Of a DNA stretch of 64,000 nt, positions 1 to 64,000 are shown piece by piece. Origin of the DNA: Streptomyces shenzhenensis (GTDB lineage: Bacteria; Actinomycetota; Actinomycetes; Streptomycetales; Streptomycetaceae). The notes under the pieces are model-generated. The model was not told the origin of the DNA. It did not search any database and saw nothing but the letters and a program-made list of their open reading frames with translations. Each line of letters begins with the position of its first letter. Within the stretch, counting starts at the first letter, position 1. Made by a program: the position numbers and the translations under genes. The stretch is taken from positions 248,001-312,000 of the forward strand of contig NZ_JAJONF010000001.1 of the NCBI RefSeq assembly GCF_021462265.1, given 5' to 3'.

Positions 1-1271
1 GCGCCCTGGGCGGAATCCGAAACGTCACTCCTGTCGGTCACATACCGGTAGATACTGAGAATCTTCCGCATCCGGTCCGTCACTTCGGCGGAGTTCTGCC
101 CGGCCACCTGGACAACGCCGCTGCAGGCGAATGAGGCGCGCGGCGGGTCCACGACATCGCCGACTGCCGCTCGCATCAGGCAGGAGATCACTCCTTCCTG
201 CGCGAGGAGTTCCTCTCGGGGTGTGATGTCGGTGACGCGTCCCGGAGCAGTGGGCAGGAGCAGGTCACCGACGGACCGGTCGAGCGTGTACCGAAGCGTC
301 GGCTTTTTGCCGACGTAGAGATCAGTGATGGCCGACATGATATCGAAGCCGTAGGACAGACCGTGGTTGAGCGGTACCTCGCATCCGCTGAGCCGGGCGG
401 CAAGCTCTCCCATGACGAACTCACCGGAATCCGTCATCCAGAACTCGGCGTGCAGGTAGCCGTTGCGGTACTCCACGCCGTCCACCAACTGCTGCGACAG
501 CCCGACCGCGTCGACCGGCTTGGGCTCGGAGGGCGCAAGCGTGATGTTGGCGTTGATCGCTCCTTCCAAGACATCGAGGATCGGCGCGGGATTGCTGGAG
601 ACATAGGCGTCGAGCACGCGGCCCTCCGAGACGAGCGCGCACAACTGGTACTCGTGGCCGGTGATGTACTCCTCCACCATCCAGCGGTGTCCGTCTCGAA
701 GGAGTCGTCCGGCGTGCGGAAGATCCGCCTCGTGGAGCTTCCATGTGCCGATGCAGGAGTCGGAGTCCACCGGTTTCAGGATCAGGGGCCAGCCATGCGT
801 GACCGCAAAACGCTCGATTGCCCCGACCGTGTCCACGAGTTCATGGGCCGCCGACCGCAGCCCCATCCGGCTGTACAGCTTCTTCATCGCGGGCTTCTCG
901 TGGACCAACAACACCTGTTCCTGAGTTAGGTGCGGCAGTCCGACGGTGGCGGCGAAGGCCTGGGCCTGCGGCTGGACGGCCTCGTTGGGGTTGCAGAAGT
1001 ACTCGGGGATCACGCCGATGCTCCTGGTCCACTCCCGGTAGCGGGCCGCCTCCTCGTCGAGAGACCGTGAGGAGTCGAGGGTGAACACGGGCCGGGCGCC
1101 CTCCGCGTCCTCGCCGGCCGGGCCGGAGCCGTGCGAGCGTGTCGAGCTGTCGCCCAGCCGGAGCAGCACCGTGGTCACGTCAGGCCGGGCCAACAAGCTC
1201 TCGTTGAAGGTCGCACGGCGGCTCTCCACCAGCAGAAGCTTGCGCTGCCCAGATTCCTTCGTACCGGTCAT
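1..1271 (-). CDS. ATP-grasp ligase, C-terminal end cut off by the window edge
   Basis: Reading from ATG at 1271 gives about 423 residues with no stop before base 1, so the 3' end lies outside the window. ATP-grasp features are visible: LILKPVDSDSCIG (nucleotide-binding strand and loop), VEEYITGHEYQLCALVSEGRV, and a metal/ATP-binding segment HAEFWMTDSGEFVMGELAARL. The family couples ATP hydrolysis to carboxylate-amine ligation through an acyl phosphate. Here it would plausibly join amino acids or cap a peptide. The start is supported by an AAGGAAAGGA ribosome-binding site just upstream. It follows the oxygenase gene by about 50 bp on the same strand and is probably co-transcribed with the NRPS. 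The substrate cannot be read from sequence. Confidence 0.85.
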   Translation of the reverse strand, partial: MTGTKESGQRKLLLVESRRATFNESLLARPDVTTVLLRLGDSSTRSHGSGPAGEDAEGARPVFTLDSSRSLDEEAARYREWTRSIGVIPEYFCNPNEAVQPQAQAFAATVGLPHLTQEQVLLVHEKPAMKKLYSRMGLRSAAHELVDTVGAIERFAVTHGWPLILKPVDSDSCIGTWKLHEADLPHAGRLLRDGHRWMVEEYITGHEYQLCALVSEGRVLDAYVSSNPAPILDVLEGAINANITLAPSEPKPVDAVGLSQQLVDGVEYRNGYLHAEFWMTDSGEFVMGELAARLSGCEVPLNHGLSYGFDIMSAITDLYVGKKPTLRYTLDRSVGDLLLPTAPGRVTDITPREELLAQEGVISCLMRAAVGDVVDPPRASFACSGVVQVAGQNSAEVTDRMRKILSIYRYVTDRSDVSDSAQG

Positions 1272-1320
1272 GGCAGGTGTCCTTTCCTTGGGGGATTGCG
1301 GGCAAGACGAGGACGGGGAC

Positions 1321-2331
1321 TCACCGGCTGTGCAGAACGCGTCGGCTTCCACCGGCTCGGCCGGGGCGTGTCCTGCGGATGTCCCGGACCACGTTGACGC
1401 GCTTGAGCCACCGCTCGGTGGGCGAGTAGGTCGCTTGGAAGGAGCGCCTGCCGTGCACGAAGGTGGTGTTGTCGATGAATGCCATATCGCCAGGCCGTAG
1501 TACGACATCCGTCAGTCGCCCGTCGAGGTGGCCGATCAGGTGCTTGAGTGCCGCTTCCGCCTCGTCGTCGCCGGGGACGGCCCGCATGAAGTCCCGGTCG
1601 GCGCGCAGGGTCGGCGCGTCCGGCGGACCTGTGAGCAGTGCGATGGGTGGTACGTCCGGTTCGGTTCTGCCGTCCAGCTCGTGAGCGGGGTCGGGGGCCA
1701 GGATGAAACGGTCCTCGCGCAGCACGCGCTCGACCGCTTCGGGCAGCTCGCCTGCTGCCAACTGGGACACCGTGGTCGCCACACCGTGTGGGTTGCGCAG
1801 GCACAGCAAGCCCACCCAGTCGGCCCGGTAGGGAGAGAAGGCGTCTTCGGTGTGCCAGCTCAGCTCTTTCGCGCTCGAAGCACTGACGTCGCTCCGCTCC
1901 ATGCCGGGCGAGGGCAGAACATCGGTGACGACGCGGCCACTCTGCTGGGCGGACCAGGCGATAGGGTCGCCGAGGACCGACCCGAGCAACAGGGCGGTGA
2001 ACGCGTCCGGGCGGCTCTTCGGGGTGTCGGCGCTGCGCCAGCTCTCCGGCGTGGGTCCAACGTCTTCGGCCACGGTGAGGTTGCTCAGCACGGTGATGCC
2101 GCGTGGTGACTCCGCGAGCCTTTCGCGATGCAGGAAGTCACGTAAATTCAAGGGGAGTTCACCGGCCAGTGCCGCCAGCGCATCGAGGGTGTCGTCGGCG
2201 TGTGGGTCCCCCAGTTCCCGGCAGGCGCGCTGGGAGAGCCGCTGTACCTTCTGGGCATCGTCCGGCGCGAGAACGTGTCGAGACAGTGAGGGTGCGTCCG
2301 GGGAAGAACCCAAAGGTGCTGTTTCAGCCAT
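1321..2331 (-). CDS. Fe(II)/2-oxoglutarate-dependent amino-acid oxygenase, VioC/AsnO (clavaminate synthase-like) family
   Basis: A 336-aa enzyme with the metal triad of the clavaminate-synthase-like fold: HTE in SWHTEDAF as the His-x-Glu pair, and the distal His in FVHGRRSF. RWLKRV follows and can supply the 2-oxoglutarate-binding arginine. The stretches WVGLLCLRNPHG and LRPGDMAFIDN resemble AsnO and VioC, which hydroxylate the beta-carbon of free Asn or Arg. ATG 2331 is chosen because GGAGGT lies 7 bases upstream; it overlaps the NRPS stop (ATGGCTGA), so the two are translationally coupled. A longer reading from 2361 is possible but has no comparable site. Likely role: hydroxylating an amino-acid building block or a carrier-bound residue of the cluster product. 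Substrate unknown. Confidence 0.85.
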   Translation of the reverse strand: MAETAPLGSSPDAPSLSRHVLAPDDAQKVQRLSQRACRELGDPHADDTLDALAALAGELPLNLRDFLHRERLAESPRGITVLSNLTVAEDVGPTPESWRSADTPKSRPDAFTALLLGSVLGDPIAWSAQQSGRVVTDVLPSPGMERSDVSASSAKELSWHTEDAFSPYRADWVGLLCLRNPHGVATTVSQLAAGELPEAVERVLREDRFILAPDPAHELDGRTEPDVPPIALLTGPPDAPTLRADRDFMRAVPGDDEAEAALKHLIGHLDGRLTDVVLRPGDMAFIDNTTFVHGRRSFQATYSPTERWLKRVNVVRDIRRTRPGRAGGSRRVLHSR

Positions 2332-5300
2332 CTGTGACCTCCATGCGTTGGTCGGGATCACCGTCGGGGAGGGCCAGCCATTGCAGCGCGGAGGCCCTGG
2401 ACGTCGGGGCGATCTCGCGTTCCCATCCGGCCGGCTCGGTGATGCTCACGGGCCACAGTGACCTCGCGCCGACCTCGTTCACGAGCACGGTGAACATCTC
2501 CAACTCGTCGTCGAACACCTCCGGCCCGGCCGAAGAGGCCGGAGAGTCCGACCACTCGGCCTGCTCGGCCTCGGCCACCGCTCCGGACTGCGGGAGATGC
2601 TCGCCGGTGCGCCGATGCCAGCGTGCGGCCCAGGCGGTGCGTGCCATGACGACTCCCGTGCCGAGCGGATCGGCGATCAGACAGTCCGCCACCACATCGC
2701 CGCTCCTCCAGGCGAGGCAGGCAGCAGGAACGTTCAGTCGCCCGTTCTGGCCTTCGGCAACTGGTGAGTTGCCCTGGTCCAGAACGTAGACGGGGACGGC
2801 GCCGCTCGTGATCAGGCGTATTCCCTCAGGGAGCAGGGGTACGAGGAGTTCGGCCCGCATCACGAGACGGTGTTCCGCCATCAGCTCCCGGGTACCCGGG
2901 GGAGACGACTCGCTATGGACCACGGGCTGCTCCGGATCGTTCAGCCCTGTCCGAAGCCGCGCTGCCCAGTCCGCCGCGAGACGTTCGCCCGTCAGGGCGG
3001 CGTACTCGGAGCGGCCGTCGTGCCACAGACGCGCCGAGATGCCGTGTCCGGCTTCACGGTCCACCACCAGCACACCGCTCCCGGCCGTGAGTTCCTCGTC
3101 GATGCCGGGCAACAGGAAGCCGGGGCCGTAGAAGACGACCGGAAGGTCCGACGGGATTTGCCGCTTGTGTTCCGGATCGCTGAACGATGCCTCTTCGGCG
3201 AGACTCCTGGACTCGGCCTGGACAAGGGTGAGGGTCAGGCGGCGCAGTCCATGGCCCGCGTCGGGAGTCACGACCCAGGCCGCCATGTCGGGACTGGTCC
3301 TCCAGAACAGGAGGTCACGCGGGCTCACCTCTCGGTTGGGTCGCACCATGACGACCGCCTCCACACCGGACAACCGGGACAGGGAGGCGACCAGCGCGGC
3401 TCTGGTGAGGTCGTGGCGTGTGACTCCCGCAGACGAGGTGAACCGGGAGAGGGCGATGTCCTCCGCATCGTTCACGACGACTTCCACGATGGCGGCGGAT
3501 ACGGCACCGGGCCCCGTCGGCGCCGTCGCCCGGCGTACCGGCGGGGTTTCGGACTGGGGTTCGTGTAGCCGTTTCCGTTTCTGTGAGCGGTTCGGGAAGA
3601 GCCGGTCGGTGATCGCGCACAGAGTCCGGGTGGCGTAGATGTCGCCGGTCGAGATGTCCGCGCTGAACCGTCCACTGAGCCAGTGGGCCAGCCGGACTGC
3701 GGCGAGCGAATGGCCGCCGAGGTCGAAGAAGTCGTCGTCAGGCCCGACCGTGTCCTTGTCGACACCGAGCGTGGCGGCCACCGCGGACCGCACCACGGTT
3801 TCGTGAAAGGTCGTAGCGGGCGCGGCCGGCCGCCGTGCGCTCATCTGCCGCTCGGCCAGGTCCGCAGCTGCATGGCGGTCGAGTTTGCCGTTGGCGTTGC
3901 GCGGCAGCCGCTCCTCGACGACGACATGGCTGGGGACCATGTACGCGGGCAGTTCCGCGCTCAGCCGCCGGAGGACGTCTTCGGCAAGGGAACGTGGCGT
4001 ACGCCGCACCGTCGGTGTGTTTGCGTAGGTGGTGGGCCAGTCCCTGGGCAGGCCGTCGCGCGGCCGGGCGACACCAGGGACCATGACGTCGGCGCCCACC
4101 GGCAGGAACCAGGCGTCGAGCGTATGCGGAGCGCTACCCCAGGTCACCAGCGTTGACCGACCGGCTGCCGCACCGATGTCGTACAGATCCTCCGGCTCCA
4201 CCTCGCAGGAGCCGGACTGACGGTGCCGGGCACTCGGTATGCCCATGATGACGCAGGTCCGGTCGGCCACGTCGGCGAGCAGGTCCGCAAGACCTCTTCC
4301 CTCCGCGCTCACAAGCTCCCACGGCCACTCAAGGGCCGTGCCAAGGCCGAGGCGGTTTGTCTTGCCGCTTTCCCCGGTGCCGATCAGAACGTCGTAGCGA
4401 TAGCGGGTGAGTTCATTGTGGTGGCGGCCTCGTTTGACGAGGACGTCGACCGCGTCGATCCGGTCGAAGACCTGAGGCAGGAGGGCGAAGTAATCTGGGT
4501 CGAGTAGGAGTTCCGTCTCCTGTGCCGCGAGCCGGGCCACGGTCTCGGACCCGTTTTGCTCGGCCAGCTCGGCGTAGAACGACGCGGCCAGCCGCCGGTC
4601 GCGCACATCACCGACGAAGATCCGCCCGCCCGGAGCCAGCAGGCCGAGGAGGCCCTTCAGCACTTGGGAGAGGTAGTCGACCGAAGGGAAGTACTGGATC
4701 ACCGAGTTGAGGACGATGGTGTCGAACGTCCGCTCCGGCAGCCCCGACAGATCGACGGCCTCACGGTGGCACAGTTGGACCCGGCTCAGCTCCGGACGCG
4801 CTGCGCAGTGCTCGGATAACTTGTCCAGGACTGCCTGGGAGAAGTCAGTTCCCCAGTATTCGTCGGCGAACGGCGCCAACTCCTCGAGGAGGAGCCCCGA
4901 GCCGACTCCGATTTCCAGGACCCGCCGGGGCTGTAGTCGGCGTATCCTCGCAACCGTGGAATCGAGCCAGAGCCGCATCTCGTCGGCGGGGATCGGCTGG
5001 TGCGTCGCGGAGGTGTTCCACCCACGGAAGCGATGGTCCTCGCGGCGCAGATCGATGCCGTGGTACAGCCCATCGTACAGTTCGTTCCACGTCGCGACGG
5101 CATCCAGTCCCTTGGCCGGTTCGACCACGGCGACCAGGCTCACCGAATCGCGGTCCTGGACCGGGCAGACAACCGCTTCGTGCACGGGGGCCAGCCCGCG
5201 CAGATGAGTCTCCACGTCCTCAAGCTCCACCCGCTGGCCCCGCACCTTCACCTGGTGGTCCCGGCGCCCCAGAAAGTGAATGAGCCCGTCCTCGTCTGTC

Positions 5301-6466
5301 ACCACCAGGTCGCCGGTCCGGTAGGTGACGGGCCCCGTGGGATCGGCAGGTGAGGGACCGAACTTCTCGGACGTCAGCTCCGGCCGATTGAGGTATCCGA
5401 CGGCGACACCCGCTCCACCGATGTAGAGTTCGCCGGCCTCTCCGGGTGCGGCCCTCCGCCCGTCGGCATGCCACACAGTCGCCTCGTAGCCGGCGAGGGG
5501 AGAACCGATGGGCAGCGACGTCTGCCCCACGGAGACCTCGTCCACCACGTGACAGGTGGCGAACGTGGTCGTCTCCGTCGGTCCGTATGCATGGACCAGC
5601 CGACCTCGGGTCACTGACCGCACCTTGCGTACGGCGTCCAGGTTGGCCTTCTCCCCGCCGAACACGAGCAGGCGCAGCGGGGAGAGGACCGCCGGTGATG
5701 TCACCGCGTGCAGATTGAGCACTGCCGTGGTCAGGAAGGCGACGGTGACATGGTGGTCGTCGATGAAGGCGCCGAGCCGTGCGGTGTCGGCCGCCAGCCG
5801 ACGGCCGGCCCCCACCAGACAGCCGCCGTTGAGCAGACAACCCCATACTTCCCAGGTGAACGCGTCGAAAGCGGGATTGGACAGCTGCCCCATCCGGTCG
5901 TCCGGGACAACGCGCAGCCGGGGGTCGGCGGTCGCCAGATTGAACACGGAGGACACCTTGGCGATAGTTCCCTTGGGGGCACCCGAACTGCCGGAGGTGT
6001 AGCACACATACAGTTCGTCGGCCTTTCCTCGCTCGGGCGCGGGATACCGTTCGTCACCTTCGCCGACGGAGAGACTGCGGACAGTCTCGAAACCGATCTG
6101 CGTGACGTCCGGGCCGAAGGTGACGCCAGGAGGCGGGCGACCGATCGTTGCAGCCGGCGGGCAGTCGGCGATCATCGCGTCCAGCCGCAGAGCGGGCAGA
6201 TCAGCGTCGAGCATGAGATAGCGGGCGCCCAGCTTGTGGACCGCCAATACCGAAACGATCAGCGCCGGCTCGGGAGCGAAGAAGATCCCGACGGTGTCCC
6301 CCGCGTGGGTCCCGGCAGTGGCGAGAAGGGAGGCCAGCCGGTCCGAGCTTGCGTCGAGGGTCTGGTAGTCCATCTCCGTTTCGGTGGATTCAGGATAATG
6401 GACGGCGATCGCGTTCGGTCGAGCCGAAACCTGTACGGAAAAAGACTGGAGTAAGGGAGACGCCAT
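2324..6466 (-). CDS. NRPS: interrupted A-(N-MT)-A domain, carrier protein, vestigial C/A segments, C-terminal MbtH-like domain
   Basis: 1380 residues. Adenylation core 10-450: A3 YTSGSSGAPKG (156-166), A5 AYGPTETT (293-300), A7 YRTGD (382-386). An N-methyltransferase is inserted at about 495-700 between A8 and A9 (VLEIGVGSGLL 516-526; NELTRYRYDV near its end). A9 LPAYMVP and A10 NGK follow at 839-861, then a carrier domain with LGGHS (phosphopantetheine Ser920). Residues about 1000-1180 resemble only the second half of a condensation domain, with no HHxxxDG motif. Residues 1195-1290 look like a contracted A7-A8 region. Residues 1316-1370 are MbtH-like (VLVNEVGARSLWP, EPAGW). My hand-read specificity code is D-A-W-F-V-G-A-T-F-K, whose TFK ending suits Val/Ile-type substrates. 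Expected role: activating, N-methylating and tethering one amino acid. No thioesterase is present. Confidence 0.9.
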   Translation of the reverse strand: MASPLLQSFSVQVSARPNAIAVHYPESTETEMDYQTLDASSDRLASLLATAGTHAGDTVGIFFAPEPALIVSVLAVHKLGARYLMLDADLPALRLDAMIADCPPAATIGRPPPGVTFGPDVTQIGFETVRSLSVGEGDERYPAPERGKADELYVCYTSGSSGAPKGTIAKVSSVFNLATADPRLRVVPDDRMGQLSNPAFDAFTWEVWGCLLNGGCLVGAGRRLAADTARLGAFIDDHHVTVAFLTTAVLNLHAVTSPAVLSPLRLLVFGGEKANLDAVRKVRSVTRGRLVHAYGPTETTTFATCHVVDEVSVGQTSLPIGSPLAGYEATVWHADGRRAAPGEAGELYIGGAGVAVGYLNRPELTSEKFGPSPADPTGPVTYRTGDLVVTDEDGLIHFLGRRDHQVKVRGQRVELEDVETHLRGLAPVHEAVVCPVQDRDSVSLVAVVEPAKGLDAVATWNELYDGLYHGIDLRREDHRFRGWNTSATHQPIPADEMRLWLDSTVARIRRLQPRRVLEIGVGSGLLLEELAPFADEYWGTDFSQAVLDKLSEHCAARPELSRVQLCHREAVDLSGLPERTFDTIVLNSVIQYFPSVDYLSQVLKGLLGLLAPGGRIFVGDVRDRRLAASFYAELAEQNGSETVARLAAQETELLLDPDYFALLPQVFDRIDAVDVLVKRGRHHNELTRYRYDVLIGTGESGKTNRLGLGTALEWPWELVSAEGRGLADLLADVADRTCVIMGIPSARHRQSGSCEVEPEDLYDIGAAAGRSTLVTWGSAPHTLDAWFLPVGADVMVPGVARPRDGLPRDWPTTYANTPTVRRTPRSLAEDVLRRLSAELPAYMVPSHVVVEERLPRNANGKLDRHAAADLAERQMSARRPAAPATTFHETVVRSAVAATLGVDKDTVGPDDDFFDLGGHSLAAVRLAHWLSGRFSADISTGDIYATRTLCAITDRLFPNRSQKRKRLHEPQSETPPVRRATAPTGPGAVSAAIVEVVVNDAEDIALSRFTSSAGVTRHDLTRAALVASLSRLSGVEAVVMVRPNREVSPRDLLFWRTSPDMAAWVVTPDAGHGLRRLTLTLVQAESRSLAEEASFSDPEHKRQIPSDLPVVFYGPGFLLPGIDEELTAGSGVLVVDREAGHGISARLWHDGRSEYAALTGERLAADWAARLRTGLNDPEQPVVHSESSPPGTRELMAEHRLVMRAELLVPLLPEGIRLITSGAVPVYVLDQGNSPVAEGQNGRLNVPAACLAWRSGDVVADCLIADPLGTGVVMARTAWAARWHRRTGEHLPQSGAVAEAEQAEWSDSPASSAGPEVFDDELEMFTVLVNEVGARSLWPVSITEPAGWEREIAPTSRASALQWLALPDGDPDQRMEVTDG

Positions 6467-6481
6467 AATGCACCGCCTCTC

Positions 6482-6670
6482 TCATTCGTCGCCCGTGGAC
6501 ACTCGGACGAGTTCCTGGTCATTGACCCAGATTGGCCGCTCCTTTGCAGCTATCAGATACCGCATCTCGTTGGTTTCGTCGTTCCAGGCCATGGCCAGGA
6601 CCGCATAATCAGTCCGACCGCCCATGGATACCGCCAGTTTCCGGTTGACGGTCGCGAAGTGAAAGGGCAT
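6482..6670 (-). CDS. 62-residue conserved-looking small protein of unknown function inside the NRPS operon
   Basis: Starts MPFHFATVNRK and ends QELVRVSTGDE. It has no signal peptide, no membrane helix and no cysteine; alternating hydrophobic stretches (YAVLAMAWND, EMRYLIAAKERP) suggest a small beta-rich fold. A GAGGA ribosome-binding site lies 8 bases before the ATG, and the gene sits snugly between the methyltransferase (10 bp) and the NRPS (15 bp), which argues that it is real. I do not recognise the family. It is not an MbtH protein, since the SLWP and PAGW signatures are absent and that domain is fused to the NRPS here. It might be a partner or chaperone of a neighbouring enzyme, but nothing in the sequence shows this. 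Confidence 0.6.
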   Translation of the reverse strand: MPFHFATVNRKLAVSMGGRTDYAVLAMAWNDETNEMRYLIAAKERPIWVNDQELVRVSTGDE

Positions 6671-6680
6671 GATCCGGTCC

Positions 6681-7307
6681 TCACTTAATGAAGCACTGGA
6701 TGTACGCGGTACCAGAGGTTCCCTCTGTGTAACTCGTCGTCTGGTACGCCGTGAAGGGATGTGGTTCGACGAGGATGGTGCGGAAGCGAGGGGCGAATCG
6801 TGGCCACAGTTCGTTGGTCGTGGAGAAGAATGGAACGAATGCGGCGCCCGGTCGCATAATACGGATCATCTGCCCGATGACATTCGACCACCAAGGTTCA
6901 TCGTCTCGAATTTCTTTGGGAAGCCAAGGGTCGAACATAATTCCGTCGACTGACTCGTCGGGCAACTGCTCAATATAGTCGAAGAAATCATCCTGCACGA
7001 TGTCGAGGGCGGCCGGCGGTGAGGGATGCATTTTCCGGAACTCATCGATAACCGGCTGGTAACGCTCCACCACGGTATGCCGCGTCGTGTTCTGTGCGCC
7101 CGCGATGGCGAGTGCTGACAGGCCCAGGCCTAGACCGCACTCCAGAAATTCACCACCTTGCCTGACGACGAGTTCGCCACTCCGGATCATGAGCGGCTTT
7201 TCCCATTCCTGCATGGCCTGCGCCCCGTCGATGTAGAGCGTGCGCTGACCCATGGCCGTATTGGTGAAGAAGATGTCCGGGTCATCCTGCTGGAGTGCAT
7301 GACGCAT
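6681..7307 (-). CDS. SAM-dependent methyltransferase resembling guanidinoacetate/arginine N-methyltransferases
   Basis: 208 residues, a class I methyltransferase. Motif I is FLECGLGLGLSAL (54-66); the acidic ribose-binding residue follows in TVVERY; the post-I segment is VDGIMFDPW. The N-terminal motif MQEWEKPLM (32-40) matches the conserved entry motif of guanidinoacetate N-methyltransferase (GAMT) and fungal arginine methyltransferases (ERWETPYM-like), as does the FDG-I-YD-like segment. Those enzymes methylate guanidino nitrogens. With an amino-acid oxygenase in the operon, a guanidino substrate such as arginine or a derivative is plausible but unproved. ATG 7307 has an AGGAAAGGT site upstream. 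It is the second gene of the minus-strand operon after the MFS exporter, about 50 bp away. Confidence 0.75.
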   Translation of the reverse strand: MRHALQQDDPDIFFTNTAMGQRTLYIDGAQAMQEWEKPLMIRSGELVVRQGGEFLECGLGLGLSALAIAGAQNTTRHTVVERYQPVIDEFRKMHPSPPAALDIVQDDFFDYIEQLPDESVDGIMFDPWLPKEIRDDEPWWSNVIGQMIRIMRPGAAFVPFFSTTNELWPRFAPRFRTILVEPHPFTAYQTTSYTEGTSGTAYIQCFIK

Positions 7308-7356
7308 TGCTTCTTACCTTTCCTGGGAGAATCAGAGTGACGTGCAGGCCCTCTAA

Positions 7357-8601
7357 CTATTCAGTGGGCTTGGTTCTCTCACCGAGGGACGGCTTCGAAA
7401 GCGGCACCAGCCTGCTCGCGGCGACCCCGAGTGCGGCGACCCCACCGATGATCAGGAAGGCCACATGTGGCCCGGTCGAGCCGATCAGTACCCCGCTCAG
7501 GGCGGCACCCATGGCCGTGCCTCCGTTGCAAGCGACGCCGGCCAGGATGGCCGCGTGGGTCTTGCCCGTGTGTCCTTCGGCCGCATGGTCCGCCATCAGG
7601 AATCCGGTCATCACGGCGGGCCCGACCGCGAGGCCGGCGATGACGAGAAGGGGAAACACGGTAAGCAGGTCGACCGCGGCCGCCAACAAAGCCGTACCCA
7701 GCGCGGCGGACGCCGAGAGCCACATCATCCACCGGTGCAGCGGCGCGCGACCCGCGATCCTGCTGTAGACGAAGGCCCCACAGGCGCTTGCGGCGGAGAG
7801 CACCGCCAGCAACGGACCCGCCAGAGCCACCCGGTCGAACTCCTCGGACAGGGCCGGAACCCCGACCTCGATCATCCCCACGGTCAACCCGACGGCCACC
7901 AGTGCCAAAAACACCGACGCGGTGCTGCGCACCACGGACCGCATGGACGCATGTTCTTTGGACGTGTCATTTGAGACTCGTGCGGACGGAGCACCGACCG
8001 CCATGGTCACCGCGCCCACCACGCACAGCCCGCTGCTGATCAGCAGCGACACCTGTGTTCCCGCCACGGCCACGGTTGCGCCCACCAGCAGTGGGCCCAC
8101 CATCAGCGTCATTTCCTCGCAGACGGAGTCAACACCGAAAGCCTTCGGACGAGCGGACTCGGGCAGAGCGTGAGACCAGCCGACACGCATGAGCGCGCCG
8201 AACGGGGGGCTAGCCGCGCCGATCACCGCGGTGAAGGCGAGAATCTGCCAGGAAGGCCATTCCCGGGTAACGGCGACGGTCAGCGCGACCAGACTCAGAG
8301 CTTCGACCAACGACAGAATGAGCAGCGTGAGACGGTGCCCCCAGCGGACCGTGAACCAACTTCGGACAGGGCCAGCGGCGACTGAAAAAATGGCGAATGT
8401 ACCCGTGGCGCTGCCCGCCAGCGTGAAGGAGCCAGTGACGTCCTGAACGAGCAGCACTATCCCGACCGAAATCATCGCCAAGGCGGATCGACCGACTGCC
8501 GACCCGATGAAGAGTTCACGGATTGGTGACGTGCCGATCAGTCCACGTAAATTGACGTCAGATTTTTCCCAACCGTTCTCGGTTACGCCGTTGATTCCCA
8601 A
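7357..8601 (-). CDS. MFS transporter, probable exporter of the cluster product
   Basis: 414 residues with about twelve hydrophobic segments spread evenly from residue 26 onward. WGHRLTLLILS after the second or third segment matches the loop 2-3 position of MFS porters. A charged stretch around residues 208-222 marks the central cytoplasmic loop between the six-helix halves. It is the first gene of the minus-strand cluster and faces the ABC-F pseudogene across about 235 bp. First position in a biosynthetic operon suggests efflux and self-protection. The substrate is inferred from context only. Confidence 0.8.
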   Translation of the reverse strand: MGINGVTENGWEKSDVNLRGLIGTSPIRELFIGSAVGRSALAMISVGIVLLVQDVTGSFTLAGSATGTFAIFSVAAGPVRSWFTVRWGHRLTLLILSLVEALSLVALTVAVTREWPSWQILAFTAVIGAASPPFGALMRVGWSHALPESARPKAFGVDSVCEEMTLMVGPLLVGATVAVAGTQVSLLISSGLCVVGAVTMAVGAPSARVSNDTSKEHASMRSVVRSTASVFLALVAVGLTVGMIEVGVPALSEEFDRVALAGPLLAVLSAASACGAFVYSRIAGRAPLHRWMMWLSASAALGTALLAAAVDLLTVFPLLVIAGLAVGPAVMTGFLMADHAAEGHTGKTHAAILAGVACNGGTAMGAALSGVLIGSTGPHVAFLIIGGVAALGVAASRLVPLSKPSLGERTKPTE

Positions 8602-8765
8602 ACCGGATATTCCCCGTTGCTACCGATGAGCCGCCGCTTTGCGAGAAAACCAGGCAGAAGTGCCCGGGAGGAGCCGTTGATCTAGAGGCTAGGCGCAGCA
8701 CAGTCGCACGAGCAAGACACCGTGCGCCAGGATAATGACCTCTCGGCCACTTGAAACATAGACTA

Positions 8766-8778
8766 CTGTATACTACAG
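8766..8778. promoter_or_regulatory. 13-bp palindrome in the promoter region of the NRPS cluster, candidate operator
   Basis: CTGTA-TAC-TACAG has perfect 5-bp arms around TAC. It lies in an unusually AT-rich patch (about 8750-8780) between the minus-strand cluster and the divergent ABC-F relic. The position suits a repressor site controlling the cluster. No regulator gene is visible next to it in this window. Confidence 0.35.
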
Positions 8779-8835
8779 GCGAGTTGATGAGTGCGGTCGT
8801 TGAAGCGCCGCGCTGAGAAGGCACGCTGCCGAAGC

Positions 8836-9230
8836 ATGGGACATATCGAGGCCTCGCACATCGACTACTTCCTTACAGACGTCGGCTGTTGTTGAACGAC
8901 GTATCGTTCAAGGTCGGCGAGGGTACCGTGGTCGCCTTGGTGGGGCCGAGCGGGGCCGGGAAGACCACGTTATTGAAGCTGCTCTCGGGTCAGGCCAGAC
9001 CGCATGGCGGGACCGTGACGGTCAGTGGAAGCCGCGCAGTGATGCCGCAGTTCGTCGTGGCCTCGGAAGGCGGCAGGACTGTCCGAGATCTTCTGCTCGC
9101 TACCGCTCGGCCGGCGATCCGCGCAGCGGCACAGGCCGTTGACGTCGCTGAAAAAACGCCGTCGCCGAGCAGGGCGGCGAAGACGCACAGATGAGCTATG
9201 CCCAGGCCCTCAGTGACTTGGTCGTGATTG
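8836..9230 (+). pseudogene. ABC-F family ATPase remnant (antibiotic-resistance type), truncated and frameshifted
   Basis: ATG 8836 opens MGHIEASHIDYFL, a typical ABC-F N terminus, and hits a stop after 19 codons. Shifting frame near 8881 continues as RRLLLNDVSFKVGEG, Walker A GPSGAGKTT, then VRDLLLATARPAIRAAA. A second shift at an A-run near 9152 restores EDAQMSYAQALSD, again matching ABC-F proteins. After about 9230 the similarity ends, so the signature motif, Walker B, linker and second ATPase domain are missing. Intact ABC-F proteins protect ribosomes from antibiotics or act in translation, so this may be a dead self-resistance gene of the neighbouring cluster. An RNA-level rescue of two shifts plus a truncation is implausible. 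Confidence 0.8.
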
Positions 9231-9286
9231 ATCAGGCTGACCAGTCGGGTATGGGGCTCGCAAGCGCTGGTCGGAACGCTCCGAAC

Positions 9287-9341
9287 CAGGGACTTTTCAG
9301 GGACTTTCAGCGCTGCCCCAGGGACTTTCCAGGGATTTTCC
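9287..9341. repeat. Four copies of an 11-12 bp motif (CAGGGACTTTCC-like)
   Basis: Copies start at 9287, 9298, 9319 and 9330, with sequence CAGGGA(C/T)TTT(T)C(C). The first and second copies, and the third and fourth, abut head to tail. The rest of 9231-9587 holds no gene I can support. A 7-bp inverted repeat (CCCTGAC at 9361, GTCAGGG at 9393) lies just downstream. The block sits at the border between the decayed accessory end and a housekeeping gene, so it may be a recombination scar or a protein-binding array. Confidence 0.5.
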
Positions 9342-9587
9342 GCTGAGTAAGCGGGAAAGGCCCTGACAGCTTTGGAAGGCACAAGCCCCCAGGTCAGGGT
9401 TGGTTTGTTGTCGGTCGATGCCGCTCATCAGGCCGTGTCCCCGTGCAGTCCGCGTGGGCTGGGCGAGGAGGGGTGGATGAGGAGCTGGCGGGCGCCGCGA
9501 GAGTCACTCCACGGCAGCGCCGCAGTGGGCGCTGTTCCGGGTGAATTCGCCCATGAACAGCGCCACTTGGCGGCGTCGCCGCACTCG

Positions 9588-10445
9588 CTAGTACGTGTAG
9601 AACCCCGACCCGGTCTTCCGCCCCAGCCGCCCCGCCTCGACCATGCGCTGCAGCAGCGGGGGAGCGGCGTACAGCGGCTCCTTGTACTCGGCGTACATGC
9701 TGTTGGCGATGGAGACGACGGTGTCCAGGCCGATCAGGTCGGACAGCCTCAGCGGGCCCATCGGGTGGGCGCAGCCCATCTCCATGCCGTTGTCGATGTC
9801 CTCGCGGCTCGCGATGCCCGACTCGAACATCCGGATGGACGAGAGCAGGTACGGCACCAGCAGCGCGTTGACCACGAAGCCGGAGCGGTCCTGGGCGCGG
9901 ATCGCGTGTTTGCCGAGTACCTTCTCGGCGAACGTCTGGGCGCGGCCGAGGGTGCCCTCGGAGGTGGTGAGCGCCGGGATCAGCTCGACCAGCTTCTGCA
10001 CCGGGGCCGGGTTGAAGAAGTGGATGCCGATGACGTGGTCGGGACGGGAGGTGGCGACCGCCAGCTTCACCAGCGGGATCGAGGAGGTGTTGGAGGCCAG
10101 GATCGCGTCCGGGCGGGTCACCACCTGGTCGAGCACCTGGAAGATCTCCGTCTTCACCTGCTCGTTCTCGACGACGGCCTCGATCACCAGGTCACGGTCG
10201 GCGAACTCGCCGAGGTCCGTGGTGAAGCTCAGCCGGGCCAGGGTGGCGTCCCGTTCCTCCTCGGAGATCTTGCCGCGCTCGGCGGCCTTGGCCAGGGAGC
10301 CGTACAGCCGGGTGCGGCCGATCTCCAGGGCCTCGCCGGTGGTCTCGGCGACCCGCACGTCCAGACCGGCGCGGGCGGCGACCTCGGCGATACCCGCTCC
10401 CATCTGGCCGCAGCCCACGACTCCGACCTTCTCGATGTCGGTCAC
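9588..10445 (-). CDS. 3-hydroxybutyryl/3-hydroxyacyl-CoA dehydrogenase
   Basis: 285 residues, the usual length for the stand-alone enzyme. An N-terminal Rossmann fold shows VGVVGCGQMGAGIAEVAARAG and NTSSIPLVKLA. The catalytic His is in GIHFFNPAPVQKLVEL, followed by the C-terminal domain with DRSGFVVNALLVPYL and HPMGPLRLSDLIGLD. It oxidises (S)-3-hydroxyacyl-CoA to 3-ketoacyl-CoA with NAD(P)+, in fatty-acid or butyrate metabolism and possibly in supplying extender-unit precursors. Monocistronic: the divergent neighbour starts about 170 bp away. It marks the start of ordinary chromosomal genes after the cluster. Confidence 0.93.
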   Translation of the reverse strand: MTDIEKVGVVGCGQMGAGIAEVAARAGLDVRVAETTGEALEIGRTRLYGSLAKAAERGKISEEERDATLARLSFTTDLGEFADRDLVIEAVVENEQVKTEIFQVLDQVVTRPDAILASNTSSIPLVKLAVATSRPDHVIGIHFFNPAPVQKLVELIPALTTSEGTLGRAQTFAEKVLGKHAIRAQDRSGFVVNALLVPYLLSSIRMFESGIASREDIDNGMEMGCAHPMGPLRLSDLIGLDTVVSIANSMYAEYKEPLYAAPPLLQRMVEAGRLGRKTGSGFYTY

Positions 10446-10615
10446 ATCGTCCCCTTCGCTGATCTACGAGCGGCCGGCAGACCTCCGGATCCGGCGCCTG
10501 CTCCGTTCGAGCACGTTACCCGTAAGTATCGATGATCGATCGTCCGGGTGCGGGCATCCTGTGCCGCGGAGGCGATCCGTGACCGCGCGGATCCGCACAG
10601 TGAAGGGGTCTGACG

Positions 10616-11845
10616 ATGGCACGAGTGTCTCGCAGGGCGTTCGCGTTGGCGGCACTGTCCCTGCTGACGTCGGCGGCACCGGGCACGGCCGCGCCGTCGC
10701 GACAGTCCCGCGTGGCGGTCACCGAGATGCGCGGCATGTGGCTGGCGACCGTCGCCAACCGTGACTGGCCCTCCCGCGCCGGACTGCCGGCCTCCGAGCA
10801 GCGAAAGGAGCTGACCGCGTTCCTCGACACGGCGGTCGAGCACCGGCTGAACACCGTGATGTTCCAGGTGCGGCCCACCGCCGACGCGTTCTGGCCCTCG
10901 CGGTACGAGCCGTGGTCGCAGTACCTCACGGGCACCCAGGGCAAGGACCCGGGCTGGGATCCGCTGGGCACCGCCGTCGCGGAGGCGCACGCCCGGGGCC
11001 TGCGCCTGCACGCCTGGTTCAACCCCTACCGCATCGCCAACCACACCGACCCGGGCAGGCTGGTCGCCTCGCACCCGGCCCGCAGACACCCGGACTGGGC
11101 GGTGCCCTACGGCGGCAAGCTCTACTACAACCCGGGCATCCCGGCCGTCCGCACCTTCGTGGAGCAGGCGGTCCTCGACGCGGTCGCCAGGTACGCCGTG
11201 GACGCGGTCCACTTCGACGACTACTTCTACCCGTACCCGGTGGCCGGCCAGACCTTCGACGACGACGACGCGTACGACGCCCACGGCGGCGACTTCTCGT
11301 CGCGGGCCGCCTGGCGGCGGGACAACATCGACAGACTGGTGACCGGGATCGCCGACGGGGTGAAGAAGCTGCGGCCCGGCACCCAGTTCGGGATCAGCCC
11401 GTTCGCGGTGTGGCGCAACGCCGCCACCGACTCCCGGGGTTCGGACACCAGGGCGGGCGTCGAGACGTACGACGATCTCTACGCGGACACCCGGAAATGG
11501 GTGCGGGAGAACTGGATCGACTACATCGTGCCGCAGGTGTACTGGCAGATCGGCAACGCCGCCGCCGACTACGCCAAGGTCGTCGACTGGTGGGCGGGCG
11601 TGGCCAAGGGGTCCCGAACCCGGCTGTACATCGGCGAGGCGCTCTACCAGGCGGGCGCCGCGGGCGCCCCCGCGGCCTGGCAGGATCCGGCCGAGCTGTC
11701 CCGGCATCTCACCCTGGCCGACCGGTATCCGCAGGTCGGCGGGCATGTGTACTTCGCGGCCAAGGACGTGGCCACCGATCCGGTCGGGGCGCTGTCCCGG
11801 GTGGTCGCCGACCACTACCGGTTGCCGGCGACCCCGCCGAGCTGA
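10616..11845 (+). CDS. Secreted GHL10-family glycoside hydrolase-like protein
   Basis: 409 residues. The N terminus VSRRAFALAALSLLTSAAPGTAAP is a twin-arginine-type signal peptide. The mature part begins EMRGMWLATVANRDWP, the hallmark of the GHL10 (DUF187) TIM-barrel family, and carries NTVMFQVRPTADAFWPS, LHAWFNPYR, DAVHFDDYFYPYP and YIVPQVYWQIG. Asp and Glu residues at strand ends fit a glycosidase, perhaps acting on cell-envelope or extracellular polysaccharide. The substrate of this family is poorly defined. ATG 10616 is used because it opens the signal peptide directly. It converges on the DUF1918 gene. Confidence 0.85.
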   Translation: MARVSRRAFALAALSLLTSAAPGTAAPSRQSRVAVTEMRGMWLATVANRDWPSRAGLPASEQRKELTAFLDTAVEHRLNTVMFQVRPTADAFWPSRYEPWSQYLTGTQGKDPGWDPLGTAVAEAHARGLRLHAWFNPYRIANHTDPGRLVASHPARRHPDWAVPYGGKLYYNPGIPAVRTFVEQAVLDAVARYAVDAVHFDDYFYPYPVAGQTFDDDDAYDAHGGDFSSRAAWRRDNIDRLVTGIADGVKKLRPGTQFGISPFAVWRNAATDSRGSDTRAGVETYDDLYADTRKWVRENWIDYIVPQVYWQIGNAAADYAKVVDWWAGVAKGSRTRLYIGEALYQAGAAGAPAAWQDPAELSRHLTLADRYPQVGGHVYFAAKDVATDPVGALSRVVADHYRLPATPPS

Positions 11846-11960
11846 CTCGCGGGCGTTCGCCCTTGCCCAGTGCCGCCGCAGGCGACGTCTGCCCGTCAAG
11901 GAGCGGCGTCCGGTGCGTGCTGTCGGCGGGCCCGCCGGAAACCCCCGTACTGGACTACTT

Positions 11961-12004
11961 GGGCTTTCGCCCGGTGCGGCGGGTGCGGGCGCCCCCTTCG
12001 GGGG
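11961..12004. terminator. Two hairpins between convergent genes
   Basis: GGGC-TTTC-GCCC (11961-11972) and CCCCC-TTC-GGGGG (11992-12004) lie between the stops of the GHL10 gene and the DUF1918 gene. There is no U-run, as is common in Streptomyces, but the position suits a bidirectional terminator. Confidence 0.5.
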
Positions 12005-12049
12005 AGCGTGCCGGGCGTCGCGACGGGGCGGACGTTGCCTGTTGCGGCA

Positions 12050-12250
12050 CTAGCGCTGTTCGTGGATCTCCCGGTGCTTGACCTGGCAGTCGGGACCGGG
12101 GGACATGATGGCCTCGCGGCCGTCCTCGAAGCGGACCCGGTAGGGCGGGGTGCCCTCGGGGCCCAGTACCTTGACGACGGTCGAGACCTGGTCGTGCTGT
12201 CCGACCACCCTGCCGTGCTGGACAAGCTGGTCGCCCTCGGATGCACGCAT
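12050..12250 (-). CDS. DUF1918 small protein
   Basis: 66 residues: MRASEGDQLVQHGR at the start, then PPYRVRFEDGREAIMSPGPD. This is the DUF1918 pattern, a small SH3-like beta-barrel common in streptomycetes, often in multiple copies, with no established biochemical role. GAGGAGG lies 7 bases before the ATG at 12250, so the start is firm. Only 13 bp separate it from the stop of the upstream EamA transporter on the same strand, so the two may be co-transcribed. Confidence 0.8.
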   Translation of the reverse strand: MRASEGDQLVQHGRVVGQHDQVSTVVKVLGPEGTPPYRVRFEDGREAIMSPGPDCQVKHREIHEQR

Positions 12251-12263
12251 CTGCGGGGCCTCC

Positions 12264-13214
12264 TCACGATCGCGATCGTTGGGTGACGGCGATGCACACG
12301 AGCACGGCGGCGGCCGTGAGTGGAGCGGCCGCGGTGAGGTGCTCGCCCACCAGCAGCACCGACCACACCAGTGTGAGCAGGGGCTGGGCCAACTGCAACT
12401 GGCTGGCCTTCGGAATGCCCACGGCCGCCATGCCCCGGTACCAGACCACCAGACCGAGGAACTGCGAGCCCGCCGCCACCCACAGCACACCGGCCACCCC
12501 GTGCGCGTTCCAGACGACCGGCTCGTACGACAACGCGACCACCGCGGCCGGCACGGTCAGCGGCAGGCAGCACACCAGCGCCCAGCCGATGACCTGCCAG
12601 CCCGGCATGATCCGGGCCAGCCGGCCGCCCTCGGTGTAACCGGCCGCGCACACCACGAGGGCCGCGAACAGGTAGGTGTCAGCCGTCGTGAGCGTCCCGC
12701 CGCTCTGCGCGATCGTGAAGGCCAGCACGGCCGCCGCGCCCGCCAGGGCCGCCGCCCAGAAGGTGCGGGACGGGCGGACGCCCGTGCGCAGGGCCGAGAA
12801 GACGGCGGTGGTCAGCGGGAGCAGGCCCACCACGACGGCCGCGTGCGAGGTGGTGGAGGTCTCCAGGGCGAGCGTGGTCAGCATCGGGAAACCGAGCACG
12901 ACCCCGGCCGCGACGACGGCCAGCCCCGCCCAGTGCCGGCGCTCGGGCAGCCGTACCCGCAGGACCAGCAGGCAGCCGCCCGCCATGGCCGCCGCCAGCA
13001 CGCTCCGCACCGCCACCAGGACCCACGGCCCGAAGCCCTCCAGCCCCCAGGCCGTGGCCGGGAAGGTGAGGGAGAAGGCGACGACACCGAGCGCGGCCTG
13101 CAGGGTGCCGAGCCGTTGGGAGGAGCGGGCGGCCGCGGGCGGGGCCGGGGCGACGGCCGGGGGAGTGCTGACCGCTATCGAAGTGGGGCTGGTAGCGCTA
13201 CTCTCTGCTCTCAT
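12264..13214 (-). CDS. EamA/DMT-family membrane transporter
   Basis: 316 residues with about ten hydrophobic segments and the two-fold EamA pattern. The first half includes LGVVAFSLTFPATAWGLEG, VAVRSVLAAAMAGG and TTSHAAVVVGLLPLTTAVFSAL; the second ends PKASQLQLAQPLLTLVWSVLL. The family moves small metabolites such as amino acids out of the cell. The ATG (13212-13214) overlaps the opposing ATG of the MocR gene within a CATG, so this start or the neighbour's could be slightly different. The pair is divergently arranged, suggesting that the MocR protein controls this transporter. Confidence 0.85.
   Translation of the reverse strand: MRAESSATSPTSIAVSTPPAVAPAPPAAARSSQRLGTLQAALGVVAFSLTFPATAWGLEGFGPWVLVAVRSVLAAAMAGGCLLVLRVRLPERRHWAGLAVVAAGVVLGFPMLTTLALETSTTSHAAVVVGLLPLTTAVFSALRTGVRPSRTFWAAALAGAAAVLAFTIAQSGGTLTTADTYLFAALVVCAAGYTEGGRLARIMPGWQVIGWALVCCLPLTVPAAVVALSYEPVVWNAHGVAGVLWVAAGSQFLGLVVWYRGMAAVGIPKASQLQLAQPLLTLVWSVLLVGEHLTAAAPLTAAAVLVCIAVTQRSRS
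13192..13201. promoter_or_regulatory. 10-bp palindrome between the EamA and MocR genes
   Basis: GTAGCGCTAC is a perfect palindrome 11 bp from both overlapping start codons. It is a candidate site for the MocR-type regulator. A TACTCT sequence at 13198-13203 could be a -10 box for a leaderless plus-strand transcript. Confidence 0.35.
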
Positions 13215-14658
13215 GCAAGAGCGTAACAGCGTCATGGAACTGGCGGAACGGCTGCGGCAGGACCTCGACCGCTACTCGCCAGGTGGAAAGCTCCCGTCGA
13301 GCCGGGCCCTGGTCGAGCGGTTCCGGGTGAGCCCGGTGACCGTCTCCCGGGCGCTGGCCCAGCTGGTCGCGGAGGGCCTGGTGGTCACCCGGCCCGGCGC
13401 CGGCGCCTTCAAGGCCGCGCCACGCACCGCGGCCGAGCCGGCCGGGGACACCTCCTGGCAGGAGGTGTCACTCAGCGCCGACGGCGCCCTGGACGTCGTC
13501 CCACGCACCGTCGACGCCTCCGGGGTCACGGTGTGCCTGGCCGCCCCGCCGCCCGGCGTGCTGGAACTCAGCGGCGGTTACCTGCACGCCTCCGTGCAGC
13601 CCGAGCGCGCGATGGCGGCGGCACTGGCGCGGGCCGGCCGCCGCCCCGGGGCCTGGGGCCGGCCGCCGCTCGACGGACTGCCGGAGCTGCGCGAGTGGTT
13701 CGCCCGCGACATCGGCGGCACCGTCACCGCCGCCGAGGTGCTCATCGCCTCCGGCGGCCAGTCCGCCCTGGCCACCGCCCTGCGCGCGCTCGCCCCACCA
13801 GGCGCCCCGGTCCTGGTCGAGTCGCCCACCTACCCCGGCATGCTCGCCATCGCCCGCGCCGCAGGCCTGCGCCCGGTCCCGGTCCCGGTCGATCCCGACG
13901 GGGTGCGCCCCGCTCTGCTCGCCGACGCCTTCAGGGCCACCGGAGCCCGGGTGTTCGTCTGCCAGCCCCTCTTCCAGAACCCGACCGGCGCCGTCCTCGC
14001 CCCGGACCGCCGCGCCGAGGTGCTGCGCATCGCCCGCGAGGCCGGCGCGTTCGTGATCGAGGACGACTACGTGCGACGGCTGGTGCACGCGGACGCGGGT
14101 CCGCTGCCACGCCCGCTCGCCGCCGACGACCCCGAGGGAGTCGTCGTGCACGTCGGCTCGCTCACCAAGGCCACCTCCCCGAGCTTCCGGGTGGCCGCCC
14201 TGGCCGCCCGCGGCCCGGTGCTGGAACGCCTGCGGGCCATCCAGATCGTCGACACCTTCTTCGTCCCGCGCCCCCTCCAGGAGGCCGCCCTCGAACTCGT
14301 CGGCTCCCCGGCCTGGTCCCGCCACCTGCGCAACCTTGCGGCCGAGCTGAAGACCCGCCGCGACACCCTCACCGGTGCCCTCGCCCACCACATCCCCGAA
14401 CTCGTACTCCCGCACATCCCCTCCGGCGGCTACCACCTCTGGCCGCGGCTGCCCGACGGCACCGACGACACCACCCTGACCGCCGCCGCCCTCCGGGCCG
14501 GGGTCGCCATCACCCCCGGCCGCCCGTACTTCAGCGCCGAGGCCCCGGCCGCCCACGTCCGCCTGAGCTTCGCCGCGGTCGCGAGCACCGGCGAACTCCT
14601 GGAAGGGGTACGACGCCTGCGGGCCGCCTGCCACGAGGTGCTGCGTCCCAGACCCTGA
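13213..14658 (+). CDS. MocR/PdxR-family transcriptional regulator (GntR HTH fused to aminotransferase-like domain)
   Basis: 481 residues from ATG 13213; ATG 13234 is an alternative. A winged helix (LPSSRALVERFRVSPVTVSRALAQL) is followed by a fold-type I PLP domain. That domain shows SGGQSALATALRALAPPG, VESPTYPGMLAIAR, QPLFQNPTGAVL, FVIEDDYVR and the PLP-lysine region GSLTKATSPSFRVA. MocR proteins bind PLP, or a PLP-amino-acid adduct, to control transporters and aminotransferases. Divergent placement with the EamA transporter suggests local control. The DNA-binding domain is short and lies very close to the start, so the exact start matters. Confidence 0.88.
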   Translation: MQERNSVMELAERLRQDLDRYSPGGKLPSSRALVERFRVSPVTVSRALAQLVAEGLVVTRPGAGAFKAAPRTAAEPAGDTSWQEVSLSADGALDVVPRTVDASGVTVCLAAPPPGVLELSGGYLHASVQPERAMAAALARAGRRPGAWGRPPLDGLPELREWFARDIGGTVTAAEVLIASGGQSALATALRALAPPGAPVLVESPTYPGMLAIARAAGLRPVPVPVDPDGVRPALLADAFRATGARVFVCQPLFQNPTGAVLAPDRRAEVLRIAREAGAFVIEDDYVRRLVHADAGPLPRPLAADDPEGVVVHVGSLTKATSPSFRVAALAARGPVLERLRAIQIVDTFFVPRPLQEAALELVGSPAWSRHLRNLAAELKTRRDTLTGALAHHIPELVLPHIPSGGYHLWPRLPDGTDDTTLTAAALRAGVAITPGRPYFSAEAPAAHVRLSFAAVASTGELLEGVRRLRAACHEVLRPRP

Positions 14659-14701
14659 AATCCGATCGACGTCGCCCCGCCCGACCGGCGAGGATCCCGG
14701 C

Positions 14702-15151
14702 ATGAGCGACGCACCCGGCCTCCCCGAGGGCTACGAGTTCTCCGCCGACACCGACCGCGTGGACGTCGAGCGCGTCCACCGCTGGCTGGCGACCGACGCC
14801 TACTGGGCGACCGGCCGCCCGCTGGACCAGCACCGGCGCGCGATGGCGGGCTCGCTCAACTTCGGGGTCTACGAGACCGGCACCGGCGAGCAGGTGGCGT
14901 ACGCGCGCGTGGTGACCGACCAGGCGCTGTTCGCCTGGCTCTGCGACGTCTACGTCGACCCGGCGGTGCGCGGCAAGGGCGTCGGCACGGCCATGGTCGC
15001 CGCGGTCCGCGAACACCTGCGGCCCTACGGCGTGCGGCGCGTGCTGCTGGCCACCCACGACGCCCACGGGGTCTACGCGAAGCTCGGATTCGCCCCGCTC
15101 GAACACCCGGACCAGTGGATGGCGCTCTACTACACGTCGTCGCCCGAGTGA
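14702..15151 (+). CDS. GNAT-family N-acetyltransferase
   Basis: 149 residues with the acetyl-CoA-binding signature VYVDPAVRGKGVGTAMVAAV (Q/RxxGxG/A type). The C-terminal strand region RRVLLATHDAHGVYAKLGF is typical of GNAT enzymes, and PLEHPDQWMAL closes the fold. It would transfer an acetyl group to an amine; no substrate is suggested by context. Start ATG 14702 lies 44 bp after the MocR stop on the same strand, so read-through is possible. A 12-bp palindrome CCGACTTGTCGG follows at 15160. Confidence 0.85.
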   Translation: MSDAPGLPEGYEFSADTDRVDVERVHRWLATDAYWATGRPLDQHRRAMAGSLNFGVYETGTGEQVAYARVVTDQALFAWLCDVYVDPAVRGKGVGTAMVAAVREHLRPYGVRRVLLATHDAHGVYAKLGFAPLEHPDQWMALYYTSSPE

Positions 15152-15267
15152 GATTCCGGCCGACTTGTCGGACACCTCCTGACCTTTGAGTAACATTTCC
15201 TCCACGTCCGGCAACTCGCCGCCCGATCGCCCTTGACCTGCGCACATGCGCGTCACACCATCGCCGC

Positions 15268-15861
15268 ATGGCGCTTCGGGTCACGTTCGTCGCGGCCGCG
15301 CGCAGCTCGCCGCTGCTCGCGGAGCGCTTCGAGGACGATCGCCCGCTGGACACGGCGGGCTGGGACGAGGTGCAGCATGTCGCCCATGAACTGGTGCCCC
15401 TCGCGGCGGCCGAGCTGCGCTACTGCTCGCCGACCCCGCGCAGCCGCGCGACCGGCGACGCCCTGGGCTATGCCCCGCTGGTCCAGCTCGCGCTGCGGGA
15501 CTGCGACATGGGCCGCTGGCGCGGGCTGACGCTGGGCGAGGCGATGGCCAGGGAGCCGGACCAGGTGGACGCCTGGCTCGCCGACCCGCGCGCCACCCCG
15601 CACGGCGGTGAGTCGCTGCTCGCGTTCATCTCCCGGGTCGGCGGCTGGCTCGACACCCGCCCCGTGGGCGACGGCGACCGGATCGTCGCCGTCGCCGAGC
15701 CCTCGGTGATCCGGGCCGCCCTCGTCTACGCCCTCAAGGCGCCCCCCTCGACCTACTGGAACATCGACGTACGCCCGCTGTCGACGACCACGGTGACGGG
15801 GCGGGGCGGCCGCTGGAACCTGCGCTTCGATCCGGCTTCGGCCCAGACCTCGCGCACGTAG
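15268..15861 (+). CDS. Histidine-phosphatase (phosphoglycerate-mutase) fold protein lacking the catalytic histidines
   Basis: 197 residues. The fold is recognisable from RYCSPTPRSRATGDALG, DCDMGRWRGLTLGEAM, HGGESLLAFISRVGGWLD and PSVIRAALVYAL. The catalytic RHG motif expected at the N terminus reads VAAARSS, and the second catalytic SH(G) before VIRAAL reads VAEPS. Both active-site histidines are therefore missing, so phosphotransfer is unlikely by the normal mechanism; a binding or regulatory role is more plausible. It is followed directly by the 130-bp repeat array. Confidence 0.75.
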   Translation: MALRVTFVAAARSSPLLAERFEDDRPLDTAGWDEVQHVAHELVPLAAAELRYCSPTPRSRATGDALGYAPLVQLALRDCDMGRWRGLTLGEAMAREPDQVDAWLADPRATPHGGESLLAFISRVGGWLDTRPVGDGDRIVAVAEPSVIRAALVYALKAPPSTYWNIDVRPLSTTTVTGRGGRWNLRFDPASAQTSRT

Positions 15862-15894
15862 CGCTCCGCTCGGAGGGCCGCTGTGCCGTCGGCC

Positions 15895-16258
15895 GCGGCG
15901 CCGTCGTGGCTGGTTGTGCCCCTGCGGCGGTGACGGCGGGTCGGCTGTCCGGTGCGGCGTCGTGGCTGGTTGTGCCCCTGCGGCGGTGACGGCGGGTCGG
16001 ATACGGCCTCGTGCCTCTTCGGGGGCGCTGGTGTGCCTGCGTGGTTCGCGGATAGTGCGGTGTGGGGCTGTCGGCTGTCCGGTGCGGCGTCGTGGCTGGT
16101 TGTGCCCCTGCGGCGGTGACGGCGGGTCGGATACGGCCTCGTGCCTCTTCGGGGGCGCTGGTGTGCCTGCGTGGTTCGCGGATAGTGCGGTGCTGGGCTG
16201 TCGGCCGTGCGCTGCGGCGTCGTGGCTGGTTGTGCCCACGCGGCGGCGGCCGCACAGC
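15895..16258. repeat. 130-bp tandem repeat built around a streptomycete intergenic palindromic element
   Basis: The core CGTCGTGGCTGGTTGTGCCC recurs at about 15901, 15958, 16088 and 16218. The last two intervals are exactly 130 bp and the intervening text is nearly identical, including GTGCCTGCGTGGTTCGCGG. The fourth copy continues as CACGCGGCGG, matching elements at 47222 and 54772. The whole 15862-16275 gap between a plus-strand gene and a converging minus-strand gene is this array and contains no credible gene. Confidence 0.8.
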
Positions 16259-16275
16259 CTCGCCCTGCGGGTCGC

Positions 16276-16740
16276 TCAGCGTTCGCGTACGTACTCGGTC
16301 GTCAGCACCAGGTCCTTCGCCGGGCCGCCCACCCGCCAGACCGTGCGCCAGTGGTCGGCGTCCCGGACGGTGAACTCGCCGCGGTAGAGGTCGGCCGCGC
16401 AGGGATGGTCGGCGACGTACCGCCCCGACGTGAGGTCCAGGTCGTGGAAGGGGCGGCCGTCGGCGAACCGGACGTCCGCCGTTCCGGGCCGCGCGCCGGG
16501 CAGGAAGCGCAGGGTCCGCTCGGCGGGCCGGGCCGCGCCCTGCCAGGTGAAGGTCCCCGATTCCTCGTGCAGCGGGCCGCCGCCGTCCAGCGGCCGGAAC
16601 ACGGTGGCACCCTCGAAGCGGCCCTCGGCCCGGCTCGCCACATCCCGCACGGTCCGGTCCACTCTCCACCGTCCGCCGAGATAGGCCAGCACATCGGGTA
16701 CCGGCCGGAAGTCGCCCACGATCACCGCTTCTCCGGCCAC
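16276..16740 (-). CDS. DUF6314 family protein
   Basis: 154 residues with no signal or membrane segment. The pattern YLGGRWRVDRTVRDVASRAEG at the start, then HEESGTFTWQG, FHDLDLTSGRYVADHPCAADLY and WRVGGPAKDLVLTTEYVR, is that of the DUF6314 family, a lipocalin-like beta-barrel predicted to bind a small molecule. The ATG at 16740 overlaps the end of a small upstream membrane-protein gene by 19 bp, implying translational coupling. Function unknown. Confidence 0.75.
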   Translation of the reverse strand: MAGEAVIVGDFRPVPDVLAYLGGRWRVDRTVRDVASRAEGRFEGATVFRPLDGGGPLHEESGTFTWQGAARPAERTLRFLPGARPGTADVRFADGRPFHDLDLTSGRYVADHPCAADLYRGEFTVRDADHWRTVWRVGGPAKDLVLTTEYVRER

Positions 16741-16889
16741 GGAGAGCCGGTCGGCGCGCCGGCCGGGCCCCCGCCCGCCGCGCCCGGGCGCCGGACGTGG
16801 GGTGCCGGCCGGGCGAAGGCCGCCAGGGCCACGGCGAGTCCACCGAACACGATCAGGCAGGGCAACAGTGTCCGCATGTCCCCGACCAT
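16722..16889 (-). CDS. Small single-pass membrane protein, unknown function
   Basis: 55 residues from ATG 16889, or 51 from ATG 16877. A hydrophobic helix LLPCLIVFGGLAVALAAFA is followed by a short Pro/Gly/Arg-rich tail. The stop lies inside the start of the DUF6314 gene (overlap 16722-16740), the usual mark of coupled genes, so it is probably translated. The 5' end abuts the truncated arabinofuranosidase relic on the other strand, so its promoter may have been affected by that rearrangement. I do not recognise a family. Confidence 0.5.
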   Translation of the reverse strand: MVGDMRTLLPCLIVFGGLAVALAAFARPAPHVRRPGAAGGGPAGAPTGSPWPEKR

Positions 16890-16897
16890 ACGCCCGC

Positions 16898-18403
16898 CCA
16901 CGCCGAGGACGTGACCGACTACTCGGTCACCGTCGACCCGACGACCCAGGGCGCCAAGATCGGCAAGACGATGTACGGCGTCTTCTTCGAGGACATCAAC
17001 CGCGCCGCCGACGGCGGTCTGTACGCGGAGCTGGTCCTTCGAGTACACGACCGACGACAACAAGTCGTACACCCCGCTCACCGCCTGGACCGTCTCCGGC
17101 ACCGCCCAGGTCGTGGACGACGACGGCCGGCTGAACGCCCGCAACCGCGACTACCTGTCCCTGGCCGCCGGTTCATCCGTCACCAACTCCGGCTGGGCGC
17201 AGTACAGGGCGACCTTCACCGCCACCCGGACCAGTTCCACCGGCCGCCTCACCGTCGCCACGGCGGACGCCGCCGCGCTCGACATGGTCTCCCTCTTCCC
17301 GCGCGACACCTACAAGCACGAGCCCAACGGCCTGCGCAAGGACCTCGCGGAGAAGATCGCCGCCCTGCACCCGGAGCCGGTCAGGTAGGCGGCCTCAGCG
17401 AGCCCGTTCTTGAATCGCCTCCTACGCCCCGCTGTTCGCCAACGAGGACTACGTCCAGTGGAGTCCGGACATGGTGTGGTTCAACAACCACGCCTCCTGG
17501 GGATCGGCGAACTACGAGGTCCAGAAGCTGTTCATGAACAACGTCGGTGACCAGGTGGTCCCGAGCACGGCCACCACCACGCCGAACGTCAGCGGCCCCA
17601 TCACCGGCGCCGTCGGCCTGTCCACCTGGAACACCAGCGCCGCTTACGACGACGTCAAGGTGACCGACGCCGACGGGAACACGCTGCTCACCGACGACTT
17701 CTCCGGTGACGCGGCGCAGTGGACGCACTCCGGCGGCGGCAGCTGGGCGGTCCAGGACGGGCAGTACGTCGAGACCTCCGACACCGCCGAGAACACCATG
17801 GTCCAGGTCGGCGACACCGGCTGTCACGACTACGACCTGCACGTGAAGGCCGTCAAGAAGTCCGGCAAGGAGGGCTTCCTCGTCGCCTTCGGCGTCAAGG
17901 ACACCGGCACCTACTACTGGTGGAACATCGGCGGCTGGAACAACACCCAGACCGCGGTCGAACAGGCCGTCGACGGCGGCAAGTCGACACTGATCGCCAA
18001 GCCGGGGTCGGTCGAGACCGGCCGTGTCTACGACATCGGCATCAAGGTGCGGGGCCGGCAGGTGACCCTGTACCTCGACGGGCAGGAGTGGGGCAGCTTC
18101 ACCGACGACAAGCCGGCCGAGCCGTTCCGGCAGGTCGTCACCGAGGACAAGAAGACCGGCGACCTGATCGTCAAGGTCGTCAACGCCCAGTCCGCGGCGG
18201 CCCGTACCACCCTCGACCTCGGTGGCGCGAAGGTCGCCGGGAAGGCCAGGGTGACCACGTTGGCGGCGGCGCCCGGCGCGGTGAACACCGAGACGTCCAC
18301 CGTGGTCGCCCCGGTCACGTCCACCTTCACCGGGGTCTCCGACAGGTTCACGTACACCTTCCCGGCGAACTCGATCACCTTCCTGCGGATCAGGCAGAAG
18401 TAG
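16898..18403 (+). pseudogene. GH51 alpha-L-arabinofuranosidase remnant
   Basis: Starting without a signal peptide, the plus strand reads TVDPTTQGAKIGKTMYGVFFEDINRAADGG, the N terminus of secreted GH51 arabinofuranosidases. A small deletion near 17033 shifts frame to FEYTTDDNKSYTPLTAW and on to DMVSLFPRDTYK. A stop follows at 17386. After a large internal deletion, similarity resumes at about 17420 with YAPLFANEDYVQWSPDMVWFN and a long C-terminal beta-sandwich to 18403. The catalytic barrel with its acid/base and nucleophile glutamates is gone. The last 981 bases (from ATG 17471) remain open and could in principle make a carbohydrate-binding fragment. The end overlaps the converging CMD gene by 14 bp. 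Confidence 0.8.
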
Positions 18404-18824
18404 TGTCCGGCGCGGGCTGCTGTCCGACCGGCAGCAGCCCGCGCTCGGCGAAGACCTTCCTGGCGACCAGGGTGGCGTTGAGCGCCTTGGGGAAACCGCA
18501 GTACCCGGCGGAGTGCAGCAGCGCCTCGACGATCTCCTCGGGCGTGAGCCCCGCGTTGAGGGAGAAGTTGACGTGCACCTCCAGCTGGGGCTCGCAGCCG
18601 CCCAGTGCGGTGAGCATGCCCAGCGTCACCAGCTGCCGGTCGCGGGGCTGTAGTTGGGGTCGGGAGTAGATCTCGCCGAAGCCCCAGGCGACCACCTGGT
18701 GGCCCAGCTCGGGGCTGATGTCGGCCAGGGCGTCGAGGACCTGCGGGCCGGTGCCGCCGTCCACCTGGCTCATGACCTCGAGGCCGTGGGCGAAACGCTC
18801 GTCACGGGTGGTGCTCTCGCTCAT
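18390..18824 (-). CDS. Carboxymuconolactone decarboxylase (CMD) family protein
   Basis: 144 residues from ATG 18824. The all-helical CMD pattern is clear: VLDALADISPELGHQVVAWGFGEIYSRP, RDRQLVTLGMLTALGGCEPQLEVHV, and NAGLTPEEIVEALLHSAGYCGFPKALNA. The family includes gamma-carboxymuconolactone decarboxylases and AhpD-like proteins. No CxxC pair is present, so a peroxidase role is unlikely. A GGAAGAG site precedes the ATG. Upstream sequence stays open in frame through 15-bp repeats, so an N-terminal extension (SEPTA-FEPTA-like pentapeptides) cannot be excluded. A MerR-type promoter lies about 115 bp upstream, so redox or electrophile-responsive control is likely. Confidence 0.82.
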   Translation of the reverse strand: MSESTTRDERFAHGLEVMSQVDGGTGPQVLDALADISPELGHQVVAWGFGEIYSRPQLQPRDRQLVTLGMLTALGGCEPQLEVHVNFSLNAGLTPEEIVEALLHSAGYCGFPKALNATLVARKVFAERGLLPVGQQPAPDTTSA

Positions 18825-18836
18825 GTCGGCTCTTCC

Positions 18837-18926
18837 GTTCTCTTCGCGGACGGTCGGTTCAAAAGCGGTCGGTTCAAAAGCGGTCGGTTCCGAAGCGGTC
18901 TCTTCGGAAACGGCCTCTTCGGAACC
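18837..18926. repeat. Six 15-bp tandem units in the leader of the CMD gene
   Basis: Units of the type GGTCGGTTCAAAAGC begin at 18837 (degenerate), 18852, 18867, 18882, 18897 and 18912. The two at 18852 and 18867 are identical and the others drift. In the CMD reading frame they would encode pentapeptides such as FEPTA and SEETA. Copy number could vary between strains. Confidence 0.75.
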
Positions 18927-18939
18927 GGTCAGGACACGA

Positions 18940-18970
18940 ACGCTAGGAGCTGGAGCGCGCTCCAGGTCAA
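18940..18970 (-). promoter_or_regulatory. MerR-type promoter with a 19-bp spacer
   Basis: On the minus strand TTGACC (complement of 18965-18970) and TAGCGT (complement of 18940-18945) are separated by exactly 19 bp. Within the spacer lies the perfect 16-bp palindrome CTGGAGCGCGCTCCAG (18950-18965). Over-long spacers with a central dyad are diagnostic of promoters activated by MerR-family proteins, which twist the DNA. It drives the CMD gene. No merR-like gene is next to it. The rest of 18825-19214 shows no further gene. Confidence 0.7.
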
Positions 18971-19214
18971 GCCGGCATCGCCGTCCCCCTGGTACAGCAG
19001 TTCGGGGGCCGGTACCGCTCCCTCGGCGAGGCCAGCCACGGGTGTGAGTAGTTGCGGTACAGAAAGTGCCGCTGAGATTGATCATGGTCGATCAGCACAT
19101 CTACCCGAGGTGCCGCCGGGGTTCCAGTGGCTCGGCTCGATTAGTCGACCGGGAAATTGATCAGCCGCTGGTAGTCCGTCAGGCTGTCTCCGGGACTTGA
19201 TCTTGGAGGTGGTT

Positions 19215-19891
19215 GTGGGGCGTCGTCCAAGAGTGTTCGTCCGGTCGGTGAGCATGGAGGAGGGCCGGCGGCTTCAGCGGATCAGCCGGACGTCGAAGGA
19301 CCCGGTGAGGCTGCGGCGGGCGATGGTGGTGCTGATGTCCGCGCAGGGGCAGCCGGTAGGGGACATCACCTCGTTGCTGCAGGTCGGCGAGGACTACGTG
19401 CGCGATGTCATCCACGCCTTCAACGAGCGGGGTTTCGACGCGCTGGACCCAAAATGGAGCGGGGGGCGGCCGAAGACGATCGGTGACCAGGTGCGCGAGC
19501 GCATCTGCCTGATCGCCCGAACGTCCCCCGGTGACTGGGGCATCAAAGCGTTCTCCACCTGGAGCCTGGCCAAGCTCGCCGAGCACCTGGTCAAGCACAA
19601 GGTCGTCGCCGCCCTCAGCCGGGAGACCTTGCGCCGGATCGTGCGCGAGGGCAAGGTCTCCTGGCAGACGACGACCACATGGAAGGCATCCACCGACCCG
19701 GCTTTCATCACCAAGATGCACCGGGTCCTGACTTCGCACTCAACGGCACGGACCACCGCACGCACGACGAGCAGAACGCCGCCATCGCCGCCTACATACG
19801 CTGGCACAACGCCCGCGCCGAGCCGAAGACGGGCTTCGCACCCGAGTCACCCATCCGGGATTGGACCGAATACCCAGCCAAGGCTGCGTAA
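19215..19891 (+). pseudogene. IS630-family transposase, internally deleted
   Basis: GTG 19215 (GGAGG upstream) opens the helix-turn-helix part typical of IS630 transposases: SMEEGRRLQRISRTSKDPVRLRRA, DYVRDVIHAFNERGFDAL, SRETLRRIVREG and SWQTTTTWKAS. At about 19727 the frame breaks and the sequence jumps to the C-terminal end, FALNGTDHRTHDEQNAAIAAY and WHNARAEPKTGFAP, ending at 19891. The DDE catalytic core between these parts is deleted, so the element is dead. It defines the left border of a small cargo region whose right border carries a second IS630 C-terminal scrap. Confidence 0.85.
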
Positions 19892-19993
19892 AGCCATGGG
19901 ATGTCGTCCAGCCCAGCGGCAGCGATCTTCGCAGGGTGCACGTGGGTCCGACCGGCGGCGGCCTGATCGACGAGGGCGTATCCGAGGGTCAGG

Positions 19994-20719
19994 TCACCAG
20001 GGCACGACCCCGTTGTCGTCGAACAGTTGGCCGGTAGGGCCGTCGTCCGGCAGGGTCGCCAGCCTGATGGCGACCGCCGCGCCCTGCTCGGGGGTCTGGG
20101 TCCCGCTGAATCCGTTGAGGTCGGTGGCCACGTAACCGGGGCAGGCGTTGTTGATCAGGATGTTGGTGCCGCTCAGCTCCTTGGCGTACTGGATGGTGAC
20201 GGCGTTGAGGTAGGTCTTCGTCGGCGCGTAGCCCCCGCTGATCCCCCCGAGGTCGACGCCGGGCGTGGTCTGCAGTGTCAGGGAGCCGACGTGGCTGGAC
20301 TGGTTGACGATCCGCGGGTGCTCCGAGCGGCGAAGCAGCGGCAGCATTGCGTTGGTGACCCTGATGACGCCGATGACGTTGGTCTCCACCAGTCGCCGCA
20401 CGGTCTCGAGGTCGATGGTCGTGGGTTCCTCCGGCCGGCCGCCGGCAACGCCGGCATTGTTGACCAGTACGTCGAGCCGTCCTGCCCGCTCCTCGATCAG
20501 TTGGACCGCGGCGGTCACACTCCCGCCGTCGGTCACGTCCAGGGGTACGCCGAACGCGTCGGCGCCGGCCGCGCGCAACTTCGCCACGGCGTCCTCCCGG
20601 CGTTGCTCGTCCCGGGCGCCGACACCGACACTCCAGCCCCGCGCACCCAGCCCGGCCGCGATCTCATACCCGATCCCCTTGTTCGCGCCGGTGACCAGCG
20701 CGATCGTCTTCTCGCTCAT
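19994..20719 (-). CDS. Short-chain dehydrogenase/reductase
   Basis: 241 residues from ATG 20719; ATG 20731 is possible. Classical SDR layout: VTGANKGIGYEIAAGLGARG (cofactor loop TGxxxGxG), DVTDGG, NNAGVAG (NNAG), IVNQSSHVG (catalytic Ser region) and the active-site pair in GGYAPTKTYLNA (YxxxK). The enzyme should interconvert an alcohol and carbonyl with NADP(H). The arginine after the loop (VGARDEQRR) favours NADP. Divergent from a LysR gene with a perfect palindrome between them, a typical regulator-target pair. The pair sits between two IS630 scars and was probably acquired. Confidence 0.9.
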   Translation of the reverse strand: MSEKTIALVTGANKGIGYEIAAGLGARGWSVGVGARDEQRREDAVAKLRAAGADAFGVPLDVTDGGSVTAAVQLIEERAGRLDVLVNNAGVAGGRPEEPTTIDLETVRRLVETNVIGVIRVTNAMLPLLRRSEHPRIVNQSSHVGSLTLQTTPGVDLGGISGGYAPTKTYLNAVTIQYAKELSGTNILINNACPGYVATDLNGFSGTQTPEQGAAVAIRLATLPDDGPTGQLFDDNGVVPW

Positions 20720-20774
20720 GACAGCGAGCATGCTCGTGCTGCGGCCGGGCACCAACACCATCTCGGTAGTGCAG

Positions 20775-20793
20775 CGATACCTGGTCGGTATCG
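20775..20793. promoter_or_regulatory. LysR-type operator, 19-bp perfect palindrome
   Basis: CGATACC-TGGTC-GGTATCG has 7-bp arms and fits the T-N11-A rule of LysR regulators. It lies 32 bp before the LysR start and 55 bp before the SDR start, so it can govern both directions. Confidence 0.75.
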
Positions 20794-20824
20794 ATCTGCC
20801 GTCTGCCGTCATTAGCCTGGACTC

Positions 20825-21664
20825 ATGGAAATACGCGAGCTGCGGTACTTCGTCGCCGTCGCCGAGGAGCTGCACTTCGGCGAGGCTGCCCAACGCCTCG
20901 GGATGGCCCAGCCGCCCCTGTCCCGCGCGATCACCCAGCTCGAACGGCGGCTCGGAATCGCGCTGCTGGAACGCACCAGCCGCAAGGTCACGCTCACCGC
21001 GGCCGGAGACGTGCTTCTGGCCGAAGGACGCGCGATCCTCAGCGCAGTGACCGCAGCTGAGCGGCGTACCCGTCGGGCCGCGACAGCGCACCCCAGCCTT
21101 GTCCTCGCCGTGAAGTCCGGCACCGCTGGCGAACTGCTGACGAAACTGCTCGACGCCTACGCCGCGGAACCCGGCGCAGCCACCGTCGAGCTGCTGCTCT
21201 GCGAGGCACACCAGCACCAGCTGCTGCTGCAGGACGGGCAGGCCGACGTAGCTCTGCTGCACCTGCCCTTCGACTCAGCAGCCGGGCTCGACACCGAAAC
21301 CCTGTACACCGAGGGACAGGTCGCGATCCTGCCGGCCTCACACCCGCTCGCCAGCCGCTCTCAGATCCGGATGGCCGACGTCACCACGCTGCCAGAGCTC
21401 CCGATGGCGCGCTGGCCCGGTCCCAGCGGCAGCTACCCAGAGGGACCGGGCGCAGAGGTACGGAACCTGACACAGCTCTTCCAGCTGATCGCGCTCGGCC
21501 GTACCACCGTGGTCATTCCCGAGTCAGCCAGCGCCGACCTGCGCCGGGACCTCGCCGCCGTACCGGTCCTGGACGCTCCGCCCGTGGCAACGGCGATCGC
21601 CTGGCCGCCGCACAGCCGCCTTCGTACAGTTGCTGACCTGATCCGCGTTGCAACACGTCTTTGA
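20825..21664 (+). CDS. LysR-family transcriptional regulator
   Basis: 279 residues. The N-terminal winged helix has MEIRELRYFVAVAEELHFGEAAQRLGMAQPPLSRAI broken by no gaps, then LERRLGIALLERTSRKVTLTAAG. The effector domain follows (VKSGTAGELLTKLLDAY; DVALLHLPFD; EGQVAILPASHPLA). It probably controls the divergent SDR through the palindrome at 20775, with an unknown small-molecule inducer. ATG 20825 gives the standard N terminus. The stop at 21664 is followed within 75 bp by an IS630 relic. Confidence 0.92.
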   Translation: MEIRELRYFVAVAEELHFGEAAQRLGMAQPPLSRAITQLERRLGIALLERTSRKVTLTAAGDVLLAEGRAILSAVTAAERRTRRAATAHPSLVLAVKSGTAGELLTKLLDAYAAEPGAATVELLLCEAHQHQLLLQDGQADVALLHLPFDSAAGLDTETLYTEGQVAILPASHPLASRSQIRMADVTTLPELPMARWPGPSGSYPEGPGAEVRNLTQLFQLIALGRTTVVIPESASADLRRDLAAVPVLDAPPVATAIAWPPHSRLRTVADLIRVATRL

Positions 21665-21736
21665 ACTCGGATTAAGAGGGCGGCCATCCAACGGCAGCCC
21701 CGATCAAGCAACGGGCAGCTCAAACGCCTCCCCTGT

Positions 21737-21829
21737 CCGCTGGCACAACGCCCGCGCCGAGCCGACGACCCGCTCGCACCCGAGTCACCCACCCGGCAGT
21801 GGACCGAATACCCGGCCAAGGCTGCGTGA
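21737..21829 (+). mobile_element. IS630 transposase C-terminal scrap
   Basis: WHNARAEP, then after a frame break APESPTRQWTEYPAKAA and a stop at 21829. The wording nearly repeats the end of the relic at 19215-19891 (WHNARAEPKTGFAPESP, WTEYPAKAA). It is a second copy in the same orientation, so the SDR/LysR pair is bracketed by two IS630 ends. Confidence 0.75.
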
Positions 21830-21884
21830 CAAGCCACTAGGAAAGATCACCGGATGGTTGTCGGTGCTGGCTACGGTCCGGATC

Positions 21885-22466
21885 GTGCCGGTGGAGTTGA
21901 TGAGCTGGCCGAGGCGTACGGGACGTTCGCAGAGGTGCCCACGCGCCCGGAGCTGGAGCGTGTTCTTCCTCCTCGATGACGACGACCGTGATCTGATCGC
22001 GCTCCGTCGTACGGACGCGCACCGGCTGGGGATGGCGGTGCAGATCTGCACGGTCCGCTACGCCGGCCGGTTTCTGGGTGAGGATCCGCTCGCGGTGCCG
22101 TGGAGGCCGTGGAGTACCTGGCCGGGCAACTCGGCATCGCGGACGCCTCGTGCGTGAAGCGGTAGCCGGAGCGGCGCAGGACACCGTACGAGCACATGGC
22201 AGAGTTCCAGGAGCGGTTCAAGCACCGGGACTTCACCGACCGGAAGTGGGGGCGGGAGTTCCGCGGCTTCCTGTACGGGCGGGCGTGCACGCACGCCGAG
22301 GGGCCGGTGGCGTTGTTCAACCACGCGGTGACGTGGCTGCGCAAGAACCGGGTGCTGCCCGGGGTGAGCGTGCTGGCACGGCAGATGTCGGAGGCCCGTA
22401 CGGCAGCTGAGCGGGGTCTGTACGAGGCGGTGGCCCGCGCTGCGCACCGGGCCGATCCCGCGCTCG
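21885..22466 (+). pseudogene. Tn3-family transposase, N-terminal part, frameshifted
   Basis: Three reading frames are needed. GTG 21885 VPVEL; then ELAEAYGTFAEVPTRPELER; then FFLLDDDDRDLIALRRTDAHRLGMAVQICTV broken at about 22100; then MAEFQERFKHRDFTDRKWGREFR and LPGVSVLARQMSEARTAAERG in another. This is the DUF4158-type N terminus of Tn3 transposases. The catalytic DDE domain is missing altogether. The remnant ends where a recombinase fragment begins, so a further rearrangement joined two elements. Confidence 0.75.
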
Positions 22467-22570
22467 CGCCACCATCGCCGGCCCCGCCGCCGACGAACTA
22501 CGCAACGGAGCACTGCCCGATACCTCGATCGACTGGCTCAAGACCAACTTTTATCTGGACGATTTTGCGC
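22466..22570 (+). mobile_element. Tyrosine-recombinase C-terminal fragment
   Basis: TIAGPAADELRNG and SIDWLKTNFYLDDFA match the C-terminal extension of the recombinase relic on the other strand at 23308 (RIAGHAAEELLSS and TLNWLKTNFFKSELE), but with many differences. It is therefore a fragment of a related but distinct integrase. No catalytic residues remain. Confidence 0.6.
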
Positions 22571-22587
22571 GCGTGAGAGTGGCCAGG

Positions 22588-23238
22588 TCAGTGTTGGCGC
22601 CGCTCGCGCTCGTCAGCAAGGGCGTCGCCAAACGGAGTGAAGCCCATGTTCGCTCCGAACATGCCGTCACCGCTCCGGAAGGCGAGCAGGCGTGCCGATG
22701 GGGCGTCTCCCGCCTCGCCGAAGTGGAACACAGCGAGCGGTGAGGTCCGATCGCCGGAGGCGTAGCCAAGGGTCTTGGCCGAACGCGGATCTTGGTCACC
22801 GAAGATCGCGGAGGGCCGACCGTACTCGTGCAGAACATCGTCGAGCGTGCGGTCGGTCTCCGTCCAACCCTCGGCCGTCTCGACGAGGCTCATGTACTCG
22901 TCCGTCCGCAGGGCTCGATCGAGACGGAGCCAACCACGCTTGTGGGCTGCGGCGCCGTATTCCGCGGCCACCACGTGAATCTCCGGCTGGGGAAAGAGGT
23001 AGCGCAGCAATGCCGCCATATCCAACCGTGCGTTGTCGTCCACGATCCACCGCGCCCCGTCGGGCCGGTCGTCGTCCTGGGCGAGGGCATCGAGGACGAG
23101 CGGCAAGCGCGCGAGCCCGCCGTGCGCATCGGGGCGGCGCACGGCGGCGTTGAACTCGTCGAGCACGCCGACGCGCTCTGCCCTGGTGAGCGGGGCCCGG
23201 CGGTGATCCGCACGGGGAAGGCTCCGAAGGGACAGCAT
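22588..23238 (-). CDS. Hypothetical protein, cargo of a decayed element
   Basis: 216 residues from ATG 23238, which has AAGGTGG upstream. There is no signal peptide and no membrane segment. Readable stretches include ERVGVLDEFNAAVRRPDAHGG, DDNARLDMAALLRYLFPQPEI, TLDDVLHEYGRPSAIFGDQDP and TSPLAVFHFGEAGD; the composition is acidic and the protein looks soluble. I do not recognise the family. It is intact while everything on both sides (integrase scraps at 22466 and 23308) is broken, which hints at retained function. It could be an immunity or accessory factor, but nothing proves that. Confidence 0.6.
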   Translation of the reverse strand: MLSLRSLPRADHRRAPLTRAERVGVLDEFNAAVRRPDAHGGLARLPLVLDALAQDDDRPDGARWIVDDNARLDMAALLRYLFPQPEIHVVAAEYGAAAHKRGWLRLDRALRTDEYMSLVETAEGWTETDRTLDDVLHEYGRPSAIFGDQDPRSAKTLGYASGDRTSPLAVFHFGEAGDAPSARLLAFRSGDGMFGANMGFTPFGDALADERERRQH

Positions 23239-23307
23239 GCCGACCACCTTGAGCCGTTGCCGTCCGGCTGTCCACCCGTTCTTCAATCGGCCAAGGCCCT
23301 GATCGGT

Positions 23308-24646
23308 TCAGCAGTGATCGCCAGGGGCGGGTTCGGGACTCTCGCCGAGGTCCGCGAGGAGGCTCCGGATGCGGTCGGCGATGGCGGTGTGCCGTTCGAC
23401 CTCGCGGGGCCGGCCGCGTTCGGCGGCGTCCTGGGCGAGTTGCTGCTCTCTGGAGAGCCGGGCTCGCAGGCGTGGTGCGTACTTGCTTGTGGTGAGGAAC
23501 TTCGAGCAGCGGAGGTAGAGGTCGCACTCGCAGGGTCCTTCGGCAGGTGCCCGCAGGCAGTGTCCCAGTTCGAGTTCGCTCTTGAAGAAGTTGGTCTTGA
23601 GCCAGTTCAGGGTGTCCTCGCTGATTCGGCTGCTGAGCAGTTCCTCCGCGGCATGGCCCGCGATCCGGCCGCCGGCGGAGATGACCTTCTCGTACTGATC
23701 CTTCAGGACGGGGTCGCTGATGTGGGAGTAGGTGGCCGGCATCTGCGCGTTGTGGTGCCCGAGGATCGCCATGATGGTCTGGATCTGGGCGCCGCCCTCG
23801 GCCAATTGGGTGCCGACGGTATGCCGGAACCGGTGGGCGGTCACAGCGGGGCTGCCGTCTCCGTCGACCAGCCCGGCCTTGCGGCAGGCGATCTCCAGGG
23901 AGTCGGAGAACAGGAACTGCCGGCCCATCGGCTTGCCCCGCCGCATGAACACATAGCGAACCGGCCGCTGGGCCCATGGGCCGTGGCGGGCCGCGGCGTT
24001 GCCGGCCTTGGCTGTCTCGATCGGGCTCCGCAGAGCCTCGGCCGCCTGCGGGTGCAACGGCTGATGCCGGTCCGGCACCCGCGCGAGGGCTGGGGAGGGT
24101 GCATCGGCATCGGCGAGTTCTCGCCGTCGTAATCCTCGGCGATCATGGCTCAGTCGTAGAAGCTCGACACCGCGGCCAGGGTGCGGTTCACCGTCGACGG
24201 CGACAGCAGACTGCCAGGCAGGTCCGCTCCGCCGACCATGACGGTCAACCCGAGACGTTGGGCTGGCTGGCGGCTTGGCTGACGGCGCAGGAAGCCCGGC
24301 AGCCGCAACGCGTCCGGTGCCCGGAAGTCCCGCCAGTCCAGGCTCTCCCGCGCCAGGAACGTGAACAGGTACTTCAGTCGCAGGCGTAGTCGCACCAGGT
24401 GTTCGGCGACAGCCCTCGATCACTGAGATGCCCCAGAAACCGGCAGACTGGATCGATCTCGGAACCGGATGCGTCGATCAACCGGACGCGACGGACGATG
24501 CCGCCGTCTCGGTCCTTCACCACACGAAGTTCGCACTCCACAGCACCAACAACGAGCGGCGACGAGGAGCGCGACGCCGAGAAGCTGAACTCCACCCGGG
24601 AGTGTCCAGACAAGAACCTCTTGGGTCGCCATCTGTTCAACATCAA
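23308..24646 (-). pseudogene. Tyrosine recombinase/integrase, broken by frameshifts, a nonsense codon and a deletion
   Basis: On the minus strand: VCRFLGHLSDRGLSPNTWCDYA, a frame change, LKYLFTFLARESLDWRDF (core-binding domain), then STVNRTLAAVSSFYD and a TGA where Trp is expected. Another frame follows, ending with the catalytic domain: VTAHRFRHTVGTQLAEGG (HxxR), ILGHHNAQMPATYSHISD (His and Tyr nucleophile), then a Cys-containing C-terminal extension to 23308. The first catalytic Arg region is deleted. Intact relatives move integrative elements. ATG 24646 is a guess at the original start. Confidence 0.8.
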
Positions 24647-24761
24647 GGCCAGCGGACCCGGTCACGGCCTGCGTCCCTTTCCGGGACCCGGAGGCTGTCG
24701 AGGATGACGAGGATTGACGGCGGCGCACCCGGCCGGCTGGGCCACTCGTTACAGCGCCCTC

Positions 24762-25544
24762 TTATGGTCGTGCCTGCGTGGGCAGGGTGAGAACTTCGGC
24801 TCCGTTGTCGGTGATGGCGATGGTGTGCTCGCTGTGCGCGGTCCGGCAGCCTGTCGCGCTGCGCAGCGTCCAACCGTCGGCGTCGGTGACGAGTGTGGCA
24901 GTGTCGGCCATGACCCAGGGCTCCAGGGCGAGCAGCAGTCCGGGGCGCAGTTTGTATCCGCGGCCGGGCCGTCCGGTGTTCGCGACGTGTGGGTCCTGGT
25001 GCATGGTCGAGCCGATGCCGTGGCCTCCGAACTCGGTGTTGATCGGGTAGCCCGCCTTGCTGAGGACCGTGCCGATGGCGTGGGAGAGGTCGCCGATGCG
25101 CGCCCCGGGCTTGGCGGCGGCGATGCCGGCGGCGAGTGCACGTTCGGTGGTCTCGATCATCGCAACGCTCTCCGCCGGCCTGGCCTTGCCCACCAGAAAG
25201 CTGATCGCGGCGTCCGCTGCCACCCCGCCCCTGGCTACGGCGAGGTCGAGGGTCAGCAGGTCCCCGTCTGCCAGCGTGTAGTTGTGCGGGCGCCCGTGGA
25301 GCACTCCGTCGTTGACGGCCGTGCAGATGTAGTGCCCGAACGGGCCGCGCCCGAAGGAAGGCGCGTAGTCGACGTAGCAGGACTGTGCTCCCGCCTCGGT
25401 GATCATCTCCTTGGCCCACTGGTCGATGTCCAGCAGGTTCGTCCCGACCGTGCTGCGCTGCTTCAGCGTGTGCAGGATGTTTCCGACCAGGGCGCCGGTG
25501 TCTCTCGCCCGCTCAAGCCGCGCGGAGTTCAGGATCTCGATCAT
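24762..25544 (-). CDS. map: Methionine aminopeptidase type I, probable accessory copy
   Basis: 260 residues with all five metal ligands readable: Asp in LTLDLAVARGG, Asp in VAADAAISFLVG, His in GHGIGSTMHQDPH, Glu in LLALEPWVM and Glu in HSEHTIAITDNG. The substrate-pocket His is in HYICTAVNDGVLHG. It removes N-terminal Met from new proteins. ATG 25544 follows GAGAGGT. A streptomycete normally has housekeeping copies elsewhere in ribosomal-protein loci; this one sits among mobile relics, divergent from its own HTH regulator, so it is likely an accessory or resistance-type copy. That role is inference. Confidence 0.88.
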   Translation of the reverse strand: MIEILNSARLERARDTGALVGNILHTLKQRSTVGTNLLDIDQWAKEMITEAGAQSCYVDYAPSFGRGPFGHYICTAVNDGVLHGRPHNYTLADGDLLTLDLAVARGGVAADAAISFLVGKARPAESVAMIETTERALAAGIAAAKPGARIGDLSHAIGTVLSKAGYPINTEFGGHGIGSTMHQDPHVANTGRPGRGYKLRPGLLLALEPWVMADTATLVTDADGWTLRSATGCRTAHSEHTIAITDNGAEVLTLPTQARP

Positions 25545-25577
25545 GGGGGGACCTCTCATGTGCGTCCAATAACTATC

Positions 25578-25603
25578 CCGGTCTAACTGTACCGGTATTA
25601 GAA
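25578..25603. promoter_or_regulatory. Direct CCGGT repeats and -10 box between map and the XRE gene
   Basis: CCGGT at 25578 and 25592, each followed by an AT-rich tetramer, form 14-bp-spaced direct repeats. TAGAAT (25598-25603) is a good -10 box placing transcription start at the XRE start codon (leaderless). The local AT content stands out. Candidate operator for the XRE protein. Confidence 0.4.
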
Positions 25604-25611
25604 TGGGGGTC

Positions 25612-25917
25612 ATGGTCAGGTTGCCGCTCACCCCCGCCGAGGTAGAACGCGGACAGCGCCTTGGCGCCCTGCTCCGCCGAGCCCGGGGCTGCCGCTCGAT
25701 GCTGGACGTGGCGCTCGCTTCGCACATCTCGCCGGAAACTCTGCGGAAGATCGAATCCGGCCGGGTGGCTACCCCCGCCTTCCCGACCATTGCAGCGATC
25801 GCCGACACCCTCGGCCTGTCTCTTGACGCCGTCTGGGCCGAGATCAGCCAGGCGGAGCGAACCGTCGAGGATCAGTCGGCCCTGCCTGTCACGCGGCATC
25901 CATCGCTGGTTTCGTAA
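25612..25917 (+). CDS. XRE-family HTH transcriptional regulator
   Basis: 101 residues from ATG 25612; ATG 25603 would add three. The helix-turn-helix reads LGALLRRARGCRSMLDVALAS and ISPETLRKIESGRVATPAF, then IAAIADTLGLSLDAVWAE. Small single-domain regulators of this kind repress a neighbour. The only candidate target is the divergent methionine aminopeptidase. The likely start coincides with the predicted transcription start, so the mRNA may be leaderless. Confidence 0.85.
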   Translation: MVRLPLTPAEVERGQRLGALLRRARGCRSMLDVALASHISPETLRKIESGRVATPAFPTIAAIADTLGLSLDAVWAEISQAERTVEDQSALPVTRHPSLVS

Positions 25918-26330
25918 CACCCACTCCACGTGGAGTACGCATGAGCCGGTGAGCTTGTCCGTGGCCTCGCCAAGGTCACCGGCGCAGAGCTACCGGCGAA
26001 CGGCGATGTGCACGAGACCGGCCAGTGCGATCGCCACCGTGGCCCCGGGCGCCCAGGCCCTCGAAGCACCCCTCGACCTCCTGGCGAGCAAGCAGCCTCG
26101 GAGGAGCGCTGACTCCTGCCGGCGATGATGTGCCACCTGCTGCCGGGGCGTCAAAAAAACTTGGCACCCTCAAGTGATCAATGCGCCACCCACGGATGCG
26201 GGCAACCGGCGCTTGGTCAGGCTCTGCATGCGGCGACTCGCTCTCGTCCGGCGGGGCGGTGCGTCCGCGGCGGGGTGCGGTGCGTTGAGCTGCGGTGCGT
26301 GGGAGCGCTTGTGAAGATACGGGATCCGGG
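25918..26330. other. 413-bp gap with no recognisable gene
   Basis: No reading frame here carries a domain I recognise. A plus-strand stretch around 25950-26050 can be read as GELVRGLAKVTGAELPANGD, which looks protein-like but has no start, is soon lost, and may be part of a dead gene. GCGGTGCG/GGGTGCG direct repeats occur near 26255-26300. It separates the mobile graveyard from the following LysR gene. Confidence 0.5.
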
Positions 26331-27239
26331 TCAGCCGTGGCCCCGGCTCCGGACGACCTCCGCGGCTTCGAGGAGTGCGCCCAAGACGGTGCGCACAGCC
26401 CGGCGGGCCGTGCGCTCGGGGCGGTGGAGCACGTCGATGTGGCGGTGCGCCTCGATGCCGTCGAGCGGTCTGAGGGTGACGCCCGGGTGCGGGCGGGACG
26501 TCCAGCGGGGCATCAGAGCGACTCCGCCGCCCGCGGCGACCACCTCGGCGACCACGGCGATCTCGTTGACGCGATGGACGATGTCGACGCCGCGCCCGGC
26601 CGCCGCCGCGATGGCCTCGACCGTGGCCAGCAGGGGGAAGCCGTCGTGCACGGTGATCCAGGGCTGCTCGACGACGTCGTGCGCGGTCAGGGCGGGCCGC
26701 GCGGCCAGCGGATGGCCGACGGGCAGGGCGATGTCGAGCGGTTCGCGCAGCAGCGGGGTGGCCGTGGCGGTCCGGGGCCAGGGCGGGGCGTGGTCCAGAC
26801 GGTGTGCCAGAACCAGGTCGTAGGCGCGGGTCAGGGGCGGGAAGCCGGCCTGGGCCACGTCCTCGTCGTGAAGGGCGAGCCGAGGGGATCCCGGCCCGCT
26901 CAGCCGTCTCAGCAGCAAGGGGTAGAACGCGGCGGCCCCGCTGTGGAAGGCCGCGACCGACACCGTGCCGTCGGGTTCGTCGACGTACGCGTCGATGCTG
27001 TGGCGGGCCCGGGCCAGTGCCGTCTCGACGCCGATCGCCGCGTCCGCCAGGGCCTGTCCGGCCGGCGTGAGGACCAGCCGGCGTCCGGCCCGCTCGGTGA
27101 GCGGGACCGGGATCGAGCGCTGGAGCAGGCGCAGTTGCTGCGAGATCGCCGAGGGGGTCACCCGCAGCGCCTCGGCGACCGCCGTGACACTGCCCAGTTC
27201 GCCCAGCTCCCGCAGGACCCGCAGCTGCCGTTCGTCCAC
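26331..27239 (-). CDS. LysR-family transcriptional regulator
   Basis: 302 residues. The N-terminal winged helix begins MDERQLRVLRELGELGSVTA and continues ALRVTPSAISQQLRLLQRS, ERAGRRLVLTPAG. The periplasmic-binding-like effector domain includes VSVAAFHSGAAAFYPLLLRRL and DIALPVGHPLAARPALTAHDV. Divergent from an EamA transporter, with a palindrome that obeys T-N11-A in the 81-bp gap, so it should control that exporter. Effector unknown. Confidence 0.9.
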   Translation of the reverse strand: MDERQLRVLRELGELGSVTAVAEALRVTPSAISQQLRLLQRSIPVPLTERAGRRLVLTPAGQALADAAIGVETALARARHSIDAYVDEPDGTVSVAAFHSGAAAFYPLLLRRLSGPGSPRLALHDEDVAQAGFPPLTRAYDLVLAHRLDHAPPWPRTATATPLLREPLDIALPVGHPLAARPALTAHDVVEQPWITVHDGFPLLATVEAIAAAAGRGVDIVHRVNEIAVVAEVVAAGGGVALMPRWTSRPHPGVTLRPLDGIEAHRHIDVLHRPERTARRAVRTVLGALLEAAEVVRSRGHG

Positions 27240-27247
27240 GGTGTCAG

Positions 27248-27262
27248 TGTAGCTCTGCTACA
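27248..27262. promoter_or_regulatory. 15-bp palindrome, probable LysR operator
   Basis: TGTAGC-TCT-GCTACA has perfect 6-bp arms, 9 bp upstream of the LysR start and 58 bp upstream of the transporter ATG. T27250-N11-A27262 fits the family rule. Such a close position suggests autorepression. Confidence 0.65.
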
Positions 27263-27320
27263 GGATCGTTTGAGAAGGTGGTCGTTTACTTCAACGGGCA
27301 GGTCGTGGATCGTGAACGGC

Positions 27321-28268
27321 ATGCCGACCAGCCGCCGCATCGACGTGGTGCTCCTGGCCGTCGCCGTCGTCTGGGGCTCCAGCTATCTGACGGCGAAGAC
27401 CGCCACGGACGCCCTGCCCGTCCCGACCGTCCTCTTCGTTCGCTACGCCGTCGCCGCACTCGCCTGCGCGGCCGTACCGCGCCGGCGCGGTGGCCCGGCC
27501 GCTGGTCCCACCGGGGGCCTGACCCGGGACGAGAAGGCGTACGGCTGTCTGCTCGGGCTCACCCAGGCCGCCGTCCTCGTCCTGGAGACGTACGGTGTCG
27601 CCCACACCAGCGCCGGGAACGCGGGCCTGATCATCAGCCTCACCCTGGTCCTCACCCCGGTCCTGGACCGGGTCGCCCTGCCGGGCAGGTTCTTCCTCGC
27701 CGCCGGGGTCTGCATGGCGGGCGTCGGACTGCTCGTCTCCGGCAACGGGCTGCGCACTCCCGGCACCGGTGATCTGCTGATGCTCGCGGCGGCCGTGGTC
27801 CGCGCCGGCCATGTGGTGCTGGTCGGCCGGGTGACCGCCGGCCGGGCCCTGCGCCCGCTGCAGCTGACCGCCGTACAGTGCGCCGTCGGCGCCGCCCTCT
27901 TCCTGCTGCCCGCGGCCCCCGGGCTGCCGGCCCTCGCCCGGACCGGCGCCGCCACCTGGGCCCAGCTCCTCTATCTGGCCCTCTTCTGCGGCCTGTTCGC
28001 CTTCCTCGCCCAGACCTGGGCGGTCCAGCACACCTCCGCAACCCGGGCCGGACTGCTGCTGGGCACCGAACCGGTGTGGGCCCTGCTGGTCGGCACCGGC
28101 CTCGGCGGCGAGCGGCTCACCGCTCTTTCCGTCCTGGGGGCCGCACTCGTCGTCACGGGGACGTACTGGGGCCAGTCCGTCGAACGCGCCCATCGCCGGC
28201 TCGCGCCGGTGGCGGCGGACAAGGGCGTCCCGCGGAGTGCCGGTACGGGCGTCTCACGGGTGCGTTAA
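27321..28268 (+). CDS. EamA/DMT-family transporter
   Basis: 315 residues with ten hydrophobic segments. It opens RIDVVLLAVAVVWGSSYLTAK, the usual N-terminal EamA helix, followed by LPVPTVLFVRYAVAALACA, and has a second repeat ending LLLGTEPVWALLVGTGL and GERLTALSVLGAALVV. Drug/metabolite exporters of this type often lie beside a LysR gene. ATG 27321 is used; GTG 27312 is an alternative three codons upstream. It is 196 bp upstream of the YfhO operon, same strand. Confidence 0.88.
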   Translation: MPTSRRIDVVLLAVAVVWGSSYLTAKTATDALPVPTVLFVRYAVAALACAAVPRRRGGPAAGPTGGLTRDEKAYGCLLGLTQAAVLVLETYGVAHTSAGNAGLIISLTLVLTPVLDRVALPGRFFLAAGVCMAGVGLLVSGNGLRTPGTGDLLMLAAAVVRAGHVVLVGRVTAGRALRPLQLTAVQCAVGAALFLLPAAPGLPALARTGAATWAQLLYLALFCGLFAFLAQTWAVQHTSATRAGLLLGTEPVWALLVGTGLGGERLTALSVLGAALVVTGTYWGQSVERAHRRLAPVAADKGVPRSAGTGVSRVR

Positions 28269-28362
28269 CCTGCAAATCATTTTCCGGAAATCTTTTGTTT
28301 CCGTTGATGTAGTGAATTCTTTCCCATAGCGGCGCGCGGATTCGGAATGCTATTGATTACTT

Positions 28363-28446
28363 AACGGGCGTGGCACAACCATCAGGAACCTCTTCCCGTC
28401 TAAGTCGGCGAAACACCGACTTGCGGGGAGTGACGACCCCGTTTTT
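28363..28446 (+). ncRNA. Structured leader with terminator hairpin before the YfhO gene: attenuator or small RNA candidate
   Basis: In order: ACGGG (28363) pairing with CCCGT (28395-28399); a perfect stem AAGTCGG-loop-CCGACTT (28402-28422); and CGGGG-8 nt-CCCCG (28424-28441) followed by TTTTT (28442-28446). That is a classic intrinsic terminator, rare in Streptomyces, ending only 18 bases before the ATG at 28465. Upstream (28280-28360) is unusually AT-rich and could hold the promoter. Either a cis-acting attenuator or riboswitch, or a small RNA terminated before the gene. I could not match it to a known riboswitch class. Confidence 0.45.
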
Positions 28447-28464
28447 ATCTGGGGGCCGAACAGA

Positions 28465-31101
28465 ATGAATCGCACCACGCCGGCCGGGCGCGAACAGGAG
28501 GCGAGACCGGCAGCGGGCGAGAAGGAACGGGAAACCGTCCCGGCGAAATGGGGGAGCGCCGATCCGCGGGCGGCCGCCGCGCTGCTCGCGGCACTTCTCG
28601 CCACCCTGGTGTTCTGCGCCGCCGACGTGATCGCCCGCAGCTACCCGTTCGGGCCCCGCACCCGCAGCGTCAACGACCTCGGCAACCAGTACGTGCCCTT
28701 CCACGCCCACCTGTGGGACCTGCTGCACGGCAGGGCCGACGGCGGGCTCCTCGTCAACTGGCAGTCCGGCTACGGCTCCAGTTTCCTGCCGGACCTCGGC
28801 ACCTACGTCAGCAGCCCGTTCGCGCTGCTGGTCGCGGTCTTCCCGCGTGACGAGATCGACCTCGCGGTGTACGTGATCACCGTGCTGAAGACGGCGGTCG
28901 CCGGCGCCGCCATGGCCTGGCTGCTGATGAGCCTGCGCCGGGGCCGCTGGTGGGCGGCCGGCCTGCTGGGCGCCTCCTACGCCCTGTGCGGCTGGACCCT
29001 CGCACTCGCCGCGTTCAACCCGATGTGGCTCGACGGCCTGATCGCACTGCCGCTGCTCTGCCTGGTCGGCGAGTGGGCGACGGCCGGCCGGCACCCGGTG
29101 CCCGGGGCCCTGGTCGTGGCGCTCGCCTGGATCGCCAACTTCTACACCGCCTACATGGCGACCCTCGGCGCCGCCCTGGTGCTGCTGCTCCGGCTGGTGC
29201 TCGCCGAACTGCCGTGGCGGCGCGCCCTGGCGGTGGCGGGCCGGGCCGCGGTGACCGTCGCGCTCGGCATCGGGCTGGCCGCGCCGCTGGTGATCGTCGT
29301 GTACTCCGGCACCAAGCACGCGTACCCGGGCCGCGAGGGCCACTTCGCACCGGTGAGCACCGGGGACCTGCTGGCCCGGCTGCTGCCGACGACCTACAGC
29401 TACGGATCGCCGGCCGTCTACGTCGGCATCACCGCGCTGGTGCTCGCCCTCGCCCTGCCCTTCCACCGGCGGGTCCCGGTCCGGGTGCGGGCCGGCTGGA
29501 CGGCATTGGTGCTCGCGGTGGCACTGTCGCTCCAGTGGGCGCCCACCAGCCTGGCCTGGCACGCCTTCGCCGTCCCGAACGGCAGCTTCTACCGGCAGGC
29601 CTTCGTGCTCTGCGCCCTGCTGGTCATCGCCGCGTGGCACGCCCTGGCCTACGGGCTGCCGGACCGGCGGGCACTCGGCGCGGCCGCCGTCCTGCTGGCC
29701 CTGATCGCCGCCGTCGCGAGCCGCAGCCCACTGACCCGGCACCACAGCCACCACACCTGGCCGGTGGTGCTGCTCGCGGTCGCGGGCACGCTCGGCGGAC
29801 TCGCCCTGCTCGGCCTCAGGAACGCCAGGCCCGCGCTGGCAGGCCTGGCGGTGGCACTGCTGATCGGCGCGCAGTTCGGCGAGTCCGCGGCCACCGCGGC
29901 CGTGGCCACCGGGACGCGGCTCGGCCAGATGGACGACTACGCGCCCTGGGGGGAGCGTCAGCAGAAGGAGGCGGACGCGGTCGCGAGCGCCGACGCCTGG
30001 CCCGCGTACCGCACCGAACCCGGCCGCGACCAGACCGTCGCCAACGACCCCATGCTGGTGGGCGGCCAGGGCTCCCAGTACTACAGCAGCCTCACCGCCG
30101 ACGTCCTCAGCCGCACCCTCACCGCGCTCGGTGACGGCTGGTCCTCGCGCGGCCGCAGCCTGCAGTCCCTCGACAACCCGGTCACCGACGCCGTCTTCTC
30201 GGTGGGCGCCCGGGTGCACAACCCGCCGGACCCGCACCAGAAATGGCTGCCCCAGGGCGGCGGCCCGTCCACCGTCACCCGCGAGGACGTACCACCGCTG
30301 GTGACGGTGCGGCCCACCGCCGCGCACTCCACGCCCGCCTCCTTCGGCCCCTCGCCGTACCGCAACCAGGAACTCCTGCTCGGCGCCCGCGTCTACACCC
30401 TGCCCCGCACCACCTTCAGCGGCGCGCGCAAAGGGAACGCGGACCGGGGCCTGCTGGTCGACGGAGCGATGCGGATCACCGCCCGGTGCCGGCCCGGGAG
30501 TTCGGTCTTCCTGTGGGCGCCGCACTTCTCCGGTACCGCCCAGCTCGCGGGCGGCGAGCGCAGGCTGTTCCGGTCCGACGCCAAGACCACGAAGATCGCC
30601 GCGATGCAGCCGCTCGGCAGGGCGGGCGCCGCGGGGCAGGTCCGGATCCGTCTCGAACCCGACCGGCTCAGCCACGTCCCGGCGCGGGGCGCGGTCGGCT
30701 GCCTCGACACCGCGCGACTGCGCATCGCCGTGCAGCACCTGAAGTCCACCGGCGCGACCAAGGTGACCGTCTCCGACGGCACCGTGCACGCCCAGCTGCC
30801 CGCCGGCAGCAGGGGGACCGCCGTCGTGGCCGTGCCGCGGATCGCCGGCTGGCGCTGCTCCGCCGGCGGCGCCGAGGCCCCGGCGGGCGAGTTCCACGGC
30901 CTGATCGCCGTCCCGCTGAACGGCTCCGCCACCAGCCTCACCTGCACCTTCCACCCGCCCGGACTGCGTCTGGGCACCGCGGTCGGCGGGGCCTCGCTGC
31001 TGGCCCTGGTCCTCATCGGCGCCGTCCCGGCCGTACGCCGCAGATCCGCCACCCGCCCCGGCGAGCGCACGACCACCGCTCGCACGACCACCGCTCACTG
31101 A
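28465..31101 (+). CDS. YfhO-family multi-spanning membrane protein, putative polyprenyl-linked glycosyltransferase
   Basis: 878 residues. After a charged N-terminal tail come about a dozen membrane helices (residues about 35-480), with conserved early motifs RSVNDLGNQYVPFHAHLWDLL, WQSGYGSSFLPDLGTYVSSPF and the acidic LAAFNPMWLDGLIALPLL. A large extracytoplasmic C-terminal domain follows (about 490-840), then one last helix. YfhO proteins are GT-C-like enzymes that glycosylate wall polymers such as lipoteichoic acid, using lipid-linked sugar. The two downstream genes (GT2 and GtrA) are the expected suppliers and flippers. The start ATG lacks a strong ribosome-binding site. Confidence 0.85.
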   Translation: MNRTTPAGREQEARPAAGEKERETVPAKWGSADPRAAAALLAALLATLVFCAADVIARSYPFGPRTRSVNDLGNQYVPFHAHLWDLLHGRADGGLLVNWQSGYGSSFLPDLGTYVSSPFALLVAVFPRDEIDLAVYVITVLKTAVAGAAMAWLLMSLRRGRWWAAGLLGASYALCGWTLALAAFNPMWLDGLIALPLLCLVGEWATAGRHPVPGALVVALAWIANFYTAYMATLGAALVLLLRLVLAELPWRRALAVAGRAAVTVALGIGLAAPLVIVVYSGTKHAYPGREGHFAPVSTGDLLARLLPTTYSYGSPAVYVGITALVLALALPFHRRVPVRVRAGWTALVLAVALSLQWAPTSLAWHAFAVPNGSFYRQAFVLCALLVIAAWHALAYGLPDRRALGAAAVLLALIAAVASRSPLTRHHSHHTWPVVLLAVAGTLGGLALLGLRNARPALAGLAVALLIGAQFGESAATAAVATGTRLGQMDDYAPWGERQQKEADAVASADAWPAYRTEPGRDQTVANDPMLVGGQGSQYYSSLTADVLSRTLTALGDGWSSRGRSLQSLDNPVTDAVFSVGARVHNPPDPHQKWLPQGGGPSTVTREDVPPLVTVRPTAAHSTPASFGPSPYRNQELLLGARVYTLPRTTFSGARKGNADRGLLVDGAMRITARCRPGSSVFLWAPHFSGTAQLAGGERRLFRSDAKTTKIAAMQPLGRAGAAGQVRIRLEPDRLSHVPARGAVGCLDTARLRIAVQHLKSTGATKVTVSDGTVHAQLPAGSRGTAVVAVPRIAGWRCSAGGAEAPAGEFHGLIAVPLNGSATSLTCTFHPPGLRLGTAVGGASLLALVLIGAVPAVRRRSATRPGERTTTARTTTAH

Positions 31102-31124
31102 CCCGCCTCCAGGGGGAGGAACCC

Positions 31125-32099
31125 ATGCTGATATCGATCGTCGCGCCCTGTTACAACGAGGAAGACGTCATAGAGCGCTTCCACGAGCAGGTCCAGAAGA
31201 TCGCCAACGAACTCCTCCCGCTCGGCCACGACATGGAGTTCGTGTACGTCGACGACGGCAGCCGCGACCGCACGCTGACCCTGCTCAGCAGGATCGCCGA
31301 CCGCGACTCACGCGTCCGGTACGTCTCCTTCAGCCGCAACTTCGGCAAGGAGGCGGCCCTGCTGGCCGGGCTGAAGCATGCCACCGGCGACGCCGTGGTC
31401 GTCATGGACGCCGACCTCCAGCATCCGCCGGAACTCATCAAGCGCATGGTCGAACTGCGCGGCGAGGGCTACGACCAGGTCATCGCCAGGCGCACCCGGC
31501 AGGGCGACCGCTTCACCCGCACTCTCACCGCCCGCCTCTACTACCGGCTCATCAACCGGATGGTCGACATCGAACTCGTCGACGGTGTGGGCGACTTCCG
31601 GCTGATGTCGCGCCGGGTGGTGGACGCGGTCGTGGACCTCACCGAGTACAACCGGTTCTCCAAGGGCCTGTTCGCCTGGGTCGGCTTCCCCTCCACCACC
31701 TTCGAGTACGAGAACGCGGTGCGCGAGCACGGCAGCAGCTCCTGGTCGTTCCGCAGCCTGCTCAACTACGGCCTCGACGGCCTGCTCTCCTTCAACAACC
31801 GCCCGCTGCGCGCCGCGCTCTACCTCGGCATGACCCTGCTGGCGCTGGCCGGTGTGTACACGGCGTGGATCGTGGGCGCCGCGATGATCAACGGTGTGCA
31901 GACGCCCGGCTATGTCACCATCATTACAGCCGTCACCGCCCTGGCCGGGGTGCAGATGATCATGCTCGGGGTCATCGGCGAGTACACCGGCCGGATCTAC
32001 TACGAGGTCAAGGGGCGCCCGCACTTCCTGGTGAAGGCGACGAACGTGGATCGAGCGGACAGCCGCACCCGCGGCACGACGAAGGACCTCATTCCCTGA
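31125..32099 (+). CDS. GT2 glycosyltransferase, polyprenyl-phosphate sugar synthase (GtrB/DPM-like)
   Basis: 324 residues. GT-A fold with VAPCYNEEDVIERF, FVYVDDGSRDRTL, the metal-binding VVVMDADLQHPPELI, and GVGDFRLMSRRVVDAV. Two C-terminal membrane helices (around 232-290) match the GtrB/CsbB subtype, which transfers a sugar from a nucleotide donor onto undecaprenyl phosphate on the cytoplasmic face. GGGGGAGGA precedes ATG 31125, 24 bp after the YfhO stop. Its stop overlaps the GtrA start (TGATG). The product lipid would be the YfhO donor. Confidence 0.92.
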   Translation: MLISIVAPCYNEEDVIERFHEQVQKIANELLPLGHDMEFVYVDDGSRDRTLTLLSRIADRDSRVRYVSFSRNFGKEAALLAGLKHATGDAVVVMDADLQHPPELIKRMVELRGEGYDQVIARRTRQGDRFTRTLTARLYYRLINRMVDIELVDGVGDFRLMSRRVVDAVVDLTEYNRFSKGLFAWVGFPSTTFEYENAVREHGSSSWSFRSLLNYGLDGLLSFNNRPLRAALYLGMTLLALAGVYTAWIVGAAMINGVQTPGYVTIITAVTALAGVQMIMLGVIGEYTGRIYYEVKGRPHFLVKATNVDRADSRTRGTTKDLIP

Positions 32100-32524
32100 T
32101 GCCGAACGCCCTGTCGACCGCCACTGAACCCGCCACCCGTCCGATATCGGGGCAGATCATCACCTTCGCACTGGTGGGCGTCGTCAACACGGCGACGTAC
32201 TACGGCCTTTACCTGCTTTTTCTGAGGTATTTGCCGTATCTGGCCGCGCATGTTTTCGCTTTTCTCCTGAGCATGATCGGCTCGTTCTTCCTCAATGCGC
32301 GGTTCACTTACCGGACGCGTCCGACCTGGCGGAAATTCCTGCTGTTCCCGCTGACCAACGCCACCAATTTCGTGATCACCACGGTGGGTGTGTACGTGAT
32401 CGTCGACGTGCTGCACGTGGGCAGCCACTTCGCCCCGCTGCTGGCGTCGGCGACGGCGATTCCGGTGACGTTCGTCGTCTCCCGCTGGGTGATGCTGCCC
32501 CGGCCGGACGCGGTGCGCGGCTGA
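32099..32524 (+). CDS. GtrA-family membrane protein, putative lipid-linked-sugar flippase
   Basis: 141 residues, four membrane helices with the GtrA pattern: ITFALVGVVNTATYYGLYLLF, AAHVFAFLLSMIGSFFLNARF(T)YR, and a C-terminal pair ending PVTFVVSRWVML. GtrA proteins are thought to flip polyprenyl-phosphate sugars across the membrane. The start ATG shares one base with the GT2 stop, so the genes are tightly coupled. It is the last gene of the YfhO-GT2-GtrA operon and converges on the IclR gene. Confidence 0.9.
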   Translation: MPNALSTATEPATRPISGQIITFALVGVVNTATYYGLYLLFLRYLPYLAAHVFAFLLSMIGSFFLNARFTYRTRPTWRKFLLFPLTNATNFVITTVGVYVIVDVLHVGSHFAPLLASATAIPVTFVVSRWVMLPRPDAVRG

Positions 32525-32539
32525 CCGTTCGCGCGGGTC

Positions 32540-33346
32540 TCAGCGCGCGATCTCGACGGTCTCCAGCGGCCGGTCCTGCCAGGCCGCCCGGTCGGCGCTG
32601 ATGGCGCTCGCGGCCCGCAGCAGCAGCGGCAGGTGATGCCCGACGAGGGTGTCCATGGAGGTCTCGGCGGCGTGGGCGTTGACGTTGACGGCGGCGACCA
32701 CCTTCCCGTCCCCGTCCCGCAGGGGCGCGGCGACCGAGCGGATGCCCAGTGCCAGGTCCTCGTCGGTGACCGCCCAGCCCTTGGCCCGTACGTCGCGCAA
32801 CGCGGCGTCGATCTCGTCCCGCCCCGGCGTCCAGCGCGGGGTGATGCCCGAACGGCTCGGCTCCGCCAGCGTCCGGTCCAGTTCGCCGGGGGAGAGTGCG
32901 GCCAGCAGGACCTTGCCGAGCGAGGTCTGCAGCGCCGGGAACCGGGTGCCGATCGTGACGGCCAGCGTCACCAGCTTCGGCACCGCGACCCGGGCGACGT
33001 AGACGATGTCGGAGCCGTCCAGCTGCGCGATCGAGCAGGACTCGCCGGTCTGCGCGACCAGCTCCCGCAGGTGCGGCCGGGCCAGCTCCCACAGGTTCGT
33101 CGAACCGATGTAGGCCATCCCCAGATCCAGCACCCGGGGCGTGAGCGAGAACCCGCGCTCCTCGGAGCGGACATAGCCGAGCTCCGTGAGCGTGATGAGG
33201 ATCCGCCGGGCGGTGGGCCGGGCCAGGCCGGTGACGGCCGCGATCTCGCTGAGCGTCAACGAGGAGGTGCCGGGCGGGAAGCAGCGCAGCACGTCCAGCC
33301 CTCGGGCCAGGGCCTCGATGAACTCGGGATTTCCGTCTCGACGCAT
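32540..33346 (-). CDS. IclR-family transcriptional regulator of the ring-cleavage operon
   Basis: 268 residues. The N-terminal winged helix is FIEALARGLDVLRCFPPG, LTLSEIAAVTGLARPTARRIL; the C-terminal ligand domain has SCSIAQLDGSDIVYVARVAVP, LQTSLGKVLLAALSPGEL and LALGIRSVAAPLRDGDGKVVAAVNVNAHA. The sequence style is that of PcaR/PobR-type regulators of aromatic catabolism. It is divergent from the dioxygenase operon, with a 30-bp palindrome between. The inducer is presumably a pathway intermediate. No strong ribosome-binding site is visible. Confidence 0.9.
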   Translation of the reverse strand: MRRDGNPEFIEALARGLDVLRCFPPGTSSLTLSEIAAVTGLARPTARRILITLTELGYVRSEERGFSLTPRVLDLGMAYIGSTNLWELARPHLRELVAQTGESCSIAQLDGSDIVYVARVAVPKLVTLAVTIGTRFPALQTSLGKVLLAALSPGELDRTLAEPSRSGITPRWTPGRDEIDAALRDVRAKGWAVTDEDLALGIRSVAAPLRDGDGKVVAAVNVNAHAAETSMDTLVGHHLPLLLRAASAISADRAAWQDRPLETVEIAR

Positions 33347-33452
33347 GACGCCAGGCTAGCGGAACGGACATCGGTCCGGCTGCCCCGCGCTGTCCTCATC
33401 TGGGTCATCGGTGCGGAGAGCTTGCCCTGGGCCCCGGACCGCTGCATGATGA

Positions 33453-33482
33453 CCGCTGTGCGGACGAGTGTCCGCACAGCGG
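33453..33482. promoter_or_regulatory. 30-bp palindrome, probable IclR operator
   Basis: Perfect 13-bp arms CCGCTGTGCGGAC and GTCCGCACAGCGG flank GAGT. It ends 28 bp before the dioxygenase ATG and 107 bp before the regulator ATG, so it most likely covers the promoter of the catabolic operon. Confidence 0.75.
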
Positions 33483-33510
33483 CGTAGGGGCCGAATCAAG
33501 GAGGATTCCC

Positions 33511-34389
33511 ATGGCCTTCGTGACGGAGGAGAATCTCACCGACCTCGCGGAGAAACGCTGGGCCACAGCACACTCGCCCCGGCTCGCCGAGCTGATGACG
33601 GCGCTGGTGCGGCACCTGCACGCCTACGCCCGCGAGGTGAACCTCACCGAGGACGAGTGGGCCGCCGCCGTCGGATGGCTCGCCGCGACCGGCCGGATCA
33701 GCGACGACAAGCGCCAGGAGTTCATCCTCGCCTCCGACGTGCTCGGCCTGAGCACCCTCGTCGTCCAGCTCAACAACCGGTTCGCGCCCGAGGCCACCCC
33801 GGCCACCGTCCTCGGCCCGTTCCACATCGACGGCTCCCCGGACGCGCCCTTCGGCGCCGACATGTCCGACGGCATCCCCGGCGTCCCGCTGTTCGTCACC
33901 GGCAGGGTCCTCGGCCCGGACGGCACCCCGCTGCCGGACGTCGTCCTCGACGTGTGGCAGGCCGACGCCGACGGCGCCTACGAGGCCCAGCTCCCGGAGG
34001 TCGACGAGGCCCGGCTGCGGGCGAAGTACCGCACCCGCGCCGACGGCACCTACTGCGTCCGCACCATCGCCCCGCGCGGCTACGCCATCCCGATGGACGG
34101 CCCGGTCGGCGACCTGATCGGCCGGACCGCGATCAGCCACTTCCGTCCCGCGCACATCCACTTCCTCATCGACCACCCCGGCCACGACCGGCTCATCACC
34201 CACCTGTTCCAGGAGGGCTCCGACTACCTGGACAGCGACGTCGTCTTCGGCACCAAGGACCGGCTCGTCGTGAGCTTCACCGAGCGGCCGGCCGGCCCCA
34301 CCCCCGACGGCGGCACCCTCACCGGGCCCTGGCTGCACGCCGAGTACGACTTCGTCCTCAACGCCGCCGCCGACCGGACCCGGCCGTGA
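33511..34389 (+). CDS. Intradiol ring-cleavage dioxygenase, hydroxyquinol 1,2-dioxygenase type
   Basis: 292 residues. An N-terminal helical dimerisation domain (TEENLTDLAEKRWATAHSPRL) precedes the catalytic beta-sandwich. The four Fe(III) ligands are readable: Tyr157 (GAYEAQ), Tyr191 (RGYAIPMDG), His215 and His217 (RPAHIHF). The VGDLI segment and overall length favour hydroxyquinol or catechol rather than protocatechuate. It cleaves a 1,2-dihydroxyaromatic ring to a maleylacetate or muconate. AAGGAGGATTCCC precedes the ATG. First gene of the operon; its stop overlaps the DoxX start. Confidence 0.92.
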   Translation: MAFVTEENLTDLAEKRWATAHSPRLAELMTALVRHLHAYAREVNLTEDEWAAAVGWLAATGRISDDKRQEFILASDVLGLSTLVVQLNNRFAPEATPATVLGPFHIDGSPDAPFGADMSDGIPGVPLFVTGRVLGPDGTPLPDVVLDVWQADADGAYEAQLPEVDEARLRAKYRTRADGTYCVRTIAPRGYAIPMDGPVGDLIGRTAISHFRPAHIHFLIDHPGHDRLITHLFQEGSDYLDSDVVFGTKDRLVVSFTERPAGPTPDGGTLTGPWLHAEYDFVLNAAADRTRP

Positions 34390-34907
34390 ACCTCGGGCTG
34401 CTCCTGCTGCGGCTGCTGCTGGCCGCGCTGCTGTGCGGCCACGGCGCCCAGAAGCTGTTCGGCCGGTTCGGCGGCGCCGGACCCGACGGCACCGCCGCCG
34501 TCTTCGAACGCTGGGGCTTCGTCCCCGGCCGCCGCCTGGTGCTGCTCGCCGGAGCGGCCGAACTGACCGGAGCGGCCTCCATCGCCGCCGGACTGCTCAC
34601 CCCCGGCGGCTGCGCGGTCGTCGTCGGCACCATGACCGTCGCCGCGGCGGCGACCGCGCCGAGCGGCTTCTGGGCCCAGCAGGGCGGTTGCGAGGTCCCG
34701 TTCTGGTACGGCGCCGTGGCCGCGGTGCTCGCCTTCACCGGGCCCGGCGCCTGGTCGCTCGACCACGCCGCCGGGCTCGACGGACTCGACGGCTACGGGT
34801 GGGGGACCGGCGCGCTGGCGCTGGGGCTCGCCACCGCCGCCGTACCGCTGACATTCCGTTCCCGGGTGCTGCGCGCCCGGGACGCAGATCACGACGAGGT
34901 GACCTGA
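34386..34907 (+). CDS. DoxX-family membrane protein
   Basis: 173 residues from GTG 34386, which overlaps the dioxygenase stop as GTGA. Four hydrophobic helices with LLLRLLLAALLCGHGAQKLFGRFGG, GRRLVLLAGAAELTGAASIAAGLL and QQGGCEVPFWYGAVAAVLAF, the DoxX pattern. These small proteins accompany oxidative enzymes, possibly as quinone-linked membrane subunits, without an established reaction. Its stop overlaps the next gene (TGATG), so it belongs to the operon. Confidence 0.85.
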   Translation: MNLGLLLLRLLLAALLCGHGAQKLFGRFGGAGPDGTAAVFERWGFVPGRRLVLLAGAAELTGAASIAAGLLTPGGCAVVVGTMTVAAAATAPSGFWAQQGGCEVPFWYGAVAAVLAFTGPGAWSLDHAAGLDGLDGYGWGTGALALGLATAAVPLTFRSRVLRARDADHDEVT

Positions 34908-36409
34908 TGAACACCGACACCCCACGCCCCGGCGACCCGGACGTGACCCGCTCCGGCGACTTCCCCGCCGGCCGTCCGATCCTCTTCCGCGGCGCGACCG
35001 TGCTGTCCATGGACCCGGCCATCGGTCTGCTCGACCGCGGCGACGTCCTGGTGCGGGGCGAGCGGATCGAGAGCGTCGGGCGGGACCTGCCGGCCCCCGA
35101 GGACGCCGTCGTGGTCGACGCCACCGGCGGCATCCTGATGCCCGGCATGGTCGACACCCACCGGCACATGTGGCAGACCGCGCTGCGCGGCTTCGGCGCC
35201 GACTGGACGCTGTCGCAGTACTTCGTCTTCTACTACCTCAACTGGGGCGGGATCTTCCGCCCCGAGGACATCCACGCGGGCAACCTGCTCTCCGCGGTCG
35301 AGGCGCTCGACACCGGTGTCACGACCACCGTCGACTGGTCCCACGGCCTGCGGACCCCCGAGCACGGTGACGCGGCGGTCGAGGCCCTGCGCGCCGTACC
35401 CGGCCGGTTCGTCCTCGCCTACGGCAACCTCCTCGGCGCCCCCTGGGAGTGGGCCAACGCCCCCGAGTTCCGGGCCTTCGTGGACCGCCACTTCTCGTCC
35501 CGCGACGACCTGCTCGGCCTCCAGCTCGCCTTCGACGTCACGGGCGACCAGGCCTTCCCCGAGAAGGCCGCGTTCGAGGCGGCCCGCGAGCTCGGCCTGC
35601 CGGTCACCACCCACGCCGGGGTGTGGGGCGCCACCAACGACGACGGCATACGGCTGATGTGGGAACACGGGTTCATGACCCCCGACGTCACCTACGTGCA
35701 CTCCGCCACCCTCGCTGAGGACTCCTACCAGCGGATCGCCGCCTCCGGCGGCACGGTGTCGGTGTCGGCGGAGAGCGAGCAGAACGCCGGCCAGGGGTAC
35801 CCGCCCACCTGGCGGCTGCGCCGCCACGGCATCCCCGTGTCGCTGTCCATGGACACCAGCGTCTGGTTCAGCGCCGACCTGTTCTCCGCCATGCGCGCCA
35901 CGCTCTCCGCCGACCGTGCCCGCGAGCACCTGGAGGCCCACACGGCGGGGGAGACCGTCGCCCACCACCGGCTGCGCGCCCGGGACGTCGTGGAGTGGGC
36001 CACCATCGGCGGCGCCCGCGTCCTCGGCCTCGACGACCGGATCGGCTCGCTGACCCCGGGCAAGCAGGCCGACCTGGTGCTGCTCAGGAACGACCGGAAC
36101 CCGGCCATGTTCCCGCTCCTCAACCCCTACGGGCACGTGGTCTACCAGGCCGGACGCGCCGACGTGGACACCGTCCTCGTCAACGGCAGGGTGGTCAAGC
36201 ACCGGCACCGGCTCGTCGGCGTCGACCTCGGCAGGGCCCGGGACGCCGTCGCCGCCACCGTCGAGCACACCCGCCGCACGCTGGGCGAGGAGGCCTGGCG
36301 GGAGGCCATGGCGCCGGAGATCCCGGAGACCGAGCCGATCGCGAACCCGTACACCTACAGCGACTACCGCGGCGAGGGCGTCGCCGTCCAGCGAACGGAG
36401 GACGTGTAA
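34907..36409 (+). CDS. Amidohydrolase-superfamily deaminase/hydrolase
   Basis: 500 residues. The TIM-barrel metal-dependent amidohydrolase pattern is clear: LMPGMVDTHRHMWQTALRG (HxH), VTTHAGVWG (third His), VTYVHSATLAEDS (fourth His) and SLSMDTSVWF (catalytic Asp), with the flanking beta-sandwich at both ends (GRPILFRGATVLSM; GKQADLVLLRND). The subfamily resembles atrazine/TrzN-type and S-adenosylhomocysteine deaminases, which hydrolyse C-N or C-Cl bonds on heterocycles. Within a ring-cleavage operon it may open or deaminate a nitrogen-containing intermediate. Exact substrate unknown. Confidence 0.88.
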   Translation: MNTDTPRPGDPDVTRSGDFPAGRPILFRGATVLSMDPAIGLLDRGDVLVRGERIESVGRDLPAPEDAVVVDATGGILMPGMVDTHRHMWQTALRGFGADWTLSQYFVFYYLNWGGIFRPEDIHAGNLLSAVEALDTGVTTTVDWSHGLRTPEHGDAAVEALRAVPGRFVLAYGNLLGAPWEWANAPEFRAFVDRHFSSRDDLLGLQLAFDVTGDQAFPEKAAFEAARELGLPVTTHAGVWGATNDDGIRLMWEHGFMTPDVTYVHSATLAEDSYQRIAASGGTVSVSAESEQNAGQGYPPTWRLRRHGIPVSLSMDTSVWFSADLFSAMRATLSADRAREHLEAHTAGETVAHHRLRARDVVEWATIGGARVLGLDDRIGSLTPGKQADLVLLRNDRNPAMFPLLNPYGHVVYQAGRADVDTVLVNGRVVKHRHRLVGVDLGRARDAVAATVEHTRRTLGEEAWREAMAPEIPETEPIANPYTYSDYRGEGVAVQRTEDV

Positions 36410-36412
36410 ACC

Positions 36413-37627
36413 ATGACGGACCGGAACGACGGCACCCGGGACGGCGACGACCGCGGGGGCAGCGACCGAGGTCCCGGACCGCTCGACGGGCTGCTGGTGG
36501 CCGACTTCTCGCGCATCCTGGCGGGCCCGTACGCGACCATGCTGCTCGCGGACCTCGGTGCCGAGGTGGTGAAGGTCGAGTCCCCCGCGGGGGACGACAC
36601 CCGCTCCTGGATGCCGCCGGTCCGCGACGGGGTGTCGACCTACTACCTCGGGATCAACCGCGGCAAGCGGTCGATCGCGCTCGACCTCCGGGACGCCGAG
36701 GACGCGGGCCTGGCCAGGGAGCTGGCCCGGCGCGCGGACGTGGTCATCGAGAACTTCAAACCGGGCGGACTGGCCAGGTACGGCCTGGACTACGACTCGG
36801 TCAGCGCCGGCAACCCGGGCCTGGTGTACGCCTCCATCAGCGGCTTCGGCACCGGCGCCGGACGCGAGGTGCCCGGCTACGACCTGATGGTGCAGGCCAT
36901 CTCCGGGCTGATGAGCCTCACCGGAGACCCGGAGGGTCCCGCCTACCGTGCGGGCATCTCGGTGTTCGACGTGATGGCCGGCAACCACGCGGCCATCGGC
37001 ATCCTGGCCGCGCTGCGGCACCGCGACCGCACCGGGCGCGGCCAGCTCGTCGAGGTGAACCTGCTCTCCTCGGCGCTGACCGGACTGGTCAACCACAGCT
37101 CGGCGTACGTCGCCGGCGGCAGCGTGCCCTACCGCATGGGCAACGCCCACCCCAGCGTCTTCCCCTACGAGCCGCTGCCTGCGGCCGACCGGGAACTGAT
37201 CGTGACGGCCGCCAACGACGGCCAGTTCCGAAAGCTGTGCGAGGTGCTGGGCATCCCGGGGACGGCCGACGACCCCCGCTTCCGGCACAACGCCGACCGC
37301 ACGGCCCACCGCGCGGAACTGCGCCCGGTCCTGGTGGAACGGCTGAGCACCCGCACCGCCCTGGAGTGGTTCGACCTGCTCGTGGCCGCCGGGGTCCCGT
37401 GCGGGCCGATCAACACCATCGACGGCGGGTTCGCCATGGCCGAGCGCTTCGGCCTGGACCCCGTCGTCGAGGTCGGCGAGGGAGAGCGGGCGGTGCCCAC
37501 CACCCGGCATCCGATCCGTTTCTCCGAGACGCCCCCGACCTATCGGCTGCCCCCGCCGGAACTCGACGAACACGGCACCGAACTGCGCACCTGGCTCGCG
37601 AGCGGACCGGAGGACGACCATGTCTGA
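36413..37627 (+). CDS. CaiB/BaiF family III CoA-transferase
   Basis: 404 residues. An acidic, Asp-rich tail precedes the family start LDGLLVADFSRILAGPYATML. Then follow GAEVVKVESPAGDDTR, NRGKRSIALDL, ADVVIENFKPG and the catalytic Asp in PGYDLMVQAISGLMSLTGD. It moves CoA between carboxylic acids through a mixed anhydride and thioester, here probably activating the ring-cleavage product or a downstream acid. It begins three bases after the preceding stop and its end overlaps the next gene by eight, so all are one transcript. Confidence 0.92.
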   Translation: MTDRNDGTRDGDDRGGSDRGPGPLDGLLVADFSRILAGPYATMLLADLGAEVVKVESPAGDDTRSWMPPVRDGVSTYYLGINRGKRSIALDLRDAEDAGLARELARRADVVIENFKPGGLARYGLDYDSVSAGNPGLVYASISGFGTGAGREVPGYDLMVQAISGLMSLTGDPEGPAYRAGISVFDVMAGNHAAIGILAALRHRDRTGRGQLVEVNLLSSALTGLVNHSSAYVAGGSVPYRMGNAHPSVFPYEPLPAADRELIVTAANDGQFRKLCEVLGIPGTADDPRFRHNADRTAHRAELRPVLVERLSTRTALEWFDLLVAAGVPCGPINTIDGGFAMAERFGLDPVVEVGEGERAVPTTRHPIRFSETPPTYRLPPPELDEHGTELRTWLASGPEDDHV

Positions 37628-38441
37628 GCATCCGGGGGACAGGCCCGAGTACCCGACGGCGCTGGGCGCCTCCTCCGTCGACCGGATCACCCTGCTGGGC
37701 CGGGACCTCGCCGCCGACGTGATGGGCGAGGTCGGCTTCGGTGAACTCGCCTTCTGGCTCGCCACGCAGCGCCGTCCCGCGCCCGGCGAGACCCGGGTCT
37801 TCGAGGCGGTCCTCGCCGCACTCGCCGACCACGGCTTCACGCCGACCGCGATCACGGCCCGGCTGACGTACCTCTCCGCACCCGACTCGGTCCAGGGCGC
37901 GATCGCCGCCGGGCTGCTGGGCGGCGGCTCGCGCTTCCTGGGCGTCACCGAGGACTGCGGCCGGTACCTGCACGACGTCCTGACCGCGGCCGAGGGCGGC
38001 CACCCCGCCGACGAGGCCGGCTGGGACGAGCTCGCGCGCACCGCCGTACGCGCCGCGCGCGAGACCCGCCGGCTGATTCCCGGCCTCGGGCACCACGTCC
38101 ACAAGCAGGGCGACCCGCGCACCCCGAGGCTGTTCGCCATCGCCGCCGAGGAGGGGCTCGTCGGCCCGCACCTGTCGCTGTTCGCCGCGATCGGCAGGGT
38201 CCACCCCGAGATCCTGGGCCGGACCCTGCCGCTCAACGGCGCGGGGACGTGCGGCGCCGCGCTCGCCGACCTCGGACTCCCGCTGGAGCTGCTGCGCGCC
38301 TTCGCCCTGCTCGCCCGCACCGCCGGACTGATCGGCCAGCTCGCCGAGGAGCTGCGTGAACCGGTCGCGCGGGACATCTTCCTCTCGGTGGACCTCAACA
38401 ACCGCGCGGTGCCGCCCCGCCCGTACGAGCCACCGGCCTGA
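37620..38441 (+). CDS. Citryl-CoA lyase / citrate-synthase-like protein
   Basis: 273 residues, shorter than citrate synthase. It carries the superfamily segments DVMGEVGFGELAFWLATQRRP, SVQGAIAAGLLGGGSRFLG, the His region PGLGHHVHKQGDPRTPRL, and LPLNGAGTCGAALADLGLP. Proteins like this act as citryl-CoA lyases or related C-C lyases on CoA thioesters. Placed after a CoA-transferase, it would cleave a CoA-activated hydroxy-acid from the ring-cleavage pathway. The ATG overlaps the CoA-transferase stop. Last gene of the catabolic operon. Confidence 0.82.
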   Translation: MSEHPGDRPEYPTALGASSVDRITLLGRDLAADVMGEVGFGELAFWLATQRRPAPGETRVFEAVLAALADHGFTPTAITARLTYLSAPDSVQGAIAAGLLGGGSRFLGVTEDCGRYLHDVLTAAEGGHPADEAGWDELARTAVRAARETRRLIPGLGHHVHKQGDPRTPRLFAIAAEEGLVGPHLSLFAAIGRVHPEILGRTLPLNGAGTCGAALADLGLPLELLRAFALLARTAGLIGQLAEELREPVARDIFLSVDLNNRAVPPRPYEPPA

Positions 38442-38450
38442 CGGCCGTCG

Positions 38451-38537
38451 TCACGACCGGGCGAGGATGCGGAACTCGTGGCCCTCCGGATCGGCGTCCG
38501 CGTCGGCGGGCGCCGCGCCGAGCGCCTCCAGCCAGGG
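38451..38537 (-). pseudogene. C-terminal scrap of a VOC (glyoxalase-fold) protein
   Basis: The minus strand reads PWLEALGAAPADADADPEGHEFRILARS then stops at 38451 (in two parts here: PWLEALGAAPADAD, then ADPEGHEFRILARS). DPEGHEF is the closing metal-binding motif of vicinal-oxygen-chelate proteins. No start or upstream domain exists, so only the tail survives. It lies between the catabolic operon and argC. Confidence 0.55.
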
Positions 38538-38625
38538 GCCTCAACAGCCTTGATGGCCACCTGAACAGGTCGCGGTGGCATGCTGGCGACCGTATGCGTC
38601 CGTCCGCGACGGCCGAAAGGAAGCG

Positions 38626-40851
<2,226 letters not shown>

Positions 40852-40855
<4 letters not shown>

Positions 40856-41769
40856 GCGTCACGCGTAAGCACACCGCGCTGCCCAAGGCGCAGATCCTCA
40901 TCGAGGCGCTGCCCTGGCTGGTCCGTCACAACGGCAAGACCGTCGTGATCAAGTTCGGCGGCAACGCCATGATCGACGAGGACCTGAAGGCCGCCTTCGC
41001 CCAGGACGTCGTCTTCCTGCACCACGCCGGCCTCAAGCCGGTCGTCGTGCACGGCGGCGGACCGCAGATCAGCGCCGCCCTCGACCGGCACGGCATCGTC
41101 AGCGAGTTCAAGGCCGGGCTGCGGGTCACCACCGAGGAGGCCATGGACGTCGTACGGATGGTGCTCGCCGGGCAGGTCCAGCGCGAGCTGGTCAACCTGC
41201 TCAACCAGCACGGCCCGCTGGCCGTCGGCCTGACCGGCGAGGACGCGCACACCATCACCGCGACCAAGCACCGGCCCGAGATCGACGGCGAACTCGTGGA
41301 CATCGGGCGGGTCGGCGAGATCACCGCGATCGACACGGGCGCGATCGAGGCCCTGCTCGCCGACGGCCGGATCCCGGTCGTCTCCTCCATCGCCCGCTCC
41401 GAGGACGACAGTGATCTGGGGCATGTCTACAACGTCAATGCTGATACGGCGGCTGCGGCACTCGCTGCTGCTCTGGGCGCCGAAACCCTCATGGTCCTCA
41501 CCGACGTCGAAGGCCTCTACGAGGACTGGCCGAACTCCGACGAGGTGATCAGCCGCCTCACCGCTTCCCAACTGGAGAAGCTGCTGCCGGAGCTGAGCTC
41601 CGGCATGGTGCCGAAGATGGAGGGCTGCCTGCACGCCGTGCGCAACGGCGTCAACACCGCCCGCGTCATCGACGGCCGGGTCCAGCACTCGATCCTGCTG
41701 GAGATCTTCACCGACGAAGGCATCGGCACGATGGTCGTGCCCGACGAGCAACAGGGGAAGCAGCCGTGA
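40852..41769 (+). CDS. argB: N-acetylglutamate kinase
   Basis: 305 residues. Amino-acid kinase fold with [16 protein letters not shown] (phosphate-binding Lys and Gly), [32 protein letters not shown] and [15 protein letters not shown]. It phosphorylates N-acetylglutamate and is the usual point of arginine feedback inhibition. The N-terminal helix ([17 protein letters not shown]) of arginine-sensitive hexameric forms is present, suggesting feedback control. ATGA overlaps at both ends with argJ and argD. Confidence 0.96.
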
Positions 41770-42962
41770 GCAACCAGGAACTGACCGCGCGCTGGCAGGG
41801 CGCGCTCATGAACAACTACGGCACCCCGCGGCTGCCCCTCGTCCGCGGCGAGGGCGTGAAGGTCTGGGACACCGAGGGCCACGAGTACCTCGACTTCGTC
41901 GGCGGCATCGCCACCAACGCGCTCGGCCACGCCCACCCCGCGATCGTCGAAGCCGTCAGCAGGCAGATCGCGTCCCTCGGCCACATCTCCAACTTCTTCA
42001 TGGCCGAGCCCACCGTCGCCCTCGCCGAGCGGCTGATCCAGCTCTTCGGGAGGGAGGGCAGGGTCTTCTTCTGCAACTCCGGTGCCGAGGCCAACGAGGC
42101 CGCCTTCAAGATCGGCCGGCTGACCGGGCGGACCCACATGGTCGCCACCGACGGCGGCTTCCACGGCCGGACCATGGGCGCCCTCGCGCTCACCGGACAG
42201 CCCGCCAAACAGGACCCCTTCCGTCCGCTGCCCGCCGATGTCACGCACGTGCCCTACGGCGACGCGCAGGCGCTGGCCGCCGCCGTCACCGAGGACACCG
42301 CCCTGGTCGTCATCGAGCCGGTCCAGGGCGAGAACGGCGTCATCGTGCCCCCGGCCGGCTACCTCAAGGCGGCCCGCGCCATCACCGCCGCCACCGGCGC
42401 GCTGCTCGTCCTCGACGAGGTGCAGACCGGCGTCGGCCGCACCGGCACCTGGTTCGAGTACCAGGCCCACGAGGGCGTGCTGCCCGATGTCGTCACCCTC
42501 GCCAAGCAGCTCGGCGGCGGGCTGCCGCTCGGCGCGACCGTGGCCTTCGGCCGCGCCGCCGACCTGCTCCGGCCCGGCCACCACGGCACCACCTTCGGCG
42601 GCAACCCGGTCGCCTGCGCCGCCGGCCTCGCCGTCCTCGACACCATCGAGAACGAGGGGTTGCTGGAGAACGTCAAACGGCAGAGCGAGAGGCTGCGGGA
42701 CGGAATCGAGGCTCTGGGCCACGGGCTGATCGATTATGTCCGGGGCGCGGGTCTCCTCCTGGGTATCGTGCTCACCGAGCCGCTGGCAGCGCAGGTGCAG
42801 CAGGCGGCTCAGGAGGCCGGGTTCCTGGTGAACGCGCCCGCCCCGGACGTCGTACGGCTGATGCCGCCGCTGAACCTCCGCGACGCCGAGGCGGACGCGC
42901 TGCTCGGGGCGTTGCCCGGCATCCTCGACGCAGCGAGCGGGGACGGACGATCCGGAGAATGA
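41766..42962 (+). CDS. argD: Acetylornithine aminotransferase
   Basis: 398 residues from GTG 41766. Class III PLP aminotransferase: [71 protein letters not shown] (Asp for the PLP ring) and the PLP lysine in [15 protein letters not shown]. It makes N-acetylornithine from the semialdehyde with glutamate. Stop is 8 bp before argR. Confidence 0.96.
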
Positions 42963-42969
42963 GACGACG

Positions 42970-43515
42970 ATGAGCCAGGCGCAGGAGTACGACCAGTCGG
43001 GCGGGGCGGGGCCCGCGGTGCCGCAGACCCGGACCGCCCGGCACCGCCGGATCGTGGACATCCTCAACCGGCAGCCGGTGCGCTCGCAGAGCCAGCTCGC
43101 GAAACTGCTGTCCGACGACGGGCTCACGGTCACCCAGGCGACGCTCTCCCGGGACCTCGACGAGCTGAACGCGGTGAAGATCCGCAACACCGACGGCGAG
43201 CTGATCTACGCGGTGCCGAGCGAGGGCGGCTTCCGCACGCCCCGTGCCCCGCTGGGGGAGTCGGCGAAGGAGGAGCGGATGCGCCGCCTCTCCCAGGAAC
43301 TCCTGATCTCGGCGGAGGCCTCGGCGAACCTGGTCGTCCTGCGCACCCCGCCCGGCGCGGCCCAGTTCCTCGCCTCGGCGATCGACCAGGCGGAGCTGCA
43401 CGACATCCTGGGGACCATCGCCGGGGACGACACGCTGCTGCTCATCAGCCGTGAGCCGACCGGCGGCCAGGCCCTCGCGGACCACCTGCTGCGGCTCGCC
43501 CAGAACGGCCACTGA
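42970..43515 (+). CDS. argR: Arginine repressor
   Basis: 181 residues. N-terminal winged helix [41 protein letters not shown]-terminal hexamerisation and arginine-binding domain with [19 protein letters not shown] and [15 protein letters not shown] (the Asp pair contacts arginine). It should bind ARG boxes before argC and argG when arginine is plentiful. Its place in the operon implies autoregulation. A 30-residue, Gln/Gly-rich N-terminal tail precedes the DNA-binding domain. Confidence 0.95.
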
Positions 43516-43528
43516 CAGGGCCTGCGGG

Positions 43529-43551
43529 CCCGCACGCGACCCGCGTGCGGG
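43529..43551 (+). terminator. Terminator hairpin of the argCJBDR operon
   Basis: A perfect 10-bp stem CCCGCACGCG / CGCGTGCGGG with a 3-base loop lies 14 bp after the argR stop and before the ECF sigma gene. No U-run. Confidence 0.65.
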
Positions 43552-43579
43552 GCCCGGCCCGGCGGCGGACAATGGCGGT

Positions 43580-44236
43580 GTGATCTTCCGCGGCGAGCGG
43601 TCAGGCGGGCGGGCAATCCCCTGGCGGCCGTCAAACGTACACAGAGGTGTGTCGGGATTCCGGTTCCCCGTCGGCCGCCTCCCGGACGAGGCTCTGCTGT
43701 CCGGGCTGGCCACCGGAGATCCGGAGCTTGCCGAGATCTTCGTACGGAGATTCCAGCACCGGGTCTTCGGGGTCGCCATGGCCGTCACCGGGGACCAGCA
43801 ACTCGCCGAGGACGTCGCCCAGCAGACGTTCGAGCGCGCCTGGCGGCATGCCCAGATCTACGACTCGCGCCGCGGCTCGGTCGGGACCTGGCTGACGACC
43901 ATCGCGCACAACCTGGCCGTCGACGCCGTCCGCGCCCGGCGGACGGAACCGATGGCACCCGAGGACCTCGCCCCCCTCCTCGGCGCCGTCACCGAGACCC
44001 CCGAGCGGTGGGCGCTGGCCGACGAGGCCTCCACCCAGCTCCGGGCCGCCCTGGCCCGGCTGCCCCGGGAACAGGCCCGGGCCCTGTTGATGGCCGGCGT
44101 CTACGGCATGACGGCCCAGCAGATCGCCGACGTGGAGGGGATCCCGCTGGGCACGGCCAAGACGCGGATCAGAGCGGCGATGGCGAAACTCCGCACGGCG
44201 CTCGCGTCCCCGAAGGGAGGCGGCCATGTCCGGTGA
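43580..44236 (+). CDS. ECF-type RNA polymerase sigma factor
   Basis: 218 residues from GTG 43580; a shorter start at GTG 43648 is possible. Region 2: ELAEIFVRRFQHRVFGVAMAV, QLAEDVAQQTFERAWRHA, GSVGTWLTTIAHNLAVDAVR. Region 4: RAALARLPREQARALLMAGVYGMTAQQIADVEGIPLGTAKTRI written here in pieces, including MTAQQIADVEGIPLGT as the HTH. Overlaps by 11 bp a gene for a zinc-finger anti-sigma factor, its likely antagonist. The signal and target genes are unknown. Confidence 0.88.
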   Translation: MIFRGERSGGRAIPWRPSNVHRGVSGFRFPVGRLPDEALLSGLATGDPELAEIFVRRFQHRVFGVAMAVTGDQQLAEDVAQQTFERAWRHAQIYDSRRGSVGTWLTTIAHNLAVDAVRARRTEPMAPEDLAPLLGAVTETPERWALADEASTQLRAALARLPREQARALLMAGVYGMTAQQIADVEGIPLGTAKTRIRAAMAKLRTALASPKGGGHVR

Positions 44237-44981
44237 CGCGCACTGCGAGAAGCTGCGCGAGGCCGGCGCCGAACTGGCGCTGGGCGTGCTGCCCGGCCGC
44301 GAGCGGGCCGAGGCGGTCGCCCACCTGGACGGGTGCGCGGACTGCCGGGAGTACGTACGCCAACTCACCATGATCGGCGACCGGTTGATCGGTCTGCTGC
44401 CGGAGAGGGAGCCGCCGCCCGGCTTCGGTACCCGGGTGGCGCGCAGCCTGGCCGAGCAGGCGGCGGGGCCTCAGTCGGCCCGGCCCGCCCGTGCCGCCCG
44501 GGTCCGGCGCGGCCGGGTCCGGCGCGTCCGGCTGCGGCTCGCGGCGGCGGCCGCCACCCTCGCCGTCGCGGTCGGCTTCGCCGGCTGGGCGGTCGGCAGC
44601 GCCGTCGAGGGGGCCGTCACCGCCTCCTCGTCGCCGGCCGTCGAGTCCGAGCCCGTACTGGTCGGGGACATGATCCCGGCGGGCGGCGGGCAGTCCGTCG
44701 GCGAGGTCTACGCCCACCCCGGCAGCCCCGCCTGGATCTTCGTCTCCGTCGCCCTCGGCGGCAGCACGAGCAACGGCAGGGTCACCTGCCTCCTCGCCCG
44801 CGCCGACGGCACGACCACGCGGCTCGGCGACTTCCCCGTGCGCGACGGACGCGGCAACTGGGGCGTGGCGGTCCCCGTCGACCTCACCAAGTACTCCGCC
44901 GCCCGCCTCACCTCCGCGGACGGCACCGTCCTCGCCACCGCCCAGTTCCAGAAGGGGAAGGTGGAGGCCCCGCAGGCGTGA
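44226..44981 (+). CDS. Zinc-finger anti-sigma factor, membrane anchored
   Basis: 251 residues. The N-terminal ZAS motif is visible as His33-x3-Cys37-x2-Cys40 (AHLDGCADCREY). A basic linker then leads to one membrane helix at about 103-128 (LRLAAAAATLAVAVGFAGWA), and an extracytoplasmic domain of about 120 residues (RskA-like: SPAWIFVSVALGG, TRLGDFPVRDGRGNWGV). It should hold the cognate ECF factor at the membrane until a signal releases it, perhaps by regulated proteolysis. ATG 44226 overlaps the sigma gene. Confidence 0.88.
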   Translation: MSGDAHCEKLREAGAELALGVLPGRERAEAVAHLDGCADCREYVRQLTMIGDRLIGLLPEREPPPGFGTRVARSLAEQAAGPQSARPARAARVRRGRVRRVRLRLAAAAATLAVAVGFAGWAVGSAVEGAVTASSSPAVESEPVLVGDMIPAGGGQSVGEVYAHPGSPAWIFVSVALGGSTSNGRVTCLLARADGTTTRLGDFPVRDGRGNWGVAVPVDLTKYSAARLTSADGTVLATAQFQKGKVEAPQA

Positions 44982-45046
44982 CCCACGAGCCGCGGCACCC
45001 GGTCCCGCCCCTGCCCCCGCCCCTGTGCGACGTTCGACGGCGGGAA

Positions 45047-46861
45047 TCAGGACAGCACCGCTCCCGAGCTGAGCCGGTGCAGCCGGGCGTACGGCCCCTC
45101 GTGCCCGAGCAGCTCCGCGTGCGCGCCGTCCTCGACCACCCGGCCCTGGCCGAGCACCACGATCCGGGTGGCGTCCCGGACGGTCAGCAACTGGTGCGAG
45201 ATGACCACGGTGGTCCGCCCGGCCATGAGCCGGCGCAACGGCTCCATGATCCGGCGTGCCGAGCCGGCGTCGAGCCCGGCGGTCGGCTCGTCCAGAAGGA
45301 GCACCGGCGCGTCCCGGATCATCGCCCGGGCGATCGCCAGCCGCTGGCACTGCCCGCCGGAGAGCGTCCGGCCGCGCTGCCCGACGAGCGTGCCGTAGCC
45401 GTCCGGCAGCCGCTCGACGAACTCATGGGCGTCCGCGGCCCGCGCCGCCGCGACGATCTCCGCCTGCGTGGCCGTCGGCCGGCCGTAGGCGATGTTGTCC
45501 CGCACGGTGCCATGGAAGACGAGCGTCTCCTGCAGCACCACCGCGACGTTCTCCCGGACGTCGGACAGGCTGAGCTCGCGCAGATCGGTCCCGTCGAGAC
45601 GGACCGCACCCCGGTCCGGGTCGTAGAACCGCAACTGCAGCTTCGCGACCGTGGACTTGCCCGCCCCGCTCGTCCCGACCAGCGCCAGCGTCTGGCCGGG
45701 AGCCGCCTGGAACGACACGTCCGACAGCGCCCAGTCCGTCGTACCGGGATAGCGGAACCACACCCCGTCGAACTCCACCGCACCTCGCGCCCGGCGGAGC
45801 CGCCGCGCCCCGGCCGCCTCGGTCACCTGGGGCCGCTCGTCGAGCAGTTCGATGATCCGTTCCGCGGCGGCCGAGGCCGCGTAGAACGTGGTGCCGAGCC
45901 CGGACAGCCCGTGGACCGGGCTGTACAGCTTGCCGATCAGCGCGAGGAAGACCAGCAGGCCACCGAGCGTGAGCTGGCCCTGGGCCAGCTTCCAGGTGCC
46001 CAGGGCCAGCACCGCGAGGCCGCCGGTCACCTCCACGAACTCGACCGCGGGCTCGTACACCGCGTGGATCCGCGCGGAGGCCATCGCCGCCCGGAACCTG
46101 CCGGCGTTCTCCCGCTCGAACCGGTGCGCCTCCCATGCCTGCCGGTTGTACGCCTGCACGAGTACGACGTTGCCCAGCGTCTCCTCGGCGATCGCGCCGA
46201 GCGCCCCGCCGCGCCGCCTGCGCTCCCGTGAGGCGTCCTTGATCAGCCGCGAGAAGTGCCGGGCCGCGCCCCAGAACAGCGGTACGACGACCAGGGCGAG
46301 CAGGGTGAGGTCCCAGCGGAGGTAGAACAGCAGACCGAGGAACACGGCCAGCCGGATCACGTAGTACAGGGCGTCCGCGACGCCGGAGAGCAGGAACGCC
46401 TCCACCGCGTCGACGTCGCCCGTGATCCTGGACAGCACGTCCCCGAGCCGCCGGCGTTCGAAGAAGTTGAGCGAGAGTCCCTGGACGTGCCGGAACACCT
46501 CGGAACGCAGCGTGAGCAGGAAGCGTTCGCCGACCCAGGTGGACGTCACGTCGTCGGCGAAGCCGAGGGCGCCGGAGCACAGGACGAGGCCGAGGTAGAC
46601 GGGGGCGATCCACAGAAAGGGCCGCAGCTGCCGCGCCACCAGCACGTCGTCGACGACGAGCTTGAAGAGCCAGAGCTCCGCCGCGTCGACCGCCGGGGCG
46701 GTCAGGCTCAGCAGGACGAGCGGCACGAGCCAGCGGCGGCCGCCGCGGGTGTACGGCCAGAACCGCCGGAAGACCTCGCGCGGCGGGACCGGGGGAGCGG
46801 CCGCGACGACGGTGTCTGAGGGGTCGCCGGCCGACAGCAGACGCCGCAGCACATGCGCCAT
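45047..46861 (-). CDS. ABC exporter, fused membrane and ATPase domains
   Basis: 604 residues, a half-transporter that should dimerise. Six membrane helices at about 40-330, with the coupling-helix regions GLSLNFFERRRLGDVLSRITGD and EETLGNVVLVQAYNRQ. ATPase: Walker A LVGTSGAGKSTVAKL, Q-loop VVLQETLVFHG, signature LSGGQCQRLAIARAM, Walker B VLLLDEPTAGLD and the switch His in TTVVISHQL. The type IV exporter family moves lipids, drugs or peptides outward. A His/Asp-rich mini-protein gene lies 75 bp upstream on the same strand, so metal-related cargo is conceivable. Confidence 0.92.
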   Translation of the reverse strand: MAHVLRRLLSAGDPSDTVVAAAPPVPPREVFRRFWPYTRGGRRWLVPLVLLSLTAPAVDAAELWLFKLVVDDVLVARQLRPFLWIAPVYLGLVLCSGALGFADDVTSTWVGERFLLTLRSEVFRHVQGLSLNFFERRRLGDVLSRITGDVDAVEAFLLSGVADALYYVIRLAVFLGLLFYLRWDLTLLALVVVPLFWGAARHFSRLIKDASRERRRRGGALGAIAEETLGNVVLVQAYNRQAWEAHRFERENAGRFRAAMASARIHAVYEPAVEFVEVTGGLAVLALGTWKLAQGQLTLGGLLVFLALIGKLYSPVHGLSGLGTTFYAASAAAERIIELLDERPQVTEAAGARRLRRARGAVEFDGVWFRYPGTTDWALSDVSFQAAPGQTLALVGTSGAGKSTVAKLQLRFYDPDRGAVRLDGTDLRELSLSDVRENVAVVLQETLVFHGTVRDNIAYGRPTATQAEIVAAARAADAHEFVERLPDGYGTLVGQRGRTLSGGQCQRLAIARAMIRDAPVLLLDEPTAGLDAGSARRIMEPLRRLMAGRTTVVISHQLLTVRDATRIVVLGQGRVVEDGAHAELLGHEGPYARLHRLSSGAVLS

Positions 46862-46936
46862 GAGGGGTTCCTCGGAAACGGCCGTCCGGACGGGCCGGCC
46901 GCCTCGGCCGCCGGCCCGCTCAGCCTTCGGATGTGG

Positions 46937-47104
46937 TCAGTAGCGGTCGTGGTCGTCCCGGTCGTGCCGGTGACCGTGACCGTGGCGGTCGTCGTCGTGG
47001 TCGCGGCCGTGACCGTGGCGGTCGCCGTGGTCGTGACCGTGGTCGGACGAGTGGTGGTCGTGGTCCCGATGCCTGAACGGCATCAGGTTGCTGAAGACGG
47101 CCAT
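46937..47104 (-). CDS. 55-residue His/Asp-rich mini-protein, putative metal-binding
   Basis: 15 His and 13 Asp in 55 residues, arranged as HGH, DHDH and HGHGHRH runs after a short hydrophobic start MAVFSNLMPF. The ATG at 47104 follows GGGAGGAA, so the start is credible. The composition suits binding of Ni, Zn, Cu or Co, like bacterial His-rich metal stores. No Cys. It lies upstream of the ABC exporter in the same direction, perhaps with a common role. The coding DNA is itself repetitive (GTGGTCGTG-like words), so slippage could change its length. Confidence 0.6.
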   Translation of the reverse strand: MAVFSNLMPFRHRDHDHHSSDHGHDHGDRHGHGRDHDDDRHGHGHRHDRDDHDRY

Positions 47105-47221
47105 GGTGTTCCTCCCGGAAATTGCTTCACAGGGGGTACGGCCGGGGAGGGAGTTCGGATGGCGTTTTTCGGGACGAATCAGAAAACATTGCGGCCGTGT
47201 TCTACGTCTGCGCGCCGGTGG

Positions 47222-47252
47222 GGGCTGGTCGCGCCCACGCGGCGGAGCCGCA
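47222..47252. repeat. Dispersed palindromic intergenic element, copy A
   Basis: GGGCTGGTCGCGCCCACGCG then GCGGAGCCGCA, self-complementary in its second half (GCGGCGGAGCCGC). The same element occurs inverted at 54772-54804, in diverged form at about 63297-63331, and as the core of the 15895-16258 array. Always intergenic. A hairpin GCCCC-TTT-GGGGC follows about 25 bp downstream. The remaining 47105-47390 shows no gene. Confidence 0.7.
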
Positions 47253-47390
47253 CATTGACACAGCCCCGGGCCCCTTTGGGGCGCGCTGCCCAGCCGTGTC
47301 TCATACAGCCGCGGGCAGTCGTGCCTCCCCCAGTGCCTCAAGGGCCTGGGGGCACCCGGCGAGCGCCGGTGAGGGTCCCCACCCCCCGCC

Positions 47391-48194
47391 TCAGCCCAGA
47401 CGCGCGGCCAGCCCCCCGGTGCACCGCACCTCGTCCCCCGCGGTGATCAGCAACCCCTCCACGTCGGGCAGCGACTCCAGCCACGCCAACCCGGCCCGCG
47501 ACCCCATCGCGAACGCCGCCGTGGCCCAGCAGTCCACCCACGTCAGCCGCGGCCCCACCACCGTCACCGCCACCAGATCCGTCACGGCCGACTTCCCGGT
47601 CCGCGGATCGACGATGTGCGCGCCCCGCTCCGCCGTCCCCGACGTCGCGACCGCCAGTTCGCCGACCCCCGCCGCCGAGATCACCGCCGCCAGCCCACCC
47701 GGCCGCAGCGGATCGGCGATCCCCACCCGCCAGGCGCGGGTCGGCTCGGGCGCGCCGAACATCTGGACGTCCCCGCCGCCGTTCACGCTCACCCCGCTGA
47801 CCCCGGCCACCCGCCGGAGCGTGAGCGCCGCCCGCTCCACGGACCAGCCCTTGACGATCCCGGTGGGATCGAGCCGCCCCCGGTAGCGCGTGCTGAACCA
47901 GCCGTCGCTCACCCGTTCCGCCTCGGCCGCCAGTTCCAGCACCTCGGCGACCTCGGGATCGCACTCGGCGACGCCGATCTCCTCCCGCGCCAGCCGGGAC
48001 ACCTGGCTGTCCTCGCGGTAGGTGCTGAACACCTCGTCGACCCGGTGCAGCCCGGCGACCGCCTCGTCGAGGGCCGCCCGCACGGCGGCCGGATCCTCGC
48101 CGCGGACGTCGAAGGAGAAGACGGTCCCCATGACCTCCTCCGCGTGACGCACCGCGGCGGGAGCCTCCGCGGACTCCGCCACCGCCTCAGCCAC
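47391..48194 (-). CDS. apbE: FAD:protein FMN transferase
   Basis: 267 residues from GTG 48194. ApbE signatures: EEVMGTVFSFDVRG, DEVFSTYREDSQVSRL, DPTGIVKGWSVERA, VSVNGGGDVQMFG, ELAVATSGTAERGAHIVDPRTG (metal/FAD site) and DCWATAAFAMG. It attaches FMN covalently to a Thr in target proteins. Both FMN-binding proteins next door carry the target motif SGAT, so its substrates are at hand. Start overlaps the stop of the first FMN-binding gene. No lipobox is visible, so it may act in the cytoplasm or be exported by other means. Confidence 0.92.
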   Translation of the reverse strand: MAEAVAESAEAPAAVRHAEEVMGTVFSFDVRGEDPAAVRAALDEAVAGLHRVDEVFSTYREDSQVSRLAREEIGVAECDPEVAEVLELAAEAERVSDGWFSTRYRGRLDPTGIVKGWSVERAALTLRRVAGVSGVSVNGGGDVQMFGAPEPTRAWRVGIADPLRPGGLAAVISAAGVGELAVATSGTAERGAHIVDPRTGKSAVTDLVAVTVVGPRLTWVDCWATAAFAMGSRAGLAWLESLPDVEGLLITAGDEVRCTGGLAARLG

Positions 48195-49008
48195 CGGCCT
48201 GGTCCAGCGCCGACTGCAGGGACTGCTTGTAGCCGGTACTGGTGTAGGTGGCCCCGGAGACGGAGTCGATGGTGGCGTTGCCGGCCGCCACCGCCTCCTG
48301 GTTGAGCTTCGGGACGGAGAGCGCCGTCTTCTGGTCGCTGAGGCCGCCGCTGGGCGCCTGTACCGCCTCCGCCTTGGTGATCTTCCCGCCGGAGACGGTG
48401 ATCCGGACCTGGACCGGCCCGTACTGGGTCTGCGCGACCTGCCCGGTCACCGTCTTGGCCTGTGCCTGCGCGGACCCCGACGACGAGGACGAGCCCGAGG
48501 AAGAGGAGCCAGAAGAGGAGCCCGACGAAGAGGAGCCCGACGAAGACGCGCTCGCCTTCTTCAGCTTGTCCAGCGCCGACTGCAGGGACTGCTTGTAGCC
48601 GGTGCTCGTGTACGTCGCCCCGGAGACCGAGTCGATGTTCGCGCTCTGCGCCGCCACCGTCTCCTTGTTGAGCTGCGGCACCGACAGCGCGGTCTTCTGG
48701 TCGCTGGTGCCGCCCTTGGGCGCCTGGATCGCCTGGGCCTGGGTGATCTTCCCGCCCGCGACGGTCAGCCGGACCTGGACGACCCCGTACTGCGTCTGGG
48801 TCGCGTCGCCGTCCACCGTGGTGGCCCCGGCGGTCCCGGTGCCGCCCTGCGGCGACGCCTGCCCGGCCGCCGCGGCCGACGGTGCCGCGCCGGCCGCCGA
48901 CGTGGACGTCGGGTCCGACGACGGCTTCAGCGACAGCAGCAGCACGACACCGGACACGGTCGCCGCGGTGGCCAGCACCACACGCCTGATGGGGTGAGTC
49001 TTCCTCAT
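48187..49008 (-). CDS. FMN-binding protein with two FMN_bind domains
   Basis: 273 residues. N-terminal anchor PIRRVVLATAATVSGVVLLLSL, then two copies of an FMN_bind domain (about 65-148 and 185-272) joined by a Ser/Gly-rich linker (about 153-178). Each ends with DSVSGATYTSTGYKQSLQSA; flavinylation Thr is predicted at 132 and 254. The domains would sit outside the membrane and carry covalent FMN placed by ApbE, relaying electrons. The domain copies are nearly identical, indicating recent internal duplication. Operon with ApbE (overlap) and the ferric-reductase-like gene (46 bp). Confidence 0.9.
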   Translation of the reverse strand: MRKTHPIRRVVLATAATVSGVVLLLSLKPSSDPTSTSAAGAAPSAAAAGQASPQGGTGTAGATTVDGDATQTQYGVVQVRLTVAGGKITQAQAIQAPKGGTSDQKTALSVPQLNKETVAAQSANIDSVSGATYTSTGYKQSLQSALDKLKKASASSSGSSSSGSSSGSSSSGSSSSSGSAQAQAKTVTGQVAQTQYGPVQVRITVSGGKITKAEAVQAPSGGLSDQKTALSVPKLNQEAVAAGNATIDSVSGATYTSTGYKQSLQSALDQAGG

Positions 49009-49054
49009 CGTTCCCGAACTCCCGATTCCCTGGATTCCCGTGTGGTCCCGTCGC

Positions 49055-50437
49055 TCACATCTCGAACGACTCGTGATGGATGCGGCGGGCGGGCACCCCC
49101 GCGCCGCGCAGTGCTTCGTACACGCCCTGTGCGAACCCGGGCGGGCCGCACATGAAGACGTCGTGGTCGTCGATGTCCGGGATCTTCCGCTGGAGGTTCT
49201 CCGCGGAGATGTCCGGCCGCTCGCCCTCCGGGCTGTTGACCGCGTACATCAGCCGGGCCCCGCGCTCCTTGGCGATCTTGGACAGCTCGTCCCAGAGGGC
49301 GAGGTCCTGGGTGGTGTTGGCCCGGTAGAGCAGGGTCAGGTCGCCCGCGGCGCCGGGCAGCGTCTCGAACAGCGCCCGCATCGGCGTGATCCCGACGCCG
49401 CCCGCCACCAGCAGGACCTTGCCGCGGCTGCGCCGGGACGCGGTCATCGCCCCGTACGGTCCTTCGGCCCACACCCTGGTCCCGGGCCGCAGTTCGCGCA
49501 GCCGCGCGCTGTGGTCGCCGATCGCCTTGACGGTGATCCGCAGCATGTCGGGGCGAGGCGCCGCCGACAGCGAGTAGGGGTGCGAGCTGAACCGCATCCC
49601 GGGTGCCATGAACCGCCAGCGGAAGAACTGGCCGGCCTCCGCGCCCATCCGGTGCAGCTTGCGCCCGCCGATCAGCACCGACACGATACCCGGCGTCTCC
49701 TCGATGACCGCCTCGACCCGCATCCGGTGCCGCAGGTTGAGCCGCATCGGGGTGAGGATCCGGTACCAGACCACCAGCGCGGTGACCGCGCCGTACAGCC
49801 CGTACCAGAACGTCTTGGCCATTGGGGTGAGGGCGAAGTCGTTGCCGGTGGTGATCTGGTGCCAGAAGGTCAGGAACACCGCCGCGTAGGTGAGCAGGTG
49901 CACGTGGTACCAGGTGTCGTACGGCATCCTGCGCCGCACCGGGCCGATCGAGGTCAGGCCGATGACGACGAACAGGCCGGTCCCGATGGCGGCCTTGCCC
50001 ATGTCGGGGAGCTGGTTCACGGAGTCGACGGTCTGCTGGACGATGTCGTTGAGCGTCTTGCCGGCCTGCAGCGCGTAGCCCCACATGATGAGGAAGACGT
50101 GCGCGAAGACCAGGCAGAGCGTGTAGCGGCCGCTCATCGCGTGCCAGCGGGCGACGCGGTCGGAGCCGACCCGCCGCTCCAGCGCGGGCACCCGGGCCAT
50201 CTGGAGCACCACGAGAGCCATCAGATAGCCGGCCAGCAGGCCGGTGATCCGGCCCGCGTTGAGGATCTTGCCGTTCTGGTCGGCGATGGACGGTGTGTTG
50301 TCCCACCACAGCCACAGCACGGCCGCCGCGCCCGCCCATACGGCGAGCAGCAGCGGAACTGCCGGGGAGCGGCGCGGGCGGATGCGGCGCATCGTCTGTC
50401 GGCGGGCGGCACGTCCGCCTGCGAGCGTGGTGGTCAC
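49055..50437 (-). CDS. Ferric-reductase-like flavocytochrome (membrane heme + FAD/NAD(P) domain), copy 1
   Basis: 460 residues from GTG 50437 (GGAGGAACCC upstream). Six membrane helices (about 25-225) with likely heme-ligand histidines in VARWHAMSGRYTLCLVFAHVF and WYHVHLLTYAAVFLTFWHQ. Cytosolic part: FAD-binding RFSSHPYSLSAAP (RxYS-like), VWAEGPYGAM, then NAD(P)-binding LLVAGGVGITPMRALFE and VFMCGPPGFAQG. It should pass electrons from NAD(P)H through FAD and heme to the outer face, where the FMN-binding proteins lie. A homologue is encoded at 51021. Confidence 0.9.
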   Translation of the reverse strand: MTTTLAGGRAARRQTMRRIRPRRSPAVPLLLAVWAGAAAVLWLWWDNTPSIADQNGKILNAGRITGLLAGYLMALVVLQMARVPALERRVGSDRVARWHAMSGRYTLCLVFAHVFLIMWGYALQAGKTLNDIVQQTVDSVNQLPDMGKAAIGTGLFVVIGLTSIGPVRRRMPYDTWYHVHLLTYAAVFLTFWHQITTGNDFALTPMAKTFWYGLYGAVTALVVWYRILTPMRLNLRHRMRVEAVIEETPGIVSVLIGGRKLHRMGAEAGQFFRWRFMAPGMRFSSHPYSLSAAPRPDMLRITVKAIGDHSARLRELRPGTRVWAEGPYGAMTASRRSRGKVLLVAGGVGITPMRALFETLPGAAGDLTLLYRANTTQDLALWDELSKIAKERGARLMYAVNSPEGERPDISAENLQRKIPDIDDHDVFMCGPPGFAQGVYEALRGAGVPARRIHHESFEM

Positions 50438-50497
50438 GGGTTCCTCCGTAGGGAATTGACCCTTGGCCCACAGATACGTGCCGTACTGCCCGAGTGT

Positions 50498-51010
50498 TCA
50501 GAGACCCGCGGAGTCCAGTGCCGACTGGAGCGACTGCTGGTACCCCTCGCTGGTGTAGGTGGCCCCGGAGACCGTGTCGATGCTCGCGCTCTGTGCCGCC
50601 AGCGCCTCGCTGCGCAGCTGCGGGAGGGCGTAGTCGTTGATCTGCTGGTCCCGCGGGTTCTCCGACGGGTACTGCACCGCCGTGACGTCGGTGATCTTGC
50701 CGTTCTTGATGGTCACCTTCACCTGGACGGGGCCCCAGCGGGTCTGGACGGTGTTCCCGGTGACGGTCTTGGTGGCGGTGCTGCTGCTCCCGGACTTGCC
50801 GGACCCGCTGGACGTGCCGGACTTGCCGGACCCGCTGCTCGCGCCCGGCGAGGCGCTGGAACCGACCGACGGGGCGGGGGCCGCCGAATCGGTGATCACC
50901 GTCGGGGCGGTGTGCGGCTTCAGCGCCAGCAGCATCACTATCCCGGAGACGGTCGCGGCGCTCGCCAGCATGACGCGGCGCAGAGGACGGTTCTTGTTCA
51001 GTGCGTGCAC
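50498..51010 (-). CDS. FMN-binding protein with one FMN_bind domain
   Basis: 170 residues from GTG 51010. N-terminal anchor LRRVMLASAATVSGIVMLLAL, a Ser/Gly/Lys linker containing repeats of SGSGKSG, then one FMN_bind domain (about 83-168) ending SIDTVSGATYTSEGYQQS, with predicted flavinylation at Thr151. The anchor is closely similar to that of the protein at 48187, so the two arose by duplication. Placed between the two ferric-reductase-like genes. Confidence 0.9.
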   Translation of the reverse strand: MHALNKNRPLRRVMLASAATVSGIVMLLALKPHTAPTVITDSAAPAPSVGSSASPGASSGSGKSGTSSGSGKSGSSSTATKTVTGNTVQTRWGPVQVKVTIKNGKITDVTAVQYPSENPRDQQINDYALPQLRSEALAAQSASIDTVSGATYTSEGYQQSLQSALDSAGL

Positions 51011-51020
51011 GGCAGCGGCC

Positions 51021-52376
51021 TCACAGTTCGAAGGACTCGTGGTGGATACGGCGGTCGGGCACCCCGGCGGCGCGCAGCGCCCCGTACAGTTCCTGGGCGA
51101 AGGGGTGCGGACCGCAGATGTACACGTCGTAGCCGGCGAGGCCCGGGAAGTTCGCCCGCAGCGACTCCGCGGTCAGGGCGGGGCGCTCGCCCCGCGGGCC
51201 GTTGAGCGCGTACAGCACCTGGGCCCCGCGCCAGCGCGCGATCGCCTCCAGCTCGCTGCCCAGCGCCAGGTCCTCGGCGGTCCGTGCCCGGTAGAGCAGC
51301 GTGACGTCGCCGGGCAGGGTCTCGAAGAGCGCCCGCAGCGGCGTGACGCCGACGCCGGCCGCGATCAGCAGGGTCCGGTGGCTGCTCGCCCGGTCCGCGG
51401 TGAGGGCGCCGTACGGGCCCTCGGCCCACACCCGGGTGCCCGGGCGCAGCAGCGCCACCGCCGTGCTGTGGTCGCCGAGTGCCTTGACCGTGATGCGCAG
51501 CAGGTCGCCGCGCGGCGGCGCGGACAGGGAGTACGGAGTCGACGTGCGGCCCATGCCGTCGCCGCCGAAGAACCGCCAGCGGAAGAACTGCCCGGCCTGC
51601 GCGCCCAGTTCCCCGATCCGCCGGCCCTGGATGACGACCGAGTACACGCCGGGCGCCTCCTTCTGCACCGAGTGCACCCGCAGCTGGTGCCGCAGGTTGA
51701 GCCGCACGGGCGCCAGGATCCGGAACCACAGCACCAGCGCGGCGACCCCCAGGTACAGCGCGTACCAGAAGGCGGTGGCGACCGGCTTGCCGTTGAAGTC
51801 GTTGCCCAGCGTCAGCTGGTGGAAGAAGGCGAGGAAGACGGCCGCGTAGGTGAGCAGGTGGACGTAGTACCAGAACTCGTAGCTGGTACGGCGGCGCGCC
51901 GCGCGCATCGAGGTGATGCCGACGGCGAAGAGGATCACCGTGCCGGCGGTCGCCTTGAGCATGTCGGGGTAGTCCAGGACCACGGTCACCGTCTCGTGCA
52001 CGATCGAGGCGCGGTCCTGGGCCGCGTACCCGGCGAGGATCAGCACGACGTGGGCGACCAGCAGGCACACCGTGTACCGGCCGGCCATCGCGTGCCAGCG
52101 GGCGACCCGGTCCGAGCCGACCCGCACCTCCAGCAGCGGCACCCGGGCCATCAGGCCGACGAGCACCGCGCAGGAGTATCCGCACAGCAGGCCGGCGATC
52201 CGCCCGGCACCGGTCAGCCAGCCCGCCGAACCCACGACGGAGCCGGTGTCCGACCACCACAGCAGGACCACGGCCGCCGCACCGGCCCACAGCAGGGCGA
52301 GCACGGCACCCGCGGGGGAGCGGCGCGTGGCCACGGGGACGGCACGTGCCGTACTCCGTTCGTCCACGGTCGTCAT
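51021..52376 (-). CDS. Ferric-reductase-like flavocytochrome, copy 2
   Basis: 451 residues, same layout as the protein at 49055. Membrane helices with VARWHAMAGRYTVCLLVAHVV and FWYYVHLLTYAAVFLAFFHQ; cytosolic FAD/NAD(P) part with TSTPYSLSAPPRGDLL, VWAEGPYGAL, LIAAGVGVTPLRALFE and VYICGPHPFAQE. Both end RIHHESFE(L/M), marking them as paralogues. First gene of the minus-strand module, starting 46 bp from the response-regulator repeats, so it is the gene most directly exposed to regulation. Confidence 0.9.
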   Translation of the reverse strand: MTTVDERSTARAVPVATRRSPAGAVLALLWAGAAAVVLLWWSDTGSVVGSAGWLTGAGRIAGLLCGYSCAVLVGLMARVPLLEVRVGSDRVARWHAMAGRYTVCLLVAHVVLILAGYAAQDRASIVHETVTVVLDYPDMLKATAGTVILFAVGITSMRAARRRTSYEFWYYVHLLTYAAVFLAFFHQLTLGNDFNGKPVATAFWYALYLGVAALVLWFRILAPVRLNLRHQLRVHSVQKEAPGVYSVVIQGRRIGELGAQAGQFFRWRFFGGDGMGRTSTPYSLSAPPRGDLLRITVKALGDHSTAVALLRPGTRVWAEGPYGALTADRASSHRTLLIAAGVGVTPLRALFETLPGDVTLLYRARTAEDLALGSELEAIARWRGAQVLYALNGPRGERPALTAESLRANFPGLAGYDVYICGPHPFAQELYGALRAAGVPDRRIHHESFEL

Positions 52377-52421
52377 GAGTCGTGTCCTTTCTCCGGTCAG
52401 GCCGCCACTGTGCCGCCCGAA

Positions 52422-52477
52422 CTTCTGAGCACCTTCTGAAGCGGCACCGTCTGAACCGGCTCAGAGGAAACTCAGAG
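52422..52477. promoter_or_regulatory. Paired 11-bp-spaced direct repeats, probable response-regulator binding sites
   Basis: CTTCTGA at 52422 and 52433 and CTCAGAG at 52460 and 52471 form two direct-repeat pairs, each with 11-bp spacing and in opposite orientation (TCTGA versus TCAGA). A further GTCTGA lies between, at 52449. OmpR/PhoB regulators bind just such tandem repeats one helical turn apart. The block lies between the reductase module and the regulator gene and can control both. Confidence 0.7.
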
Positions 52478-52526
52478 CGCACGGGGCCACTCCTTGCTTC
52501 CGGAAGGAGGGATGCTGGTAGACGCG

Positions 52527-53270
52527 ATGAACACGACCCGCTCCGGCCGCCCCGCCCTCACTCGCCCTGACGGCACCCCGCTCCGCGTTCTCGTCGTCGA
52601 CGACGACCCCGACCTCGCGGAGGTCCTCACCGGTGCCCTGCGCTACGAGGGCTGGGAGGTCCGCGCGGCCGGCGACGGTGCCGGTGCGCTGACCGCGGCC
52701 CGGGAGCTGATGCCGGACGCGGTGGTTCTGGACGTGATGCTCCCGGACACCGACGGCTTCGCCGTGCTCCGCTTGCTGCACGGGGTCAAGCCGGACGTAT
52801 GTGTGCTCTTCCTCACCGCCCGGGACGCCGTCGAGGACCGCATCGCCGGCATCACCGCGGGCGGCGACGACTACGTCACCAAGCCCTTCAGCCTGGAGGA
52901 GGTGGTCGCCCGGCTGCGCGGACTGCTGCGCCGGGCCGGCATGGCCCGCCAGCAGGAGGAGGACGGCCCCCGGCTGGTCGTCGGCGACCTGACCATGGAC
53001 GAGGAGGCCCGCGAGGTGACCCGGGCCGGCGAGCTGATCGAGCTCTCCCCGACCGAGTTCGAACTCCTCCGCTTCCTGATGCGCAACCCGCGCCGCGTCC
53101 TCAGCAAGGCGCAGATCCTCGACCGCGTCTGGTCCTACGACTTCGGCGGCCGCGCCCACGTCGTCGAGCTGTACATCTCCTACCTGCGCAAAAAGGTGGA
53201 CGTGGGCCGTGAGCCCATGATCCACACGGTCCGCGGCGCCGGGTACGTCCTCAAACCGGTGACCAAATGA
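52527..53270 (+). CDS. OmpR/PhoB-family response regulator
   Basis: 247 residues from ATG 52527. Receiver: VLVVDDDPDLAEVL, phospho-acceptor Asp69 in AVVLDVMLPD, LFLTARDAVEDR and Lys119 in YVTKPF. Winged helix: LSPTEFELLRFLMRNPRRVLSK and AHVVELYISYLRKKV, ending GAGYVLK. Earlier starts exist (ATG 52512, TTG 52494); GGAAGGAGG lies at 52502-52510, too near 52512 and rather far from 52527, so the start is uncertain. Overlaps the kinase gene by 4 bp and faces the flavin/heme module across the repeats at 52422. Confidence 0.92.
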   Translation: MNTTRSGRPALTRPDGTPLRVLVVDDDPDLAEVLTGALRYEGWEVRAAGDGAGALTAARELMPDAVVLDVMLPDTDGFAVLRLLHGVKPDVCVLFLTARDAVEDRIAGITAGGDDYVTKPFSLEEVVARLRGLLRRAGMARQQEEDGPRLVVGDLTMDEEAREVTRAGELIELSPTEFELLRFLMRNPRRVLSKAQILDRVWSYDFGGRAHVVELYISYLRKKVDVGREPMIHTVRGAGYVLKPVTK

Positions 53271-54748
53271 ACCTGCTACGACGGCTCCGGCACCTGCCCC
53301 GCCCCCGCACCCTCCGCGCCCGCCTCATCACGGGCCTGGTCGTGCTGCTCGCGGTGAGCTGCGCGGCGGTGGGCGTCGCGGCCGTGATCGAGCTGAACGG
53401 CTTTCTCACCGGCCGCCTCGACCAGCAGCTCCAGCAGACCGGCGCGAGCTTCCCGGAGTCCCTCGAACACGGGCAGTTCAGGCCCAGCGACCGGGACGGC
53501 GACGAGCACGGGGACACCCGCCGCCAGGCCGCCGGCACCTTCGGCGCCCGCCTGGTGAAGGGGCAGGTCACCAACGCGGCCCTCATCCCCGCCGACGACG
53601 ACCCGGACCTGACCGTCGGCCTCACGGCCCGCGACCGCGCGGCCCTCGCCGGACTGCCGGCGGACGGCCGTGGCCACTCGGTCCGCCTCGCCTCGATCGG
53701 CGGCTACCGGTTGCTGGCCTGGGCGGGCCGCGACGGCGACGTCCTGATCATCGGACTGCCCCTGGAGCCGGTACGGGCCGCCGTGCACCGCCTGGAACTG
53801 GTCTCCGCCGCCGTCTTCGGCCTGGCCCTGGCCGTGGCCGGGGTGGCCGGCGCCCTCTGGGTCCGCTGGTCCCTGCGCCCGCTGAGCCGCGTCGCGGACA
53901 CGGCCACCCGGGTCAGCGAGCTCCCGCTCGCCAGCGGCGAGGTGGCCCTGCCACCCCGCGCCCCGGAGTCCGACCCCCGCACCGAGGTCGGCCGGATGGC
54001 CACCGCCTTCAACCGCATGCTGCGCCACGTCGAGGACGCCCTCACCAAACGCCACGCCAGCGAGGAGCGCCTGCGCACCTTCGCGGCCGACGCCAGCCAC
54101 GAGCTGCGCACCCCGGTCGCCTCTGTCCGCGGCCACGCGGAACTGGCGCTGCTCCACCCGGGCCCGGTACCCCCCGAGATCACCCGGGCCCTGCAGCGCA
54201 TCACCGCCGAGTCCTCCCGCATGGGTGAGATGGTCGACGACCTCCTGCTGCTGGCCCGCCTGGACGCCGGCCGCCCCCTGGAGAGCCAACCGGTCGACTT
54301 CACCCACCTGATCCTGGACGCGGTCACGGACGCCCGCGCCGCGGGCCCCGACCACCGCTGGACCCTGGACCTCCCCGAGGAACCCGTGACGGTGACCGGC
54401 GACACCCACCGCCTGCACCAGGTCCTGGCCAACCTGCTGGCCAACGCCCGGCTGCACACACCGGCCGGCACGAAGGTGACGGTGACCCTGGAAACGGAGG
54501 GCCGTACAGCGGTCCTCCAGGTCCACGACGACGGCCCCGGCGTCCCGAAGGACATCCAGCCGGGCGTCTTCGAACGCTTCACCCGGGCCGAACACCGCCG
54601 CCGCGCGGACGCTCCCGGCGGCGGAGCGGGGCTGGGCCTGTCGATCGTGGCGGCGGTGGTGGAGGCGCATGGTGGGAAGGTGGTTCTGGAGAGCACTCCA
54701 GGATCGACGACATTCACCGTGAGGCTGGCGGCAACTGCTACTGCCTAG
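53267..54748 (+). CDS. Sensor histidine kinase
   Basis: 493 residues. Two membrane helices (about 21-43 and 178-199) flank an extracytoplasmic sensor of about 130 residues with no Cys or heme motif. HAMP domain at about 200-262; phospho-acceptor His278 in ADASHELRTPVASV; ATPase boxes HQVLANLLANARLHTPAG, DDGPGVPKD and GGGAGLGLSIVAAVVEAHGG. It should phosphorylate the adjacent regulator in response to an envelope signal, perhaps redox or metal state given the neighbours. Confidence 0.93.
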   Translation: MNLLRRLRHLPRPRTLRARLITGLVVLLAVSCAAVGVAAVIELNGFLTGRLDQQLQQTGASFPESLEHGQFRPSDRDGDEHGDTRRQAAGTFGARLVKGQVTNAALIPADDDPDLTVGLTARDRAALAGLPADGRGHSVRLASIGGYRLLAWAGRDGDVLIIGLPLEPVRAAVHRLELVSAAVFGLALAVAGVAGALWVRWSLRPLSRVADTATRVSELPLASGEVALPPRAPESDPRTEVGRMATAFNRMLRHVEDALTKRHASEERLRTFAADASHELRTPVASVRGHAELALLHPGPVPPEITRALQRITAESSRMGEMVDDLLLLARLDAGRPLESQPVDFTHLILDAVTDARAAGPDHRWTLDLPEEPVTVTGDTHRLHQVLANLLANARLHTPAGTKVTVTLETEGRTAVLQVHDDGPGVPKDIQPGVFERFTRAEHRRRADAPGGGAGLGLSIVAAVVEAHGGKVVLESTPGSTTFTVRLAATATA

Positions 54749-54771
54749 AAGGCTCGCGGGGGCGGTATCGA

Positions 54772-54804
54772 TGCGCGGCTCCGCCGCGTGGGCGCGTCCA
54801 GCCC
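54772..54804. repeat. Dispersed palindromic intergenic element, copy B (inverted)
   Basis: The complement reads GGGCTGGACGCGCCCACGCG then GCGGAGCCGCGCA, nearly identical to 47222-47252. A second hairpin GTCGCGCGC-CCCTGC-GGCGCGAC-like follows at about 54830. It lies between the convergent kinase and L,D-transpeptidase genes and may act as a terminator. Confidence 0.7.
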
Positions 54805-54858
54805 AGGACGGCCCGCACCCGCCACCACGTCGCGCGCCCCTGCGGCGCGACCGCGACC

Positions 54859-55560
54859 TCAGTACCGGGTGAGCCCCGTGTCCCCGCCCACCGTCCCGAC
54901 AGCGATGTGCGGCGCCTTCCCCGGATCCGCCCACTGCAGAATCCGCCGCATCGCGTCCTCCGGCACGGACACGCACCCCGCGGTGGCACCCGCCCCGTTG
55001 ACGTGCAGGAAGATTCCGGCCCCCCGCCCCCGCACCGGCTGCCGGTAGTTGAACCCGATCACCAGCGCGTACCCGTACTGCGTCCCGTACGACGACAGCT
55101 TCTCCGACTCGGCGGCCCGGCAGTCGGAGGGCAGCGGCTCGGCCCAGCGGTTGTAGGAGGCCGAGTCGTTGTCCTGGCACCACCACGAGTCCGCCGTCAC
55201 CGGCCGGTACTCGACGGCGGTCCCGGCCGGCGCCGCCTGGATGCCGAAGCCGAACGGAAGGTCGTACAGCCCCGTCGGCGTCGTGTTCGTACCCTGCTTG
55301 CGCTCGGCCCCCTCGACCAGCCCCTTCGCGCCGAACCGCGCGGCGGCCGACCCCACCCGCTCCCATGCCCCGTCCCGCCGCTCCCACCAGGTCAGGGTCC
55401 CCGAGGTCGAGCCCAGTGCGGGGGCCTCCGCGGTGATCAGCTGGCTGCCGCCGCCGGTGTCGGCCATCCGGGCGGGCAGCGGTGGCGGATCCCCGGCCCC
55501 CGGTGCCGCACCGAGCAGCAGCAGGGACGCGGAGACAAGGGTGACGACGCCTGGACGCAT
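54859..55560 (-). CDS. Secreted L,D-transpeptidase-family protein (YkuD-like)
   Basis: 233 residues with an N-terminal signal peptide (RPGVVTLVSASLLLLGAAPGAG). The catalytic signature is FLHVNGAGATAGCVSVPEDAM, read as HVNGAGATAGCVS with its His and nucleophile Cys. Upstream parts GTNTTPTGLYDLPFGFG and AEPLPSDCRAAESEKLSSYG fit the YkuD subtype seen in actinomycetes. It may cross-link peptidoglycan or act as a carboxypeptidase. It is followed on the same strand, 3 bp after its upstream neighbour's stop, so the two share a transcript. Confidence 0.85.
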   Translation of the reverse strand: MRPGVVTLVSASLLLLGAAPGAGDPPPLPARMADTGGGSQLITAEAPALGSTSGTLTWWERRDGAWERVGSAAARFGAKGLVEGAERKQGTNTTPTGLYDLPFGFGIQAAPAGTAVEYRPVTADSWWCQDNDSASYNRWAEPLPSDCRAAESEKLSSYGTQYGYALVIGFNYRQPVRGRGAGIFLHVNGAGATAGCVSVPEDAMRRILQWADPGKAPHIAVGTVGGDTGLTRY

Positions 55561-55563
55561 GGC

Positions 55564-56151
55564 TCAGACGGTAGACGGAGGCAGCGGCAGTGGCAGCCCG
55601 GGTAGGCCGTCCAGGCTCACCGCGATGTGGTCCTTCTTCTCGAAGTACGCGCTCAGCGAGGCGTCGTCCTCGCGTGCGAAGCGCTTCCCGTGCAGCTCGC
55701 GGTCGGCCTCGTACGCCATGTAGGGGACCGCGTAACCGCAGGTGTCCCGGATGAGTTCGGCGTGCACGACGATGATCGCGCGCAGGCCGTGCGGGGCCGG
55801 GTCGATGTCCGGGAAACGGGTGAGGAGTTCCGGGAAGCGCGGGTCGTCGCGGAAGACCGCCTCGCCGCGGCCGTGCACCCGCACGATGTTCGGCGGGCCC
55901 TGGAACGCGCACCACATCAGGGTGATGCGGCCGTTCTCCCGCAGATGGGCGACGGTCTCGGCGTTGGAGCCGGCGAAGTCCAGGTAGGCGAGCGTCAGTT
56001 CGTCGAGCACCGCGAAGGAGCCCTTGAGGCCCTTGGGGGAGAGGTTGACCGTGCCGTCGCCCGCGAGCGGGGCGGTGGCGGTGAAGAACAGGGGCTGTTC
56101 CTCGATGAACGTGCGGAGCCTGCCGTCGATGCGCTCATAGGTCTTTCCCAT
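55564..56151 (-). CDS. Pyridoxamine 5'-phosphate oxidase-family protein
   Basis: 195 residues. Split-barrel flavin-binding pattern: FIEEQPLFFTATAPLAGDGTV, NLSPKGLKGSFAVLDELTLAYLD, GSNAETVAHLRENGRITLMWCAF and PNIVRVHGRGEAV. Members bind FMN, F420 or heme and are often called general stress proteins. The C-terminal EADRELHGKRFAREDDASLSAYFEKK segment is typical of a streptomycete subgroup. Substrate unknown. Stop is 3 bp before the L,D-transpeptidase start. Confidence 0.88.
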   Translation of the reverse strand: MGKTYERIDGRLRTFIEEQPLFFTATAPLAGDGTVNLSPKGLKGSFAVLDELTLAYLDFAGSNAETVAHLRENGRITLMWCAFQGPPNIVRVHGRGEAVFRDDPRFPELLTRFPDIDPAPHGLRAIIVVHAELIRDTCGYAVPYMAYEADRELHGKRFAREDDASLSAYFEKKDHIAVSLDGLPGLPLPLPPSTV

Positions 56152-56270
56152 ACCTGGAAATTATCGGCGCACTTACTTCGCACGTCTAACGAATTCCGCG
56201 ATCCGGACAGGCCCCACTGCGGCCGCCCCGGCCGGCGCTGTACACGGGGCGGCCGCAGCTGCCTGTCACG

Positions 56271-57134
56271 TCACTTGGTGAGCGTGCAGGCGGCCAGGGA
56301 GTCCAGGCCGGTGGGCTTGGCCGACGTCCGGCCGATCGCGATGACGATGCGGTCGATGGTCGACTTCCGCTTGTCCGTCAGCGGGCCGAGGATCGCATTC
56401 TGCACGAAGTTGGGGCCGCCCTGGCCGACCGTGCTCTGGAGCCGGTTGTTGGCCTCCTGGATCTGCGTCTGGAGCAGGGTGAGGTTGCGGGAGACCTCCG
56501 CCTGCGCGGACGCGGGGACCGCCGGGAGCTTGGAGGCGACGTCCGGGCAGGTGATGGTGCCCACGGCGCTGTTGTTCGTGCCGCCGGTGCTGCCCGTGGA
56601 CTGCTGCTGGGTCGCGGCCGTGCCCGGCGCGGCGGAGCCGGTGCCCGTCGCCGTACCGCCGCCCGTGTTCGTGCCGGTTCCGCCCGCGTTCAGGGCGCAC
56701 GGCGCCAGCGAGTCCAGGCCGGCCGGCTTGGCGGCCGTACGGCCGATCGCGGTCGCGATCCGGTTGACGGTCGCCACGCGCTTGTCCTTGAGGGGACCGA
56801 GGATCGCGTTGTTCACGAAGTTCGGGCCACCCTGGCCCACCGTGTCGACCAGCCGCTTGTTGGCCTCCTGGATCTGCGTCTGCAGGAGCGTGAGGTTGCG
56901 GGAGACCTCCGCCTGCGCGGAGGCGGGGATCGCCGGGAGCTTGGAGGCGACGTCCGGGCAGGTGATGGTGCCGGGCGAGGCGGCGAAGGTGCGCGCGTTG
57001 TTCGTGCCACTGCTGCCACCGGGCGTACCGGCGAGGGCCGAACCGGCGATGACCGCGCCGGACAGGGCCACGGCGGCGGCACCGCCGATGAGCACGACAC
57101 GACGCTTGTTGTACTTCGGAAGAGCCCTGGACAT
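56271..57134 (-). CDS. Secreted protein made of two near-identical about 90-residue domains
   Basis: 287 residues. N-terminal signal KRRVVLIGGAAAVALSGAVIAGSALAG; then domain 1 (about 54-146) and domain 2 (about 190-285), separated by a Gly/Thr/Ser/Gln linker. Each domain reads TITCPDVASKLP, then AEVSRNLTLLQTQIQEAN, VGQGGPNFV and ends in a Cys near LDSLA(P/A)C, so one disulfide per domain is likely. The repeats are about 85% identical by eye, implying recent duplication. I do not recognise a named family; envelope or spore surface roles are only guesses. A promoter-rich, AT-richer stretch lies upstream. Confidence 0.8.
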   Translation of the reverse strand: MSRALPKYNKRRVVLIGGAAAVALSGAVIAGSALAGTPGGSSGTNNARTFAASPGTITCPDVASKLPAIPASAQAEVSRNLTLLQTQIQEANKRLVDTVGQGGPNFVNNAILGPLKDKRVATVNRIATAIGRTAAKPAGLDSLAPCALNAGGTGTNTGGGTATGTGSAAPGTAATQQQSTGSTGGTNNSAVGTITCPDVASKLPAVPASAQAEVSRNLTLLQTQIQEANNRLQSTVGQGGPNFVQNAILGPLTDKRKSTIDRIVIAIGRTSAKPTGLDSLAACTLTK

Positions 57135-57257
57135 GCGGATGCCTCACTCGGGTCAGAGATGGGTTTACCAACGCGGCGCCAGCGTTCAGGGATGGGTACG
57201 GGCAAGCGGTTTCGTTTGTTCAAACCTTTTTTGCGTCCGCCGGGAGAACCCGCCGGA

Positions 57258-57294
57258 TTGACGAATCATGCAGTGCTCTGCATACTCATGCATA
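57258..57294 (+). promoter_or_regulatory. argG promoter with ARG box
   Basis: TTGACG (57258-57263) and CATACT (57281-57286) are 17 bp apart. CATGCA, TGCATA and CATGCATA words overlap the -10 box (57267-57294), matching ArgR half-sites. Same logic as the argC promoter, so argG joins the ArgR regulon. Confidence 0.75.
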
Positions 57295-57318
57295 GCGGCT
57301 GTATGTGAGGAGGGAACC

Positions 57319-60013
<2,695 letters not shown>

Positions 60014-60030
60014 AACGCTTCGAGCGGCCG

Positions 60031-60049
60031 GGGGGCGCCCCGCGCCCCC
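60031..60049 (+). terminator. argGH terminator hairpin
   Basis: GGGGGCGC-CCC-GCGCCCCC is a perfect 8-bp all-GC stem 17 bp after the argH stop, before the aldo/keto reductase gene. Confidence 0.65.
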
Positions 60050-60128
60050 GAGCTGAACTGCGAACCAAAGGTCATCGCGGGTTACGTTGGTCGTCAGTCC
60101 GACGCAGCCGACCGAAACGGAGCCCGCG

Positions 60129-61100
60129 ATGCCCTTCGCCCGACTGGCAACAGCGACAACCCCCACCTGCCACATCGGCCTGGGCCTCGCCGCGGTCGGC
60201 CGCCCCGGCTACATCAACCTCGGCCGTGAAGAGGACCTGGGCACTGATCGCAGCGTGGCCGCGCTCCGCACCCGGACCCACGAACTCCTCGACGCCGCCT
60301 ACGCCCAGGGCGTCCGCTACTTCGACGTGGCCCGCTCCTACGGCCGCAGCGAGGAGTTCCTGGCCGACTGGCTGACCGCCCACCCCGGCATCGACGACGT
60401 GGTCATCGGCAGCAAGTGGGGCTACACCTACACGGCAGGCTGGTCCGCGGACGCCGAGACCCACGAGGTCAAGGACCACAGCGTCCAGACCTACGACCGG
60501 CAGCGGGCCGAGACCGCCGGACTGCTCGGCGACCGCCTCGACCTCTACCAGATCCACTCGGTGACCCCGGACAGTCCCGCGCTCACCGACAAGGAACTCC
60601 ACGCCCGCCTCGCCGAAGCGGCCGCCACCGGCATCACCGTCGGCTTCTCCACCAGCGGCCCCGCGCAGGCCGACGCCATTCGCGCCGCGCTCGCCGTCAC
60701 GGTCGACGGCGAGCCCCTCTTCCGTACCGTCCAGTCGACGTACAACGCCCTGGAGACCTCGGCGGGCCCCGCGCTCGCCGAGGCGCACGACGCCGGCCTG
60801 ACGGTGATCGTGAAGGAGGGCATGGCCAACGGCCGTCTGGCCGCCCCGCACGCCCCCGACGTCGTGCGGGCCGTGGCCGAGGAGACCGGCCTGGGCTGCG
60901 ACGCCGTCGCCCTCGCGGTCGTACTCCGCCAGCCCTGGGCCGGCGTCGTCCTCTCCGGCGCGGCGACGGTCGCCCAGCTGGCCTCCAACCTGCACGCGGC
61001 CGTGGTCGACCTCGACGCGGACCAGCTGACCCGCCTCGCCACCCTGGCCGAAGAGCCGCGCGTCTACTGGGAGCGACGCGGCAGCCTGCCCTGGCACTGA
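60129..61100 (+). CDS. Aldo/keto reductase
   Basis: 323 residues. Catalytic tetrad readable: Asp and Tyr in RYFDVARSYGRSEEFL, Lys in VIGSKWGYTY, His in DLYQIHSVTPDS. The C-terminal NADPH site is AVVLRQPWAGVVLSGA. It reduces carbonyls, possibly sugars or aldehydes; no substrate is implied. GGAG precedes ATG 60129. An ATG at 60087 in frame would add 14 residues and is less likely. Confidence 0.9.
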   Translation: MPFARLATATTPTCHIGLGLAAVGRPGYINLGREEDLGTDRSVAALRTRTHELLDAAYAQGVRYFDVARSYGRSEEFLADWLTAHPGIDDVVIGSKWGYTYTAGWSADAETHEVKDHSVQTYDRQRAETAGLLGDRLDLYQIHSVTPDSPALTDKELHARLAEAAATGITVGFSTSGPAQADAIRAALAVTVDGEPLFRTVQSTYNALETSAGPALAEAHDAGLTVIVKEGMANGRLAAPHAPDVVRAVAEETGLGCDAVALAVVLRQPWAGVVLSGAATVAQLASNLHAAVVDLDADQLTRLATLAEEPRVYWERRGSLPWH

Positions 61101-61141
61101 CGCGAAACCACCTCCGACCAGCCCTTATGATTCCCACATGC

Positions 61142-61171
61142 CCCAGGTGAGACATGAATGTCTCACCTGGG
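61142..61171. promoter_or_regulatory. 30-bp palindrome, TetR operator
   Basis: Perfect 14-bp arms CCCAGGTGAGACAT and ATGTCTCACCTGGG around GA, ending 13 bp before the TetR ATG. The TGTCTCA word recurs as TGTCTCATGG at the start codon itself. It should let the TetR protein repress its own operon, including the exporter. Confidence 0.85.
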
Positions 61172-61184
61172 TTATCCTTGTCTC

Positions 61185-61736
61185 ATGGCCCTCGACCGTG
61201 ACCACGTCCTGCGCAGCGCAGCCGCCCTGCTGACCCGCAAATCCACCGCGACCATGGACGAGGTCGCCAGGGCCGCCGGCATCAGCCGGGCCACCCTGCA
61301 CCGGCACTTCGCGGGACGCGACGCGCTGGTGCGCGCGCTGGAGGCACTCGGCATCGAGGAGTGCGAGGCGGCCCTGGACGCGGCCCGCCTGGACGAGGGC
61401 CCCGCGACCGACGCCGTGCACCGCCTGGTCCGCGAGATCGAACCGGCCGCCGGCCTGCTCGCCTTCCTCTACACCGAGAACCAGCTGTTCGAGGGCGAGG
61501 AACAGAACCAGGGCTGGACGCGGATCGACGACCGTGTCGCGGGCCTCTTCCGGCGCGGTCAGCGCAGCGGCGAGTTCCGTATCGACCTCACGCCCGCCTG
61601 GCTCACCGAGGCGCTGTACGGCCTGCTGGCCTCCGCCGCCTGGGCGGTCTCCGAAGGCCGGGTCGCCCGCAAGGACTTCACCCACATGATCGTCGAGCTG
61701 TTGCTCGGCGGCGCACTGCGAAGAGAGGAATCATGA
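61185..61736 (+). CDS. TetR-family repressor
   Basis: 183 residues from ATG 61185; ATG 61158 lies within the operator and is unlikely. HTH: RSAAALLTRKSTATMDEVARA, AGISRATLHRHFAGRDALVRA. The C-terminal ligand domain includes LLAFLYTENQLFEGEE and LTPAWLTEALYGLLASAAWA. The gene overlaps the DHA2 exporter by 4 bp, so the repressor and pump form one autoregulated unit, de-repressed by a pump substrate. Confidence 0.92.
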   Translation: MALDRDHVLRSAAALLTRKSTATMDEVARAAGISRATLHRHFAGRDALVRALEALGIEECEAALDAARLDEGPATDAVHRLVREIEPAAGLLAFLYTENQLFEGEEQNQGWTRIDDRVAGLFRRGQRSGEFRIDLTPAWLTEALYGLLASAAWAVSEGRVARKDFTHMIVELLLGGALRREES

Positions 61737-63247
61737 CCAGCACCCTGCAGCCGGCGCGCGTGACGGAGACGGAGGAGAAGCGGCCGGGCCGCTGGCTCGC
61801 GCTCTCCGCCCTCGTGCTCGCCGTGCTGCTGGTGGCCGTCGACGCGACCGTCCTCGGTCTCGCGACCCCCTACATCAGCGAAGACCTCAATCCCTCCGGT
61901 ACCCAGCTGCTCTGGATCGGCGACGTGTACTCGTTCGTCATCGCCGGTCTGCTGGTCTCGATGGGCAGCCTCGGGGACCGCATCGGCCGCAAGCGGATCC
62001 TGCTCGTCGGCGCCACGGCGTTCGGCGCGGTGTCCGTCCTGAACGCGTACGCGACGACCCCCGGGATGCTGATCGCGGCCCGCGCCCTGCTCGGCGTCGC
62101 GGGCGCGACCCTGATGCCCGCCACCCTCGCGCTGATCCGCAACCTCTTCCACGACCCGCGCGAGCGCAGTCTCGCCGTCGGCGTCTGGGGCGCGGCGGCC
62201 TCGGCCGGTACGGCCGTCGGCCCGATCGCGGGCGGCTTCCTCCTCGAGCACTTCTGGTGGGGCTCGGTCTTCCTGATCAACCTGCCCGTGATGGTGCTCC
62301 TGGTCCTCGTCGGCGTCAGGACGCTCCCCGAATCCCGCAACCCCGACCCCGGCCCCTGGGACCTGCTCAGCGTCGTGCTGTCGCTGGTCGGCATGATCGC
62401 CGTCGTGTACGCGGTGAAGGAGGCCGCGGCCCACGGCCTCACCGGCGTGACCGCGGCCGCCGCCCTCCTCGGCAGCGCGGCCCTTCACGGCTTCGTCCGC
62501 CGCCAGCTCACGATGCCCAGGCCCCTGCTGGACATGCGGCTGTTCCGCAACCGCGGCTTCAGCGGCGCGGTCCTGGCCGACCTGCTGACCGTGCTCGGCA
62601 TGTCCGGCCTGGTGTTCTTCCTCTCCCAGTTCCTGCAGCTGGTCCAGGGCAGGCACCCGTTCGAGGCGGGCCTCGCCGAACTCCCGGCCGCCGTCGGCGC
62701 GGTTGCGGCGGGCCGGGTGGCCGGCCACCAGGCCCGCCGCCACTCGGTCCGGGTGGTGGTCTCCGGCGGCCTGGCGGCCGTGGGCGTGGCGCTGGCGGCC
62801 CTGACCACCCTCTCGCGGTCCACCGGTTACCCGGTCCTCGGCGCCGCCCTCCTGGTGGTCGGCGTCGGCGCGGGCTTCTCCTTCACGGTCACGGCGGACG
62901 TCATCCTCTCCAGCGTCCCCAAGGACCAGGCCGGCGCCGCCTCGGCGGTCTCCGAGACGGCGTACGAACTGGGCGCCGCGCTGGGCATCGCCCTGCTCGG
63001 CTCGATCGTGACCGGCGTCTACCGCGGCTTCACGGCCCCGCCGGGCACCCCGGCCGGCGCCCGTGAATCGCTGGGCGCGGCGGTGGAGGCGTCGACGACC
63101 ATGCCCGCCCCCGCCGCGACCACCATGCTGACCGCTGCCCGCGACTCCTTCACCCACGGCCTCCACCTGGCCTCGGGCGCGGGCTCCGCGGTCCTGCTGG
63201 CAACGGCAGTGGTGGCCTGGTTCCTGCTGAAGAACCAGAAACTCTGA
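61733..63247 (+). CDS. DHA2-family MFS drug-efflux pump (14 helices)
   Basis: 504 residues. Motif C-like GAAASAGTAVGPIAGGFLLEHFWW, motif A GSLGDRIGRKRILLVGA, and helix 1 LAVLLVAVDATVLGLATPYI with the DHA2-typical membrane-embedded Asp. Fourteen hydrophobic segments fit the DHA2 (EmrB/QacA) family of proton-coupled multidrug exporters. ATG 61733 overlaps the TetR stop. The family includes antibiotic and dye pumps; substrate unknown. Confidence 0.92.
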   Translation: MTSTLQPARVTETEEKRPGRWLALSALVLAVLLVAVDATVLGLATPYISEDLNPSGTQLLWIGDVYSFVIAGLLVSMGSLGDRIGRKRILLVGATAFGAVSVLNAYATTPGMLIAARALLGVAGATLMPATLALIRNLFHDPRERSLAVGVWGAAASAGTAVGPIAGGFLLEHFWWGSVFLINLPVMVLLVLVGVRTLPESRNPDPGPWDLLSVVLSLVGMIAVVYAVKEAAAHGLTGVTAAAALLGSAALHGFVRRQLTMPRPLLDMRLFRNRGFSGAVLADLLTVLGMSGLVFFLSQFLQLVQGRHPFEAGLAELPAAVGAVAAGRVAGHQARRHSVRVVVSGGLAAVGVALAALTTLSRSTGYPVLGAALLVVGVGAGFSFTVTADVILSSVPKDQAGAASAVSETAYELGAALGIALLGSIVTGVYRGFTAPPGTPAGARESLGAAVEASTTMPAPAATTMLTAARDSFTHGLHLASGAGSAVLLATAVVAWFLLKNQKL

Positions 63248-63265
63248 GCACCTCTGTGGGGCAGC

Positions 63266-63331
63266 GCCCCGTAAGGCGCGCGGGGCCGTATCCGATGTGC
63301 GGCCACCGCGGCGCGGGCGCGATCAGCCCCC
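63266..63331. repeat. Convergent terminator region with diverged palindromic element
   Basis: GCCCC (63266) pairs with GGGGC (63282) in a hairpin. From about 63297 the complement reads like the elements at 47222 and 54772 (GGGGGCTGATCGCGCCCG, then CCGCACA). It separates the convergent exporter and multicopper-oxidase genes. Confidence 0.5.
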
Positions 63332-63368
63332 ACGCGCCCGCACCCGAAACACCACCGAGGGCCGTTCC

Positions 63369-64000
63369 TCACTTCTTGTAACCCAGCACCGTCATCATCC
63401 CGCTCTCCGAGTGGTACTGGTTGTGACAGTGCAGCATCCACAACCCCGGGTTGTCGGCATCGAAGTCGAGCACCAGCTTGCGGTGCGGCAACACGATCGT
63501 CGTGTCCTTGCGCGCTCCCGTCGAGCTGATCCCGGTGACCGAGAACGTGTGCCCGTGCAGGTGCATCGGATGCCACATGTCGGTCGCGTTGACGAGCGTC
63601 AGCCGCACCCGCTCCCCGGCCCGCACCGCATGCCGTTCCCGCACGTCGTACTGCTTGTGGTCGAACCCCCAGTCGTACCTCTCCATCGTCCCCGTGATCC
63701 GGATGAGCAGGTCGCGGTCGGGGACCCGGTCGTCCATGGCGACGGACTCGGCCGGCAGCAGGCGGCGCGCCGGTACGATCTCGCGGTCCAGTTCGGCCGG
63801 GCGGACATCCGGCGCGGGAAGGTTTCTGCCCTTGTCGGTGCGGAGGATCGCGAGCGCCTTGCCCTTCTTGCCCTCGGCGAGTGCGACGAGCGGGAAGACG
63901 CCGTCCTTGGCGGTGACGAGGACGTCGTAGCGCTCGGCCATGCCGATGAGCAGCGCGTCGGTCCTTCTGTGCTGCACGGGATAGCCGTCGGTGTGGGTGA
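63369..64000 (-). CDS. Multicopper oxidase, 5' part beyond the window
   Basis: The C-terminal 210 residues are present, running from the right edge (THTDGYPVQHRRTDALL) to the stop at 63369. Copper ligands: HPMHLHGHTF supplies type 1/2/3 histidines, and MLHCHNQYHSESGMMTV holds the HCH pair, the type 1 Cys and the axial Met. It oxidises metals or phenols with reduction of O2 to water and is usually secreted (Tat). The HCHNQYHSESGM spacing fits a three-domain laccase/CopA type. The N terminus and signal peptide cannot be seen. Confidence 0.9.
   Translation of the reverse strand, partial: THTDGYPVQHRRTDALLIGMAERYDVLVTAKDGVFPLVALAEGKKGKALAILRTDKGRNLPAPDVRPAELDREIVPARRLLPAESVAMDDRVPDRDLLIRITGTMERYDWGFDHKQYDVRERHAVRAGERVRLTLVNATDMWHPMHLHGHTFSVTGISSTGARKDTTIVLPHRKLVLDFDADNPGLWMLHCHNQYHSESGMMTVLGYKK

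Follow-up and report, generated by a model that had tools for sequence, protein, structure and literature searches.

Blasticidin S is a rice fungicide, and BlsK, an enzyme of its biosynthesis, is reportedly (in a PNAS study of 2021) a [3Fe-4S] protein that acts as a tRNA-dependent aminoacyltransferase. Two other enzyme groups are also of use for comparison: the clan CD cysteine proteases, which include gingipains, CHAT and separase, and the oxygenase VioC, where residues D268 and D270 are taken here to bind the guanidine group and the HxE...H motif to bind iron. BlsL methylates the delta-N of arginine, and its efficient action requires an acylated substrate (PMC5572114); that relatives of both enzymes share an operon thus fits a single logic. 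Such an operon lies at the left edge of the window (the whole analysed stretch of 64,000 nucleotides of Streptomyces shenzhenensis DNA). With a probability of roughly 0.55, it produces a small peptide without a nucleoside part, built on a modified arginine, by the blasticidin S end-game, the predicted product being an aminoacyl-capped, guanidine-methylated hydroxyarginine peptide.

Gene content of the operon and its blasticidin relatives

The operon consists of eight co-directional genes on the minus strand (G000:C1:244874-256601), two of which lie left of base 1 of the window and have negative positions below. In transcription order, they are:

7357..8601, minus strand: MFS exporter, operon gene 1 (Pfam MFS_1, 93.9 bits; TTG start at 8601, the true start may be further inside)
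6681..7307, minus strand: BlsL-like SAM-dependent guanidine N-methyltransferase, 208 aa (BlsL identity, PDB match to GAMT, SAM motif)
6482..6670, minus strand: 62-aa orphan protein (open reading frame with no Pfam or NCBIfam match)
2324..6466, minus strand: non-ribosomal peptide synthetase (NRPS), 1380 aa (AMP-binding, methyltransferase, carrier, fused MbtH)
1321..2331, minus strand: VioC/GntD-type Fe(II)/2-oxoglutarate oxygenase, 336 aa (TauD family; alignment with PDB VioC)
1..1271, continuing to window -6 (L010:7994-9271), minus strand: BlsI-like ATP-grasp ligase, 425 aa (LAL_C2, 42 bits; BlsI similarity)
-1841..-3, minus strand: 612-aa BlsK relative, following the ATP-grasp gene
-3126..-1843, minus strand: M20 amidohydrolase, the last operon gene

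All eight reading frames are open, and between neighbours there is either an overlap of 4 or 8 bases or a gap of 1 to 49 bases; this tight spacing and the recurrence of a similar core in other species argue that the grouping did not arise by chance. Broken ABC-exporter pieces are found in the flanks. The sequence-only reading had named six of these genes, at positions 1-8601 of the minus strand, as a small NRPS cluster. All six are real, five having domain or family matches and the 62-aa open reading frame being confirmed, but the set was incomplete, since the ATP-grasp gene ends at -6 and the genes for the 612-aa protein and the M20 enzyme follow to the left. Because a BlsK-type relative and an M20 enzyme thereby join the set, the locus is better read as blasticidin-type capping and methylation applied to a non-nucleoside arginine peptide. 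A fragment of a large NRPS locus, the case in which that reading would have failed, was rejected, as the open reading frames predicted in the left flank include no NRPS.

Among 40 loci, two (L016 and L027) gave exact matches to both published blsL primers (PMC5572114), and the two represent the same site of genome G388; L027, with the gene order M-L-K-J-I-H-G-F-E-D, was used as the blasticidin S reference locus (blsD-M). Identities of the operon proteins to this locus are 51% for BlsL, 45% for BlsI and 33% for BlsK. These were the only three of the ten proteins D-M to be found: tblastn searches with BlsD, E, F, G, H, J and M gave no match in 84 kb (L009 and the window). The absence there of the nucleoside and beta-arginine gene set (BlsD, E, F, G, H, M) indicates that neither a cytosine nucleoside nor a beta-arginine mutase is involved, and a nucleoside cluster was rejected.

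The methyltransferase resembles BlsL over its whole domain (189 aa), its best PDB match is guanidinoacetate methyltransferase (GAMT) 3orh (E 2e-7) and its SAM motif E-x-GLGLGL is at residue 56, which places it in the BlsL family and agrees with its earlier assignment to a guanidine-methylating family. Similarity of the ligase to the protein at the BlsI position of L027 extends over 350 columns, and the match to L-amino acid ligase 4wd3 (E 9e-18) assigns it to the L-amino-acid-ligase type of ATP-grasp enzymes, the peptide-joining kind proposed from the sequence. The MFS exporter showed a weak blastp match to the MFS protein at the BlsJ position (27%, 65 bits), and tblastn with BlsJ found nothing in the operon region at 1e-3. 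The 62-aa protein is present in one of the 392 genomes of the genus, its own, and tblastn at E 0.1 gave no match in 84 other loci.

The oxygenase and the NRPS

Comparison with the PDB entries of VioC (E 4e-74) demonstrated that the oxygenase has kept the iron ligands HxE...H (H160, E162 and H293), and that D268 and D270 of VioC have their counterparts in its Asp245 and Asp247. The same Asp pair is present in 9 of 10 further oxygenases in the alignment (two of these share one sequence). Judged from these residues, the protein is probably a VioC-type guanidino-acid oxygenase, as had been supposed. The best NCBIfam models were GntD (NF041363, 318 bits, cut-off 345) and VioC (TIGR03946, 290 bits, cut-off 418.6), so the oxygenase scores below both equivalog thresholds; its gene setting also differs from those of VioC and GntD.

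The NRPS contains one intact-looking A domain with a methyltransferase set within it: the A3 motif is at residue 157, the SAM motif of the embedded N-methyltransferase at 516, the A10 motif NGK at 859 and the carrier at 912, followed by an orphan remnant (about 965-1310) and a fused MbtH domain (1317-1364, 43 bits). The AMP-binding, methyltransferase and carrier parts had been recognised before, and the MbtH domain had been missed. The A-domain pocket, read by eye as D-A-W-F-V-G-A-T-F, has no second acidic residue. The condensation motif HHxxxDG is absent from all ten NRPSs of this type, including that of the window, in which Pfam finds neither a Condensation nor a thioesterase domain; no thioesterase domain was found by Pfam in any of the eight genes. 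The earlier statements on both points therefore stand, and the protein, having neither active condensation nor a release domain, does not have the make-up of a canonical assembly line.

In nine sister loci (see below), the NRPS is longer (1750-1886 aa) and contains recognisable C* and A* remnants, while the stretch from carrier to MbtH in the window protein has no Pfam match. The corresponding sister stretch already has neither HHxxxDG nor a second A3 motif and is therefore probably non-catalytic too; the nine-sister alignment was read over part of its length. A query composed of the remnant plus MbtH matched in 268 of 392 genomes, where, among the matches listed, those outside this genome span mainly the MbtH part.

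The BlsK relative, its predicted fold and its neighbourhoods

The similarity of the 612-aa protein to BlsK covers its full length (623 columns, 240 bits), and cysteines 219, 235, 241, 264, 470, 472, 496 and 499 are invariant in all 48 aligned relatives (48 of the 49 selected rows, without the partial L078; alignment A4 was made without L037, and L087 yielded no BlsK call), which places the protein in the BlsK family. Its identity of 33% and a long terminal branch in the tree (3.2) mark it as very divergent, and its donor and acceptor may therefore differ from those of blasticidin. The AcmF type was rejected for this protein, AcmF being alanyl-tRNA-synthetase-like and BlsK unmentioned in the accessible text of PMC12945691.

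Neither Pfam nor NCBIfam contains a family matching the protein, and sequence searches of the PDB gave no match up to E 10. The predicted catalytic part, however, aligns with gingipain K (4rbm; VIA Z 15.6, 232 residues, rmsd 3.1), which was also the first Foldseek match, a weak one (E 0.03, TMq 0.47); with the full-length model, the best 50 Foldseek rows listed were Ig-like and other proteins, with clan CD absent among them. All 48 relatives have Cys264, and all 48 have a His at 203 or 205. The fold predicted for the catalytic part may be like that of clan CD proteases, with the differences that the BlsK group has extra invariant cysteines, that the His of the window subfamily is two residues earlier (HGNG for GHG) and that the reported role of BlsK is transfer and not cleavage.

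Tentatively, and with the balance of probability somewhat against it, BlsK-type enzymes may derive from clan CD cysteine proteases and have become transferases that form amides with aminoacyl-tRNA as donor; the protease Cys would accept the aminoacyl group of the tRNA, giving an acyl-enzyme, and hand it to an amine. The operon member, a diverged one of the shifted-His subfamily, would serve a non-nucleoside guanidine-methylated hydroxyarginine peptide, so that tRNA-fed capping might be a portable module across unrelated antibiotic types. The fold prediction suggests a mechanism, open to experimental test, for a tRNA-dependent aminoacyltransferase without a match to any Pfam or NCBIfam model.

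A scan of 84,980 species revealed 47 loci with a BlsK relative, of which six combine it with the ligase, the oxygenase and a methylating NRPS; a BlsL match together with the oxygenase occurs in none of the 47. In the genus sample, 19 other genomes contain a BlsK relative, and neighbourhoods were examined for 18 of them (G008 left out). The sister loci (L041, L042, L043, L046, L047 and L077, and also L023, L024 and L026, the last on the L046 contig) encode an NRPS (A-MT-A, carrier, C*-A*, MbtH), the oxygenase, a BlsI-like ligase and the BlsK relative, followed by a gene for 417-438 aa (an MFS protein in L024). They share with the window operon this core, the order from NRPS to BlsK and the HGNG/NCFSG form of the BlsK relative; unlike it, they lack the 62-aa protein and gave neither an M20 match nor a BlsL-like one above 100 bits. 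Since the six loci of the scan are without such a BlsL match, guanidine methylation lies outside the shared core. Because the 612-aa protein recurs beside the ligase, oxygenase and NRPS, the idea that it is an unrelated passenger was rejected; in other loci, BlsK relatives accompany quite different genes. No locus with the same full gene set was found in the collections searched, in keeping with the earlier remark that no described cluster of this make-up was known, and the literature consulted contained neither a matching cluster nor an earlier proposal for the BlsK fold (MIBiG and most subscription papers were outside the search).

Proposed pathway and comparison with known systems

From the gene content, protein families, conserved catalytic residues and absence of nucleoside genes, we infer the following route; its substrates, the sequence of its reactions, the passage from carrier to ligase and the nature of the cap are all putative. 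The oxygenase would hydroxylate free arginine, with the beta carbon as the most likely site, and the NRPS, aided by its own MbtH domain, would load one aliphatic amino acid and N-methylate it on the carrier by the methyltransferase embedded in the A domain, performing no condensation. The ligase would form the amide bond after activating the carboxylate of arginine (or else the N-methyl amino acid). The BlsK-like enzyme would then transfer an aminoacyl group from charged tRNA to the arginine amine, masking the compound, and the BlsL-like enzyme would methylate the guanidine of the capped intermediate. Finally, the MFS protein would export the compound and the M20 amidohydrolase would take off the cap, or another amide. 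Several points count against this route. The ATP-grasp ligase would need a free carboxylate while the NRPS carrier presumably holds an N-methylaminoacyl thioester, a hand-over that the route leaves unexplained, and Pfam finds no thioesterase domain in the operon. The divergence of the BlsK relative, the missing BlsL match in the six loci of the scan and the reading of the A-domain pocket by eye weigh in the same direction. Among the 47 loci, L044 alone has an M20 match above 100 bits (34% identity), encoded on the other strand from BlsK.

The best matches of the M20 enzyme are carbamoylases, amidohydrolases and one deacylase, not aminopeptidases, so the operon has no clear cap remover. Together with the varied company of BlsK relatives elsewhere, this favours the idea, itself rather improbable, that the residue added from aminoacyl-tRNA is retained in the final short peptide and is not a temporary cap. 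In blasticidin, however, the leucyl group is removed, according to the accessible text of PMC4664946, by the standalone aminopeptidase PepN; on that account, the missing in-cluster aminopeptidase says little, and the pairing of BlsK and BlsL relatives mirrors blasticidin logic. It is also unlikely, a little more so, that the substrate of the oxygenase is not free arginine but a different guanidino acid, e.g., enduracididine, or a compound that is tethered or already ligated: the top NCBIfam score of the enzyme is to GntD, an L-enduracididine hydroxylase, but no operon gene is annotated as enduracididine-forming, and the Asp pair suits several guanidino acids and so does not decide the substrate.

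The shortened NRPS, its unmatched carrier-MbtH stretch, the exporter pieces in the flanks and the long BlsK branch would suit a decaying operon that no longer produces anything. This is improbable to a still greater degree, since none of the eight reading frames is broken, the spacing is tight, motifs are kept in the oxygenase, both methyltransferases, the A domain, the carrier and the BlsK relative, and the NRPS stretch concerned is probably non-catalytic in the sisters as well.

In this operon, relatives of the capping and guanidine-methylating enzymes of blasticidin occur away from nucleosides, alongside an NRPS and an oxygenase of the arginine type. As 6 of 47 loci share the core, a whole family of capped arginine peptides may await exploration. 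Its oxygenase is like the arginine hydroxylases VioC and CmnC and the guanitoxin enzyme GntD in family, iron motif and guanidine Asp pair. As in the blasticidin S cluster, BlsI-, BlsK- and BlsL-type enzymes stand together in one operon, and guanidine N-methylation following aminoacyl capping is likely a common logic of both; the places of the nucleoside and beta-arginine genes, however, are taken here by an NRPS, an oxygenase of the arginine type and an M20 hydrolase.

Operon layout and flanking sequence

The sequence-only reading proposed a cluster of five or six genes for an NRPS and guanidino-type tailoring enzymes at window positions 1-8601; its genes are borne out as real, and all of them lie within an eight-gene operon on the minus strand that reaches beyond the left edge of the window (G000:C1:244874-256601, window -3126 to 8601; the window is G000:C1:248001-312000 within a 10.66 Mb genome). 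The order of transcription is MFS, methyltransferase, 62-aa protein, NRPS, oxygenase, ATP-grasp ligase, 612-aa protein and M20 amidohydrolase; between adjacent genes there are either overlaps of 4 or 8 bases or gaps of 1 to 49 bases, and this tight spacing suggests a single transcript for all eight. The G+C content of the operon is 66.1%, versus 71.5% in window 20-64 kb. Broken pieces of an ABC exporter, recognised by eye, flank the operon on both sides:

Window 8889-9194, + strand, Walker A fragment, right of the operon
Window about -4091 to -3320 (about 15909-16680 of L009, the stretch adjoining the window on the left), + strand, membrane and ATPase-tail fragments, left of the operon

This debris looks as if the operon had been inserted in or beside an ABC exporter, which decayed afterwards.

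Relatedness to blasticidin S proteins

The blsL cloning primers, given in PMC5572114, both have exact matches only in L016 and L027 among 40 loci, the two being one place in genome G388, and the gene enclosed by them encodes 213 aa. The blasticidin S reference locus L027 contains ten genes in the order M-L-K-J-I-H-G-F-E-D. The letters other than L are assigned from this gene order and the published cluster; with BlsL fixed by the primers, the large protein adjoining it was taken as BlsK. BlsK is reported to be a tRNA-dependent aminoacyltransferase with a [3Fe-4S] cluster. A tblastn search with the ten L027 proteins against L009 and the window revealed matches to BlsL, BlsI and BlsK only. The operon methyltransferase is 51% identical to BlsL over 189 aa, the ligase 45% identical to BlsI over 350 columns and the 612-aa protein 33% identical to BlsK over 623 columns.

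The 612-aa protein has no family match in Pfam or NCBIfam, and a sequence search of the PDB yielded nothing up to E 10. Counting its own genome, 20 of the 392 in the genus have relatives of it, and neighbourhoods were examined for 18 of the 19 others; in nine of these (L027-L029, L031-L036; L027 is the reference locus), matches to BlsI (67-100% identity), BlsK (69-100%) and BlsL (80-100%) adjoin one another. Across 84,980 species genomes, a profile scan, which possibly excluded records of the window's own genome and can miss some loci because it is based on short patterns, gave 47 loci in which a BlsK relative is present; the best segments are 25-36% identical to the 612-aa protein.

Table. 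Neighbour classes among the 47 loci
Blasticidin-type: 25
Blasticidin-type, interrupted by contig ends: 2
NRPS-methyltransferase and oxygenase: 6
NRPS-methyltransferase without oxygenase: 3
Ligase only, short contig: 1
Other (including L049, with BlsJ- and BlsM-like genes): 9
Without BlsK call: 1

None of the 47 loci has BlsL and oxygenase matches together above 100 bits, and one has an M20 match above 100 bits. Of 150 relatives, six, with the window's own genome counted, have a BlsL-like protein (48-51% identical in the remaining five), and the 62-aa protein is present in one of 392 genomes, its own; thus, the window combination is a single case in the collections searched. In L038, L075, L080, L085 and L086, BlsK relatives of 633-667 aa have an aminotransferase-like neighbour (by eye) and no window-type NRPS; L038 also has a sulfate-adenylyltransferase-like protein adjoining the BlsK relative (by eye). 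Another type of setting is found in L030, L051 and L073, where BlsK relatives adjoin a stand-alone adenylation protein and a carrier-like one.

Conserved residues and predicted fold of the BlsK family

Cys264 is invariant in all 48 relatives, each of which has a His at 203 or 205 (HGNG form in 11, xGHG form in 37). The HGNG form is found in the 612-aa protein, in nine loci with an A-MT-A NRPS adjoining BlsK and in L045, whose contig is too short for showing such an NRPS. All 11 fall on the same side of a 98/87 branch in the BlsK tree, the placement of the 612-aa protein being unsure because its own branch is very long. Cys219/235/241 are candidate Fe-S ligands, and Cys470/472/496/499 a candidate metal site.

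AlphaFold2 modelling with 48 relatives (pLDDT 86.7, pTM 0.86) predicted a structure whose residues ~70-343 superpose in VIA-align on gingipains (Z 15.6) and TPR-CHAT proteases (Z 10.7-12.3). The catalytic part modelled alone (47 sequences, pLDDT 80.8) again matched gingipains (Z 15.3-15.6, 230-233 residues, rmsd 3.1-3.2), followed by CHAT and separase entries (8.2-11.9) and legumain and caspase-3 entries (about 6); DdvA, an anti-sigma factor (8.5-8.8), and a chain from the sperm axoneme (7.4) occur in the same list. The Foldseek search placed the same gingipain entry at the top, then separase and CHAT entries, none reaching E 0.001, so the case for a gingipain-type fold rests mainly on VIA. 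No clan CD-type proposal for BlsK is apparent by title among the literature matches listed.

NRPS, oxygenase and comparison with blasticidin

The window NRPS contains a single A domain with motifs A3, A5, A8 and A10, in which a methyltransferase follows A8 and precedes A10; its carrier retains the Ser. Nine sister NRPS (1750-1886 aa) are alignable with it over the part of the alignment inspected; each of the ten has one A3 motif and lacks HHxxxDG. The window's post-carrier stretch (about 350 aa) has no Pfam match, and the matches to it listed outside its own genome, among 392 genomes, are mainly to the MbtH part; Pfam searches of sisters L024 and L048 revealed, past the carrier, weak Condensation and more AMP-binding matches, then a C-terminal MbtH. 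The pocket residues, read by eye, are D-A-W-F-V-G-A-T-F in the window and D-A-F-F-L-G-V-T-F in the sister L023; both look aliphatic by known specificity codes, which weakly predicts an aliphatic substrate. Sister loci L024:103-7846 (-) and L047:13043-21743 (+) run on into additional NRPS genes, one of which, in L024, has a luciferase-like monooxygenase match within its A domain.

The closest solved relatives of the oxygenase are VioC entries (E 4e-74), and it scores below the equivalog cut-offs of both the GntD and VioC models. In VioC, D268 and D270 contact the guanidine; Asp245 and Asp247 of the window protein align with them, and of the 10 other oxygenases aligned (L046 and L026 being one sequence), nine retain the pair and that of L037 has lost it. 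This BlsK locus (G193, 2517-7166) encodes an NRPS A-carrier protein with a C-terminal region resembling the BlsL methyltransferase; its oxygenase lacks the second Asp of the guanidine pair, and its aminotransferase was predicted as two short ORFs.

According to two papers on blasticidin, efficient BlsL methylation of the arginine guanidine delta-N needs leucine on the amine (PMC5572114), and the leucyl form, about 20-fold less active, has its leucyl group cleaved off by the aminopeptidase PepN (PMC4664946). Since relatives of BlsK and BlsL share one operon here, the analogy suggests that capping would precede guanidine methylation, in the same order as in blasticidin. The earlier guess at a modified arginine peptide joined by ATP-grasp chemistry was a good one, and we consider it somewhat probable (roughly 55%) that the operon forms a non-nucleoside equivalent of the end-game in blasticidin, with hydroxyarginine as its base.
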